Shown here: positions 1 to 33,751 of the stretch, piece after piece | Layout of the letters: each line of letters starts with the position of its first letter | How positions within the stretch are numbered: the first letter of the stretch is position 1 | IMG/VR virus record: IMGVR_UViG_3300022747_000030 | Location: 1-33,751 of that record | DNA: 33,751 nt | DNA from: a virus | Reading direction: 5' to 3' (one strand) | The notes under the pieces: generated by a model | What the model was told of the DNA's origin: nothing | The model's database searches: none | Seen by the model: the letters and a program-made list of their open reading frames with translations, nothing else | Program-made: the position numbers and the translations under genes

Positions 1-783
1 GCGATGCTCAATAATCAACTGGGGCTCATACCCAAGATTGATATTGTCGTTTCCTGTGGTTACATAAGACCCACACGAAATCACATTGTCCGTGCCAGTC
101 AGGCCAAAGCCTCCTGCGTTGTGGGCAAGAGCGTAAACAACGAATTCAGTACCGGCAGCAAACCAGTTGCTGAAATCCATTGTTGTATCAGTAGCAGCAA
201 TCCACGCCGTGGCCGTGCTTGATCCGATACCAGCCATGCTTGTTCCAGCAGCCGCAGCCGGGGAATTCAAGAACATGTATCCGTTAGTCCCTCGGTGGAC
301 AACAAGCCAATCGCTAGTCGATGCTGTTGCTTTAGCAATGATGCAGCCGGGAACAGAGCCCAGAGAGTGACTTACCGTAAGAGAAGACCCCGACGAGTGC
401 ATCACCACATCAAGTAACTTCGGCTGCTTTCTTATCGAAATCGAGGTGTAGTCAATGCCAGACCCATTGGTGAATGTTCCAGAAGCATTGATGGAGAAGC
501 CGGTAGATGTCTGCGTGAACCCCGAAAAGTCGTATTGGGGATTTGCATTGTTTGATTGCAGATATTTCGCTGGCCGAGCGGAGTCAAACCACATCCAAGG
601 GTCGGCAGTTGTTCTGCTTTTGAGGATATTCAGGCCACCCTTACCGGCCACATCAATCCCGTTGTTGACCGGCTGCGTGCCACCGTTGCCGGAGTAGTTC
701 CAGACGGAAAACACGTCCTCGATGTAGACGGCTGGGCCGCTAGACGCGCCAGCAGCCGCCATCACGATGTCATGCGCTGCCAT
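1..783 (-). CDS. Tail fibre-like protein (DUF7483-like), 3' end beyond window
   Basis: The frame is open from an ATG at 783 to the window edge (261 codons, no stop seen), so the C-terminus is missing. The start overlaps the stop of the preceding gene (TAATG). The protein is rich in Gly, Ser, Thr and Asn. Its middle carries a stretch reading ISIRKQPKLLDVV followed by a histidine-leucine-glycine-serine-valine-proline-glycine core and then W-VVHRG, a pattern I associate with DUF7483-type phage tail or host-specificity proteins. As the last visible gene of the tail operon it probably forms part of the fibre or tip that contacts the host. The family assignment is from memory of the motif; the reading frame itself is clear. 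Confidence 0.72.
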   Translation of the reverse strand, partial: MAAHDIVMAAAGASSGPAVYIEDVFSVWNYSGNGGTQPVNNGIDVAGKGGLNILKSRTTADPWMWFDSARPAKYLQSNNANPQYDFSGFTQTSTGFSINASGTFTNGSGIDYTSISIRKQPKLLDVVMHSSGSSLTVSHSLGSVPGCIIAKATASTSDWLVVHRGTNGYMFLNSPAAAAGTSMAGIGSSTATAWIAATDTTMDFSNWFAAGTEFVVYALAHNAGGFGLTGTDNVISCGSYVTTGNDNINLGYEPQLIIEHR

Positions 784-1607
784 TACTTCACATCCTTGCC
801 CAGCACCAAGCCGGTCCACGTCGTGCCGCCGTCGTGCGTGAAGAAGCCCAGCACGTCACGGCCAGAACTGGTCAGCGTCGGCGCTGTGCCGCCTGCCCAC
901 TTCATGCCGCTCCACCATGTGATCGTCGCGCTGCCGCCGTTGGTCAGGTCAAGAATGAAGCTGGCCGCAGTACCGGTGGCGGGTGTGTTGCTGACGGTGA
1001 ACGTGGTCGTGCCGCTGATCGTCTTGGAAAAGTAGTTGGCCGTGGCGAGGTCGATGGCGCTTGCGGCGATGGCAGCTTTCGTCTGGTTCAGCACGACCGA
1101 TGTGATGGTCTTGTTGGTCAGCGTTTGCGTTCCAGTCAGTGTGACATCACCCGCGCCCGGTGCAGAAACAGCAATCGACCAATCGGCATAGGTTCCACTG
1201 CCGCCTGTGATCGTGACGTTCACAGTCAGGGCGCCTGTCGTGGAGTTATGGGCGGTTATCTGCCCAAGCATAAAGTTGCCAACGTTTGCCGCACTGGCAG
1301 CGATGACAAACTGGCCGACGGCAAACGCTTTGCCGGTCTGGATGTTGAAGGACTTACTGCCCGTTCCGATCGCCACGCTGGTGGTGCTGGTTGCTTGTGT
1401 GCCAGGCGCGTTCACGGCCGTTGCTGCGGCAGCCGATGCTGCCTGCGCTTTGGTGACAACGTTACTGGCCACAGCCACAACCTGCGCCAGCGAAGGCACG
1501 AAGCGCGTGCGGTGGCCACCGTTGGCCAGCCCGGTGGTGGCATTGGAATCGTCAGTAACAGTGGAGCCGTCGCCACCGACTGCGGGATCAAAATAGACGG
1601 AAGACAT
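783..1607 (-). CDS. Putative tail fibre/tail tip protein, Ala/Thr/Ser-rich
   Basis: 274 aa. Residues about 40-80 are an alanine-rich stretch. The middle has a TLTGTQTLTNKTI motif, which recurs in phage tail fibre and adhesin-like proteins, and the C-terminal part is beta-rich with many Gly, Thr and Ser (ending near GLVLGKDVK). No catalytic motif is seen. It lies between two other tail-distal genes and is joined by overlaps at both ends (its ATG overlaps the end of the upstream gene, and its stop overlaps the next ATG), so it is translated as part of the tail module. A structural role at the tail tip is inferred from position and composition. Confidence 0.7.
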   Translation of the reverse strand: MSSVYFDPAVGGDGSTVTDDSNATTGLANGGHRTRFVPSLAQVVAVASNVVTKAQAASAAAATAVNAPGTQATSTTSVAIGTGSKSFNIQTGKAFAVGQFVIAASAANVGNFMLGQITAHNSTTGALTVNVTITGGSGTYADWSIAVSAPGAGDVTLTGTQTLTNKTITSVVLNQTKAAIAASAIDLATANYFSKTISGTTTFTVSNTPATGTAASFILDLTNGGSATITWWSGMKWAGGTAPTLTSSGRDVLGFFTHDGGTTWTGLVLGKDVK

Positions 1608-2470
1608 TAGAGCAGCTCCTTAATTTCAAATTTCACGGAATAGGCGTTCGGTTTTGTTTGGCTTGTTGCGCCCAGCTGGCGCAGGCGGCCGACGAAGGAA
1701 ATGATCGGGCGCTGCGAGGTATCGGCGCCGCCGTCAGGCATCACCAGCAGCTCGCCGCTCACACCGGCCACGCGCTGCATTTCCAGCACATAGCCGTATG
1801 CGTCCGTCTGGCCCAGGTAATCAAAGCCCAAGTCCATCACGCGGTACTTCGGGCGAACGTCGAAATATTCGGCGCCAGAAAGCGAGGTATCAACAGGCGT
1901 CGGGTCTTGATAGCCCAGCGATGCGCCGTATGTGTAGTTGATCGAAGGCGCCCAGCCTGCGGCCATGAAAAGGCGGCCGACCTGCAGGTATCCGTCTGTG
2001 TTGTTCACATCGGAAATATCGACCTTCCAGTACCGCGCGATCTGCGCGCTGGCCAGGCGCAGGATGTAGGGCGACTGGAAGCCTTTGCGCTGCTCGTCGC
2101 TCAGGGTGGCCAGCCAGAAGTTGTTGTCCTCCCAATTCAGGGAATCCATGGGCACCACACCGGCGGGCCACACATCGATCCAGCCGCTGGTGTACTGCGT
2201 GGTCGTGAAGGTGGCCGAATCGCTGCACGAAATACGCACCTGTCCGGTCACGCTGATGTTGTGGCCGACCAGTGCGACCACGCCGATGTTTCGGGCCGTG
2301 CTCAGATCGATCTGAAACTGCGTCGATGCCGTGGTCGCATTGGTGGATCGGGCCACCTTCTGCACTTGGCGGTTTTGCAGGTTTACCAGCGGCAGGCTTG
2401 CAAGCCAAGAGCCGCCGGAAAGCGTGCCGTCGTCCGTGCGGTTTTGCCACGCGAGAAAAATGTTTGCCAT
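1607..2470 (-). CDS. Hypothetical tail-tip protein
   Basis: 287 aa, no signal peptide or membrane segment. It is a mixed beta protein beginning MANIFLAWQNRTDDG, with aromatic-rich stretches (GWIDVWPAGVVP, SLNWEDNNFWLATL) suggestive of a carbohydrate-binding-like or jelly-roll fold. That fold suggestion is only an impression. Its ATG follows the stop of the 520-aa upstream gene by one base and its stop overlaps the next start, so it is tightly coupled in the tail operon downstream of the tape measure. Genes in this position commonly encode distal tail or baseplate components. I do not recognise a named family. Confidence 0.7.
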   Translation of the reverse strand: MANIFLAWQNRTDDGTLSGGSWLASLPLVNLQNRQVQKVARSTNATTASTQFQIDLSTARNIGVVALVGHNISVTGQVRISCSDSATFTTTQYTSGWIDVWPAGVVPMDSLNWEDNNFWLATLSDEQRKGFQSPYILRLASAQIARYWKVDISDVNNTDGYLQVGRLFMAAGWAPSINYTYGASLGYQDPTPVDTSLSGAEYFDVRPKYRVMDLGFDYLGQTDAYGYVLEMQRVAGVSGELLVMPDGGADTSQRPIISFVGRLRQLGATSQTKPNAYSVKFEIKELL

Positions 2471-2471
2471 T

Positions 2472-4034
2472 TCAGCCCCACAACGTCAGGTCGAATTGGT
2501 ACGTGCGCATGTTGGTGCGCAGCCCAATGATCAAAAACTTTTTGCCCGCGCTCATGCCGAAGCGGTTGAACTGCAGCGTGACGATCTTTCCAACGTCCAG
2601 CACGGAGGCCAGGCTGGAATCGACGCGGATCGTCACTTCGTACATGTCGCGGCGCACCTTGTAGATCGCCAGGCGCCGGGCTGATTCGGCGGCTGCGTCT
2701 GTCTCGTTCGTCAGCACGGTGTCGAACTCCAGCTCGGGGCTGGTGAGGTTCGCGGTCTTCACCGTCGCATCGCTGCTTTCCGCCCGGCGGTATTCGCTGG
2801 CCAGGAAGGACTTGCGCGCATCGGTCACCGATGCCGTGAGGTCGTCCTGCACGTTGTAGATGCGCTGGTATCCCAGCTTCACCTTCCAAGCAGGCACGCC
2901 CACGCCAGGGTCGCGGCTGGCCACGCGCTCGATCTTCAGCGTCTCCAGCGCGGTAATCGTGCCGACGGATGTGCCGGTGGGCAGCGCGATCTGGCCAATG
3001 CGGAAGACGCCCGAGGTGTCCGTCGCATACCAGGCGCCCACGCTGGCGCACAGCGTGTCCAGAATCTCCAGCGGCGTCATGTCCTGGGTGTAGGGCACAT
3101 AAACGCCGGTCTCGTATGCGGCCACGGCATCGAGCGCCGTGATGTCGGCGCTGCTGATGTCGCCGGAGCTGATGCCAGCGGCCATCAGAACCTGGTTGAA
3201 CAGCTGCCCAACGGTGCGGTTGGCCACGGCGGCCCCCTGCACTGCGTCCACCGTCACGGTGCCGGTCGGCGCCGAGCCCAGGCGGATAAAGCACCCGGCC
3301 GTCGCGTCGTTCCAGACGCGGTACTGGCCCGCCGTCGGCGCGGTGGTCTCCATGTCCGTCTGCGAGGTGTAGGCCGCGCCAGCGGTCAGCGGCGCCCCCC
3401 GGTCATAGGCGGCAGCGATCGACTGCAGGGCGTTTCCGGCATGCACCTGGTAGATGCGCCGGTCGGTGTTCACCTGCGGCGGCGCCACGTTGAAGACCTT
3501 GCCGAAAACCAGCGGCTTCGGTTTGCCCTTCAAGTCACCGGCGACACCCTCCAGGCCGCTGGGCAGGGTGTTCGTGCCCGCGTAGCGCACCTGCTGCAGC
3601 GGCTTGGCCAGGTCTTGCTGGCGATCGCGCACGCGCAGGATCACCTTCTGCCAGGACAGCTCGGCCTGCTCCATCGTGCCCTTGAGCACCGTCACCCAGG
3701 AGGTCACGGTGCTGGCGCCGTCTGCCAGCGTGCCCATCTTGATCGTGATCGGACGGCCGACGAAGCTGTAGCCCAGCAGGGCATCGAGGCCGCCGTCGTT
3801 GTTCACCAGCACCATGTCGCCGTACCCGATCTGGGAGCGGCCCGTCGTCTTGCCGTCGCTGAAGCAGCTGCGGCTGATGTTGGCCGCCTGCTGGATGCGC
3901 CCTTCGTAGAAGGTGTTCGCGGGCGTGTCGGTCGGCGATGTGACGTATCCGTGCGTCGAAAAATAGAGCGTGCGGGTGCCGGTGATGGCCGGGTCGTACA
4001 CCACCACATCGGCGACGATGATCTGCTGCGGCAT
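2472..4034 (-). CDS. Putative tail tip/baseplate hub protein
   Basis: 520 aa. It follows the tape measure gene directly, overlapping by one base at 4034. The N-terminal half describes a beta-rich domain (IIVADVVVYDPAITGTRTLYFST). The central part has the motif LEILDTLCASVGAWYATDTSGVFRIGQ, split here by position at about residues 345-370, which resembles hub proteins of siphophage and myophage baseplates. The C-terminus (ARRLAIYKVRRDMYEVTIR, then LDVGKIVTLQFNRFGM) matches the pattern of tail proteins whose last domain begins with a line on the state of the base variable. Function is inferred from order and fold pattern, not from catalytic residues. Confidence 0.68.
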   Translation of the reverse strand: MPQQIIVADVVVYDPAITGTRTLYFSTHGYVTSPTDTPANTFYEGRIQQAANISRSCFSDGKTTGRSQIGYGDMVLVNNDGGLDALLGYSFVGRPITIKMGTLADGASTVTSWVTVLKGTMEQAELSWQKVILRVRDRQQDLAKPLQQVRYAGTNTLPSGLEGVAGDLKGKPKPLVFGKVFNVAPPQVNTDRRIYQVHAGNALQSIAAAYDRGAPLTAGAAYTSQTDMETTAPTAGQYRVWNDATAGCFIRLGSAPTGTVTVDAVQGAAVANRTVGQLFNQVLMAAGISSGDISSADITALDAVAAYETGVYVPYTQDMTPLEILDTLCASVGAWYATDTSGVFRIGQIALPTGTSVGTITALETLKIERVASRDPGVGVPAWKVKLGYQRIYNVQDDLTASVTDARKSFLASEYRRAESSDATVKTANLTSPELEFDTVLTNETDAAAESARRLAIYKVRRDMYEVTIRVDSSLASVLDVGKIVTLQFNRFGMSAGKKFLIIGLRTNMRTYQFDLTLWG

Positions 4035-7000
4035 CAGTAGCCCCCGCCCATGTCATACGCATAGGTCGGCTGCGACTGCGCCAGTGACACCTTGTCGGCT
4101 GCGTTGGACGCGGCAGTACTGGCGGCGGCGGCACTGGCGGCGGCGGCACTGGCGGCTGCCACTGCGGCCTGCGCAGTTGCAGCAACTGCGCTCACAGCAC
4201 CGGCCAGGACGTTGATCGCTTCCGTGGTGGCTGCAGCGCCTGACTGAACCGATGTGTTGATCTGGTTCAGGATCACATTGCCGCTTTTGGCGGTGCTGGC
4301 CAAGTCTTGCGTCGATACCGCCGTCTGCTCGGCGGGCGTGAGCATTTTCTGCAGCATGGCCACCTGCGGCGCGGCCGCCAGCAGCTCTTGCATCGTCACA
4401 TCGTTGGACTTCATGTAGTCCGACAGCTGCGCGAACTGCGGGCCGATGTTCAGCAGCGCCATCAGCTGCTCCTGGCCTGCTTGCGTCTCGATGTTGCGAG
4501 ACTCGACCAGGGCGCGGAAATCCTCGCGCGAGGCCAGGCTGGTGGCGTCGATGCCGACGGCCTTCAAGGCGTCCACGATGCCACGGGCCTGCAGGCCTGC
4601 CTGCTCGCCTTGGCTGTAGTAGTCCTTCACGAAGGCATTGGCCTTGCTGATCAGGGCGTCGATGCCGCCCGCCATGCTGATCAGCGATTCCTTCGCGTTG
4701 ATCGAGGCCGTGGCGATGGTCGAGAAGATGCCGCCGAGCTGGTTGATCGACTCGCTGAAGGTCTGGATCAGCGCCAGGCGCTGCATCGTCTGGATCAGCG
4801 ATTCGCCCGCCTTCTGGAATGGCTGCAGGGCCGACTGGAAGCCAGCGGTCAGTGCTACCTGGTACTTGTCGAGCGTGTCCAGGATGGCCTGCTTGTCCTT
4901 TTCGGCATCGCCGGTCAGCTCGGTCGTGAAGGTGGTCGTGATGGTGGACAGCTGCTCGGCGGGCATGCCCAGGGCGTCGGCGTAAGCCTTTGTCGATGCC
5001 AGGATGGCCAGCGCGCCGCTGTCCATGGCCGACTTCAAGTCAGCGGTGAGCGCGGCGTAATCGGTGCCGCTCTTGTCGCTGCGGAACCAGCCGCCGTCCT
5101 GTTTCCAGTTGGCGTACACCTGGCCGGTGACGGAGCCGCCGCCGATGCTGCCGGTGACGCCCTTGCTGGTCGTTTCCTTGTCACCCATGCCGAAGGCGGC
5201 ATTGAAGACACCGCCCAAGGCGCCACCAAGAACCGCGCCGAGCGGCCCGGCGATGGCCGCGCCGATGGCCGTGCCGATCGCGGCGGAGCTGGTGCCGCTC
5301 AGGCCGCCGACGCTCTTGTCGCCCGCGATCATGGAGCCCAAGCCGATGCCAGCAGCACCCGCACCCAGCCAGCCCAGCGCGCCACCGGCCAGGGTGCCGA
5401 TGCCTCCGCTAAGGTTCCCCGACTGCAGGGCGATCATCCCGGCGTCATAGACACCAGCGGTGCCCGCCTCGCCAAAGATGCCGGAGAAACCAGCCTTCAG
5501 GCCGCCACTCAGAAAGCCGGAGGCGCCGCCCATCAGTGCGCCCAACGATCCAGGCGTGGCAGCAGCAGCGGTGCCGCTGGCGCCCATGCCCAGCGTGCCC
5601 AGGATGGCGCTCGATGCACCTTGCGCGATCGGCTGAATGATCGGGCGCAGGATCAACGTCTTGAAGAGGTTGTACAGGGTGTCGCGCAGGTTCTGGCCGA
5701 AGCTCTTGCCCGCCTCAAAGCCGCGCATCAGCGCGTCGGTCAGGCTGGTCTCGATGGTCTTGGCGGTCTTTTCCCAGGCGTCGGCCGCTTCCTTGGCCGC
5801 CTGCAGGTGGACGCCTTGCTCTTTGGCCTCGATCAGCTTCTGCAGGGCGGCCAGCGTGTCCTGGTGCGCCACGGTCTCGCGTGTGCACAGCCCCAGGTAT
5901 TCCTCCTGCTGGACGATCTGTGCCAGCGTGGCCGCTTCGTCCTTCAGGCGCGCAATTTCCAGCTGCAGCAGCTCGGCCTTGGTCTTGCCGATGGCGTCGT
6001 TTTCCTCCAGCTGCTTGCGTACCTTGTCCTCAATCGCCTGCACGTTCTTCTGCAGCGCGTCGGTGTTCTTCAGGTACTCCTTCCAGGCTTCCTCGCTGGC
6101 CTTGCGCAGGTCTTCCTGCACGGCCTTGGAATCCTCTGCGGCGGCCAGCTGCTCCAGCAGGGCCTTGGTGTTCTCGCTGGTGGCGTCCTTCAGGCTGATC
6201 GTGCCCTTCTCGACCTGCTTGTTGATCTCCAGCTGCAGCTTCTGCGCCTCGGTCAGCTTGCCGCCGACTTCGGTTTCCAGCTTGGCCGCTGCGATCTTTT
6301 CCTTGATGCCCGCCACCAAGTCGGCGTATGCCTTTGTCTGCTTGTCGGCCGCGTCCTTGTTGCTGTTCATCACGTTGGTGAAGTCCAGCTTCGGCTTCGC
6401 GTCGGCGCCCTGGGCGCCCATGTTTTTCAGTTCTTCCATGCGAGCGCGCAGGCGCTGCCCGATGGTTTCCTCTGACCAGGTGGCGCTCAGGTCTTTGCCC
6501 AGCTCCTTGAGGATGTTCCCGGCCTGGCTCCATTCGCCGCTGGCGGCTGCAGCTGCGGCCGCCGCGTAGGCGCCCAGGCCCTTGCCGATGGTTTGCAGGC
6601 CGCGCCACAGGTAGGTCACCGCGTCGGACACATAGGTCAGGCCGGTGATGGCCATGCGCGACCACTCGGCGATCGTGCCGTCCTTGGCCAGTGCCCGGAT
6701 CGTGTCGCGCAGGCCGCCGGTGCCGTTCATCACATCCAGCACGGCCTGGCCAGCCTCGTTCAGGGCGGGCAGCATGCCCATGGCCAGCTCTTTCTTCCAG
6801 CCCTCGCCGCTGGCCTTCAGCTTCGTCAGGTTGTCGCTGAAGTTGTCCGCCATGGCCGCCTGCTCGGCCGTCACCTTGGCCTGCAGGGTGCCGACCTCGG
6901 CCAGGTCTTTCAGGAACGGGATAAGCTTGGCGCCTTCCTTGCCGTACAGCGCCATTGCCACCGCCGACTTGCCGGAGCCGTCGGCGAATTGATCCATGGC

Positions 7001-7459
7001 CTTGGCCACGGCCTGCATTTGCTCGTCCGGGCTCAAGGCCTTGAAGGTGGCGAAGTCGATGCCGATGGCCTCCAGGGCCTTGCCTGCGCCCTTGGTGTCC
7101 TCGGTCGCCCCGGCCATGTTCTTGGCCAGCTTGTTCATGGCCGCGCTGATCGTCTCCAGGCTGGTGTCGGATGTCTTGCCGACGGAGCCCAGGGCGCTCA
7201 GTGCTTCCACGGTCGAGCCGGTCTGCGCTGCCAGGTCGTGCAGCTTGGCGGTGGCCTCGATCGAGCCGCGAATCATGCCGACGAACGCATCCACCGACGA
7301 AATGCCAGCGAAGGCCACGAAGGCGGTCTTCGCCAGGCCGACGGCCTGCTCGATCGACTTCATGCTGTCATTGACCACGCGCTTGGCCTGATCCATGTCA
7401 GTCTGAAGGCGAGCGATATTCGCCGCCATTTCAATCGTTAGGGTTGCAATCGTGCTCAT
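4034..7459 (-). CDS. Tail tape measure protein
   Basis: 1141 aa, by far the longest tail gene and in the canonical place after the tail chaperones. The N-terminus (TIEMAANIARLQTDMDQAKR) is the typical opening of phage tape measures. It is followed by long helical, Lys/Glu/Ala-rich stretches (about residues 350-560), several Gly/Ala-rich hydrophobic segments around 610-760 that may insert in the host membrane during DNA ejection, and further helical segments. The extreme C-terminus holds alanine-serine repeats (AAAS repeated three times, DNA about 4105-4165). The protein sets tail length and acts inside the tail tube. The assignment rests on length, composition and order. Confidence 0.93.
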   Translation of the reverse strand: MSTIATLTIEMAANIARLQTDMDQAKRVVNDSMKSIEQAVGLAKTAFVAFAGISSVDAFVGMIRGSIEATAKLHDLAAQTGSTVEALSALGSVGKTSDTSLETISAAMNKLAKNMAGATEDTKGAGKALEAIGIDFATFKALSPDEQMQAVAKAMDQFADGSGKSAVAMALYGKEGAKLIPFLKDLAEVGTLQAKVTAEQAAMADNFSDNLTKLKASGEGWKKELAMGMLPALNEAGQAVLDVMNGTGGLRDTIRALAKDGTIAEWSRMAITGLTYVSDAVTYLWRGLQTIGKGLGAYAAAAAAAASGEWSQAGNILKELGKDLSATWSEETIGQRLRARMEELKNMGAQGADAKPKLDFTNVMNSNKDAADKQTKAYADLVAGIKEKIAAAKLETEVGGKLTEAQKLQLEINKQVEKGTISLKDATSENTKALLEQLAAAEDSKAVQEDLRKASEEAWKEYLKNTDALQKNVQAIEDKVRKQLEENDAIGKTKAELLQLEIARLKDEAATLAQIVQQEEYLGLCTRETVAHQDTLAALQKLIEAKEQGVHLQAAKEAADAWEKTAKTIETSLTDALMRGFEAGKSFGQNLRDTLYNLFKTLILRPIIQPIAQGASSAILGTLGMGASGTAAAATPGSLGALMGGASGFLSGGLKAGFSGIFGEAGTAGVYDAGMIALQSGNLSGGIGTLAGGALGWLGAGAAGIGLGSMIAGDKSVGGLSGTSSAAIGTAIGAAIAGPLGAVLGGALGGVFNAAFGMGDKETTSKGVTGSIGGGSVTGQVYANWKQDGGWFRSDKSGTDYAALTADLKSAMDSGALAILASTKAYADALGMPAEQLSTITTTFTTELTGDAEKDKQAILDTLDKYQVALTAGFQSALQPFQKAGESLIQTMQRLALIQTFSESINQLGGIFSTIATASINAKESLISMAGGIDALISKANAFVKDYYSQGEQAGLQARGIVDALKAVGIDATSLASREDFRALVESRNIETQAGQEQLMALLNIGPQFAQLSDYMKSNDVTMQELLAAAPQVAMLQKMLTPAEQTAVSTQDLASTAKSGNVILNQINTSVQSGAAATTEAINVLAGAVSAVAATAQAAVAAASAAAASAAAASTAASNAADKVSLAQSQPTYAYDMGGGY

Positions 7460-7471
7460 GTGTTTGCCGCT

Positions 7472-7759
7472 TTACTTCTGATTGGCGGCCTTGAGGGCCA
7501 CCTGATCGAGCGCATAAATGCAGTCCAATTCCCAGGGGTTCAGCTCGATGCCGTTGATCTGCTGGTAGGCCAGCAGGTCGGGCGCATTGATGGCCGCAGG
7601 CCCCATGCCTGCACCGCGCATGTGGTGCAGCTGCAGAAAGATTTCCCAAATTGCATAGAGGCCTCCAGGGAGTGGTGGGACGATCAGCTCCGGCGGCATT
7701 TCGCCGGTGGCTTTGGCATAGGCTTGCAGGTGATCACGCTGGGTCAGCCCGTCCGGCAT
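7472..7759 (-). CDS. Tail assembly chaperone, downstream frame (gpT-like)
   Basis: An ATG-initiated reading gives 95 aa (MPDGLTQRDHLQAYAKATGE...). That ATG has no Shine-Dalgarno sequence, and the frame is open further upstream to about 7837, beyond the stop of the 134-aa chaperone. I therefore read it as the T part of a G-T fusion made by -1 frameshifting, as in lambda tail assembly; the fused product would continue ...ERFYAALREQLIAHAEAQF... into MPDGLT. It has a central segment GGLYAIWEIFLQLHHMRG. It lies just before the tape measure, the protein such chaperones bind during tail assembly. The gene is solid; the fusion is inference. Confidence 0.8.
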   Translation of the reverse strand: MPDGLTQRDHLQAYAKATGEMPPELIVPPLPGGLYAIWEIFLQLHHMRGAGMGPAAINAPDLLAYQQINGIELNPWELDCIYALDQVALKAANQK

Positions 7760-7797
7760 GCGCTTGGACAGGCTGAATTGCGCTTCCGCGTGCGCGA

Positions 7798-8202
7798 TCA
7801 GTTGCTCGCGGAGCGCTGCATAAAACGCTCCTTCTCATTCATCGCGGTGTTGAGCTGATCGACCAGCCAGGAGTACTCGTCGGCCTCGTACAGCTCGCGC
7901 GCGGCGTCAGCGCTGAAGGGCACTTCCTTGCCCTTGTCGTCGGTGAAGCCCGACCAGCTCAGGGTGAAGGCCACCAGGTTGTCGCGGGCCTGCAGCTCCT
8001 GCTCGGCCGGGTCGTCCAGGGTCACCTTGCCGGTCTTCTGCAGCTGGTGCTGCAAGCGGCGCTGGTTGGCCAGCAGAATCGCCTTGCGCTTTGGGTGCGT
8101 CGGGCCTGCGATCTCGAAGAAGACGCCGGTTGGGGCACCGTTCTCGTCTTTGATCTCGACCTGGGCGCTCATGACGCTCTTGATGTTGCGGAGGTTGCTC
8201 AT
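7798..8202 (-). CDS. Tail assembly chaperone, upstream frame (gpG-like)
   Basis: 134 aa, with a good ribosome binding site (AAGGAAATCC immediately before ATG 8202). It lies between the tail tube gene and the tape measure, the fixed place of the lambda G gene. The sequence is helical and charged, with HPKRKAILLANQRRLQHQL in the centre and DEYSWLVDQLNTAMNEKERF at the C-terminus, as in tail chaperones. Its last dozen codons overlap a -1 frame that runs into the next gene. The protein is expected to coat the tape measure during tail assembly and be absent from the virion. Confidence 0.82.
   Translation of the reverse strand: MSNLRNIKSVMSAQVEIKDENGAPTGVFFEIAGPTHPKRKAILLANQRRLQHQLQKTGKVTLDDPAEQELQARDNLVAFTLSWSGFTDDKGKEVPFSADAARELYEADEYSWLVDQLNTAMNEKERFMQRSASN
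7819..7836 (-). other. Probable -1 ribosomal frameshift window in tail chaperone
   Basis: The -1 frame leading into the downstream chaperone is open only after a TGA overlapping the Asn codon at 7839-7837, and the zero frame ends at 7798. The shift must therefore occur between about 7836 and 7800. The only homopolymer run is GTTTTA, where a TTT codon at 7824-7822 is preceded by T and could re-pair in the -1 frame. A canonical X-XXY-YYZ heptamer is not present in frame, so the exact slip site is uncertain. Confidence 0.5.
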
Positions 8203-8306
8203 TGGATTTCCTTTCGCGGGAGGTTTTGAAAATGCCCGTGCCCGACCTGGCCGCCCCCCGCGAAGGAAGCGAACCAGGCCGAGTCGGTGCTGGGTTACGC
8301 CGGTGA

Positions 8307-9521
8307 TTACGCGGCGGTGTCTTGCATCACCAGGGTGGTCTGCTCACTGCTGGTGCCGGTGCCGCCGTTGCTGTTGAGCAGGGCCTGGAAGGGGAAGGTC
8401 TGCACGATCCCGCCGGTGCCGTCGTTCTTCTGCTGGCCGCCCAGCTTGATGCGGGGCAGCGTGATGGTCAGAACGTCGGCGGTCGCGGTGTTGTCGGTGG
8501 TAAGCGAAACGATCAGGCTCGTTTCGGTCTCATTCACGAACAGATCGCGCAGGGTTGCGTCCGTGAAGTAGGCCGTGAACTGGCCGGTCACGTTCACCGG
8601 GCCTGCGAACAGGTTGGGCACCGTGTTGGCACCGACCACCGGGTCGCCGCTGAAGGTCGGATCGATCGTCATCTGCAGGCCGGTCACTACTGCCTGCACG
8701 GCGCCGTTCACCATCAGCAGGCCATTCACTGCGGCCACGATGCCGTTGGTGCTGGCAGCCGTCGGGCTGGTGAAGTAGCGGGTGTTCGCGGTGGTAATGT
8801 TCTGGCCTTTGGTGTCGAAGTTCACCTTCGCCATGCCGGTGGGCGGCAGATCGATCGCGGCCTTGTCGAACTTGATGCCGGTGTAGACCTCGGACTGGCT
8901 GATGTCGTTGAACCAGTGCTCGACCGTGTAGCTCACATCGGTGTGGCCGCTGGTCGGGATGTAGGTCTTTTTGCCCTGCACTGCGACGGTGGCCGAGGCG
9001 ATCGGGCCTTCAGCGACAAGCGCCGAGCTGTTGAGCGTCATCACGGTGGCCACGGTAGCGGTCAGCGCGGTGATGATCAGGTTCTTGTTCAGGTTGGCGG
9101 CGTTGAAGCTGCCAGCCGACAGGCGCACCACATCGCCGACCTTGAAGCCGTCGGTGAGGTACGAACCGGCGCCGCGCGTGACCGTGTAGGTGCTGCCAGA
9201 GCCCGCCGCGATGGTGATGCTCAGGCCGGTGGCGCTCACGCCAGCGGTGAATTCGCGCTTCAGGATCGCGGCGAAGATGTCGCTGTACGTCTTCGGCGAC
9301 AGCTCGCCCTGCAGCTGGCCCTGGATGCGGCGCACGCCATGGCGGAAGTCGGCAATCTGCATGTCCGGGCGGATTTCGTTGGACTGGTAGGTGTCCTTCG
9401 ACAGATCGACCGTGGACTGAACCCGGCGCATGAGTTGAGCGCCCGAAGCGGCCGGGGCGGTGCCATAGGTAACCTCGCGTTTGATGGCTACCTGCTTAAA
9501 AATACCTGATGCTTGAGGCAT
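8307..9521 (-). CDS. Major tail tube protein
   Basis: 404 aa from ATG 9521, chosen because GGAG at 9531-9528 lies seven bases upstream; an in-frame TTG at 9533 would put the start before that site. The N-terminus (PQASGIFKQVAIKREVTYGT) and the phrase GELSPKTYSDIFAAILKREF match tail tube proteins of the Phage_tube_2 type. The C-terminal half is beta-rich with a late segment LRDLFVNETETSLIV. The product polymerises into the tail tube of a siphovirus. It lies directly after a terminator-like hairpin, suggesting its expression is set apart from the connector genes upstream. Confidence 0.85.
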   Translation of the reverse strand: MPQASGIFKQVAIKREVTYGTAPAASGAQLMRRVQSTVDLSKDTYQSNEIRPDMQIADFRHGVRRIQGQLQGELSPKTYSDIFAAILKREFTAGVSATGLSITIAAGSGSTYTVTRGAGSYLTDGFKVGDVVRLSAGSFNAANLNKNLIITALTATVATVMTLNSSALVAEGPIASATVAVQGKKTYIPTSGHTDVSYTVEHWFNDISQSEVYTGIKFDKAAIDLPPTGMAKVNFDTKGQNITTANTRYFTSPTAASTNGIVAAVNGLLMVNGAVQAVVTGLQMTIDPTFSGDPVVGANTVPNLFAGPVNVTGQFTAYFTDATLRDLFVNETETSLIVSLTTDNTATADVLTITLPRIKLGGQQKNDGTGGIVQTFPFQALLNSNGGTGTSSEQTTLVMQDTAA

Positions 9522-9531
9522 GGCTTTCTCC

Positions 9532-9556
9532 AAAAAAAAGCCCGCTCAAGGCGGGC
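9532..9556 (-). terminator. Intrinsic terminator upstream of tail tube gene
   Basis: On the minus strand a 6-bp stem GCCCGC/GCGGGC with a five-base loop is followed by eight T residues. It lies between the tail-completion gene and the tail tube gene; the T run ends just before the tube gene's ribosome binding site. Read-through or antitermination would be needed for distal tail gene expression, unless a promoter lies within the gap. Confidence 0.8.
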
Positions 9557-9584
9557 AGGGTTGCAACTGACGCGATGCCAGTAT

Positions 9585-9986
9585 TCAGTTCTCGTCGTGG
9601 ATCAGCAGGTAATCAATGCCCTGCAGATACAGCCCGAGTTCGTCGTCTCGATCGTCCGGCCCGATTAGCTCGCGCGTGATTCCGATCACGCGCACGCCAG
9701 CGATCAGGCCGCTCTTGAAAAGAAGAGCGCCACGAATGGCCTCTTGTATGGTTTTCACTTCCGCATAGGTGCGCGCCAATGCGTTCACCTGCACGCGGCT
9801 GCGCAGCAGTACGCCGCCCGCCTGGGCGTTGATCGGTGCGATGTCCACGCCACTGACCAGCTCATAGGACACGGCGGGCATGGTGGTGTTCTGCGGGATG
9901 CGGCCAGGGTAAATCTTGGCGCCCACCAGGCCGGTAAGGTCTGTGCTGCCTGACAGCAGCGTGTAAACCACTTTTTCGGCCCTCAT
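9585..9986 (-). CDS. Tail completion protein (DUF3168-like, gp17-type)
   Basis: 133 aa. It begins MRAEKVVYTLLSGSTDLTGLVGAKIYPG and contains GRIPQNTTMPAVSYELVSG, the hallmark of DUF3168 tail completion/terminator proteins (SPP1 gp17, lambda gpU functional equivalents). It ends with YLQGIDYLLIHDEN. The start overlaps the stop of the upstream gp10-like gene (ATGA), so the two are coupled. The protein is expected to cap the tail at the head-proximal end. The order head closure - gp10 - DUF3168 - tail tube is the standard order in HK97-like phages and supports the call. Confidence 0.83.
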   Translation of the reverse strand: MRAEKVVYTLLSGSTDLTGLVGAKIYPGRIPQNTTMPAVSYELVSGVDIAPINAQAGGVLLRSRVQVNALARTYAEVKTIQEAIRGALLFKSGLIAGVRVIGITRELIGPDDRDDELGLYLQGIDYLLIHDEN

Positions 9987-10486
9987 TTCGTCACCCCATC
10001 GCTTTCATCCGGCAGCTTGTCCAGCTCCTTGTCCAGGCGCGTGCGCATGTAGTTCTTGAATGCTTCCATGGCCTCACTGCTCTCGCTCGCTGCGGAGTCG
10101 GCAGCCGGGCGCATGAATGGCTTTTTGCTGGCGCCGGGGTGGTTCACCACCTCGCGCATCATTCCGGCGATCACCATGCTCTTGCGGTTCTTCGGCTTGA
10201 TCTGGTGCCGGGCGGTACCGAATTCGACCATGTGGGCATAGAAGGCCGTCTTGTTGCCAGCGATCACGCGGGCACTGACCTGGCCGTTTTTGCCCTTGCG
10301 GGTGCTGATGCGAAGGCTGGCGGCCAGCTCTCCGCTGATGTTGTGAATGGCCGACTTGGCCTGCTCCAGCACCACCTTCTGGCCAGCACGCAGCGCGCCG
10401 CGCACCAGCTTGCGCTCGACATTCACCGGCAGCTGGTCGAGCGCTTTCTGCAGCTCGTCAAGCCCCTGAAACTTCGTTTCCAGCAT
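9983..10486 (-). CDS. HK97 gp10-like head-tail/neck protein
   Basis: 167 aa, with the N-terminal pattern of the HK97-gp10 family (FQGLDELQKALDQLP, then a basic stretch VERKLVRGALRAGQKVV) and the conserved middle FYAHMVEFGTARH, followed by a basic loop and KKPFMRPAAD. Such proteins join head and tail. The C-terminal 30 residues are helical and charged. The start lies one base after the stop of the head-closure gene, and its stop overlaps the next start. The family assignment is confident because the AHMVEFGT and PFMRPA motifs are both present. Confidence 0.87.
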   Translation of the reverse strand: MLETKFQGLDELQKALDQLPVNVERKLVRGALRAGQKVVLEQAKSAIHNISGELAASLRISTRKGKNGQVSARVIAGNKTAFYAHMVEFGTARHQIKPKNRKSMVIAGMMREVVNHPGASKKPFMRPAADSAASESSEAMEAFKNYMRTRLDKELDKLPDESDGVTK

Positions 10487-10487
10487 G

Positions 10488-10832
10488 TCAACCGCCCTCG
10501 TTGATACCTTCGTTGCACAGCAGCACCACGGTGCGGTTGCGCTCGTCCTGGTTCATGCTCGCGCCCACATCGAAGATGCGGCCCGCGTAGAGCACGCGGT
10601 AGCTGCCGACCTGCCTGATGTCGTTGAGCTGGGCGCGCCAGCGCAGCGTCACCTTGTGGCTGGTTTCGTTGTAGATGCTGCGCGCACGCTCAAGCTGCGC
10701 ACCACTGACCGGCTCGACGGACGCCCAAGCGGTGAAAAGCGTCGTCCAGCTGGTCAGTTGCTGGCCATAGTCATCCTGCGAGCTGCTGCGCTGCTGCAGC
10801 TGGACGCGCTTGCGAAGCTGCCCGGCTTGCAT
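10488..10832 (-). CDS. Head closure protein (head-tail adaptor, SPP1 gp16-like)
   Basis: 114 aa from ATG 10832, which overlaps the stop of the connector gene (ATGA). The frame is open much further upstream, but that part is antisense-like and the coupled ATG is the sensible start. MQAGQLRKRVQLQQRSS at the start, WTTLFTAWASVEPVSG in the centre and RVLYAGRIFDVGASMN near the end are the standard blocks of the phage head-tail joining family (HK97 gp7/SPP1 gp16). It closes the portal channel after DNA packaging and receives the tail. Confidence 0.87.
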   Translation of the reverse strand: MQAGQLRKRVQLQQRSSSQDDYGQQLTSWTTLFTAWASVEPVSGAQLERARSIYNETSHKVTLRWRAQLNDIRQVGSYRVLYAGRIFDVGASMNQDERNRTVVLLCNEGINEGG

Positions 10833-11503
10833 CAGAACCTCAGAGCGCGGAACGGCGCCAGCAGTTTGTCGGCGAACGGCATTTCGCCGACCGAGCCGCG
10901 CAGCAGGGCCACATCGGACTCGCGGTTTTCGTACATGGCGCCGATCCGCAGCTTCATCCAGGACTTGATCGCCTCGGGCACAGCCGACGCGGTGCCATAA
11001 CCGCAGGTGAAAGTCACCTCCACGGCATTGATCTCGTTGCGAGTCGCTGGCCAGGTCTTTCCGTAGGCAGGCACCAGGCGGGCGGGCTCGGTTACCGCGT
11101 CCACCTTGTAATCGGTGCTGGCCATGGTCTGCTGGTTGCCGTCGGTGTCGATGTACTTCACCGAATCCACGCTGATCAGCGGTGGCTGCGGCAGGATGAT
11201 CTCGTACCCGGTCGTCCCTTCGGGCGCCAGCGTGGTCAGCGGGCCGGGGCTGTTGCCCCATTGCGGGCCGTACCAGGTGGCGCTGCTGACGTTCATGTTG
11301 GGCGCAGGAAAGCGGTCCAACATCAGCTTCCATTGCTGGGTGACCAGGGCGCGACGGCAGGCGGCCTCGGCCTCCTGACGGGCGGCCGAGATCATGGCGC
11401 CGATCAGCGCGTCATCGTCGCTGATGTCCACACGCAGGTGGACCTTGGCGTCGGCCAGGCTGACTGGCTCTTCGCTCGGCGCGGTGATCAGCTTGGAGGG
11501 CAT
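10832..11503 (-). CDS. Head-tail connector protein (HK97 gp6-like)
   Basis: 223 aa. The N-terminus (PSEEPVSLADAKVHLRVD, then DDDALIGAMISAARQEAE) is the diagnostic start of the phage connector family (gp6/gp15-like), which forms a ring under the portal. The family core is usually about 100-200 residues; the extra central segment here (about 75-140) carries Trp, Pro and Gly-rich sequence. The C-terminal EAIKSWMKLRIGAMYENRE is the conserved helix. The start overlaps the stop of the 58-aa gene (TGATG), and its stop overlaps the head-closure start. Confidence 0.88.
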   Translation of the reverse strand: MPSKLITAPSEEPVSLADAKVHLRVDISDDDALIGAMISAARQEAEAACRRALVTQQWKLMLDRFPAPNMNVSSATWYGPQWGNSPGPLTTLAPEGTTGYEIILPQPPLISVDSVKYIDTDGNQQTMASTDYKVDAVTEPARLVPAYGKTWPATRNEINAVEVTFTCGYGTASAVPEAIKSWMKLRIGAMYENRESDVALLRGSVGEMPFADKLLAPFRALRF

Positions 11504-11679
11504 CAGGCCACCTCGGGGGCAGCGTCTGCGGCCACAGTCTCGGGGGCCTGCAGCGGCTCAATCGAGGGCACGGCATCACCGCAGGCGATGGCGTCCACGG
11601 CCAACTGGTCATCGACAACAGCGGTCTGGCCAGCCTGGTAGTTGCCATGATCGGAAACGAATCGAACTTGACGGGGCAT
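11503..11679 (-). CDS. Small hypothetical protein between capsid and connector
   Basis: 58 aa, from ATG 11679 with the ribosome binding site GGAGAAAGAC just upstream. It starts MPRQVRFVSDHGNYQAGQTAVVDD and ends in an Ala/Pro/Glu-rich tail. The stop overlaps the start of the connector gene. Small proteins with a similar QVRFV...GxYxxGETA opening are common next to HK97-type capsid genes; their function is not known to me, though a head-assembly or accessory role is plausible from position. It lies just after the terminator that follows the capsid gene. Confidence 0.75.
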   Translation of the reverse strand: MPRQVRFVSDHGNYQAGQTAVVDDQLAVDAIACGDAVPSIEPLQAPETVAADAAPEVA

Positions 11680-11703
11680 GTCTTTCTCCGGTGAGGGTGT
11701 GGG

Positions 11704-11727
11704 AAAAGGGAGGGCCGAAGCCCTCCC
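11704..11727 (-). terminator. Intrinsic terminator after major capsid gene
   Basis: On the minus strand an 8-bp G+C-rich stem (GGGAGGGC/GCCCTCCC) closed by a TTCG tetraloop is followed by four T residues. It lies about 20 bases after the capsid stop codon. The short T run suggests partial termination, which would give higher capsid than connector transcript levels. Confidence 0.8.
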
Positions 11728-11747
11728 CTCCTTGGCGCTTCCTGCGA

Positions 11748-12953
11748 TCAGGAGGCGGCGAACTTGGCCACCTTGATGGCTTCGCTGTTGACCACGGCTC
11801 CACCGACGCGCTTGGTGGTGTAGAAGCCGATGTAGGGTTTGTTGCTGAAGGGGTCACGCACCACGCGCATGCCCACGCGATCGGCGATCAGGTAACCGCG
11901 CTTGAAGTTACCGAAGGCGATGCCGTAGGCGTTGGCGGCCTTGGCGGGCATGTCTTCAGCTTCGACCACCGAGTAACCGAGCAGGCTGGAGGGCTTGCCG
12001 GGCACTGTGGAGAAGTCGAACAGGTAGCGGCCGTTCGCGTCCTTGAAGGCAGCGATTTCGAACAGCGTGGCCTTGGGCAGAACGAAGCAGGCGTCCTGGC
12101 GATAGCCAGCCTTCAGCGAGCCAACCAGCGTGTACAGGAAGTCGGCCTTGTTGGAGGCGGCGAAGTCGCCAGCAGCACCGGTGGGCACGTACTGGATGGC
12201 ACCGAAAGCGCGCGAGGCGTCGCCGGTGGCATTGATGGTGCCAGCCAGGAAGCCGGTGGGCTTGTTGGAACCATTGCCATTGATGAACGCGGCGCCTTCT
12301 TGCATAGCGAATTCTTCCGCCACGTTGTCGGCCAGCCACTGCTCGGCGTTGAAGAAAACATCGTCCAGCATGCGCTGTGTGGCCATCGGGTTGGCGTACA
12401 GCTCGCCCATGGTCGGCACAATGTCCACAAGCTGCGGCGTGTTCGTTGCAGGGCGGGCATCGGTTTCACCAACCCAGCCGCTTGATGTGCCGCGCTTGTT
12501 GACCAGCTTGTGGTAGTCAGACGTAGAAATCTGCACCACATTGGCGATCTGTCGGATGGGCGAAACGTTGATCAGCAGCTCTTCAAGCATCGTGTCGATG
12601 ACCTTGGGCACTGCATAGCCACCGTCGGCGCCGCTGTTCGTGCTGGAGGCCAGGGCCTTCTGCTCGATGCTCAGATCGAACTCAATGCCCTTGCGGAAGT
12701 AGCCGTCGAAGGCCTTTTTGTGCTCGGACTGTGCTTCGTCTTCGACCTTGCCTTCGCCGCCGAAGCCCGGGCGCTTCATCTTGGCTTCGATGGTTTCCAG
12801 GGACTTCTTGATGCCGTCCATGTCGGCGAAGGCCTTTTCCATCTCGACCTTGCGGTCGGCTTCAGTCTTGGTGGTCTTCTCGTCGTTGATGCGCTTGAAG
12901 TCGGCAAAGGCCTGGTTGCCTTTTTCGATCAAGTCGAGGATTTCTTTGCTCAT
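11748..12953 (-). CDS. Major capsid protein (HK97 gp5 family)
   Basis: 401 aa. Residues 1 to about 100 are charged and helical (LDLIEKGNQAFADFKRINDEKTT; then KAFADMDGIKKSLETIEAKM), the delta scaffolding domain that the prohead protease removes. The capsid fold begins near SSTNSGADGGYAVP, and the phrase SPIRQIANVV is typical of the family's start. The C-terminal third has AFGNFKRGYLIADRVGMRVVRDPF, the usual P-domain/A-domain end block. It is flanked on both sides by terminator-like hairpins, so its mRNA may be a separate abundant species. The preceding gene is the maturation protease, as in HK97. Confidence 0.96.
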   Translation of the reverse strand: MSKEILDLIEKGNQAFADFKRINDEKTTKTEADRKVEMEKAFADMDGIKKSLETIEAKMKRPGFGGEGKVEDEAQSEHKKAFDGYFRKGIEFDLSIEQKALASSTNSGADGGYAVPKVIDTMLEELLINVSPIRQIANVVQISTSDYHKLVNKRGTSSGWVGETDARPATNTPQLVDIVPTMGELYANPMATQRMLDDVFFNAEQWLADNVAEEFAMQEGAAFINGNGSNKPTGFLAGTINATGDASRAFGAIQYVPTGAAGDFAASNKADFLYTLVGSLKAGYRQDACFVLPKATLFEIAAFKDANGRYLFDFSTVPGKPSSLLGYSVVEAEDMPAKAANAYGIAFGNFKRGYLIADRVGMRVVRDPFSNKPYIGFYTTKRVGGAVVNSEAIKVAKFAAS

Positions 12954-12972
12954 GATTTACCTTTCAGGAATG

Positions 12973-12992
12973 AAAAAACCGCCTTGCGGCGG
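12973..12992 (-). terminator. Intrinsic terminator between protease and capsid genes
   Basis: On the minus strand a 5-bp stem (CCGCC/GGCGG) with a four-base loop is followed by six T residues, then the capsid leader with its AAAGGT ribosome binding site. It is typical of Rho-independent terminators and sits inside the head operon. Confidence 0.8.
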
Positions 12993-13016
12993 CTCGGAGG
13001 GATTCGCAGGGGTCTC

Positions 13017-13667
13017 TCAGACCTTGATCGCCGCGTAACGGCGCGTCAGGGCTTCGATCAGCTGCTTCGCTTCAGCGTCCTCGGCAGAATCCCTCTGCAT
13101 CAGACTTTTGACCCGTGACACAAAGGCCACGGCTTCAGAGCGGGACAGGCCGCCTGACTCTCTCAGGTAGTGCTCGGCGCTCTTGAAATCGGTGATTTGC
13201 TCCATGGACTTGACCACCTCGATGCGGGCGTCGTCGTTCATGGGAAAGGTGACCAGCGAACACTCCCACAGGTCGGCGCGCTTGATGGTGCGCACGCCGG
13301 TTTTCTGGTCATAACTGTCTTCACGGGTGAGAAAGCCAATTGACAGACCCGAAATGGCCTTCATCTGCAGCAGCTCGTAGGCTTCGGCGCCGCGCTGGGT
13401 CTTGAGGGCCAGTTGGCCCTCGACGTAGAGGCCGTTGGCGTCCTCTTTGATGGTGGTGTAGACGCCGCAGGGCTGGTCCGAGCGGTGCTGCCACAGCATG
13501 GCGGGCATACGGCCCTTGCTGGCCCAGTCGCTCAGGGAGTCGGAGAAGGCGCCAGCGGCCACGATGTCATCGCCCTGGTCGATGGTGTCGTACACCGAAC
13601 CGTAACCGGCAAAGGTGCCGGTGTTGTTGACTTCCTTGATTTCAAAGCCAATGTCGTGGAATTTCAT
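13017..13667 (-). CDS. HK97-family prohead maturation protease
   Basis: 216 aa serine protease (peptidase family U35/S78). The N-terminal FAGYGSVYDTIDQGDDIVAAGAF is the conserved opening strand block. His61 in MLWQHRSDQPCG and the serine in the AISGLSIGF motif (Ser106 or Ser109) correspond to the catalytic dyad region. The segment RADLWECSLVTFPMNDDARI closes the core, as in the family. It cleaves the capsid delta domain and itself during head maturation. Its start overlaps the portal stop by four bases; the capsid gene follows. Confidence 0.93.
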   Translation of the reverse strand: MKFHDIGFEIKEVNNTGTFAGYGSVYDTIDQGDDIVAAGAFSDSLSDWASKGRMPAMLWQHRSDQPCGVYTTIKEDANGLYVEGQLALKTQRGAEAYELLQMKAISGLSIGFLTREDSYDQKTGVRTIKRADLWECSLVTFPMNDDARIEVVKSMEQITDFKSAEHYLRESGGLSRSEAVAFVSRVKSLMQRDSAEDAEAKQLIEALTRRYAAIKV

Positions 13668-14935
13668 TTCGATCCCTCTTTTTCAGTTTCACCTTCGATT
13701 TCGTCCTCGGCCTCGTCCGGGTCATCGGTGCCATCGGTCATGTTCAGCGGCATCAGCGGGATGTCCAGCCCTTCAATCGGGTTGAGCACGATGCCTATCT
13801 CGCTCTCGGCCAGGCGGGCTTCATTGCGCGTGAGCCAGCCGTCCAGAATGCCGTTGTGGTAGTACTTGGAGCGGGCCGAGGCGTCGCCGCGCAGCAGGCT
13901 GTTGACGTTGAACTTGACCGTGAACTGTTGGCGTTCTTTTTCGGTGAGCAAGTCGCGCTTGATGGCTTTTTCGATGCGGGTGAGCCAGGGCATCAGCGTG
14001 TAGGTGACGAATTCGAGGCTCTGCTGCTCGATGTTGCTGAAGGTGGCGCGCTCCAGGTCCCCGATCATGTGCGGCGGTACCCGGAAAACAGCAGCAATCT
14101 CGCTGCGTTGGTACTTTCGGGTCTCCAAAAACTGACTGTCGTCGGCCGTCATGCTGATTTTGGAGAACTTCATGCCCTCTTCAAGAATGGCCGTTTTGTG
14201 GGCGTTTTCGCCTGAATAGGCATTGTCAAAGCTGCCTTTGAGCCGTTCGTAGGCTTCTTGGCCCACTTTTCCGGGGTGCTCCAGCACGCCACCCATTTTG
14301 GCGCCGTTTTTGAAGAGTTGGCCGCCGAATTTCTCGGTGGCCAAGGCCAGGCCGATGCTTTCACGGGCGTAGGCGATGGGCGAAATGCCCAACCAGCCGT
14401 TGAGCGTCATGCCGCGAACGTGCAGCAGTTCGCCAGGCCCGAGCTGCTTGAAGCTGCCATCGGGCATGGTGATCTGGTATTCCAGTCGAAAACCCTGCGC
14501 CATGTTGGCCCGCACCATGTCAGGGTGCAACGGCAGCAGCTCGACTACGCGGCCAGAGCGGCCCCGGTTGATGTAGGCGTAAGCGTTGCCGCGCAGCGCC
14601 AGGCTGGCCACCATCATTTCAAAGAATTCGACGTTGGTTTGCCAGTCATTGGGCTGGTCATGCAGCAGCGGAAAGAGCGGGTGATCGGTGGCCAGTGCGC
14701 GCGATCCGTCTTTGCCCTTGGCATACATATTCAGCGGCAGCATGGCGATCGACTGCGCCAGCACCTGGACGCATGAATAGACCGTCGCGGCCTGCATGGC
14801 CGTCTGTGGGTTGACCACGATGCCGGATGCAGACGCACCACCGCCAAACGCCCACGCGATATAGCGCTCCAGCGTCCCCCAGTCCGGGGCGCCGCTTTTC
14901 TGTTGCCAGAAAGCCAGTTTGGACAGAATTCCCAT
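13664..14935 (-). CDS. Portal protein (HK97 gp3 family)
   Basis: 423 aa, the typical size for this family. It shows SCVQVLAQSIAMLPLNMY near residue 55, LHDQPNDWQTNVEFFEMMVASLALRGNAY (residues about 88-117) and PPHMIGDLERATFSNIEQQSLEFVTYTLMPWL (about 280-310, split here), all characteristic of HK97 portal proteins. It forms the dodecameric channel through which DNA enters and leaves the head. The C-terminal 40 residues are very acidic (Asp/Glu-rich). It follows the large terminase by eight bases and overlaps the protease start. Confidence 0.95.
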   Translation of the reverse strand: MGILSKLAFWQQKSGAPDWGTLERYIAWAFGGGASASGIVVNPQTAMQAATVYSCVQVLAQSIAMLPLNMYAKGKDGSRALATDHPLFPLLHDQPNDWQTNVEFFEMMVASLALRGNAYAYINRGRSGRVVELLPLHPDMVRANMAQGFRLEYQITMPDGSFKQLGPGELLHVRGMTLNGWLGISPIAYARESIGLALATEKFGGQLFKNGAKMGGVLEHPGKVGQEAYERLKGSFDNAYSGENAHKTAILEEGMKFSKISMTADDSQFLETRKYQRSEIAAVFRVPPHMIGDLERATFSNIEQQSLEFVTYTLMPWLTRIEKAIKRDLLTEKERQQFTVKFNVNSLLRGDASARSKYYHNGILDGWLTRNEARLAESEIGIVLNPIEGLDIPLMPLNMTDGTDDPDEAEDEIEGETEKEGSK

Positions 14936-14942
14936 GTGGTTC

Positions 14943-16634
14943 CTATAGCGTCAAGACGCCTCGACCTTCGTAAACGCTTGGCCCTTCGGCCACTTCCACA
15001 GCCATGGCGCGGCCCAGGGCCATCAGCATGGCCACGGGGCCGTCGATCTTGTTTTCGGGGCGCTCTTTGGTGGGGTGTCGCAGCTCGTTGAATTTGCTGA
15101 CCTTGACCACCAAGTTGCTCACCATCCAGGCCATGACGGGGTTGCCGTCATGGCGCAGCTTTTTTTCCAGCACCAGGTTTTCCACCTGGAGCAGCGGGGG
15201 CGTGAAGAAAAGCGCCCGCTGCGTGATTTCCACCAGCGGCAGGCCCTCTTCGATCAATTTCCCCGCGAAATACATTGAGAGCGCCGGGTCAAAGGCGATC
15301 TCTTGGACGTCGAAGTCACGGCACAGCGTGCGCATGTCTTCGGCCACCACGTCAAAGTCGGTGATGTCGCCATCGGTGACCTGCACATACCCTTGCCGCG
15401 CCCAGCCGCTCAGGTGCGCATTGCCGCTTTCCTGGATCGCCAGCTCATTGAGGTACAGACGTGTGCACACATGCCACAGGCCATCGCGCTCGAACACCAG
15501 GCACAGCGCGGCAAAGTCCTTTTTTTGTGCCAGGTCCAGCCCGATCCAGGCCTTGGCACCGTGAAAGTCGGCCAGATCGCGCAGCGCAGGGAAAGCGCAG
15601 CGGTCCCAGGCCCGCATGTCCATCCAGATCGACTCGCCCGACACCCAGACGTTTAGGCGCTTGGTCAAAAAGTTGTTCAGCGCCGATGGCATGGCTTCGG
15701 CCTTGCGGCTCGCAGCGGCCATGTCGTCCATCAGCACCGACTTTCCCCAGTTGGGGTTGGCTTTGGCCCAGCTGGCGGGGTCATGCGGGTCATCGCCCTC
15801 GTCCAGCGTGTAAATGATTCCGAACATCGTCGGGTCATCGATCACACCGTCCAGCACCTTTGTCACGTGGGTGCGGCGCTCGTAGCAAATGCCCGACCTG
15901 TCGGTGCCGGCCGTGGTGATGTTCCACAGCAGTGACTGCTCGCGGGCGCCTCGGGCGGTGTCGATCACGTCATACACCGCACGCGTCTTGTGCGCATGCA
16001 GCTCGTCAATGACTGCAAAATGCACGTTCAGACCGTCCAGCGTGCTGCCTTCGGCGGCCAGCGGCGTGAACTTGCTCGCCCGGTGCGCCACCGTGATGCT
16101 GTGCTGCATGATGGCCACGCCCAGGTGCTCTCGCAGCCCGGTGGTGCGCTCGGCCATGGCCTTGGCGTCGTCAAAAACGATGCGGGCCTGGTCGCGCGTC
16201 GTGGCCGCGCTGTAAACCTCGGCCCCATGTTCGCCATCGGCGCTGAGCATGTAGAGCGCCAGCCCGCTGGACAGCGTGGACTTGGCGTTTTTGCGCGGGA
16301 CCTCTGTGTACCCTTCCTTGAAGCGGCGGAGGCCGGTTTCTCGGTGAACCCAGCCAAAAACTGTCGTGATGATGAAGCACTGCCAGGGCTCCAGCTCGAT
16401 CAGCCGGCGCTCGCGTGCCCATTTGCCCTTGATGTGGGGCAGCAGCTCGATGAACTCGCAGGGTCGGGCGGCCTTATCGGCATCAAACACCCATGGCCAC
16501 GCATCAGACGGTGCACGCGCCATGTCTTGGATCTGGCGCGCACAGGCCAGCTTCACCCACTTGCAGGCAAGAATTTGGCCATCGGCCACCGCCTGCGCAT
16601 AGCGCTGGGCGGCTTCGACGTACTGGTTCATCAA
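14943..16634 (-). CDS. terL: Terminase large subunit
   Basis: 563 aa packaging motor. The ATPase domain has a Walker-A-like PRKNAKST at 113-120 and Walker B FAVIDEL at 207-212. The coupling region follows with NITTAGTDRSGICYE. The C-terminal nuclease domain begins GLDLAQKKDF (Asp367 and Asp373), with an acidic DP at 449-450 and KIDGPVAM (Asp531) as further metal-ligand candidates. It cuts concatemers and drives DNA through the portal. The start (MMNQYV) overlaps the small-subunit stop by four bases, so the two are coupled. Confidence 0.96.
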   Translation of the reverse strand: MMNQYVEAAQRYAQAVADGQILACKWVKLACARQIQDMARAPSDAWPWVFDADKAARPCEFIELLPHIKGKWARERRLIELEPWQCFIITTVFGWVHRETGLRRFKEGYTEVPRKNAKSTLSSGLALYMLSADGEHGAEVYSAATTRDQARIVFDDAKAMAERTTGLREHLGVAIMQHSITVAHRASKFTPLAAEGSTLDGLNVHFAVIDELHAHKTRAVYDVIDTARGAREQSLLWNITTAGTDRSGICYERRTHVTKVLDGVIDDPTMFGIIYTLDEGDDPHDPASWAKANPNWGKSVLMDDMAAASRKAEAMPSALNNFLTKRLNVWVSGESIWMDMRAWDRCAFPALRDLADFHGAKAWIGLDLAQKKDFAALCLVFERDGLWHVCTRLYLNELAIQESGNAHLSGWARQGYVQVTDGDITDFDVVAEDMRTLCRDFDVQEIAFDPALSMYFAGKLIEEGLPLVEITQRALFFTPPLLQVENLVLEKKLRHDGNPVMAWMVSNLVVKVSKFNELRHPTKERPENKIDGPVAMLMALGRAMAVEVAEGPSVYEGRGVLTL

Positions 16635-17185
16635 ACCACGCGGAATTTTCCGAAGCCGGTGGGCTTGTCCTCAATGCCCGGCAGGGTCATGGTGGGGTCA
16701 ACGTAGTTGGACGCCTGGACCCGGCCACGCGCCGCAGGGCTCAGGCCGAAGTGCATCAGGTAGCGGTTCACCTGCTCGCGGTGCGACTTGATCAACTGGA
16801 CGATCACGCTCTGCTGGGCGTAGCCGCTGGGCGTCACCGCATGGCTGGCCTCATACACGGCAGCCGGGTAATCCAGCCCCTTGTCCTGCAACAGGCGTGC
16901 CACTTGTGCATTGAAAGCCGTTTCCAGTTCGGAAAGCCGGCCCTGCGCCTGGCAGTACAGCGCCAGCGCCGAGCGGTCCAGGCCGCTGATCAACCCCAAC
17001 TCTTCCAACAGCGGCGTGATCCGCTTCCACTCTTTCTTGGCATCCTTGCTCAGGTGCGACGGAGCGCTCGGGATTTCGACGCGCGGATTGACCCCAGCAC
17101 TCAGATCGAGCGGGCGCTTGCCCGCATTGCCTTCCAGCAGCTTCAATGCGCTGGGTTTCGGCAGTGGTCCGCGTGTTCCAGTCAT
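16631..17185 (-). CDS. terS: Terminase small subunit (P27 family)
   Basis: 184 aa. The opening RGPLPKPSALKLLEGNAGKRPL is the signature of the P27 family, followed by PSHLSKDAKKEWKRITPLLEELGLIS. It binds the packaging-initiation site and recruits the large subunit. The C-terminal half includes HREQVNRYLMHFGLSPAARGRV, also characteristic. It is preceded on the same strand by the HNH gene across a 119-base gap that contains a G/C-run dyad. Confidence 0.93.
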   Translation of the reverse strand: MTGTRGPLPKPSALKLLEGNAGKRPLDLSAGVNPRVEIPSAPSHLSKDAKKEWKRITPLLEELGLISGLDRSALALYCQAQGRLSELETAFNAQVARLLQDKGLDYPAAVYEASHAVTPSGYAQQSVIVQLIKSHREQVNRYLMHFGLSPAARGRVQASNYVDPTMTLPGIEDKPTGFGKFRVV

Positions 17186-17202
17186 GGGTTAATCAGTGCT
17201 TT

Positions 17203-17214
17203 GGGGGTACCCCC
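17203..17214. other. G-run/C-run dyad upstream of terS, possible cos-region element
   Basis: A perfect GGGGGTACCCCC palindrome, with the C run extended on its right side, lies in the 119-base gap between the HNH gene and terS. In HK97-like phages cos lies next to the terminase and HNH genes, so this gap is the place to expect it. Nothing in the sequence alone proves cleavage here. Confidence 0.25.
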
Positions 17215-17304
17215 CCCTTCAAAACTCGCGCGCACAAAAATTTGGGCAAACGGTCGGTTTCCGGTTTGGAGCTTCCAGGGATTGAAAGCCCCCTCCCCCT
17301 GAAC

Positions 17305-17664
17305 TCAGTAACGCGAACGGGCTTGCGCCCGAATGCGCTCTTGCAAACTCTTTTCTTCGTGGCAGGGCTTGCACAGCCCTTGCACGTTGTCTTCAGAATC
17401 CTGACCACCTTCGGCCAGCGGGATCTTGTGATCGCGCTGAGTGGCCAGCGTCAGGCGTCCATGCCGCACGCACTCTGCGCACAGCGGATCGCGGCTGAAC
17501 AGTTCGTGTCGAAGCTGCTGCAGCTTGCGCCCGGTGACGCGCTTGGTGGCTGTAGTTTTTTTTGCCCAGTCAGGCCGCTGATGCTTCTGGCATCGGTTCG
17601 ATCCATCACGGACCAGGACACCGCAGCCCGGATGGCTGCAAGGTTTTGGTGCTGACTTTGGCAT
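17305..17664 (-). CDS. HNH endonuclease (HK97 gp74-like)
   Basis: 119 aa from ATG 17664. An upstream in-frame TTG lies inside a terminator stem and is not preferred. The N-terminus has a small zinc-knuckle pattern (Cys9, Cys14, Cys25, His28). The HNH core shows Cys62-x2-Cys65, Asp78-His79, Asn93 and Cys98-x2-Cys101-His102, the complete ββα-metal set with two structural zinc-binding CxxC pairs. In HK97-type phages this nuclease stimulates terminase cutting at cos. It lies just upstream of terS and is the first gene after the late terminator. Confidence 0.9.
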   Translation of the reverse strand: MPKSAPKPCSHPGCGVLVRDGSNRCQKHQRPDWAKKTTATKRVTGRKLQQLRHELFSRDPLCAECVRHGRLTLATQRDHKIPLAEGGQDSEDNVQGLCKPCHEEKSLQERIRAQARSRY

Positions 17665-17673
17665 GGTGGAAAT

Positions 17674-17709
17674 AGAAAACCCCAACACAAGAGGCGGCTC
17701 ATGTTGGGG
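17674..17709 (-). terminator. Terminator at the head of the late operon (tR'-like)
   Basis: On the minus strand an 8-bp stem CCCCAACA/TGTTGGGG encloses a 14-base loop and is followed by GTTTTCTATTT. It lies after the Q-like gene and before the HNH and terminase genes, exactly where a lambda-type late terminator acts until Q modifies RNA polymerase. The long loop and the G inside the T tract make it imperfect. Confidence 0.65.
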
Positions 17710-17772
17710 TTGACGGTCTCGCGTCGGGCCATGGTTCGTGTTCAGGGGGCACGCTCGCCACAGCTTGCCTGA

Positions 17773-17800
17773 AATCTACCAAAAAAGTCTATGGTGTAAA
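17773..17800 (-). promoter_or_regulatory. Candidate late promoter (PR'-like)
   Basis: On the minus strand TTTACA (17800-17795) and TAGATT (17778-17773) are separated by 16 bases. The -35 overlaps the 3' end of the Q-like gene. The predicted start at about 17766 is some 60 bases before the late terminator, the same arrangement as lambda PR'-tR'. Confidence 0.45.
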
Positions 17801-18199
17801 ACTATTTGAGATGTGCTTTCGGGCTTCACGCTGGACCTCTTCGCGGGCACGAAACCACTCGGCCAGCTTGGCGTCTGCAGTCTCAAGCCTGAGCTTGACG
17901 GTGGACTGGGCCACAGCCAACTGCTTGGCCACCTTGAAAATCTCCAGACCCTCGACGTAATGCACCTTGAGCGTCAGCCACAGGTGGCCATGGGTGAACC
18001 GCAGAGACTGCACGGCCTGGTCGGTCAGGGCGGCATCCAGGCTGTCAGTCGGGATGGTGGCGCCCCAGGCGCTGCCGGTGGGCGCCAGCCGCACAAAGGC
18101 CGATTGCTTGGGATAGCCCAATGCGCCAGAGTCGCGGGTGCGGGACCACACCGCCCAGTTTTCCAGCCGCTGCTGGACCCAACGGATGCGCGCCATCAT
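17789..18199 (-). CDS. Antiterminator Q-like late regulator with sigma-like HTH
   Basis: 136 aa from ATG 18199, which overlaps the stop of the upstream gene. The N-terminus (WVQQRLENWAVWSRTRDSGALGYP) is the characteristic start of the phage antitermination Q family of the PF06530 type. The C-terminal part VHYVEGLEIFKVAKQLAVAQSTVKLRLETA, split here at about residues 88-117, is a sigma-region-4-like helix-turn-helix. It would bind near the late promoter and let RNA polymerase read through terminators of the head and tail operon. Position between early and late genes strongly supports this; the family call is from motif memory. Confidence 0.72.
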   Translation of the reverse strand: MMARIRWVQQRLENWAVWSRTRDSGALGYPKQSAFVRLAPTGSAWGATIPTDSLDAALTDQAVQSLRFTHGHLWLTLKVHYVEGLEIFKVAKQLAVAQSTVKLRLETADAKLAEWFRAREEVQREARKHISNSFTP

Positions 18200-18510
18200 G
18201 CGCCCCCTTTCGCAGTTTCTTCGGGCCACACCACCATGAAGTCAATGCCGTAGGCGCACATGGCCTGAGCGATGTCCCGATCCAGGTCTGGCAGTTCAAA
18301 CCGCGTGCCCACAATGTGGCCGTTTTCCATGGCGTAGAAGGTGTTGGGCTTGCCCGCGCAGGCTTGCTTGACGTAGAGGTAAGCCCGATCACCGATCTCG
18401 GCCGCCTTGTCCTTGATGGCCTTGTAAACGCCCGGCATGTGCTGCTGGATGCGCTTGATGTCTGCCGCGACTTTCGCTTTGGTCTGCTCTGGGGTCTTAG
18501 AAGTGTCCAT
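18196..18510 (-). CDS. Hypothetical early protein (104 aa)
   Basis: Read from ATG 18510 (MDTSKTPEQTKAKV); an open frame further upstream lies in low-complexity sequence and lacks a credible start. The N-terminal half is helical and charged. The middle YLYVKQACAGKPNTFYAMENGHIVGT and the C-terminal IAQAMCAYGIDFMVVWPEE suggest a small alpha/beta domain. It overlaps the Q-like gene by four bases (ATGA), so the two are translated together. Proteins of this kind sit between replication and Q genes in many beta-proteobacterial prophages. I know no function. Confidence 0.75.
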   Translation of the reverse strand: MDTSKTPEQTKAKVAADIKRIQQHMPGVYKAIKDKAAEIGDRAYLYVKQACAGKPNTFYAMENGHIVGTRFELPDLDRDIAQAMCAYGIDFMVVWPEETAKGGA

Positions 18511-18880
18511 CTGTCCATTGCCTTTTATAAAGAGTGGTGTGAGGGTGAAGGTGCCCGCGTGTGCGCGTGCGCACAGGTGTGCCTGCCTGCCCATGCGCCT
18601 GCTTTATGTGTCGCCCCAGTTGCCCGTTGATCACCCCTTCTTCCATGCGGCGGCTCGACCCCTTGATTGGCCTCTACTGCACCGCCAGCCGCTCTATGGG
18701 TGGCCACGGACACCTGGACACTTTGGCTACGGCACGGCCTGCAGCGTCCGCATCCATGCGCCTGCGAGGTGGCATTGGCCGTCTGCCAATGCGCATTCAG
18801 CGGCCCAGGCCCGCTTTGGGCTTGAGACCACCTCACGGGCGCCATTCAGCGGCGCGTCTTTGTGGGTTGATGGGCGGGTG
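18511..18880. other. 370-base gap between primase and the 104-aa gene
   Basis: No convincing gene is seen here. A 49-codon minus-strand frame (start near 18660, MEEGVINGQLGRHIKQAHGQ) is possible but has no other support. A near-perfect palindrome TGTGCGC-GT-GCGCACA lies at 18560-18575, in a stretch rich in GTGCG and TGCC repeats; it could be an operator or only low-complexity sequence. Confidence 0.5.
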
Positions 18881-21460
18881 TCAGAAAGGCGCATCGTCCA
18901 TTTCCATCGGTTGACCCAATGCCCCAGCATGCGCCGGGGCCTGCTCTGGTTCTGGCTCGGTTTCGGGCCAGTCTTTGGGGCGATGCCAGCCAGGCTGGCG
19001 CACACCGTTGAGCTGCTTTTTCTTGTATTCCCAGCCCTGCGCCTGCATCCATGTGCGGATCTGCGCTTCAAGCCCGGCATTGGACTTGCCGGCATCCACG
19101 CACAGCGATTTCAGGACATCGGACAGCGTGACGAAATCGGCCAGGTTGTTGACCACATCGCCATGGGCTCCCTTGCCCGGATCGCGCGTCAGAACGTTCA
19201 GCAACTCGCTGGTCACGCCGGTGTCGATCAGGCGGCTGTCCTGCATGGGCACAAACAGCCGGTCTTCCTGGTCGCGGGTGGGCGTGAAGGGCTCGCTCTG
19301 CAGGTAGAGCGCATAGGCCTCGGCAAACAGCTGGCCACGGTACTTGGCCAGCCAATTCGTCTTGACAGGCTTGCGCGCCGGGATTGGCCAGAAACGCCGG
19401 TTGCCCGTGCGGTCACGCAGGTAGGTGGACTCGTTGGTGGTACCCACCAGCACACACTGGCGTGGGTGCTCTTCGATCACCCGGCCGTATGCCGGTCGGT
19501 AACGGTCCACCTTGGAGGTGATGAAAGCCTTGATGGCGGTGATTTCAGCCTTGCCCAGCTGAGACAGTTCACCCAGCTCGTAGCCCCAGATGCCCTGCAC
19601 CTGCTCCTGGCTTTCCTTGCCCTTGCCGATTTCAAACGGCGTGTCGGAATACCAGGCGCTGCTGGCCAGCACTTCCACCAGGGTGGACTTGCCCAAGCCG
19701 CCAGGTCCTTCCAGCACCGGGCAATAGTCGAACTTGCAGCCCGGCTCCATCACCCGGTTGACCATGCCCATGAGCCAATAGCGGCCCACCAGTTCCATGT
19801 ATTCCAATTGGCCCGATGTGAGGGTGTCCGGGCTCTCACCCAGCACATGGATCAACCACTTGTTGATGCGGCTGACGCCATCCCACTTGAGGCCCTGCAG
19901 CCAATTCACGATGGGGTGAAACGGGTTTTCGTAGGCCACCGTCTCGATGGCCTCCATAATCGACTGGCGGCTGATGGCTGGGATGCCGTATTTGGCCGAC
20001 AGCCAGTTGCCCAGCAGCAGATCCGTGGCGCCGATGATCTTGCCCGCGCGGCCATGCATGAAGGGCCAATCCACCCGCGCCTCGATGGCGTTGCTGAACT
20101 GGTTGTAGCCCAGCACGCAGCACAGTTGCTCGTCGTAGCGCAGGGCGTTGATCACCGTCTTGCGCGACAGGTTCCAACGGCCCTTGCTGACATCGTAGAA
20201 GCAGGCCAGCCACGCGGGCAGCGGCGTTTGCCCACTGGCCGCATCGCCCTTGTCTGCGTCAGCGGGGGTTTCGATTTTTTCGGCACCAGTGGGTCCGGGC
20301 TTGTCGGCTGCGGCCTCATCGGGTGGCAGCGGCTGCGCAGTGGCCAGAAACTGCAACACACGCTCGCCATCCCATCCGTCCGTCTCGATGGCATCGGCAG
20401 CGTCCCAGCCATCGGGCTTGACGCCCGGCGCGTCAATCGCCAGCACCTGCACGGTGCACGCATGTTCACGCTGCAGCAGGTGGCCAATGCCCAGCATGGC
20501 GGCCATGCCCGGCTGCTTGTGTGCGGGCAGCCATGGCTTGGCAGCGGCGGCGGCATCGCGCTCATCATCCGTGGTGCAGGCGTTGCGCTCTTTGGCGCTT
20601 AGAGGTTCGCGCTTGCTGTCACAGTCGGGCCAGGCCAGCACCGTGGTGCCCGCCAACCAAGCCCAATCGGCCTTGATCCAGGCCTTGCAGCCCCCTGGCC
20701 AACTGGCCACGCAGTAGATGCCCGGTGCAGCAGCGTCCAGGGCAGCCTGCAGCACATCGCCCTTTTTCTCGCCTTCCACCAGCACCACTGTGCGGCCATT
20801 GGGCATTGACTTACCGGGCAAGTAGAGCGGACGGGGCTCGTCAAACTGCTTCCACTTCCAGGCCAGCGAACTGTCTTTGGTGGATTGGCACCAGGTGTGT
20901 GGCAGATCGTCCTTGCCACCATCGCTGGTGCGAAAACGCACCACATAGCCATGCAGCTCGTCGCCCACGCGGTATTCGCTTGTGCGGGCAATGTCATCGG
21001 GTTTGCGGTGGTAATGCTTGAAGGTGGGCGCGGGCGCATTGACAGGCACCGGGCGCACGGTGGTCCACCCCTCGTCAGTGCGAGGTTTCGCTGCGGCTGG
21101 TGGCGGTACCGGGCGCTCCACACGCTGGTGGGCAACATCGCGCTGCACGCCAGCCACGTCTTCCAGCCCCTCGTCACGGGCCACCATCAGCGCGGCCTTG
21201 CCCATTTCGAGGCCATTGATGGCGGCATACAGGCTGACCAGATCGCCACCCTTTTCGTCGCCCGCGAAGTCGGCCCATTGGCCCGTGGTCAGGTTGACCG
21301 AGCAGCTTGAGCCAGAACCGCCGCTGAGGCTGGAGCTGACCCATTCATGGCCATTGCGGCGGCCACCTGGCAGCCACATGGGCACCAGCGTTTCAACCCT
21401 GGCCAACAGCGCCTCGGCCAGCTCGCGGAATTTGATGGGTGGGAGGCTGCGATCAGACAT
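18881..21460 (-). CDS. TOPRIM primase - VapE/VirE-type helicase fusion
   Basis: 859 aa replication protein. Residues about 40-105 hold a zinc-free CHC2-like start (GGDLVSLYAA). A TOPRIM domain follows with VVLVEGEKKGDVLQAA at 225-240 (Glu229) and the acidic pair in LAWPDCDS near 278-281. After an acidic, Pro-rich linker (about 375-412), the SF3/AAA-like VapE domain carries Walker A GPGGLGKST (585-593), Walker B in WGYELGELS (625-633) and the sensor/arginine-finger block VGTTNESTYLRDRTGNRRF (672-690). It likely primes and unwinds phage DNA. RBS GAGGGGCAAC precedes ATG 21460. Confidence 0.9.
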   Translation of the reverse strand: MSDRSLPPIKFRELAEALLARVETLVPMWLPGGRRNGHEWVSSSLSGGSGSSCSVNLTTGQWADFAGDEKGGDLVSLYAAINGLEMGKAALMVARDEGLEDVAGVQRDVAHQRVERPVPPPAAAKPRTDEGWTTVRPVPVNAPAPTFKHYHRKPDDIARTSEYRVGDELHGYVVRFRTSDGGKDDLPHTWCQSTKDSSLAWKWKQFDEPRPLYLPGKSMPNGRTVVLVEGEKKGDVLQAALDAAAPGIYCVASWPGGCKAWIKADWAWLAGTTVLAWPDCDSKREPLSAKERNACTTDDERDAAAAAKPWLPAHKQPGMAAMLGIGHLLQREHACTVQVLAIDAPGVKPDGWDAADAIETDGWDGERVLQFLATAQPLPPDEAAADKPGPTGAEKIETPADADKGDAASGQTPLPAWLACFYDVSKGRWNLSRKTVINALRYDEQLCCVLGYNQFSNAIEARVDWPFMHGRAGKIIGATDLLLGNWLSAKYGIPAISRQSIMEAIETVAYENPFHPIVNWLQGLKWDGVSRINKWLIHVLGESPDTLTSGQLEYMELVGRYWLMGMVNRVMEPGCKFDYCPVLEGPGGLGKSTLVEVLASSAWYSDTPFEIGKGKESQEQVQGIWGYELGELSQLGKAEITAIKAFITSKVDRYRPAYGRVIEEHPRQCVLVGTTNESTYLRDRTGNRRFWPIPARKPVKTNWLAKYRGQLFAEAYALYLQSEPFTPTRDQEDRLFVPMQDSRLIDTGVTSELLNVLTRDPGKGAHGDVVNNLADFVTLSDVLKSLCVDAGKSNAGLEAQIRTWMQAQGWEYKKKQLNGVRQPGWHRPKDWPETEPEPEQAPAHAGALGQPMEMDDAPF

Positions 21461-21465
21461 GTTGC

Positions 21466-21551
21466 CCCTCTTTTTGTTGGGGGATGTTGACCCCTGCCGG
21501 CACTCGCCTTGCCGGCGTTTGTGTGTTGTTCATGCTTGCCCTGTTACTGAA
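21466..21551 (-). other. Spacer with GCCGGC hairpin upstream of primase
   Basis: Between the HTH gene and the primase gene the minus strand can form GCCGGC-(nine bases)-GCCGGC at about 21496-21516, with no T run after it. It may be an operator or mRNA element; it is not a canonical terminator. Confidence 0.35.
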
Positions 21552-21854
21552 TCACCAGGCGCTGATCAGCGTCTTGAAGTCAAACCCTGTTGGGGTGCTG
21601 TGGCTGGCGGGCACGTACTCGACCACCGGCTTGTTGCGGTAAGGGACGGTGCGCGTCCTGACGGGGTGCAACTGACCCGAACGCACCATGTTGCGCACCG
21701 TACTGCGCGCCGCAGTCAGTCCTACGCATGCACGCTGTGCCAGCTCACGCATCGTGGGTGCCTGGTCGCTGGTGACCAGTTCTGTGGCCGCGTTGTATAG
21801 CGCCAAACGCACCTCACTGGCCGGCCTGCCGGGTACTCGCTTCTCAAGCTCCAT
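21552..21854 (-). CDS. Small winged-helix/HTH DNA-binding protein
   Basis: 100 aa. Residues about 12-60 read as a helix-turn-helix (ALYNAATELVTSDQAPTMRELAQRACVGLTAARSTVRNMVRSG, split here by position), followed by a wing-like HPVRTRTVPYRNKPVVEYVP. Related small proteins in beta-proteobacterial prophages precede the replication gene. A role in early or replication gene regulation is inferred. It overlaps the end of the upstream gene by 11 bases, suggesting coupling; an 91-base gap follows before the primase. Confidence 0.75.
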   Translation of the reverse strand: MELEKRVPGRPASEVRLALYNAATELVTSDQAPTMRELAQRACVGLTAARSTVRNMVRSGQLHPVRTRTVPYRNKPVVEYVPASHSTPTGFDFKTLISAW

Positions 21855-22098
21855 TCGTGCCCCCTATCAGTTTGGAATTTCGGTTCAAGCCTGCATAAAG
21901 CAGCGGCATCCAGTGCCATGCATCGCAACGGCCCTGCCCTTGCATGAGTTCGCGGTATTGGGTGGTGCAGTCTTCGCAGATGGATGCGGCGAACTGGCAG
22001 CGACGCTGGTGCGAACGCCACTGCTCGAACGATTCCAGATCGTCAAAACAGCGCGGGGGTGGCACCAGACGGGAAATGGGGTCCGTCATTTGAGCCAT
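21844..22098 (-). CDS. Hypothetical Cys-containing early protein (84 aa)
   Basis: The start at ATG 22098 (MAQMTDPI) is one base after the stop of the ribbon-helix-helix gene; GAGGG in the end of that gene could serve as its ribosome binding site. The protein has Cys at about 26, 42, 50 and 53 and again at 67 (pattern CQFAASICEDC then GRCDAW), possibly a small metal-binding site. The C-terminus overlaps the downstream HTH gene. No family is recognised. It is part of the early leftward operon. Confidence 0.65.
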   Translation of the reverse strand: MAQMTDPISRLVPPPRCFDDLESFEQWRSHQRRCQFAASICEDCTTQYRELMQGQGRCDAWHWMPLLYAGLNRNSKLIGGTNGA

Positions 22099-22099
22099 T

Positions 22100-22306
22100 T
22101 CAGTCGCGGCCCTCATCGGCACTGTTCGCCCCGTTGAATTCATCGGAGGCGCAACCGATATGTCCATACATGTGCCGACGAACAATCACCCGGATCAACT
22201 CAGAGACCTTGCGGTCCTCTCGGGATGCCATGCGCGACAGGTCGGTGAACTCACGTTCAGTCAGCCAGCACTTGACGGGCTCGGAGTGTTTGCGGTCATC
22301 GGCCAT
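22100..22306 (-). CDS. Ribbon-helix-helix-like small protein
   Basis: 68 aa from ATG 22306, with a strong GGAGGT ribosome binding site. The core EPVKCWLTEREFTDLSRMA followed by REDRKVSELIRVIVRRHMYGH has the strand-helix-helix rhythm of CopG/Arc-type DNA-binding proteins. Its first residues (MADDRKHSE) nearly repeat those of the gene at 22406-22876 (MANDRKHSE), because both lie in a 112-bp duplicated segment. A regulatory role is inferred. It is transcribed with the early leftward genes. Confidence 0.72.
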   Translation of the reverse strand: MADDRKHSEPVKCWLTEREFTDLSRMASREDRKVSELIRVIVRRHMYGHIGCASDEFNGANSADEGRD

Positions 22307-22392
22307 GGCGACCTCCGTAAAGGGTGGGCGCACCTTGATCCATAGAATGGAAGACCCTCATCAACCACACAGGAAGGACGGGTGCGCCCGTG
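22281..22392. repeat. 112-bp direct repeat, copy 1
   Basis: This is repeated at 22851-22963. It covers the first codons of the minus-strand gene, its ribosome binding site, an inverted repeat and the start codon of a plus-strand ORF. The inner 27 bases (from CATAGAATGG to TCAACCA, 22341-22367) are identical in both copies, while the flanks differ at scattered positions. Confidence 0.85.
22326..22389. promoter_or_regulatory. Inverted repeat GGGCGCACC / GGTGCGCCC (copy 1)
   Basis: The 9-base arms at 22326-22334 and 22381-22389 are separated by 46 bases. The right arm ends exactly at the GTG start codon of the plus-strand ORF at 22390, and AGGAAGG lies in the loop. The left arm lies upstream of the minus-strand gene's ribosome binding site. 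It could act as a DNA dyad for a regulator or as an mRNA stem controlling either gene. Confidence 0.65.
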
Positions 22393-22677
22393 AAAATCGA
22401 AGAAATCACAGACCGCCTCGACCGTTTGCGCTGCGACATGTCTGCAACCTGGACAGCGCTTGCTGCCATGCAGACCGTATTGACGCCAGAGCAGCGACAA
22501 CAGGTGCTGGAAGCCATGGCAAAGGCTTCGGCGCAGAAGCAAGCGATGTACGACGCGCCACTACCCACGCCAGAGGCGCAAGCAGTACTGTCGCGCTACC
22601 GGGAAATGATGCAAGCGTCAGAAGGGCGCGTTTACGAAATGCTGCAAGGCGGATCAAAGCAATTTCAGACGCGCTGA
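22390..22677 (+). CDS. Small helical protein on the opposite strand of the early operon
   Basis: 95 aa from GTG 22390, with AGGAAGG about 11 bases upstream. It is predicted all-helical (IEEITDRLDRLRCDMSATW; LTPEQRQQVLEAMAKASAQKQ; LSRYREMMQASEGRVYEMLQ). It is antiparallel to the early leftward operon and overlaps the 3' part of the minus-strand frame at 22406-22876. A second plus-strand ORF at 22960 follows the other copy of the repeat. The protein-like composition and the paired arrangement favour a real gene, perhaps a moron. No family is recognised. Confidence 0.55.
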   Translation: MKIEEITDRLDRLRCDMSATWTALAAMQTVLTPEQRQQVLEAMAKASAQKQAMYDAPLPTPEAQAVLSRYREMMQASEGRVYEMLQGGSKQFQTR

Positions 22678-22876
22678 GACCACTCAACTCGCCCAGCTCG
22701 TACAGCCACACGTTGTGGACCTGGATTTCTGCGTCCATATCAGACCCCCTGCCCTTACCTGCTGCTGAACGGCGTTGCTCGCGGAGAAATGAAGCCGAAG
22801 TCGGATCTATAGAAAATCCGTCCTGCACGGCCTTCCGGTACGCATCTATTTCGGAGTGCTTGCGGTCATTGGCCAT
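22406..22876 (-). CDS. Early hypothetical protein, C-terminus overlapped by antisense ORF
   Basis: Open for 156 codons from ATG 22876 (MANDRKHSEIDAYRKAVQDGF) with GGAGGCC as ribosome binding site. Residues 1-80 look like a protein: DPTSASFLREQRRSAAGKGRGSD, then DAEIQVHNVWLYELGELSG and SEIALIRLAAF. Beyond residue 80 the sequence is Ala/Ser/Leu-rich and looks like the complement of the plus-strand gene at 22390-22677. The end may therefore be a fortuitous extension or decay. The WLYELGELS stretch closely resembles the Walker-B block of the VapE protein in this window. Confidence 0.5.
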   Translation of the reverse strand: MANDRKHSEIDAYRKAVQDGFSIDPTSASFLREQRRSAAGKGRGSDMDAEIQVHNVWLYELGELSGLSASEIALIRLAAFRKRALLTLASFPGSATVLLAPLAWVVARRTSLASAPKPLPWLPAPVVAALASIRSAWQQALSRLQTCRSANGRGGL

Positions 22877-22963
22877 GGTGGCCTCCGAAAAGGGTGGGCG
22901 TACCTCGCCCCATAGAATGGAAGACCCTCATCAACCATTCAGAAAGGACGGGTACGCCCATGA
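22851..22963. repeat. 112-bp direct repeat, copy 2
   Basis: Second copy of the segment at 22281-22392, with the same order: minus-strand MANDRKHSE start, ribosome binding site, left arm, 27-base invariant core, right arm and plus-strand start codon. Spacing between the arms is 46 bases in both copies. Confidence 0.85.
22896..22959. promoter_or_regulatory. Inverted repeat GGGCGTACC / GGTACGCCC (copy 2)
   Basis: Arms at 22896-22904 and 22951-22959. Compared with copy 1, the sixth base of the left arm changes C to T and the fourth base of the right arm changes G to A, so pairing is kept. The right arm again abuts a start codon (ATG 22960) of a plus-strand ORF. The compensating change supports selection on the dyad or stem. 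Confidence 0.65.
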
Positions 22964-23133
22964 CCAAAAGCGAAGCAGAATCCTTTGCCAACGAATGCAT
23001 CAGGCTGCTCCTTCAGAATCAGCAGGACGCTCTTGGGAAGAGCCCCTGCAATCACAGCCAGAATGCAATTCAGACGGCGCAGGCCCTCGCTGCATTTCGC
23101 AAAGAACTGGTTGCGCAGCTAACTCAGCAATAA
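22960..23133 (+). CDS. 57-aa plus-strand ORF after repeat copy 2
   Basis: ATG 22960 with GAAAGGA about 12 bases upstream. It reads MTKSEAESFANECIRLLLQN, then NHSQNAIQTAQALAAFRKELVAQLTQQ, a soluble helical protein. It shares its upstream region but not clear sequence with the 95-aa ORF. It overlaps the 3' part of the minus-strand gene at 23000-23308. The paired layout with the 22390 ORF suggests two related cassettes. Function is unknown. Confidence 0.5.
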   Translation: MTKSEAESFANECIRLLLQNQQDALGKSPCNHSQNAIQTAQALAAFRKELVAQLTQQ

Positions 23134-23308
23134 GCTCTTCGCCAGTACAGCCCTGGCGCAAGACCTTTAAGGCGCCCAGATACACCTGGGCAGCCCTGGC
23201 GCCAAAAACCGCAGGAAAACGGTCGACGCCGGCCCCATGCACATTGGCGGCCACCCACTCCTTGGCCGCGAACAGAGCCAATTCTTCTTGTGCTTCTGTC
23301 AATGCCAT
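23000..23308 (-). CDS. Hypothetical early protein downstream of cro (102 aa)
   Basis: ATG 23308 lies one base after the cro stop. The first 65 residues (LTEAQEELALFAAKEWVAANVHGAG, then VYLGALKVLRQGCTGEELIAEL) are a credible helical protein. The remaining 35 or so (GPAPSELHSGCDCRGSSQERPADSEG) overlap the plus-strand ORF at 22960-23133 and look less ordered. It is the second gene of the leftward early operon, the place of lambda cII. I see no HTH, so I do not call it CII. Confidence 0.6.
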   Translation of the reverse strand: MALTEAQEELALFAAKEWVAANVHGAGVDRFPAVFGARAAQVYLGALKVLRQGCTGEELIAELAAQPVLCEMQRGPAPSELHSGCDCRGSSQERPADSEGAA

Positions 23309-23309
23309 C

Positions 23310-23525
23310 TCAAACCCCTTGCCCTGCTGTGTTTGCCGCAGTGGTTTGCACCATTGGTGCGGAGGCTTGGGCTTGTTGACGCGCCAAGGCCGCATAGACG
23401 CGATCGGCGATCCGAGGCGGCAATTCATCGGGCCATTTGTCGACCGCTTGATAGGAAATGCCGATTGCGGCGGCTGCGGCAGAAACGCTCCCGCCGAGCA
23501 ATTCGATGGCTTTGGTTTTGAGCAT
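23310..23525 (-). CDS. Cro-like repressor
   Basis: 71 aa from ATG 23525. The N-terminal 50 residues (KTKAIELLGGSVSAAAAAIGISYQAVDKWP then LPPRIADRVYAAL, split here) are the short Cro helix-turn-helix fold, with ISYQAVDKW as recognition helix region. It is divergent from the cI gene across the OR operators, the canonical Cro position. It would bind the same dyads and shut down repressor synthesis when lysis begins. No ribosome binding site precedes the ATG, and the likely -10 is very close, so the mRNA may be leaderless or nearly so. Confidence 0.87.
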   Translation of the reverse strand: MLKTKAIELLGGSVSAAAAAIGISYQAVDKWPDELPPRIADRVYAALARQQAQASAPMVQTTAANTAGQGV

Positions 23526-23530
23526 GCTGA

Positions 23531-23571
23531 ATTGAACCACGGTTCAATATCGTATGTCAACCCATGTTCAA
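23531..23571 (-). promoter_or_regulatory. OR operators and PR promoter for the leftward early operon
   Basis: OR1 is the perfect dyad TTGAACCACGGTTCAA (23532-23547). OR2, GTCAACCCATGTTCAA (23556-23571), matches the consensus at most positions. On the minus strand TTGACA (23560-23555) and TTCAAT (23536-23531) are 18 bases apart; an alternative pair is TTGAAC and TATTGA, 16 bases apart. Operators overlap both promoter boxes, so repressor binding would block cro transcription. The same 41 bases recur at 26723-26763 (34 identities). Confidence 0.82.
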
Positions 23572-23588
23572 TCCATAACCGTCAAAAT

Positions 23589-23604
23589 CACAACTATGGT
23601 TAAT
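23589..23604. promoter_or_regulatory. Weak third OR operator over the cI start
   Basis: CACAACTATGGTTAAT matches the TTGAACCNNGGTTCAA dyad at 8 of 14 positions and contains the cI ATG at 23596. Binding here would repress cI, as Cro does at lambda OR3. The match is weak. Confidence 0.35.
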
Positions 23605-24252
23605 TATTGGGATAGGTTGAAGCCGGAGATGGATGCCCATGACATGGACATCACAAAACTGGCCAAAGCAATGGGCATCAGCTTTCAAGCCGTAGCGAAA
23701 GTGCGAGACGGTGGCAGCTTCGGTACTGAAAACAACATCAAAGCCGCAAAGTTGTTGGGCCTGAACTCTGATTGGCTAGCCTGTGGGAAAGGCCCAAAGA
23801 TATCTGGAGCACAAGGAAACGTAGATGCTGCCCCCGAGCTGCGCAAGGCCAAAGGGGTTCCGGTGGTTGGAGAGGTCAAAGGCGGTGTTGATGGCTACCT
23901 TGAAGAGACGCAATACCCCGTGGGCCATGGCGACGGCGAGGTTGACTACCCCACCACAGACGCCAACGCTTACGCCCTGAAGGTGCGCGGCGATTCCATG
24001 CACCCCCGCTACCGGGCTGGTGAATTCATTGTGGTGGAGCCGGGCATTGAAGCCACGCCCAGCGACGATGTGGTGGTCGGTTTGACCGATGGGAGAAAGC
24101 TCCTGAAGGAGCTGAACTGGATGCGCGACGGGGAGATTCAGCTGCTGTCCGTCAACAACCACTACGCACCACTGACGATCCAGCTCGACAGTGTCAAGTT
24201 CATTCATCTGGTTGCCGGTCGGGTGCGCCGCAACGGCCTGAAGCGGAAGTGA
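23596..24252 (+). CDS. CI-type prophage repressor (Xre HTH + S24 peptidase)
   Basis: 218 aa from ATG 23596; an in-frame ATG at 23554 lies inside OR2 and is less likely. The N-terminal HTH is at about 17-40 (DITKLAKAMGISFQAVAKVR). The C-terminal S24 domain has Ser134 in VRGDSMHP and Lys171 in the GRKLLKEL block as the catalytic dyad. The cleavage region PVVGEVKGGVDGYLEE (89-104) lacks the lambda Ala-Gly and offers Lys-Gly or Gly-Gly instead, similar to many S24 repressors of beta-proteobacterial prophages. It maintains lysogeny by binding OR and OL. Confidence 0.92.
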   Translation: MVNYWDRLKPEMDAHDMDITKLAKAMGISFQAVAKVRDGGSFGTENNIKAAKLLGLNSDWLACGKGPKISGAQGNVDAAPELRKAKGVPVVGEVKGGVDGYLEETQYPVGHGDGEVDYPTTDANAYALKVRGDSMHPRYRAGEFIVVEPGIEATPSDDVVVGLTDGRKLLKELNWMRDGEIQLLSVNNHYAPLTIQLDSVKFIHLVAGRVRRNGLKRK

Positions 24253-24269
24253 TCAGGGTTTTTTGAGTC

Positions 24270-24285
24270 ATATCTTAAAAGATAT
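24270..24285. promoter_or_regulatory. Palindrome upstream of the toxin gene
   Basis: ATATCTT-AA-AAGATAT is a perfect 7-base inverted repeat four bases before the toxin ATG. It has the form of an autoregulatory operator bound by the antitoxin's HTH. TTGAGT upstream could supply a -35 box. Confidence 0.65.
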
Positions 24286-24288
24286 ACA

Positions 24289-24705
24289 ATGGCAGACCTG
24301 ATCCCCACCGACGAAGCCTACGCTGAAATAGACGCGCTCTACGAGGTGGATGAAGACGCGGCAGCCATGTTTGACTTGCTCCTGGAGACGCTTGCGGATG
24401 ACCCCTCGATGCTGGACCGGTTATTTCGACCGGCCAACCACTACCAGTACACGCCGCCGTTTGAGATCAAACGGTTTGGTGAGCTGCAGGCCCAGGGCAA
24501 GAACGTCTACATCATCAAAGTCCGCCACCCCACACAAGGGCACCTGCTGCCCTACCGCCTGCTGCTGGGCTATCACGCCCAGATGGACACCTACTACACA
24601 CTGACCCTGATTGAGAGGGAGATTGACTATGACGTCCATGACCCAACCATCGTTGCAGCTCTTGAACGATATGACCGGTGTGGTATTCCTACCTACCCAC
24701 ACTAG
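24289..24705 (+). CDS. Putative HigB/RelE-like toxin
   Basis: 138 aa. The N-terminal 45 residues are acidic and helical (EAYAEIDALYEVDEDAAAMFDLLLETL). The second half, PPFEIKRFGELQAQGKNVYIIKVRH followed by LPYRLLLGYHAQMDTYYTLTLIEREIDYD, alternates strand and helix as in HigB/RelE-fold ribonucleases, ending near a conserved tyrosine-rich strand. It is immediately followed by an Xre-HTH gene that overlaps it, the reverse toxin-first order of HigBA pairs. Activity is inferred from fold pattern and context; no catalytic residue is asserted. Confidence 0.7.
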   Translation: MADLIPTDEAYAEIDALYEVDEDAAAMFDLLLETLADDPSMLDRLFRPANHYQYTPPFEIKRFGELQAQGKNVYIIKVRHPTQGHLLPYRLLLGYHAQMDTYYTLTLIEREIDYDVHDPTIVAALERYDRCGIPTYPH

Positions 24706-25129
24706 CCGCGATCTGACTGCGGGCTACGTGTGCTACCCGGTCGTGGTCTACCACAACGAAAAAGTGCAAAGCATCGTTTCACAAAAGAGCATCACGGGCG
24801 CGAACGTGCACGAGCGCATGGCCCGCCTTGAGCGCAACCCTGCCCGCGCCGAGGCACTGGCGCGCGCACGTAAACGCTTGGGTGCCTGGATGGCCGATGA
24901 GATGCCCGACAGAGGGCTGGCCGCATTGCGCATGAAGGCCGGGATGTCGCAAGCCAAACTGGCCGAGCTGATGGGCACCCAGCAGTCCAACATTTCCCGC
25001 TGGGAAAAATCCACCGGCGACATGCAGCTCTCGACCATGCAGAAATTGGCGCAGGTGCTGGGCGTGGACACGACCGATGTGCTGCACGCCATTGAGCGCC
25101 ACGAGCGTGCACAAGGAGCGCCAGCATGA
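24629..25129 (+). CDS. Xre-family antitoxin
   Basis: 166 aa from ATG 24629, with GAGAGGGAGA upstream; it overlaps the toxin gene by 77 bases. The N-terminal 60 residues are a separate domain (LPTHTSRDLTAGYVCYPVVVY) that may bind the toxin. The HTH is at about 97-152: GLAALRMKAGMSQAKLAELMG, then QSNISRWEKSTGDMQLSTM. It probably neutralises the toxin and represses the pair at the palindrome upstream. Its stop overlaps the next gene's start (ATGA). Confidence 0.82.
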   Translation: MTSMTQPSLQLLNDMTGVVFLPTHTSRDLTAGYVCYPVVVYHNEKVQSIVSQKSITGANVHERMARLERNPARAEALARARKRLGAWMADEMPDRGLAALRMKAGMSQAKLAELMGTQQSNISRWEKSTGDMQLSTMQKLAQVLGVDTTDVLHAIERHERAQGAPA

Positions 25130-25578
25130 GCGCCGAGCGAAACATTTTTTGCCTGTATGCCGACGACATCCGACATGAGGTCAATGGCAAGGTGTCTCTC
25201 ATTGGCATGTACCAGGGAGGGATGAACGTTGCCGGGCCACTGCCGGTGCAGTTGCCCAAGCTGGTGGTTTCAACCTATATCAACACCCCATTGGACCAGC
25301 CATTTCAGGAAGTCAGCGTTGACCTGATGCTCAACGACCAGGTGCTGCAGAACATTTCGCCCCCCGCCCAGTCCGTGAAGGACATGCAGGACAGTGTCCC
25401 GCAGTTTGCCGACTCGCACCTGATTTCCATGCTGATGGTGCTGGTGCTGCAACCCTTCAATGTGACCGAGGAGGGTCGGCTGTATGTCAAAGCCCACCTG
25501 GACGGAAAAGTGCTGGAGAGCAATGCCCTTCGCGTGCGCGTGGTAGACGCCATTCCCGAGCATCCGTTCATGTCATAG
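25126..25578 (+). CDS. DUF6941-like protein in the toxin-antitoxin operon
   Basis: 150 aa. The opening RNIFCLYADDIRHEVNGKVSLIGMYQGGMNV, at about residues 5-33, matches a DUF6941 pattern (short N-terminal strand, then ADDxRxExxGKxSLIGxY). The rest is beta-rich (LPVQLPKLVVSTYINTPLD; ISMLMVLVLQPFNVTEEGRL) and resembles an immunoglobulin-like fold. The ATG overlaps the antitoxin stop, so all three genes are one operon, ended by a terminator at 25601. Its function is unknown; it might be a third partner of the toxin system or an independent exclusion factor. Confidence 0.7.
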   Translation: MSAERNIFCLYADDIRHEVNGKVSLIGMYQGGMNVAGPLPVQLPKLVVSTYINTPLDQPFQEVSVDLMLNDQVLQNISPPAQSVKDMQDSVPQFADSHLISMLMVLVLQPFNVTEEGRLYVKAHLDGKVLESNALRVRVVDAIPEHPFMS

Positions 25579-25600
25579 GCCGCACCTTGCCCCATCCCAC

Positions 25601-25621
25601 AACCCGCTTCGGCGGGTTTTT
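25601..25621 (+). terminator. Terminator after the toxin-antitoxin operon
   Basis: AACCCGC-TTCG-GCGGGTT followed by a run of T. A nearly identical hairpin occurs at 26669-26691, after the P63C gene. Confidence 0.9.
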
Positions 25622-25622
25622 G

Positions 25623-25651
25623 TTGCCCTTCGGGATGCTTGCATTTATAAT
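25623..25651 (+). promoter_or_regulatory. Promoter of the P63C gene
   Basis: TTGCCC (25623-25628), a 17-base spacer and a perfect TATAAT (25646-25651). The -10 is enclosed by the inverted repeat TGCTTGCA/TGCAAGCA (25636-25643 and 25653-25660), a good operator candidate. Predicted RNA would start some 20 bases before the gene's ATG. Confidence 0.8.
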
Positions 25652-25660
25652 TTGCAAGCA
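25636..25660. promoter_or_regulatory. Operator-like palindrome over the P63C -10 box
   Basis: TGCTTGCA and TGCAAGCA, nine bases apart, straddle TATAAT. A protein bound here would block the promoter, so the downstream gene is likely repressed in some state or autoregulated. Confidence 0.65.
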
Positions 25661-25680
25661 AACATGCTTACGGAAACAAA

Positions 25681-26640
25681 ATGCAAGCTAAAGACCCATC
25701 AAAGCGAGTTGGCGCACTTGCCAGAAGTGCGGCCCTATCACCCGAACAGAGATCAAAAATTGCTGCAAAAGCCGCATTGAAGCGCGCGGGATTGCCCAGC
25801 GCTACCCACACGGGCTCCGTCAATATTGGGGGCGCTGCCATTCCATGCGCCGTGTTGGAGAGTGGGCAACGGGTTGTTTGGCAACGCGAGGTTGTGGGTC
25901 TGCTGACAGGAAACAAAAAAGGCGGGCTGACTCGCTACCTGTCTGCAGGCAATCTGGCCCCATTTGCCCCGGCAAAATTTCTCACGGGTGATTTTGACGA
26001 CACAGCCATCACCTTTGAAATGGATGGCCGCAAAGCACACGGCTTTGAAGCCGAGGACATTGTTGAGATTTGCCGCATGTACATGATGGCGCGTGCGGCA
26101 AACGCACTTCTTCCAAGTCAAATTCATTTGGCAGCACAGGCCGAAATCATTGTTCTGTCGCTGGCAAAAATCGGTATTACAGCGCTGATTGATGAAGCCA
26201 CAGGCTACCAAGAAGTGCGCGATCGCAAAGCGCTGCAAGCCCTGCTGGACACCTATCTTCGCAAGGAACATGCAGCCTGGGCAAAGCGATTTCCAGATGA
26301 TTTCTACAAAGAAATGTTCAGACTGAAATCATGGTCTTACCCCACTGTAGGTGGAGCGAGGCCTGGGGTGGTCGGGACCTATACCAATGACCTGGTTTAT
26401 GAACGAATCGCTCCCGGCCTTCTTCAGGAGCTGGAACTCAGAAACCCCAAAACAAGTAACGGGAGTCGCAAAACCAAGCACCATCAATGGATGACTGAAG
26501 ATATTGGCGATCCTGCGCTCACGGCACATATTCATGCCGTCATGGGGTTTATGCGGGCCTGTGATTCATGGGAGCAGTTGCTGAGGATGATGGACCGCGC
26601 CTACCCCAAGAAGGGCACACAAATACCGCTCATTGAGTGA
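25681..26640 (+). CDS. P63C domain protein
   Basis: 319 aa. The P63C domain (PF10546) occupies about residues 150-300: EIIVLSLAKIGITALIDEATGY, DRKALQALLDTYLRKEHAAW, FPDDFYKEMFRL, then GVVGTYTNDLVYERIAPGLL and KTKHHQWMTEDIGDPAL. The N-terminal part (Lys/Ala/Arg-rich, then GSVNIGGAAIPCAVLESGQRVVW and LTRYLSAGNLAP) resembles Bro-N/KilA-N-like phage DNA-binding segments. It stands alone with its own promoter and terminator in the rex position between cI and OL. Function in the family is not established; a moron role is inferred. Confidence 0.9.
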   Translation: MQAKDPSKRVGALARSAALSPEQRSKIAAKAALKRAGLPSATHTGSVNIGGAAIPCAVLESGQRVVWQREVVGLLTGNKKGGLTRYLSAGNLAPFAPAKFLTGDFDDTAITFEMDGRKAHGFEAEDIVEICRMYMMARAANALLPSQIHLAAQAEIIVLSLAKIGITALIDEATGYQEVRDRKALQALLDTYLRKEHAAWAKRFPDDFYKEMFRLKSWSYPTVGGARPGVVGTYTNDLVYERIAPGLLQELELRNPKTSNGSRKTKHHQWMTEDIGDPALTAHIHAVMGFMRACDSWEQLLRMMDRAYPKKGTQIPLIE

Positions 26641-26668
26641 GCGAGGTCAGCTAACCGCCCCTCCCCAC

Positions 26669-26691
26669 AACCCGCTTCGGCGGGTTTTTTT
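26669..26691 (+). terminator. Terminator after the P63C gene
   Basis: AACCCGC-TTCG-GCGGGTT with eight T residues; it is nearly the same sequence as the one at 25601-25621. It insulates the lysogenic genes from the PL-like operon that starts 60 bases further on. Confidence 0.9.
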
Positions 26692-26700
26692 ACACCTGCA

Positions 26701-26763
26701 TTTCACTCTGGTTGAATATTATTTGAACTGTGGTTGACAGCACATATTGAACCGTGGTTCAAT
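26701..26763 (+). promoter_or_regulatory. OL operators and PL promoter of the rightward early operon
   Basis: Three dyads: 26747-26762 (perfect TTGAACCGTGGTTCAA), 26723-26738 (TTGAACTGTGGTTGAC) and a weaker one at 26701-26716 (10 of 14 positions). TTGACA (26734-26739) and TTCAAT (26758-26763) are 18 bases apart on the plus strand, exactly as at PR; the alternative TTGAAC/TATTGA pair (16 bases) is kept too. It therefore looks like the lambda OL/PL counterpart under the same CI. Confidence 0.82.
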
Positions 26764-26827
26764 GCCATCCATCGCACTTCAACGCGAGAAATCGGTTGAA
26801 GCGGCCCCACCAACGATGGAGCTATGC

Positions 26828-27373
26828 ATGCAGACATCTGCACACATCATTACCGCACCAGACATTGAAGACCGGTTGGCCGCCGCAGAAGTGCGCCGCC
26901 CAATCTACGGCCAGCGCCTGGTGCGCGTCATGGTGCATAAGCCGTACCAGGCCGAAAGCGCGGAAATTCTTGTTGCGCACGATGACTTTTTGATGATCAC
27001 GGGCCGCCGCCCCACGGTGGAGGAGCTGATCACGGTGGATGTGCCGATGCAAGAGCGGCTGTTGTCGGCGCTGCACATCCTGGCAGACCGCCGCCCGGAC
27101 GATTACGCGACACCGGCAACCAGGCGCTTTCTGGCACCGCATGCACTGGAGTCGCTGGCCATCGATGGCAACGAGGAATTGCGCATGTTGGCCTTGCAGT
27201 TCATTTCCAGAATTTGTGCCGCCTGGCTTGCGCTTCTGCCTCCTGAGGATCGTCTGCTCCTGGAGACAGATTGGCTCGACGTCCTGTCTGCAACTCTGCG
27301 ACATCCAGCACCAGGTGCCACTCACCCGTCTCAGGCAACTGAATCGCCATCCCCGGCACCAGCCGCACCTTAG
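26828..27373 (+). CDS. First gene of the PL-like operon, hypothetical (181 aa)
   Basis: ATG 26828 has GGAG six bases upstream; upstream in-frame starts fall in the operator. The protein is soluble: PDIEDRLAAAEVRRPIYGQRLV, VHKPYQAESAEILVAHDDF, then VDVPMQERLLSALHILADR and LALQFISRICAAWLALL. The last 25 residues are Pro/Ser/Ala-rich and overlap the minus-strand gene at 27201-27440, so they may be a poorly conserved tail. By position it is the counterpart of lambda N, but nothing in it (no Arg-rich motif) supports antitermination. Confidence 0.65.
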   Translation: MQTSAHIITAPDIEDRLAAAEVRRPIYGQRLVRVMVHKPYQAESAEILVAHDDFLMITGRRPTVEELITVDVPMQERLLSALHILADRRPDDYATPATRRFLAPHALESLAIDGNEELRMLALQFISRICAAWLALLPPEDRLLLETDWLDVLSATLRHPAPGATHPSQATESPSPAPAAP

Positions 27374-27440
27374 ATCTGAATGTGTTGATGCCTATGGGCG
27401 CTTCCGCTCTAAACGTGAGCCTGTAGGTGATTTCTTCCAT
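27201..27440 (-). CDS. 79-aa minus-strand gene overlapping the 181-aa gene
   Basis: ATG 27440 is preceded by AAGAGGCGGTC, a fair ribosome binding site. The sequence MEEITYRLTFRAEAPIGINTF, then VRLVPGMAIQLPETGEWHL and VLDVAELQ, is a plausible small beta protein. The C-terminal 25 residues are charged (DDPQEAEAQARRHK). It runs against the surrounding plus-strand operon, overlapping 173 bases of the upstream gene in antisense. No family is recognised. Either it or the tail of the plus-strand gene may be non-functional. Confidence 0.5.
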   Translation of the reverse strand: MEEITYRLTFRAEAPIGINTFRSKVRLVPGMAIQLPETGEWHLVLDVAELQTGRRANLSPGADDPQEAEAQARRHKFWK

Positions 27441-27469
27441 GACCGCCTCTTTGCCCCAAAAGAACCATC

Positions 27470-27613
27470 ATGTCACACCATCTTGAATACACCCAGCGGA
27501 TTGACCCGCGCAGCCTCCGCGTCCAGCGCCAGAGGCCGATGCTTGACGCCCTTGTTGCTGCCCTGATCGGCTGCGGGCTGGCTGCTGCCCTGGTGGTGGG
27601 GTGGGCAGCATGA
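27470..27613 (+). CDS. 47-aa small membrane protein
   Basis: ATG 27470 (MSHHLEYTQRIDPRSLRVQR) followed by a C-terminal hydrophobic segment LDALVAALIGCGLAAALVVGW, a likely single membrane helix. Its stop overlaps the next ATG (ATGA at 27610). It is the first of a run of small ORFs joined by such overlaps. The ribosome binding site (AAAAGAA) is weak. Function is unknown; small transmembrane proteins at this locus might act in exclusion or lysis control. Confidence 0.55.
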   Translation: MSHHLEYTQRIDPRSLRVQRQRPMLDALVAALIGCGLAAALVVGWAA

Positions 27614-27942
27614 GCCAGTATCTTGCTCTGGTCATTTCGGCCGCTGCCGTGCTCATCAATCTGGCTTTGTGGTGGACGTATGCCCGCGACCGATCAGCGC
27701 AGCGCCAATATGCCTACGAGCAGGCTGCCAAAGCCAATGGCGGTGGACCAAAGCCACTGCCAGTGCATCTTGTAGAAGCGTCGCAACGCTTCAAGGTAGC
27801 GCACGACTGCTGGCCTCTTCTGATAGGGCAAGAAGACGATGGGACTGTCTGGGTCGTCGTCAGGCGAAATCAACTCCCCAGCCCACCACCTACGAATTTT
27901 CTTGAGCATGGCAATGATTCTGCCGTAGGGGGCAGAGCATGA
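27610..27942 (+). CDS. Small membrane-anchored protein (110 aa), paralogue of the 28481 ORF
   Basis: ATG 27610 with GGTGGGG upstream, overlapping the preceding stop. Residues 4-27 (LALVISAAAVLINLALWWTYA) are a membrane helix. Its N-terminus and its C-terminal phrase SPPPTNFLEHG are both matched in the 50-aa ORF at 28481. The middle (about 35-85) is antisense to the minus-strand gene at 27694-27909, which may have been inserted there. The stop overlaps the next ATG by four bases. No function is recognised. Confidence 0.5.
   Translation: MSQYLALVISAAAVLINLALWWTYARDRSAQRQYAYEQAAKANGGGPKPLPVHLVEASQRFKVAHDCWPLLIGQEDDGTVWVVVRRNQLPSPPPTNFLEHGNDSAVGGRA
27694..27909 (-). CDS. 71-aa minus-strand membrane protein (MLKKIxRWWAGEL type)
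   Basis: ATG 27909 within a 42-bp repeat. It reads MLKKIRRWWAGELISPDDDP, then FLPYQKRPAVVRYLEALRRF and a C-terminal membrane helix (LWSTAIGFGSLLVGILAL). This is a protein-like sequence with basic-aromatic start. A frame with the same first 13 residues occurs at 28600. It lies entirely antisense to the plus-strand gene 27610-27942, and no clear ribosome binding site is seen. Whether both are used is open. Confidence 0.45.
   Translation of the reverse strand: MLKKIRRWWAGELISPDDDPDSPIVFLPYQKRPAVVRYLEALRRFYKMHWQWLWSTAIGFGSLLVGILALR
27871..27912. repeat. 42-bp direct repeat, copy 1
   Basis: 39 of 42 bases match 28562-28603. Read on the plus strand it encodes SPPPTNFLEHG; read on the minus strand it encodes MLKKIRRWWAGEL. 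Confidence 0.85.
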
Positions 27943-28484
27943 TCGCAATCACGTACCGCTTACAGGTCTGGCTTGTCCGGCTTGCGCTTCGCTCAGGACT
28001 TCTTTCCTGCCAAGGAAAGGTTATGGAGTGCAATGGCAAGGCCCTTGCGACCGCCCTTGATGGTCAAACCGCAAGCAGTACTGACATAAACCTTGTCGGC
28101 CCCATGAAGGGCGGCGTCTTTACATGTATGCGCAGGCGCGAGAACTGTGAGGTTTGTCCTGGGTTCAAGGAGTTTCGGCAGCAGGGCAGCCATAGACAAC
28201 TGAATGTGTTTTCCACCCCGCAAGGTGAGGCCAACATGGCTGATGGTCACTGGAAAGGTGCTGAGGTTCACGACCTCAACCAACAAGCATTCAGTGCCGT
28301 CAATTCGCAGCGCCCAGCTCGGTCTGATTCGGATCTTCACACGGTCGTTGCTGAACGCTCTCCAGCTGTTGAACAGGCTCAGGCATGCGCCAAAAACTGC
28401 GATGCCAAGACTAACGTAGGAAATGGTTTCGGCCTGCATGGCACCTCCGTTGATATTCGCATTGTGCAAGAGGACCAAGCATGA
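27939..28484 (+). CDS. 181-codon plus-strand frame, possibly spurious over its middle
   Basis: It starts at an ATGA overlap with the previous gene and ends at an ATGA overlap with the next, which argues for translation. The first 24 residues (MIAITYRLQVWLVRLALRSG) are basic and hydrophobic. The middle (28000-28440) is the exact antisense of a convincing minus-strand gene and its composition (Gln, Ser, Ala, Asp) is less protein-like. I treat it as an unresolved overlapping frame; an original shorter gene may have been overwritten by the minus-strand insertion. Confidence 0.35.
   Translation: MIAITYRLQVWLVRLALRSGLLSCQGKVMECNGKALATALDGQTASSTDINLVGPMKGGVFTCMRRRENCEVCPGFKEFRQQGSHRQLNVFSTPQGEANMADGHWKGAEVHDLNQQAFSAVNSQRPARSDSDLHTVVAERSPAVEQAQACAKNCDAKTNVGNGFGLHGTSVDIRIVQEDQA
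27993..28439 (-). CDS. Membrane-anchored protein with Ig-like domain (148 aa)
   Basis: ATG 28439 has a strong GGAGGT site four bases upstream. Residues 5-22 (ISYVSLGIAVFGACLSLF) are a membrane helix, followed by NSWRAFSNDRVKIRIRPSW and a beta-rich domain LLVEVVNLSTFPVTISHVGLTLRGG typical of small prophage proteins with an N-terminal anchor and an Ig-like fold. It is antisense to the plus-strand operon. The protein-like sequence and good ribosome site make it the most convincing of the minus-strand genes here; a moron role is inferred. Confidence 0.68.
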   Translation of the reverse strand: MQAETISYVSLGIAVFGACLSLFNSWRAFSNDRVKIRIRPSWALRIDGTECLLVEVVNLSTFPVTISHVGLTLRGGKHIQLSMAALLPKLLEPRTNLTVLAPAHTCKDAALHGADKVYVSTACGLTIKGGRKGLAIALHNLSLAGKKS

Positions 28485-28600
28485 GCTCCCGCTTGCCTTT
28501 GATTCTGTCGGTCATCGCTGTGTTCACCAACGCCGCCCTGTGGTTCGTTGTCCAGCGTGCGCAACTCTCCAGCCCACCACCTGCAAATTTTCTTGAGCAT
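28379..28600 (-). CDS. Minus-strand frame starting MLKKICRWWAGEL (doubtful)
   Basis: 73 codons from ATG 28600, inside repeat copy 2, with AGAGG upstream. Only the first 20 residues (MLKKICRWWAGELRTLDNEP) resemble the 71-aa protein; the remainder is unlike a protein (Ser/Gln/His/Pro-rich) and is antisense to the 50-aa plus-strand gene. Most likely a truncated remnant or a chance frame. Confidence 0.3.
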   Translation of the reverse strand: MLKKICRWWAGELRTLDNEPQGGVGEHSDDRQNQRQAGAHAWSSCTMRISTEVPCRPKPFPTLVLASQFLAHA

Positions 28601-28633
28601 GGCTGCGCCTCTACCCCGGAGAGCCACCCATGA
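28481..28633 (+). CDS. 50-aa membrane protein, paralogue of the 27610 gene
   Basis: ATG 28481 overlaps the previous stop, with AAGAGGACC as ribosome binding site. It reads MSSRLPLILSVIAVFTNAAL, then a helix end at WFVVQ and SPPPANFLEHG. The N-terminal helix pattern (LxLxxSxxAVxxNxALW) matches that of the 110-aa gene at 27610, and both share the SPPPxNFLEHG tail from the repeat. Its stop overlaps the next ATG (28630). It was too short for routine gene finding but is well supported by coupling. Confidence 0.6.
   Translation: MSSRLPLILSVIAVFTNAALWFVVQRAQLSSPPPANFLEHGCASTPESHP
28562..28603. repeat. 42-bp direct repeat, copy 2
   Basis: Matches 27871-27912 at 39 of 42 bases. It codes on both strands, as in copy 1. 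Confidence 0.85.
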
Positions 28634-29067
28634 ACGACTGGCTGGGCGGCATGGCCGCTGCTGCGCTGTTTTTCACGGCCATCCACTTGGCCCAGCCGCC
28701 TGACGAGCCCGAGCAGGCGACAGATCAAACCACAGAAAGGACAGAAGCCATGAAAGCCACTGGTCTGGTCTTTATGAGCCGCAGCACGCCATTGCTCACC
28801 CGCGATGCCAACGGTGAGCCGCAGTTGCTGCTGCGCGCAGTGCACCGCGCAGGCAAGCACCACACCGAGGCATGGACTTTGTTTTGGCGTGGCCAGGCCG
28901 CCGCCGACTTTCATGCCCAGCACGCCGCAGAGCTGACCGCTGGCCAGCCCTTGCACATCACCGCCTCTCAACTGCGCACGCACCAGGTCGGCCATTTGGC
29001 CGAGATCCAGGCGCACATCGAAACGTGTGCACTGGCACCGCGCGCACAAACGGTTGCCACCACTTGA
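28630..29067 (+). CDS. Membrane-anchored hypothetical protein (145 aa)
   Basis: ATG 28630 with GGAG nine bases upstream, overlapping the 50-aa gene's stop. Residues 4-20 (WLGGMAAAALFFTAIHL) are hydrophobic; a Glu/Thr-rich linker follows to about 40. The rest (MKATGLVFMSRSTPLLTRDAN, LLLRAVHRAG, WTLFWRGQAAADFHA, HITASQLRTH) is a small alpha/beta domain. An internal ATG at 28750 with AAAGGACAG upstream might also be used to make a soluble form. No family is recognised. Confidence 0.65.
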   Translation: MNDWLGGMAAAALFFTAIHLAQPPDEPEQATDQTTERTEAMKATGLVFMSRSTPLLTRDANGEPQLLLRAVHRAGKHHTEAWTLFWRGQAAADFHAQHAAELTAGQPLHITASQLRTHQVGHLAEIQAHIETCALAPRAQTVATT

Positions 29068-29089
29068 ACCACCACCGGAGTTTTCCTTC

Positions 29090-29269
29090 ATGAACGAAAT
29101 CGTTTCCCGCCAGGCCATCGAGCGCCGCGCCCAGGAGTTGGCACAGGTCTACGACAACCTGGTCGATGCCTGCCCCTACCCCTTTGGCAGCCCTGCTGCT
29201 GCGGCCTTTGCAGAGGCCTTTGAGCGCGAGCGCCAGGCCTTGGCCGCCCAGGAGGCTAGCCATGGGTGA
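29090..29269 (+). CDS. 59-aa helical protein
   Basis: ATG 29090 with GGAG nine bases upstream. It reads MNEIVSRQAIERRAQELAQV, then YDNLVDACPYPFGSPAAAAF and AEAFERERQALAAQ, a small amphipathic helical protein. It follows the 145-aa gene by 22 bases and overlaps the next gene by eight bases. It was too short for routine gene finding. Function is unknown. Confidence 0.65.
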   Translation: MNEIVSRQAIERRAQELAQVYDNLVDACPYPFGSPAAAAFAEAFERERQALAAQEASHG

Positions 29270-29576
29270 CGCACACCTCAATGCGCTGCTGCTGTTGGTC
29301 AGCACTTTTGGCCTGGTGTTTGCGCTGGGCCTGCAAAGCCAGCTGGTGAACAACGGGCACTTTGTGGCCGCCTTCGTCAATTCGCTTGCCATTGGCACGG
29401 CCAACCTGGTGCTGTTCAAGCTGGCACCCAACGCTGGCGGCATCGAGGTCGCGGGCTACCTGATTGGCGGCCCATTCGGCATCGTGGCCAGCATGGTTTG
29501 TTACCGCTGGCTGCGTGGTCATGCCGTGAAGTCCGACATGACCAAAACCTACCCCAGAAAAGGAGCTGCCCAATGA
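29262..29576 (+). CDS. Conserved phage membrane protein (104 aa)
   Basis: ATG 29262 follows an ideal AGGAGG site. Three hydrophobic segments are visible: LLLLVSTFGLVFALGL (about 9-24), FVNSLAIGTANLVLF (38-52) and GYLIGGPFGIVASMVCY (64-81). A family with this pattern is common in prophages of Burkholderiales, next to early recombination or partition genes. It has no recognised function. The stop overlaps the ParB-like gene's start (ATGA). Confidence 0.75.
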   Translation: MGDAHLNALLLLVSTFGLVFALGLQSQLVNNGHFVAAFVNSLAIGTANLVLFKLAPNAGGIEVAGYLIGGPFGIVASMVCYRWLRGHAVKSDMTKTYPRKGAAQ

Positions 29577-31717
29577 CCACCTTCGGCATGACACGGCTGG
29601 ACCTGATCGTCCCCAGCCTCACCAACCCCCGCAAGACCTTCAATGAAGCCAGCTTGAAGGAGTTGGCCGAGAGCATTGCCGCAGCCGGCGTGCACACCCC
29701 GGTGCTGTTGCGGCCGCTGCCTGCGCACCGGCTGGAGGACACGGCGCACCTCTCGCCCCGCCCCGAATTCGAGCTGGTGGCCGGTGAGCGCCGCTACCGC
29801 GCCAGTCTGCTGGCCCATGCGGACAGCATCCCGGCCATGATCCGCGAGCTGACGGATGACCAGGCGCTGGAGGTGTCGATCATCGAGAATCTGCAGCGCG
29901 ATGACCTGACCGCGCTGGAAGAAGCCCAGGGCTACCAGATGCTGATGGACCACAGCCAGGTCACCGCCGACCAGGTGGCCGAGCGGATCGGCAAAAGCCG
30001 CTCTTACGTCTTCAGCCGCCTCAAGCTGCTGGACATGGGCCAGGACTGCCGAGACGCCCTGCGCGATGGCCTGATCGACGCCAGCAAGGCCCTGCTGCTG
30101 GCCCGCATCCCCAGCACGGCGCTGCAGGTCAAGGCGCTCAAAGAGATCATCCGCACCAACCACCCTGAGGGCGTGATGAGCCACCGCATGGCTGCCGAGT
30201 GGATCAGGAGCCGCTACATGCTCAAGATCGAGCAGGCCCCCTTTGACCACACCGACACCACGCTGGCCCCGCGCGCCTGCACGATCTGCCCCACCCGCAC
30301 GGGCGCCGATGCCGACCTGTTCATGGACGTGATGGGTGCAGACATGTGCACCGACCCGGACTGCTACGCCGGCAAGGTGCAGCAACACCACAGCCGCCGC
30401 CGCGCCCAGTTGGAGGCACAGGGCCACCAGATCATCGACGGCGAAGACGCCAAGGCCGTGATGCCCTATGCCATGGGTGCACCCGATGGTTACGCCCGCC
30501 TGGACGATGCCGCCGACAGCCCCACCAGCAAAACTCTACGCCAAGAGCTGGCCAAGATGCTGGACAGCGGCGAGCTGGTTCCGGTAATTATCGTCAACCC
30601 GCACAAAGAAAACGACTTGATCGCCTGCGTGCCTGAGGAAGATGTGCCCGCCCTTCTGGAGCGCGCAGGCAGCAAGGCTGCCAAAGCCGCCGCCAAGGCC
30701 GAAAAAGAGCGCCGCGCCACCCACGACCAGGAAGACCGCGAAGCCGCGCTGCGCGACGAATACGAAACCACCTGGCGCGAGCGCGTGCTGCAGGCCGTGG
30801 TGGACGGCGTGCGCAAAGAGCCCGAGCAAGACCTGACCCCTACGCTGCGCCGACGCCTGGCCAACCTGCTGATTGACGAGATGCACAAAACCACCATCAC
30901 GAGCTTGTGCGACATGCTGGACGTGGATGCCGTGAGCGACGAAGAAGCGGGCGATGCCAGCCCGCACGTGGTGGCGCTATTCAACTGGGCCACTGACATG
31001 GGCAATGGCCTGACCGCTGGCGACACCCTGACCGTGCTGAGTGCGGCTGGCGGTGCGCAGTGGCAACGCTGGATGGCCCGTTCAAAAAGCCAGGGTGAAG
31101 AAGAAACCGCACCCCTGCTGGATGCGACGATTGACCTGGATGTGAGCGTCAAGGCCATTCAGAGCCAGGTCAAGGCCGAAATCACCGCCCGCGAAACCGC
31201 AGCCGCCGATGCAGCGAATGCCGATCTATCCCTTGCCCCTGCTGCGCAAGCCAATGGGGTGCGGGGGGGCAAGGCCAAGAAGGCCAAACGCGAAAACCCC
31301 GCTGGCGCGGCCGCGCACGCGCAACGTCTGAGTGCTCAGGAGGCAGAGCAAGGCATCGCTGCCGCGATGCAGGGCATGGACGATGACAGCGGCGACTTCG
31401 CCGCTGTTAACTCAGGCGCTGACGCGCAAAGCAACGAACACGGCGCGGACTGCCGCGCCGTGCCTTGGCCACATTCACCCGCACCGGACGATCAACCCAA
31501 GGGCCATCAGGATCGAGGAATCGAGCGCTCTGACGTTTTGCTGGAGGATGCCCGTGAACTGGTGACCGAAATGCAGGCAGTAAGCGTGCGCGCCATCAAA
31601 GCGGCGCTCAACGTGGGCACGACCCGCGCCATGAGGTTGATCGAACAACTGGAGCGCGATGGCGTGGTATCGGCCTGCGACGAACGCGGCGCCAGGAAAG
31701 TGCTGGTGGCCGAATGA
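29573..31717 (+). CDS. ParB-family protein with C-terminal FtsK-gamma-like domain
   Basis: 714 aa from ATG 29573 with AAAAGGAGC upstream. N-terminal ParB/Srx domain: NPRKTF (18-23), GERRYRA (71-77) and IIENLQRDDLTALEEA (103-118). HTH about 130-152. A cysteine set (Cys236, Cys239, Cys259, Cys264) follows, as in other mobile-element ParB proteins. The long middle is charged. Residues about 653-712 (LLEDARELVTEMQAVSVRAI, NVGTTRAMRLIEQLERDGVV) match the winged-helix gamma domain of FtsK. No parA gene is in the window, so its role may be transcriptional or in DNA maintenance and not classical partition. Confidence 0.85.
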   Translation: MTTFGMTRLDLIVPSLTNPRKTFNEASLKELAESIAAAGVHTPVLLRPLPAHRLEDTAHLSPRPEFELVAGERRYRASLLAHADSIPAMIRELTDDQALEVSIIENLQRDDLTALEEAQGYQMLMDHSQVTADQVAERIGKSRSYVFSRLKLLDMGQDCRDALRDGLIDASKALLLARIPSTALQVKALKEIIRTNHPEGVMSHRMAAEWIRSRYMLKIEQAPFDHTDTTLAPRACTICPTRTGADADLFMDVMGADMCTDPDCYAGKVQQHHSRRRAQLEAQGHQIIDGEDAKAVMPYAMGAPDGYARLDDAADSPTSKTLRQELAKMLDSGELVPVIIVNPHKENDLIACVPEEDVPALLERAGSKAAKAAAKAEKERRATHDQEDREAALRDEYETTWRERVLQAVVDGVRKEPEQDLTPTLRRRLANLLIDEMHKTTITSLCDMLDVDAVSDEEAGDASPHVVALFNWATDMGNGLTAGDTLTVLSAAGGAQWQRWMARSKSQGEEETAPLLDATIDLDVSVKAIQSQVKAEITARETAAADAANADLSLAPAAQANGVRGGKAKKAKRENPAGAAAHAQRLSAQEAEQGIAAAMQGMDDDSGDFAAVNSGADAQSNEHGADCRAVPWPHSPAPDDQPKGHQDRGIERSDVLLEDARELVTEMQAVSVRAIKAALNVGTTRAMRLIEQLERDGVVSACDERGARKVLVAE

Positions 31718-32250
31718 AAAAGACCAGCGCTTACGCCCGCAAACGCCGCGCCATGGGCCTGCACGCCCAGGGCTACGCGGGCGCCAATCAGTACGCATGG
31801 CTCAGGGCCATCAAGACCAGCCGCCCCTACGACGATGAGTCCATCCTGGACGAAGTGCCCACGGCCGAGGTGGCCGACAAGGCCATCATCAATGCACGCC
31901 TGACGCTCAAGCTGCTGGCCGAAGGCACCGTGCAGCCCGACGACACCGACCAGCACGACCTGATGGCGCATGTGATCGGTATGGCCCAGATCCGCACGCT
32001 CGACATGGGTGGCGACGGTGCCGATGCCGTCATGGACTCACTCAACACCGCCGCAGAAGCCTTGCAGCGCTGCCGCGAGCGCTGGGAAAAGCTGGGCAAG
32101 TGGGGCCTGGACGGCCCCGGCTTGGTGGCCCTGCGCGAAGCCATCGACATCTACGAAGCCATCCTGCGGGCCAGCAGCCCCCAGCAGATGGAAAACGCGC
32201 AAATGGTCAGGCTTGACCAGGTGAAGCGCTTGCAGGGAGTGCAACCATGA
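31714..32250 (+). CDS. Hypothetical protein (178 aa)
   Basis: The ATG overlaps the ParB-like stop and its own stop overlaps the excisionase-like start, so it is coupled on both sides. The N-terminus is basic (KKTSAYARKRRAMGLHAQGYAG). Much of the remainder is helical: ADKAIINARLTLKLLAEG, DGADAVMDSLNTAAEALQRC, VALREAIDIYEAILRAS. Similar proteins occur next to prophage recombination genes. I recognise no family and no catalytic motif. Confidence 0.75.
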   Translation: MKKTSAYARKRRAMGLHAQGYAGANQYAWLRAIKTSRPYDDESILDEVPTAEVADKAIINARLTLKLLAEGTVQPDDTDQHDLMAHVIGMAQIRTLDMGGDGADAVMDSLNTAAEALQRCRERWEKLGKWGLDGPGLVALREAIDIYEAILRASSPQQMENAQMVRLDQVKRLQGVQP

Positions 32251-32471
32251 CTGATGCAGCCATCATCCAGCGACTGGAATTGCTGACCAACACCGTCCAG
32301 ACACTCACGACCATGCTGGGCGCACGGCTCAACCGCGCACAGCTGTGCGAGCGTCTGGGCATCCACCGCAACACGTTGGCCAAGCGCATCATGGAACCGG
32401 GGTTTCCACTACCAGGCAAGGACGGCAAATGGCTGTTGTCGGAAGTGATCGAGTGGGAGCGCAACCGCTGA
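32247..32471 (+). CDS. Excisionase-like HTH protein
   Basis: 74 aa. The C-terminal half (LNRAQLCERLGIHRNTLAKRI, then FPLPGKDGKWLLSEVIEWE) is the AlpA/MerR-like excisionase fold, with the HTH at about 29-48 and the wing at 53-65. It is the last gene of the PL-like operon and meets the integrase tail to tail; a TGATCA palindrome (32469-32474) supplies both stop codons. It would direct integrase toward excision when PL is induced. It is a candidate, not a proven, Xis. Confidence 0.75.
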   Translation: MTDAAIIQRLELLTNTVQTLTTMLGARLNRAQLCERLGIHRNTLAKRIMEPGFPLPGKDGKWLLSEVIEWERNR

Positions 32472-33572
32472 TCAACCAGCCATGCGCTTGGCCAAGTCGG
32501 ACGCAGTAGGGTTGTAGTAGGTCAATGCCCGGCTGGTTTGTTTCCAGCCGAACACCTTGCAAAGGTCAAGTACATGCAAACGCTGGGCGAGCCGGGTGGC
32601 GGCGGTGTGGCGGCTGTCGTGGAAGGTGAACCCGGTCAGCCCAGCGCGATCACGCGCACGCCTGAACAGTGCATCCAGCGTCTGAGCCTTGAGCCCAAAC
32701 ACGCGCTCAGCATCAAAACCCGCCAGCATGGCAATCAGCCTTGCAGCCGCCGGGGTCAGCGGAACGATCCTTCGGCCGGTCTTGCCATCCCGAATGGTCA
32801 CATGGTCAGCGCGCACATCTGACCACAGCAAGCCACACAACTCACCCGCCCGCATGCCCGTGGCCAAGGCCAGCACAAAGCACACCGCAACTGACTCTGA
32901 AACACTGCGCACCCTTCGGTGGCTATCGGCTTGGCGCGCTGGCCAGCCCAGTTGACGCACCATGCGCCTCACCTCTGGGCCACTGATGATTCGCTCTCGG
33001 TGATCAGGCTCTGCAGGCTTGCGAACGCCTTTGACAGGGTTGTCATCGACCCATCCCCAATCTCGCCTGGCCACCTCAAAAACAGAGCTGATCAGCGTCA
33101 TGTCTCGCAACACTGTGCTGCGCGACACCATGGCCAAGCGGGCGTCTCGCCATACTGACACATCGGCCGACGTTACTTCGGCCAGCTTGCGATCAATGCG
33201 CAGGGCTGCATGATCCGGCTTCTCAAAAGCGGTCAACCGGATGGTCTCCCAGCGCTCACCCTTCTTGCCTGGGCTGACCTCTTCGGCGTACCTGCGCATG
33301 GCATCGCGCAGGGTTTTTACCTTGCCTGCGCCGATGCCTCGCATGGCCCGCAGTTCGGTGGATTTTCGGGCCGCCCAGATGTTGGCCTCGGATCGTGTGT
33401 CAAACGTGCCACTTTCCCTGTGGCCAGCCACCTCGATCTGGATCCACCACCTGCCTGAAGCGGTTTTTTTGGGGGTTGCCACTTTGGGGATTGTGTTGGG
33501 GAAATTTTGGGGTTTGGGGTGTGAAACGGTGTGCAAATGCTGCACATCCGCGTTATCAGCACCTTGCTGCAA
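32472..33572 (-). CDS. int: Tyrosine-family site-specific integrase
   Basis: 366 aa if started at TTG 33572; GTG starts at 33545 or 33482 are alternatives, as the N-terminal 30 residues look non-conserved before VATPKKTASGRWWIQIEVAG. The SAM-like core-binding domain covers about 85-180. The catalytic domain shows Arg241 (GMRAGELCGLLW), Lys264 (DGKTG), His318-x-x-Arg321 (HDSRHT), Trp343 in the GWKQTS position and Tyr352/353 (ALTYYNP). It recombines attP with the tRNA-Leu gene beside it. Confidence 0.93.
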   Translation of the reverse strand: MQQGADNADVQHLHTVSHPKPQNFPNTIPKVATPKKTASGRWWIQIEVAGHRESGTFDTRSEANIWAARKSTELRAMRGIGAGKVKTLRDAMRRYAEEVSPGKKGERWETIRLTAFEKPDHAALRIDRKLAEVTSADVSVWRDARLAMVSRSTVLRDMTLISSVFEVARRDWGWVDDNPVKGVRKPAEPDHRERIISGPEVRRMVRQLGWPARQADSHRRVRSVSESVAVCFVLALATGMRAGELCGLLWSDVRADHVTIRDGKTGRRIVPLTPAAARLIAMLAGFDAERVFGLKAQTLDALFRRARDRAGLTGFTFHDSRHTAATRLAQRLHVLDLCKVFGWKQTSRALTYYNPTASDLAKRMAG

Positions 33573-33597
33573 GCCTTATTTTATGCGGTGTTATGCG

Positions 33598-33622
33598 AAA
33601 AATGCACATTCTTGCAATGTGC
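33598..33622 (-). terminator. Terminator directly after tRNA-Leu
   Basis: On the minus strand GCACATT-GCAAG-AATGTGC is followed by ATTTTT. It lies two bases after the tRNA's CCA and before the integrase start. It would end the tRNA transcript and keep it out of int. It lies on the phage side of the likely crossover, so the phage may supply it. Confidence 0.7.
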
Positions 33623-33624
33623 GA

Positions 33625-33660
33625 TGGTGCCCCGGGCCGGAATCGAACCGGCACGCCCCT
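33625..33660 (-). other. Probable attachment site core (3' end of tRNA-Leu)
   Basis: The integrase gene starts just beyond the tRNA's 3' end, the usual sign of integration by a tyrosine recombinase into the T-arm/3' segment. The second att copy would lie beyond the left edge, so the exact core cannot be read here. Confidence 0.55.
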
Positions 33661-33716
33661 TTTCAGGAAGCGGCGGATTTTAAGTCCGATGTGTCTACCA
33701 GTTTCACCACCGGGGC
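33625..33716 (-). tRNA. tRNA-Leu (TAA anticodon)
   Basis: The acceptor stem GCCCCGG pairs with CCGGGGC and an encoded CCA (TGG at 33625-33627) ends the gene. The anticodon arm GGA-CTTAAAA-TCC gives anticodon TAA; a long variable arm (CGCTTCCTGAAAAGGGGCG, about 33653-33672) and the GGTTCGATTCC T-arm fit a class II leucine tRNA. It is probably the host gene used as the integration target. Confidence 0.95.
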
Positions 33717-33751
33717 ATGAATCTCGCCCCGTATTGTGCCTTGAGAATGCA

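Follow-up and report, generated by a model that had tools for sequence, protein, structure and literature searches.

A stem-loop encoded twice on the early-operon strand of this phage genome closes, at its outer end, on the complement of the start codon of a small gene of the opposite strand, and comparative sequence analysis has shown that its 9-bp outer helix and a second, covarying helix belong to the minus-strand RNA. The two copies are members of a large and apparently undescribed element family, a description of which was not found in the open-access literature. The explanation favoured here, on a modest balance of probability, is that the element specifies a C4-like antisense RNA, a stem-loop that is processed by RNase P and faces the leader, ribosome site and start codon of the small gene on the other strand. 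It is put forward more tentatively that such RNAs could be a distinct class of RNase-P-processed antisense RNAs, a plug-in control part of temperate phages that is placed opposite dozens of unrelated, fast-exchanged small genes and couples their silencing to the lytic transcript.

Repeated elements and genes of the window

The window, which is the whole stretch of DNA that was analysed, comprises 33,751 bases and is a virus record of IMG/VR. Its early operon is read leftward, starting with a Cro-like gene (23540) and extending to a VapE primase (21460-18881), and two small plus-strand genes adjoin this operon, each starting directly at the 3' arm of an inverted repeat. The placement of the repeats between early-operon genes, as described in the earlier note, is upheld. 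The genes of this region are as follows:

18881..21460, minus strand: VapE-type primase/helicase of the early operon (Pfam VapE-like, 2.5e-73)
22100..22306, minus strand: early-operon gene, likely ribbon-helix-helix (Arc/NikA-like), with a GGAGG site
22390..22677, plus strand: small gene plus1, 95 aa, predicted three-helix protein; its own frame has the best coding score
22640..22876, minus strand: early-strand ORF behind copy 2, with a MANDRKHSE start and a 33-aa VapE-like fragment (about 22640-22741)
22960..23133, plus strand: small gene plus2, 57 aa, ORF from the abutting ATG; coding score positive, not decisive
23310..23540, minus strand: Cro-like regulator, first gene of the leftward early operon (PHROG transcriptional regulator)
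23554..24252, plus strand: CI-type repressor (HTH and peptidase S24; Pfam Peptidase_S24, 1.3e-16)

The Cro-like regulator matches Pfam P22_Cro just below the cut-off (2.6e-6, 27.5 bits), and the CI-type repressor is encoded on the strand of both small genes, downstream of them. The likely ribbon-helix-helix gene, which starts 19 nt left of the 5' arm of copy 1, has weak matches (Pfam NikA-like, E 0.025; PHROG Arc-like repressor, E 0.032). The AlphaFold2 model of plus1 consists of three helices (pLDDT 89), and neither a convincing family match for plus1 nor a meaningful fold match to this confident model was obtained; the family search with plus2 gave no match, and no relatives of the ribbon-helix-helix and plus1 proteins were found by peptide patterns. 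The 33-aa fragment, which resembles the YELGEL motif region of VapE, is about 50% identical to the VapE proteins of relatives (tblastn, E 1e-5) and may be the remnant of a second vapE gene or a small VapE mimic. A short protein encoded upstream of vapE (21552-21854, minus strand) is kept in about 40 related loci and has a weak likeness to the Ren exclusion protein or an HTH domain.

The two copies of the repeat (22281-22393 and 22851-22963) lie 570 nt apart and are 88% identical, with 14 differences over a length of 113 nt, not 112 bp as first reported. The paired arms, the minus-strand gene starts (MADDRKHSE at 22306 and MANDRKHSE at 22876, both with GGAGG sites) and the plus-strand start codons, which adjoin the 3' arm directly in both copies, are confirmed. 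The inverted repeat is fully paired, with 46 nt between the arms in either copy, and the invariant core is present, having a length of 28 nt rather than 27 (22340-22367 and 22910-22937; none expected in shuffles). The features of the two copies are:

22326-22334 and 22381-22389: copy 1 arms, GGGCGCACC and GGTGCGCCC, 9 nt each, then GTG at 22390
22896-22904 and 22951-22959: copy 2 arms, GGGCGTACC and GGTACGCCC, 9 nt each, then ATG at 22960
22319..22389, minus strand: predicted structured antisense RNA of copy 1; P1 is formed by 22381-22389 with 22326-22334, and on the 3' side R73 is 22325 and C74C75 are 22324-22323, with CUUU next
22889..22959, minus strand: predicted structured antisense RNA of copy 2; P1 is formed by 22951-22959 with 22896-22904
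22326..22389, plus strand: putative start element of copy 1, with the arms, a TAGAAT -10-like box (22343-22348), leader and AGGAAGG ribosome site, GTG 22390 abutting
22896..22959, plus strand: putative start element of copy 2, with TAGAAT (22913-22918) and ribosome site AAAGGA, ATG 22960 abutting the 3' arm

The minus-strand folds have energies of -32.9 kcal/mol (z -4.2) for copy 1 and -41.9 kcal/mol (z -7.0) for copy 2, and the two copies score 55.4 bits (E 6e-13) and 57.8 bits (E 1e-13), respectively, with the covariance model R2 of the family, and 51.3 and 56.4 bits with the model R1. When 14 random differences are simulated in 113 bases, the probability of at least one compensatory pair is 0.08, that of keeping all nine pairs with at least one compensatory pair is 0.012 and that of an invariant run of at least 28 is 0.20. 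The significance obtained from the two window copies alone is modest, and one compensatory change is weak evidence; the change in the arms, presented in the earlier note as direct evidence for selection on pairing, is thin support when taken from two copies and becomes strong together with the covariation seen across the family. Near or exact DNA matches to the window element gave nothing of substance in phage, plasmid and viral collections, and the single 19-mer genome match (L003, an unrelated Aquiluna contig) was dismissed as chance.

Element family and strand of the conserved structure

With the VapE primase/helicase as bait, 59 related phage loci were fetched, and scanning these for perfect inverted repeats abutting start codons yielded elements in L053, L023, L011 and L055, which align with the window copies despite different arms. 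When viral contigs were scanned with a pattern of GGGCGCCC arms that end at ATG, 49 contigs were found, about 47 of which have one common consensus that the pattern did not demand, and a second scan, in which two arm positions were left free, found 96 stretches; the pattern matches L065 and L089 (tandem repeats) and L087 were discarded. With the covariance model R1, 34 matches were then obtained in the VapE loci and the window together, and 113 in the other loci. In total the family comprises 126 distinct elements in 102 phage loci, 22 of which have two or three copies, and whole phage records contain one to three matches at E < 1e-6, clustered where there are several. Most contigs are metagenomic. 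Similarity in VapE suggests phages of Comamonadaceae (Variovorax phage VarioGold, Acidovorax phage Aval), neither of which has an element match with the covariance models, and VapE phages without the element exist. One phage (L028) has three very similar elements with a different small gene behind each, and the arm-to-arm lengths of all loci peak at 60, 63 and 66 nt, in steps of three.

Base pairing was assessed with 44 minus-strand sequences, 500 shuffles and controls in which the partner strand was slid. The outer helix, P1, has 94.3% standard pairs compared with 81.8% in shuffled sequences, and its covariation is 0.487 compared with 0.226. When the second helix, P2, which was recovered independently by RNAalifold, is included, the values are 92.3% versus 75.9% for standard pairs and 0.577 versus 0.249 for covariation, with 91 double-change cells versus 25; the observed values are matched in none of the 500 shuffles, and slid partners give 0.08-0.13 (maximum 0.131). 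The selection on base pairing that the earlier note had claimed is therefore borne out by covariation across homologues. The consensus of the 44 members consists of P1, the second helix stacked upon P1 and a single apical loop. Five phages (L021, L101, L118, L160 and L110) each have two elements with arms that are unrelated, yet self-complementary.

The non-Watson-Crick cells of P1 indicate on which strand this structure is selected. Read on the plus strand, they are 63 A.C against 3 G.U, and the ratio is 56:1, 35:1 or 20:1 when one sequence per cluster is used. A plus-strand A.C is a minus-strand G.U, and the selected structure is therefore that of the minus-strand RNA, which is the early-operon (cro-cII) strand. 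The substitution biases of loops (C/T 718, G/A 393) and of P1 (G/A 158, C/T 32) are opposite, so that mutation bias is not the cause of the A.C excess. At position 4 of P1, a 5' T occurs almost only with a 3' A (Fisher 0.0014), and the minus-strand RNA is more stable than the plus-strand RNA in 112 of 120 cases, the plus RNA folding as well. The selected molecule would thus be RNA of the early-operon strand, with single-stranded DNA of the same strand as a possible variant; of the "paired DNA or RNA element" proposed earlier, the pairing stands and the molecule is corrected to minus-strand RNA. Unpaired arm substitutions in further copies, named beforehand as evidence against pairing, do occur as plus-strand C.A, and these are read as G.U on the minus strand.

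RNase P signature and comparison with C4 RNA

In the flank logo of the family the most conserved positions outside P1 are the three bases past its 3' strand, R-C-C on the minus strand. Among 120 elements, G1-C72 is found in 120, U-1 in 119, R73 in 115 and C74C75 in 115, and G1-C72, R73 and CC occur together in 111; in window copy 1, which has the GTG start, position -1 is C. RNase P reads such a signature in tRNA precursors, including the RCCA interaction (PMC11143913). By its sequence, the minus-strand RNA resembles a substrate of RNase P. In the available text of PMC5320573, C4 RNA is described as being cleaved by this enzyme at the 5' end of P1 and as having loops that block ribosome sites.

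The Rfam model of C4 antisense RNA (RF01695) matches L106 (27.1 bits, E 0.001) and L097 (24.4 bits, E 0.005) on the minus strand over the full model, and these matches reside in the stem and both ends. The gathering threshold of this model, 45 bits, is reached by none of the elements tested, and there is no match at the window copies or most others. The two inner hairpins of C4, its P2 and P3, are absent from the 44-member consensus of the family. True C4 RNAs, scoring 54-66 bits, are found in three of the phages at separate loci downstream of vapE (L051 8827-8915, L050 8785-8873 and L031 8834-8924), with a Bro-N-like antirepressor gene following at 9304 in L051, the one locus inspected for this, and the family model R2 does not report these true C4 loci. 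By the tests run, the family is C4-like and lies outside C4.

Other Rfam matches were set aside: the psRNA2 match in the window (16 bits against a cut-off of 65) is taken as noise, and miRNA-like and anti-hemB matches have low scores and lie off the elements. A Burkholderia anti-hemB RNA match near an element (L082 1035-1102) is below threshold, with 31.3 bits against 49.5. An intrinsic terminator on the minus strand was also rejected, the U tract being no longer than about three U.

Coupling to small genes and the explanations considered

An ATG or GTG follows the arm exactly in 123 of the 126 elements, a count to be read with the knowledge that an abutting ATG was required by the pattern scans, and a GG pair too by the second, so that part of the set is biased; the 34 members from the window and VapE loci were found without patterns, but with a model partly trained on pattern matches. 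A ribosome site is present 6-8 nt ahead of the start codon in most elements, inside or beside the 3' arm. The abutting ORFs comprise 125 distinct sequences in 86 clusters and are coding, as shown by the differences at codon positions 1, 2 and 3 (708/531/1029 in 31 homologous pairs), and almost no matches are found for the small proteins in Pfam, PHROGs, PADLOC and NCBIfam. The suggestion that the segment is a modular expression cassette is in agreement with these data, 126 elements being placed ahead of largely unrelated small genes. The further suggestion of a switch for both neighbours is not supported: only 37 of 125 cases have a divergent start and its ribosome site no more than 70 nt away, compared with 17% at random places, whereas the plus-strand start abuts the arm nearly always.

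A TAnnnT box lies 43-46 nt upstream of the start codon in most members, with the A and T invariant in 50 of 50 relatives, which suggests a candidate promoter; no -35 box is recognisable upstream of this -10-like box in the window or in the family flank logo. On the left side, a CII-family gene (PF06892) on the opposite strand is identified by Pfam for 14 of 57 left neighbours, and a profile places CII opposite at 33 elements, in no case on the same strand. A CI-type repressor, in contrast, is on the same strand at 19 elements and on the opposite strand at none, about 0.6-1 kb downstream. At many elements the position and direction are those of lambda P_RE.

According to the favoured antisense explanation, the plus strand of each repeat would be the start of a hypervariable small gene, with a -10-like box, a short leader and a ribosome site, and the minus strand would specify a stem-loop RNA of about 70 nt within the early (lytic) operon transcript. 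RNase P would cut this transcript between CAU and GGG (between 22390 and 22389 and between 22960 and 22959), as in C4 of P1/P7, and the stem-loop, released or embedded, would pair with the small-gene mRNA and silence the small gene during transcription of the early operon. Once CI shuts the early operon, the small gene would be free for expression. It follows from the position that the 5' half of the stem-loop is a perfect complement of the small gene's transcript start, leader and ribosome site. The loop and leader are nearly alike in both window copies, so that either RNA could act on both small genes. It could also be that the hairpin, being antisense to its own gene, shields the small gene from antisense pairing instead.

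There is a minor but real chance that the structure acts in cis in the early mRNA, by antitermination, by processing or stability, or in translation of the next gene, such as cII, the overlap with the small gene being incidental. For antitermination, lambda has nutR/tR1 at a comparable place, and the structure is indeed on the early-operon strand, often adjoins cII and is sometimes 18-32 nt ahead of the next start codon. However, the tie to an early gene is loose (37 of 125 within 70 nt), whereas that to the small-gene start is found in 123 of 126, and VapE phages without the element occur. What favours the antisense reading is that the structure goes with the start of the opposite gene, rather than with the following early gene, and that its 5' half is an exact complement of the leader and ribosome site of that opposite gene.

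The remaining explanations have much lower probabilities. T4 soc, e and 49 have hairpins that act as read-through insulators, and a plus-strand insulator of this kind, in which transcripts started upstream fold and hide the ribosome site and those from a promoter in the loop do not, would account for a ribosome site that in most members is in or beside the 3' arm at 6-8 nt from the start codon, and for the -10-like box within the loop, and the plus RNA folds too. It is strongly disfavoured and very unlikely, since the arms tolerate plus-strand C.A and not G.U (63:3), the reverse of what is expected. Scarcely more probable are double-stranded DNA operators, in which inverted sites for a phage regulator, such as a CII-type activator or the RHH protein, would lie on either side of a P_RE-like promoter directed at cI. 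The arms are often palindromic (GGGCGCCC), and the lambda P_RE position and direction are matched, but arms within one phage can be unrelated yet self-complementary, and a dyad DNA site cannot produce the asymmetry between plus and minus strands; a promoter at the element is still compatible with the antisense explanation. The least probable is a strand-specific hairpin of single-stranded DNA, an attC-like site of replication or cassette recombination. G.T beats A.C in DNA too, and a different gene lies behind each element, but such a site needs neither the exact start-codon coupling nor the RCC motif, and the genes are interspersed with opposite early genes, without gapless arrays or any mobile cassette observed. 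By inspection, the recognised core sites and gapless arrays of an integron attC are absent.

Several known systems can be compared with the family. In IS10, the stem-loop antisense RNA-OUT covers the 5' end of the opposite mRNA, RNA-IN, with its ribosome site and start; the likeness is in a stem-loop antisense to an opposite mRNA start, whereas RNA-OUT belongs to a transposon, has its own promoter and is unrelated in sequence. In lambda, P_RE is an antisense promoter between cro and cII directed toward cI, in a region with OOP and with nutR as an early-strand RNA element; unlike this region, with which no common sequence is seen, the elements here have a hypervariable small gene inserted behind the candidate promoter. 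A T4 soc-type hairpin on the gene's own strand was rejected, the wobble asymmetry indicating the other strand. C4 of phages P1/P7 (RF01695, clan CL00128) is likewise a stem-loop RNA of about 70-80 nt in prophage immunity regions, and the family resembles it in ends (U|GG...RCC) suited to an RNase P substrate and in the predicted block of a ribosome site. The family differs from C4 in being without the P2/P3 three-way junction and in being encoded directly opposite its presumed target, C4 proper being upstream of its target genes. The C4-like Group 1 sRNAs of Acinetobacter baumannii are also many per genome and cut at a GG motif from longer transcripts, but they are Rfam-recognised C4 with a' and b' loops, and the available text (PMC5320573) does not connect them with a small-gene start codon on the other strand. 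The SAS/ESAS of cluster K mycobacteriophages likewise place a repeated inverted repeat and a ribosome site immediately ahead of the start codons of a variety of small phage genes, with a repeat sequence that varies between phage groups; in the available text they are 13-bp GGGATAGGAGCCC and 17-bp inverted repeats with spacers of 4-13 bp, unrelated in sequence, and neither a strand test nor an RNase P signature is part of the description (PMC3203893). With GGGCGCCC consensus arms and 55-69 nt from arm to arm, the family lies outside the SAS/ESAS definition.

Through this family, a pool of hypervariable small phage genes is connected with a conserved structured RNA, and the element provides a search handle for accessory genes, nearly all of the 86 clusters found here being of unknown function. 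Many genes with no relation to each other probably share one standard RNA part for their control; if the antisense reading is true, a phage could swap its cargo genes without rewiring control, and the C4 idea would be widened from antirepressors to general cargo control. One cargo family (...LGQALRGMARLQARQEML...) is found in L044, L082, L107 and L121 behind element subtypes that differ in their arms and -10-like boxes, which suggests that cargo has been exchanged between these phages. About 25 cargo proteins (alignment A9) resemble one very diverged three-helix family.

Follow-up and report, generated by a model that had tools for sequence, protein, structure and literature searches.

The window analyzed in this work is the whole stretch of 33,751 nucleotides of the virus record IMGVR_UViG_3300022747_000030, which comes from a temperate phage of the ParB type whose relatives lie in Burkholderiales. 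Upstream of its ParB-like gene, in what would be the small-ORF part of an early (PL-like) operon, five plus-strand open reading frames begin exactly where a preliminary description of this DNA had placed them, at 27470, 27610, 27939, 28481 and 28630, with lengths of 47, 110, 181, 50 and 145 amino acids, respectively. Each is joined to the next by a 4-base ATGA overlap, formed by the TGA stop of one ORF and the ATG of the following one, at 27610, 27939, 28481 and 28630. These overlaps are as exact as had been described, but they number four instead of five, because there are only five ORFs to be joined. Most of the ORFs had been taken to be shorter than 60 codons, which is true of only two of the five (47 and 50 amino acids), and at least four had been assigned a single membrane helix. 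By mean Kyte-Doolittle hydropathy over 19 residues, a helix is clear in three of them, at the C-terminus of ORF 27470 (2.37) and at the N-termini of ORFs 27610 (2.03) and 28481 (2.14); the fourth, in ORF 28630, is weak (1.32), and ORF 27939 has no membrane helix (0.92). The features of the region are as follows:

27470..27613, plus strand: p1, 47-aa ORF with a basic N-terminus and a C-terminal membrane helix (hydropathy, homologue in contig L149)
27610..27693, plus strand: p2N, N-terminal helix part of ORF 27610-27942, coding-like and paralogous to p4N
27694..27942, plus strand: remainder of ORF 27610, open and overlapping the antisense ORF mB (codon score)
27694..27909, minus strand: mB, putative 71-aa ORF with a basic N-terminus and a C-terminal helix, overlapping the middle of ORF 27610 (hydropathy)
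27850..27945, plus strand: direct repeat, copy 1 (96 nt), the end of p2 with the next ATGA
27939..28484, plus strand: p3, 181-codon ORF, antisense shadow of mA (codon score, homology, antisense stops)
27993..28439, minus strand: mA, 148-aa gene with one N-terminal membrane helix and a beta-sandwich (homologues, model)
28481..28633, plus strand: p4, 50-aa ORF with an N-terminal helix, paralogue of p2 (hydropathy, codon score, shuffles)
28541..28636, plus strand: direct repeat, copy 2 (96 nt, 72% identical), the end of p4 with the next ATGA
28630..28749, plus strand: p5ext, coding-like stretch of 40 codons that carries a weak helix and reads in frame into p5b
28750..29067, plus strand: p5b, 105-aa gene whose best homologues start at Met 28750
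29573..31717, plus strand: ParB-like gene, the anchor of the operon (PF02195, PF17762, PF09397)

The tiny plus-strand ORFs are not equally coding-like along their length. The helix part of p2 has a codon score of +0.247 per codon, while the middle of ORF 27610, up to 27868, is not coding-like (-0.26 per codon), and p2 is thus not coding-like after codon 28; likewise, the helix half of p4 is coding-like (+0.430 per codon) and its tail is not (-0.55). That ORFs 27610 and 28481 are paralogues, as had been recognized, was borne out: the similarity of their N-terminal 25 to 28 residues exceeded that of all 1000 shuffles (0 of 1000 reached the score), and their ends form the 96-nt direct repeat. The only homologue of p1 among 162 loci was found in the viral contig L149 (4790-4942, tblastn E 2.8e-7, 49% identity), and p2 and p4 had none in the same 162 loci. 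Searches of phages with p2 and p4 gave nothing convincing, with best E values of 2 and of 0.1, respectively, the latter under portal-protein genes. A one-helix ORF of about 30 to 80 amino acids between CI and ParB is represented by p1 and p4, and by p2 in its N-terminal part only, and stop/start overlaps (1 or 4 bases) with a neighbor are found at p1/p2 and p4/p5. Taken together, the plus-strand pieces that are real or likely are 27470, the N-terminal helix of 27610, 28481 and the stretch 28630-28749, and small single-helix ORFs, translational coupling and local duplication are indeed present in this early operon, in agreement with the preliminary description. The opposite-strand ORF mB is a possible gene but an unproven one, at the level of a guess; no homologue was found in viral contigs or in phages (best E 9), and nine weak matches in 399 genomes were judged after inspection to be due to chance.

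Downstream of p4, the 40 codons of p5ext have a codon score of +0.378 per codon and are a likely, although unconfirmed, coding stretch. A homologue of p5b was present in 8 of the 162 loci, and a search of viral contigs by peptide patterns found none. The ssDNA-binding gene VG_p39 of phage VarioGold occupies the same place as p5b, but neither VG_p39 nor gp08c of phage Aval has significant similarity to it; therefore, "ssDNA-binding" refers to the annotation of VG_p39 at this place and not to homology. Directly before parB, the early operon also contains a gene for a 104-aa membrane protein (29262-29576) that matches a holin family (phrog_7045, E 2e-11) and is present in 10 of the 162 loci.

Several further observations were made in and around this early region. 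A gene with a P63C domain (PF10546, E 2e-32) lies at 25681-26640, and a relative of it is on the minus strand in locus L110; a link of this gene to BstA was considered and set aside, as the part of the BstA report consulted names a KilA-N-like domain and does not contain the term P63C (PMC8585504). A minus-strand ORF of 79 amino acids (27201-27440) runs across the end of ORF 26747-27373; a weak relative was found in L085, on the plus strand (E 0.001), and a match to DUF1883 was below threshold. A 16-bp palindrome, GTGCASACGTSTGCAC, occurs in the window at 15453, at 26828 and, inside parB, at 30336. With up to two mismatches allowed, 69 of 110 loci had copies in the 4 kb upstream of parB, 89 in all, and there were 87 more inside parB and 45 elsewhere in these loci. 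A single shuffle of the upstream regions contained 1 copy, and 484 kb from other loci with ParB relatives contained none. The CACGTG-like center of this palindrome resembles chromosomal parS, and it could possibly be a phage parS-like site, while the copies within parB may instead reflect a conserved protein motif. This conserved palindrome of ParB phages may deserve more attention.

The preliminary description considered such a run of ORFs to be unusual. Loci anchored by ParB were gathered from genomes and viral contigs, of which 129 had a ParB match; 124, including the window, had regions of sufficient length before parB (up to 4 kb), and 110 remained after the removal of near-copies. Linked helix ORFs of 30 to 80 amino acids were found on the operon strand in 61 of the 110 regions and on the opposite strand in 20, and chains of at least five linked ORFs in 37 and 4, respectively; in these counts overlapping alternative starts may be included twice, and the opposite-strand control is also mostly non-coding. 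Because linked single-helix ORFs are usual in this phage group, with some of them annotated in VarioGold and Aval, the run cannot be regarded as unusual. In 8 of 12 loci, or in 9 if L155, for which the listed ORF is of 226 amino acids, is included, a small helix ORF ended between -10 and +40 bases from where the p5b homologue begins. The same was true of 2 of 90 control genes. As controls, long ORFs from 13 loci were taken at their first ATG or GTG start, a choice that may have lowered the control rate. In this comparison L162 was omitted as a near-copy of L163, and the helix ORF was not close by in L005, L040 and L184. The sequences of the small ORFs vary greatly across the regions, and their place and form persist. 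At the DNA level, the closest relative of the window in a phage collection was a single 77-nt match, and a search of the window's own record gave no match beyond itself. No description of this arrangement was found in the titles and abstract openings listed by literature searches.

The surveyed loci also contained repeated variable C-termini, in L004 (3640-8004), L012, L015, L018, L019, L024, L025, L027, L030, L046, L097, L098, L100 and L145. In L004 they occur with a reverse transcriptase gene (PF00078, E 7e-16) and with a protein whose match to Lcl_C was below threshold. These look like diversity-generating retroelements within the early operon before parB, with the reverse transcriptase tested in L004 only. 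In L102 (4807-6176) and L149 (5046-5571), short direct repeats that hold the start of a plus-strand ORF flank putative long minus-strand ORFs; such flanking repeats, which are also seen around mA, may be a mark of how antisense genes enter these operons.

Another departure from the preliminary description, in which all five ORFs were genes, concerns the segment 27939-28484, which lies antisense to a real gene that the description missed, namely mA (28439-27993, minus strand). A homologue of mA was detected in one of 399 genomes from the family to which Comamonas testosteroni belongs (39% identity, E 3.6e-16), in three of 369 genomes of the class, of which one is broken by a TAG and one has a TGA in the stretch of the matched frame, and in one of 398 genomes of the phylum. 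Two viral contigs, L180 and L181, also carry homologues, which were reached only with a four-row mA alignment; mA alone and a two-row alignment had no match in the viral contigs, nor did the mA proteins of the window, L180 and L181 have any match in phages. The codon score of mA (-0.019 per codon) is at the level of antisense frames and not coding-like by the phage's own standard, and the codon model alone does not separate mA or mB from antisense frames; therefore, the reality of mA rests on its homology. The homologues show mA to be a member of a gene family and to be read on the minus strand. The sequence CGGAGGTGCC, which suits ribosome binding, is located directly before its ATG.

The structure of mA modeled by AlphaFold2 from a four-sequence alignment consists of a helix (residues 2-31) followed by a beta-sandwich, with a mean pLDDT of 81.2. 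Because most of the aligned sequences have basic residues after the helix, the beta domain is suggested to be cytoplasmic. Among the solved structures that were compared, the best Foldseek match (E 3.1e-4) and the best Z score (7.9) were both to an archaeal pilus, and these structural matches were too general to name a function. The N-terminal part of the protein has a weak and partial profile match to PHROG 17486 (E 0.0032 for mA, 0.0047 for L181 and 5e-5 for L180), a family of unknown function. Neither the PADLOC models nor NCBIfam gave a match supporting a defense role, and the PADLOC library may hold few exclusion proteins. Between 27150 and 29000, no promoter was found on either strand by a search that covered sigma-70-like sites, and no terminator-like site was found on the minus strand.

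In contrast to mA, the plus-strand ORF p3 is no gene: apart from short extensions, it is simply the complement of mA, in register. Its codon score is negative (-0.154 per codon), it had no relatives at E < 1e-3 among the 162 loci, and a match in L110 (E 0.008) was judged to be due to chance after all frames were inspected. In five homologues of mA outside this operon, the in-register antisense frame contains 1, 9, 3, 8 and 6 stops. The frame is open in the window because mA uses none of the codons TTA, CTA and TCA for its 34 leucines and serines, as is the case for 5 of 95 gene-like ORFs of like GC3 and Leu plus Ser content drawn from the collected loci; under a base-composition null, the absence of antisense stops has a P of 0.003 in the window and of 0.093 in L180. 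We infer from this anatomy how the illusion of p3 arises: p3 looks linked because the ATGA junctions were duplicated along with p2 and p4 and because mA lacks these three codons. Both p2 and its paralogue p4 start and end in ATGA, and mA lies antisense between the two copies. It is therefore bracketed by the ATGA that closes p2 and the one that opens p4, which one of the three frames connects.

The sequence comparisons establish L180 as a second ParB-type phage with mA antisense in the same operon. Its ParB gene is 35% identical over 429 columns (E 4.5e-62), it has a homologue of VarioGold VG_p43 (E 1e-15), and its mA homologue lies antisense among small early genes, with short helix ORFs lined up after it. 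The two mA proteins are 34% identical (49 of 145 aligned residues). Among the loci of ParB phages, a profile search of the collected loci found mA only in the window and in L180, and it is therefore sporadic; in both, it is oriented opposite to the surrounding lytic operon, which in the window is on the plus strand.

Our preferred reading, to which we assign a probability of about 0.7, is that the region is an early small-ORF chain of a ParB-encoding temperate phage that carries an antisense, prophage-expressed membrane moron, perhaps acting in superinfection exclusion. The tandem tiny N-anchored ORFs p2 and p4 follow p1 and precede p5b, with an opposite-strand insert between and within the two copies that consists of the 148-aa gene mA and perhaps the 71-aa mB. 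The operon would be silenced by the CI repressor in the lysogen while mA would be made from its own promoter, and the protein, located in the inner membrane with its beta domain in the cytoplasm, could hinder superinfecting phages. The tiny plus-strand proteins, on the other hand, would be made early in the lytic cycle and would act at the host membrane. A membrane-acting exclusion role for the region, which had been proposed for the plus-strand chain, seems possible, with mA as the best candidate.

A less likely but plausible alternative keeps the same anatomy and makes mA a membrane protein of chromosomal origin that serves host fitness or some other purpose instead of exclusion. Most of the mA homologues being in bacterial genomes and the lack of a match to defense models are consistent with such a role, but two homologues are in viral contigs, one of them in the same antisense slot.

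The open frame in L180 bears on a further alternative. There, the complement of mA is likewise open and has an ATGA join at each end (4471 and 3941-3944), which is the main result against pure chance and the basis for a reading in which both mA and p3 are selected: the complement would be kept open and ATGA-coupled, allowing ribosomes that translate the lytic transcript to pass through the insert, and the prophage-expressed mA would have a "translation-transparent" form that allows the downstream lytic genes to stay expressed. The rarity of stop-free complements among comparable ORFs, their presence in both phages and the ATGA at both frame ends in both phages would fit this reading. However, the window was chosen because this frame is open, the zero in L180 is not rare (P 0.093, as above), and the duplicated ATGA junctions account for the frame ends in the window. 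The similarity of the p3 frames of the window and L180 exceeded a synonymous null (P 0.019), but the test is not specific, since L164, which is outside such an operon, gave the same P of 0.019 against the window. We therefore regard dual selection as unlikely. More improbable still is the original proposal of a membrane-acting early set, made by coupled translation of all five ORFs. In its favor are the exact ATGA joins, the stop-free frame of p3 and the matching layout that surrounds the antisense frame of L180; against it, p3 lies opposite a conserved gene, scores negatively in codon usage and has neither a homologue nor a helix, and p2 loses its coding character beyond codon 28.

Known phages offer parallels to the preferred reading, in which an early small-ORF chain carries an antisense moron. 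In the Variovorax phage VarioGold and the Acidovorax phage Aval, the genes VG_p40, VG_p41 and gp09c are at the same place of the operon, from CI to ParB, and resemble p1, p2 and p4 in their coupling by 4-base overlaps and in having one helix each, but no sequence similarity between the two sets was found, and unlike in the window no antisense gene is annotated in either operon. VG_p40 is annotated there as a membrane-segment protein, and VG_p40-41 are listed among the putative early genes of VarioGold in the portion of the report at hand (PMC9658991). An orientation against the lytic genes has been described as characteristic of accessory (moron) loci, and STMMW_20121 of prophage ST64B has its own promoter and is expressed in most conditions, according to the sections of the source that were available (PMC7067206). 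Both STMMW_20121 and mA are accessory genes opposite to lytic genes; expression has been reported for the former and is predicted for mA, which is likened to it by arrangement. The SieA protein of P22 is described, in the excerpt consulted, as an inner-membrane superinfection exclusion protein made by the prophage (PMC10883804). SieA and mA are alike in being small and, as predicted for mA, located in the inner membrane, and mA would also be made by the prophage; SieA, however, has three predicted helices instead of one helix and a beta-sandwich, and exclusion by mA is putative.

These results correct a tempting mis-annotation, as ATGA links and an open frame are insufficient to call a gene when the same place holds a duplication and an antisense gene. 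They also show that the early operon of this phage group has, as a constant trait, tiny single-helix ORFs whose sequences change fast. Furthermore, mA represents an unnamed family of membrane proteins that is common to chromosomes and to at least two ParB-type phages, and its antisense slot would be suited to expression in the lysogen.
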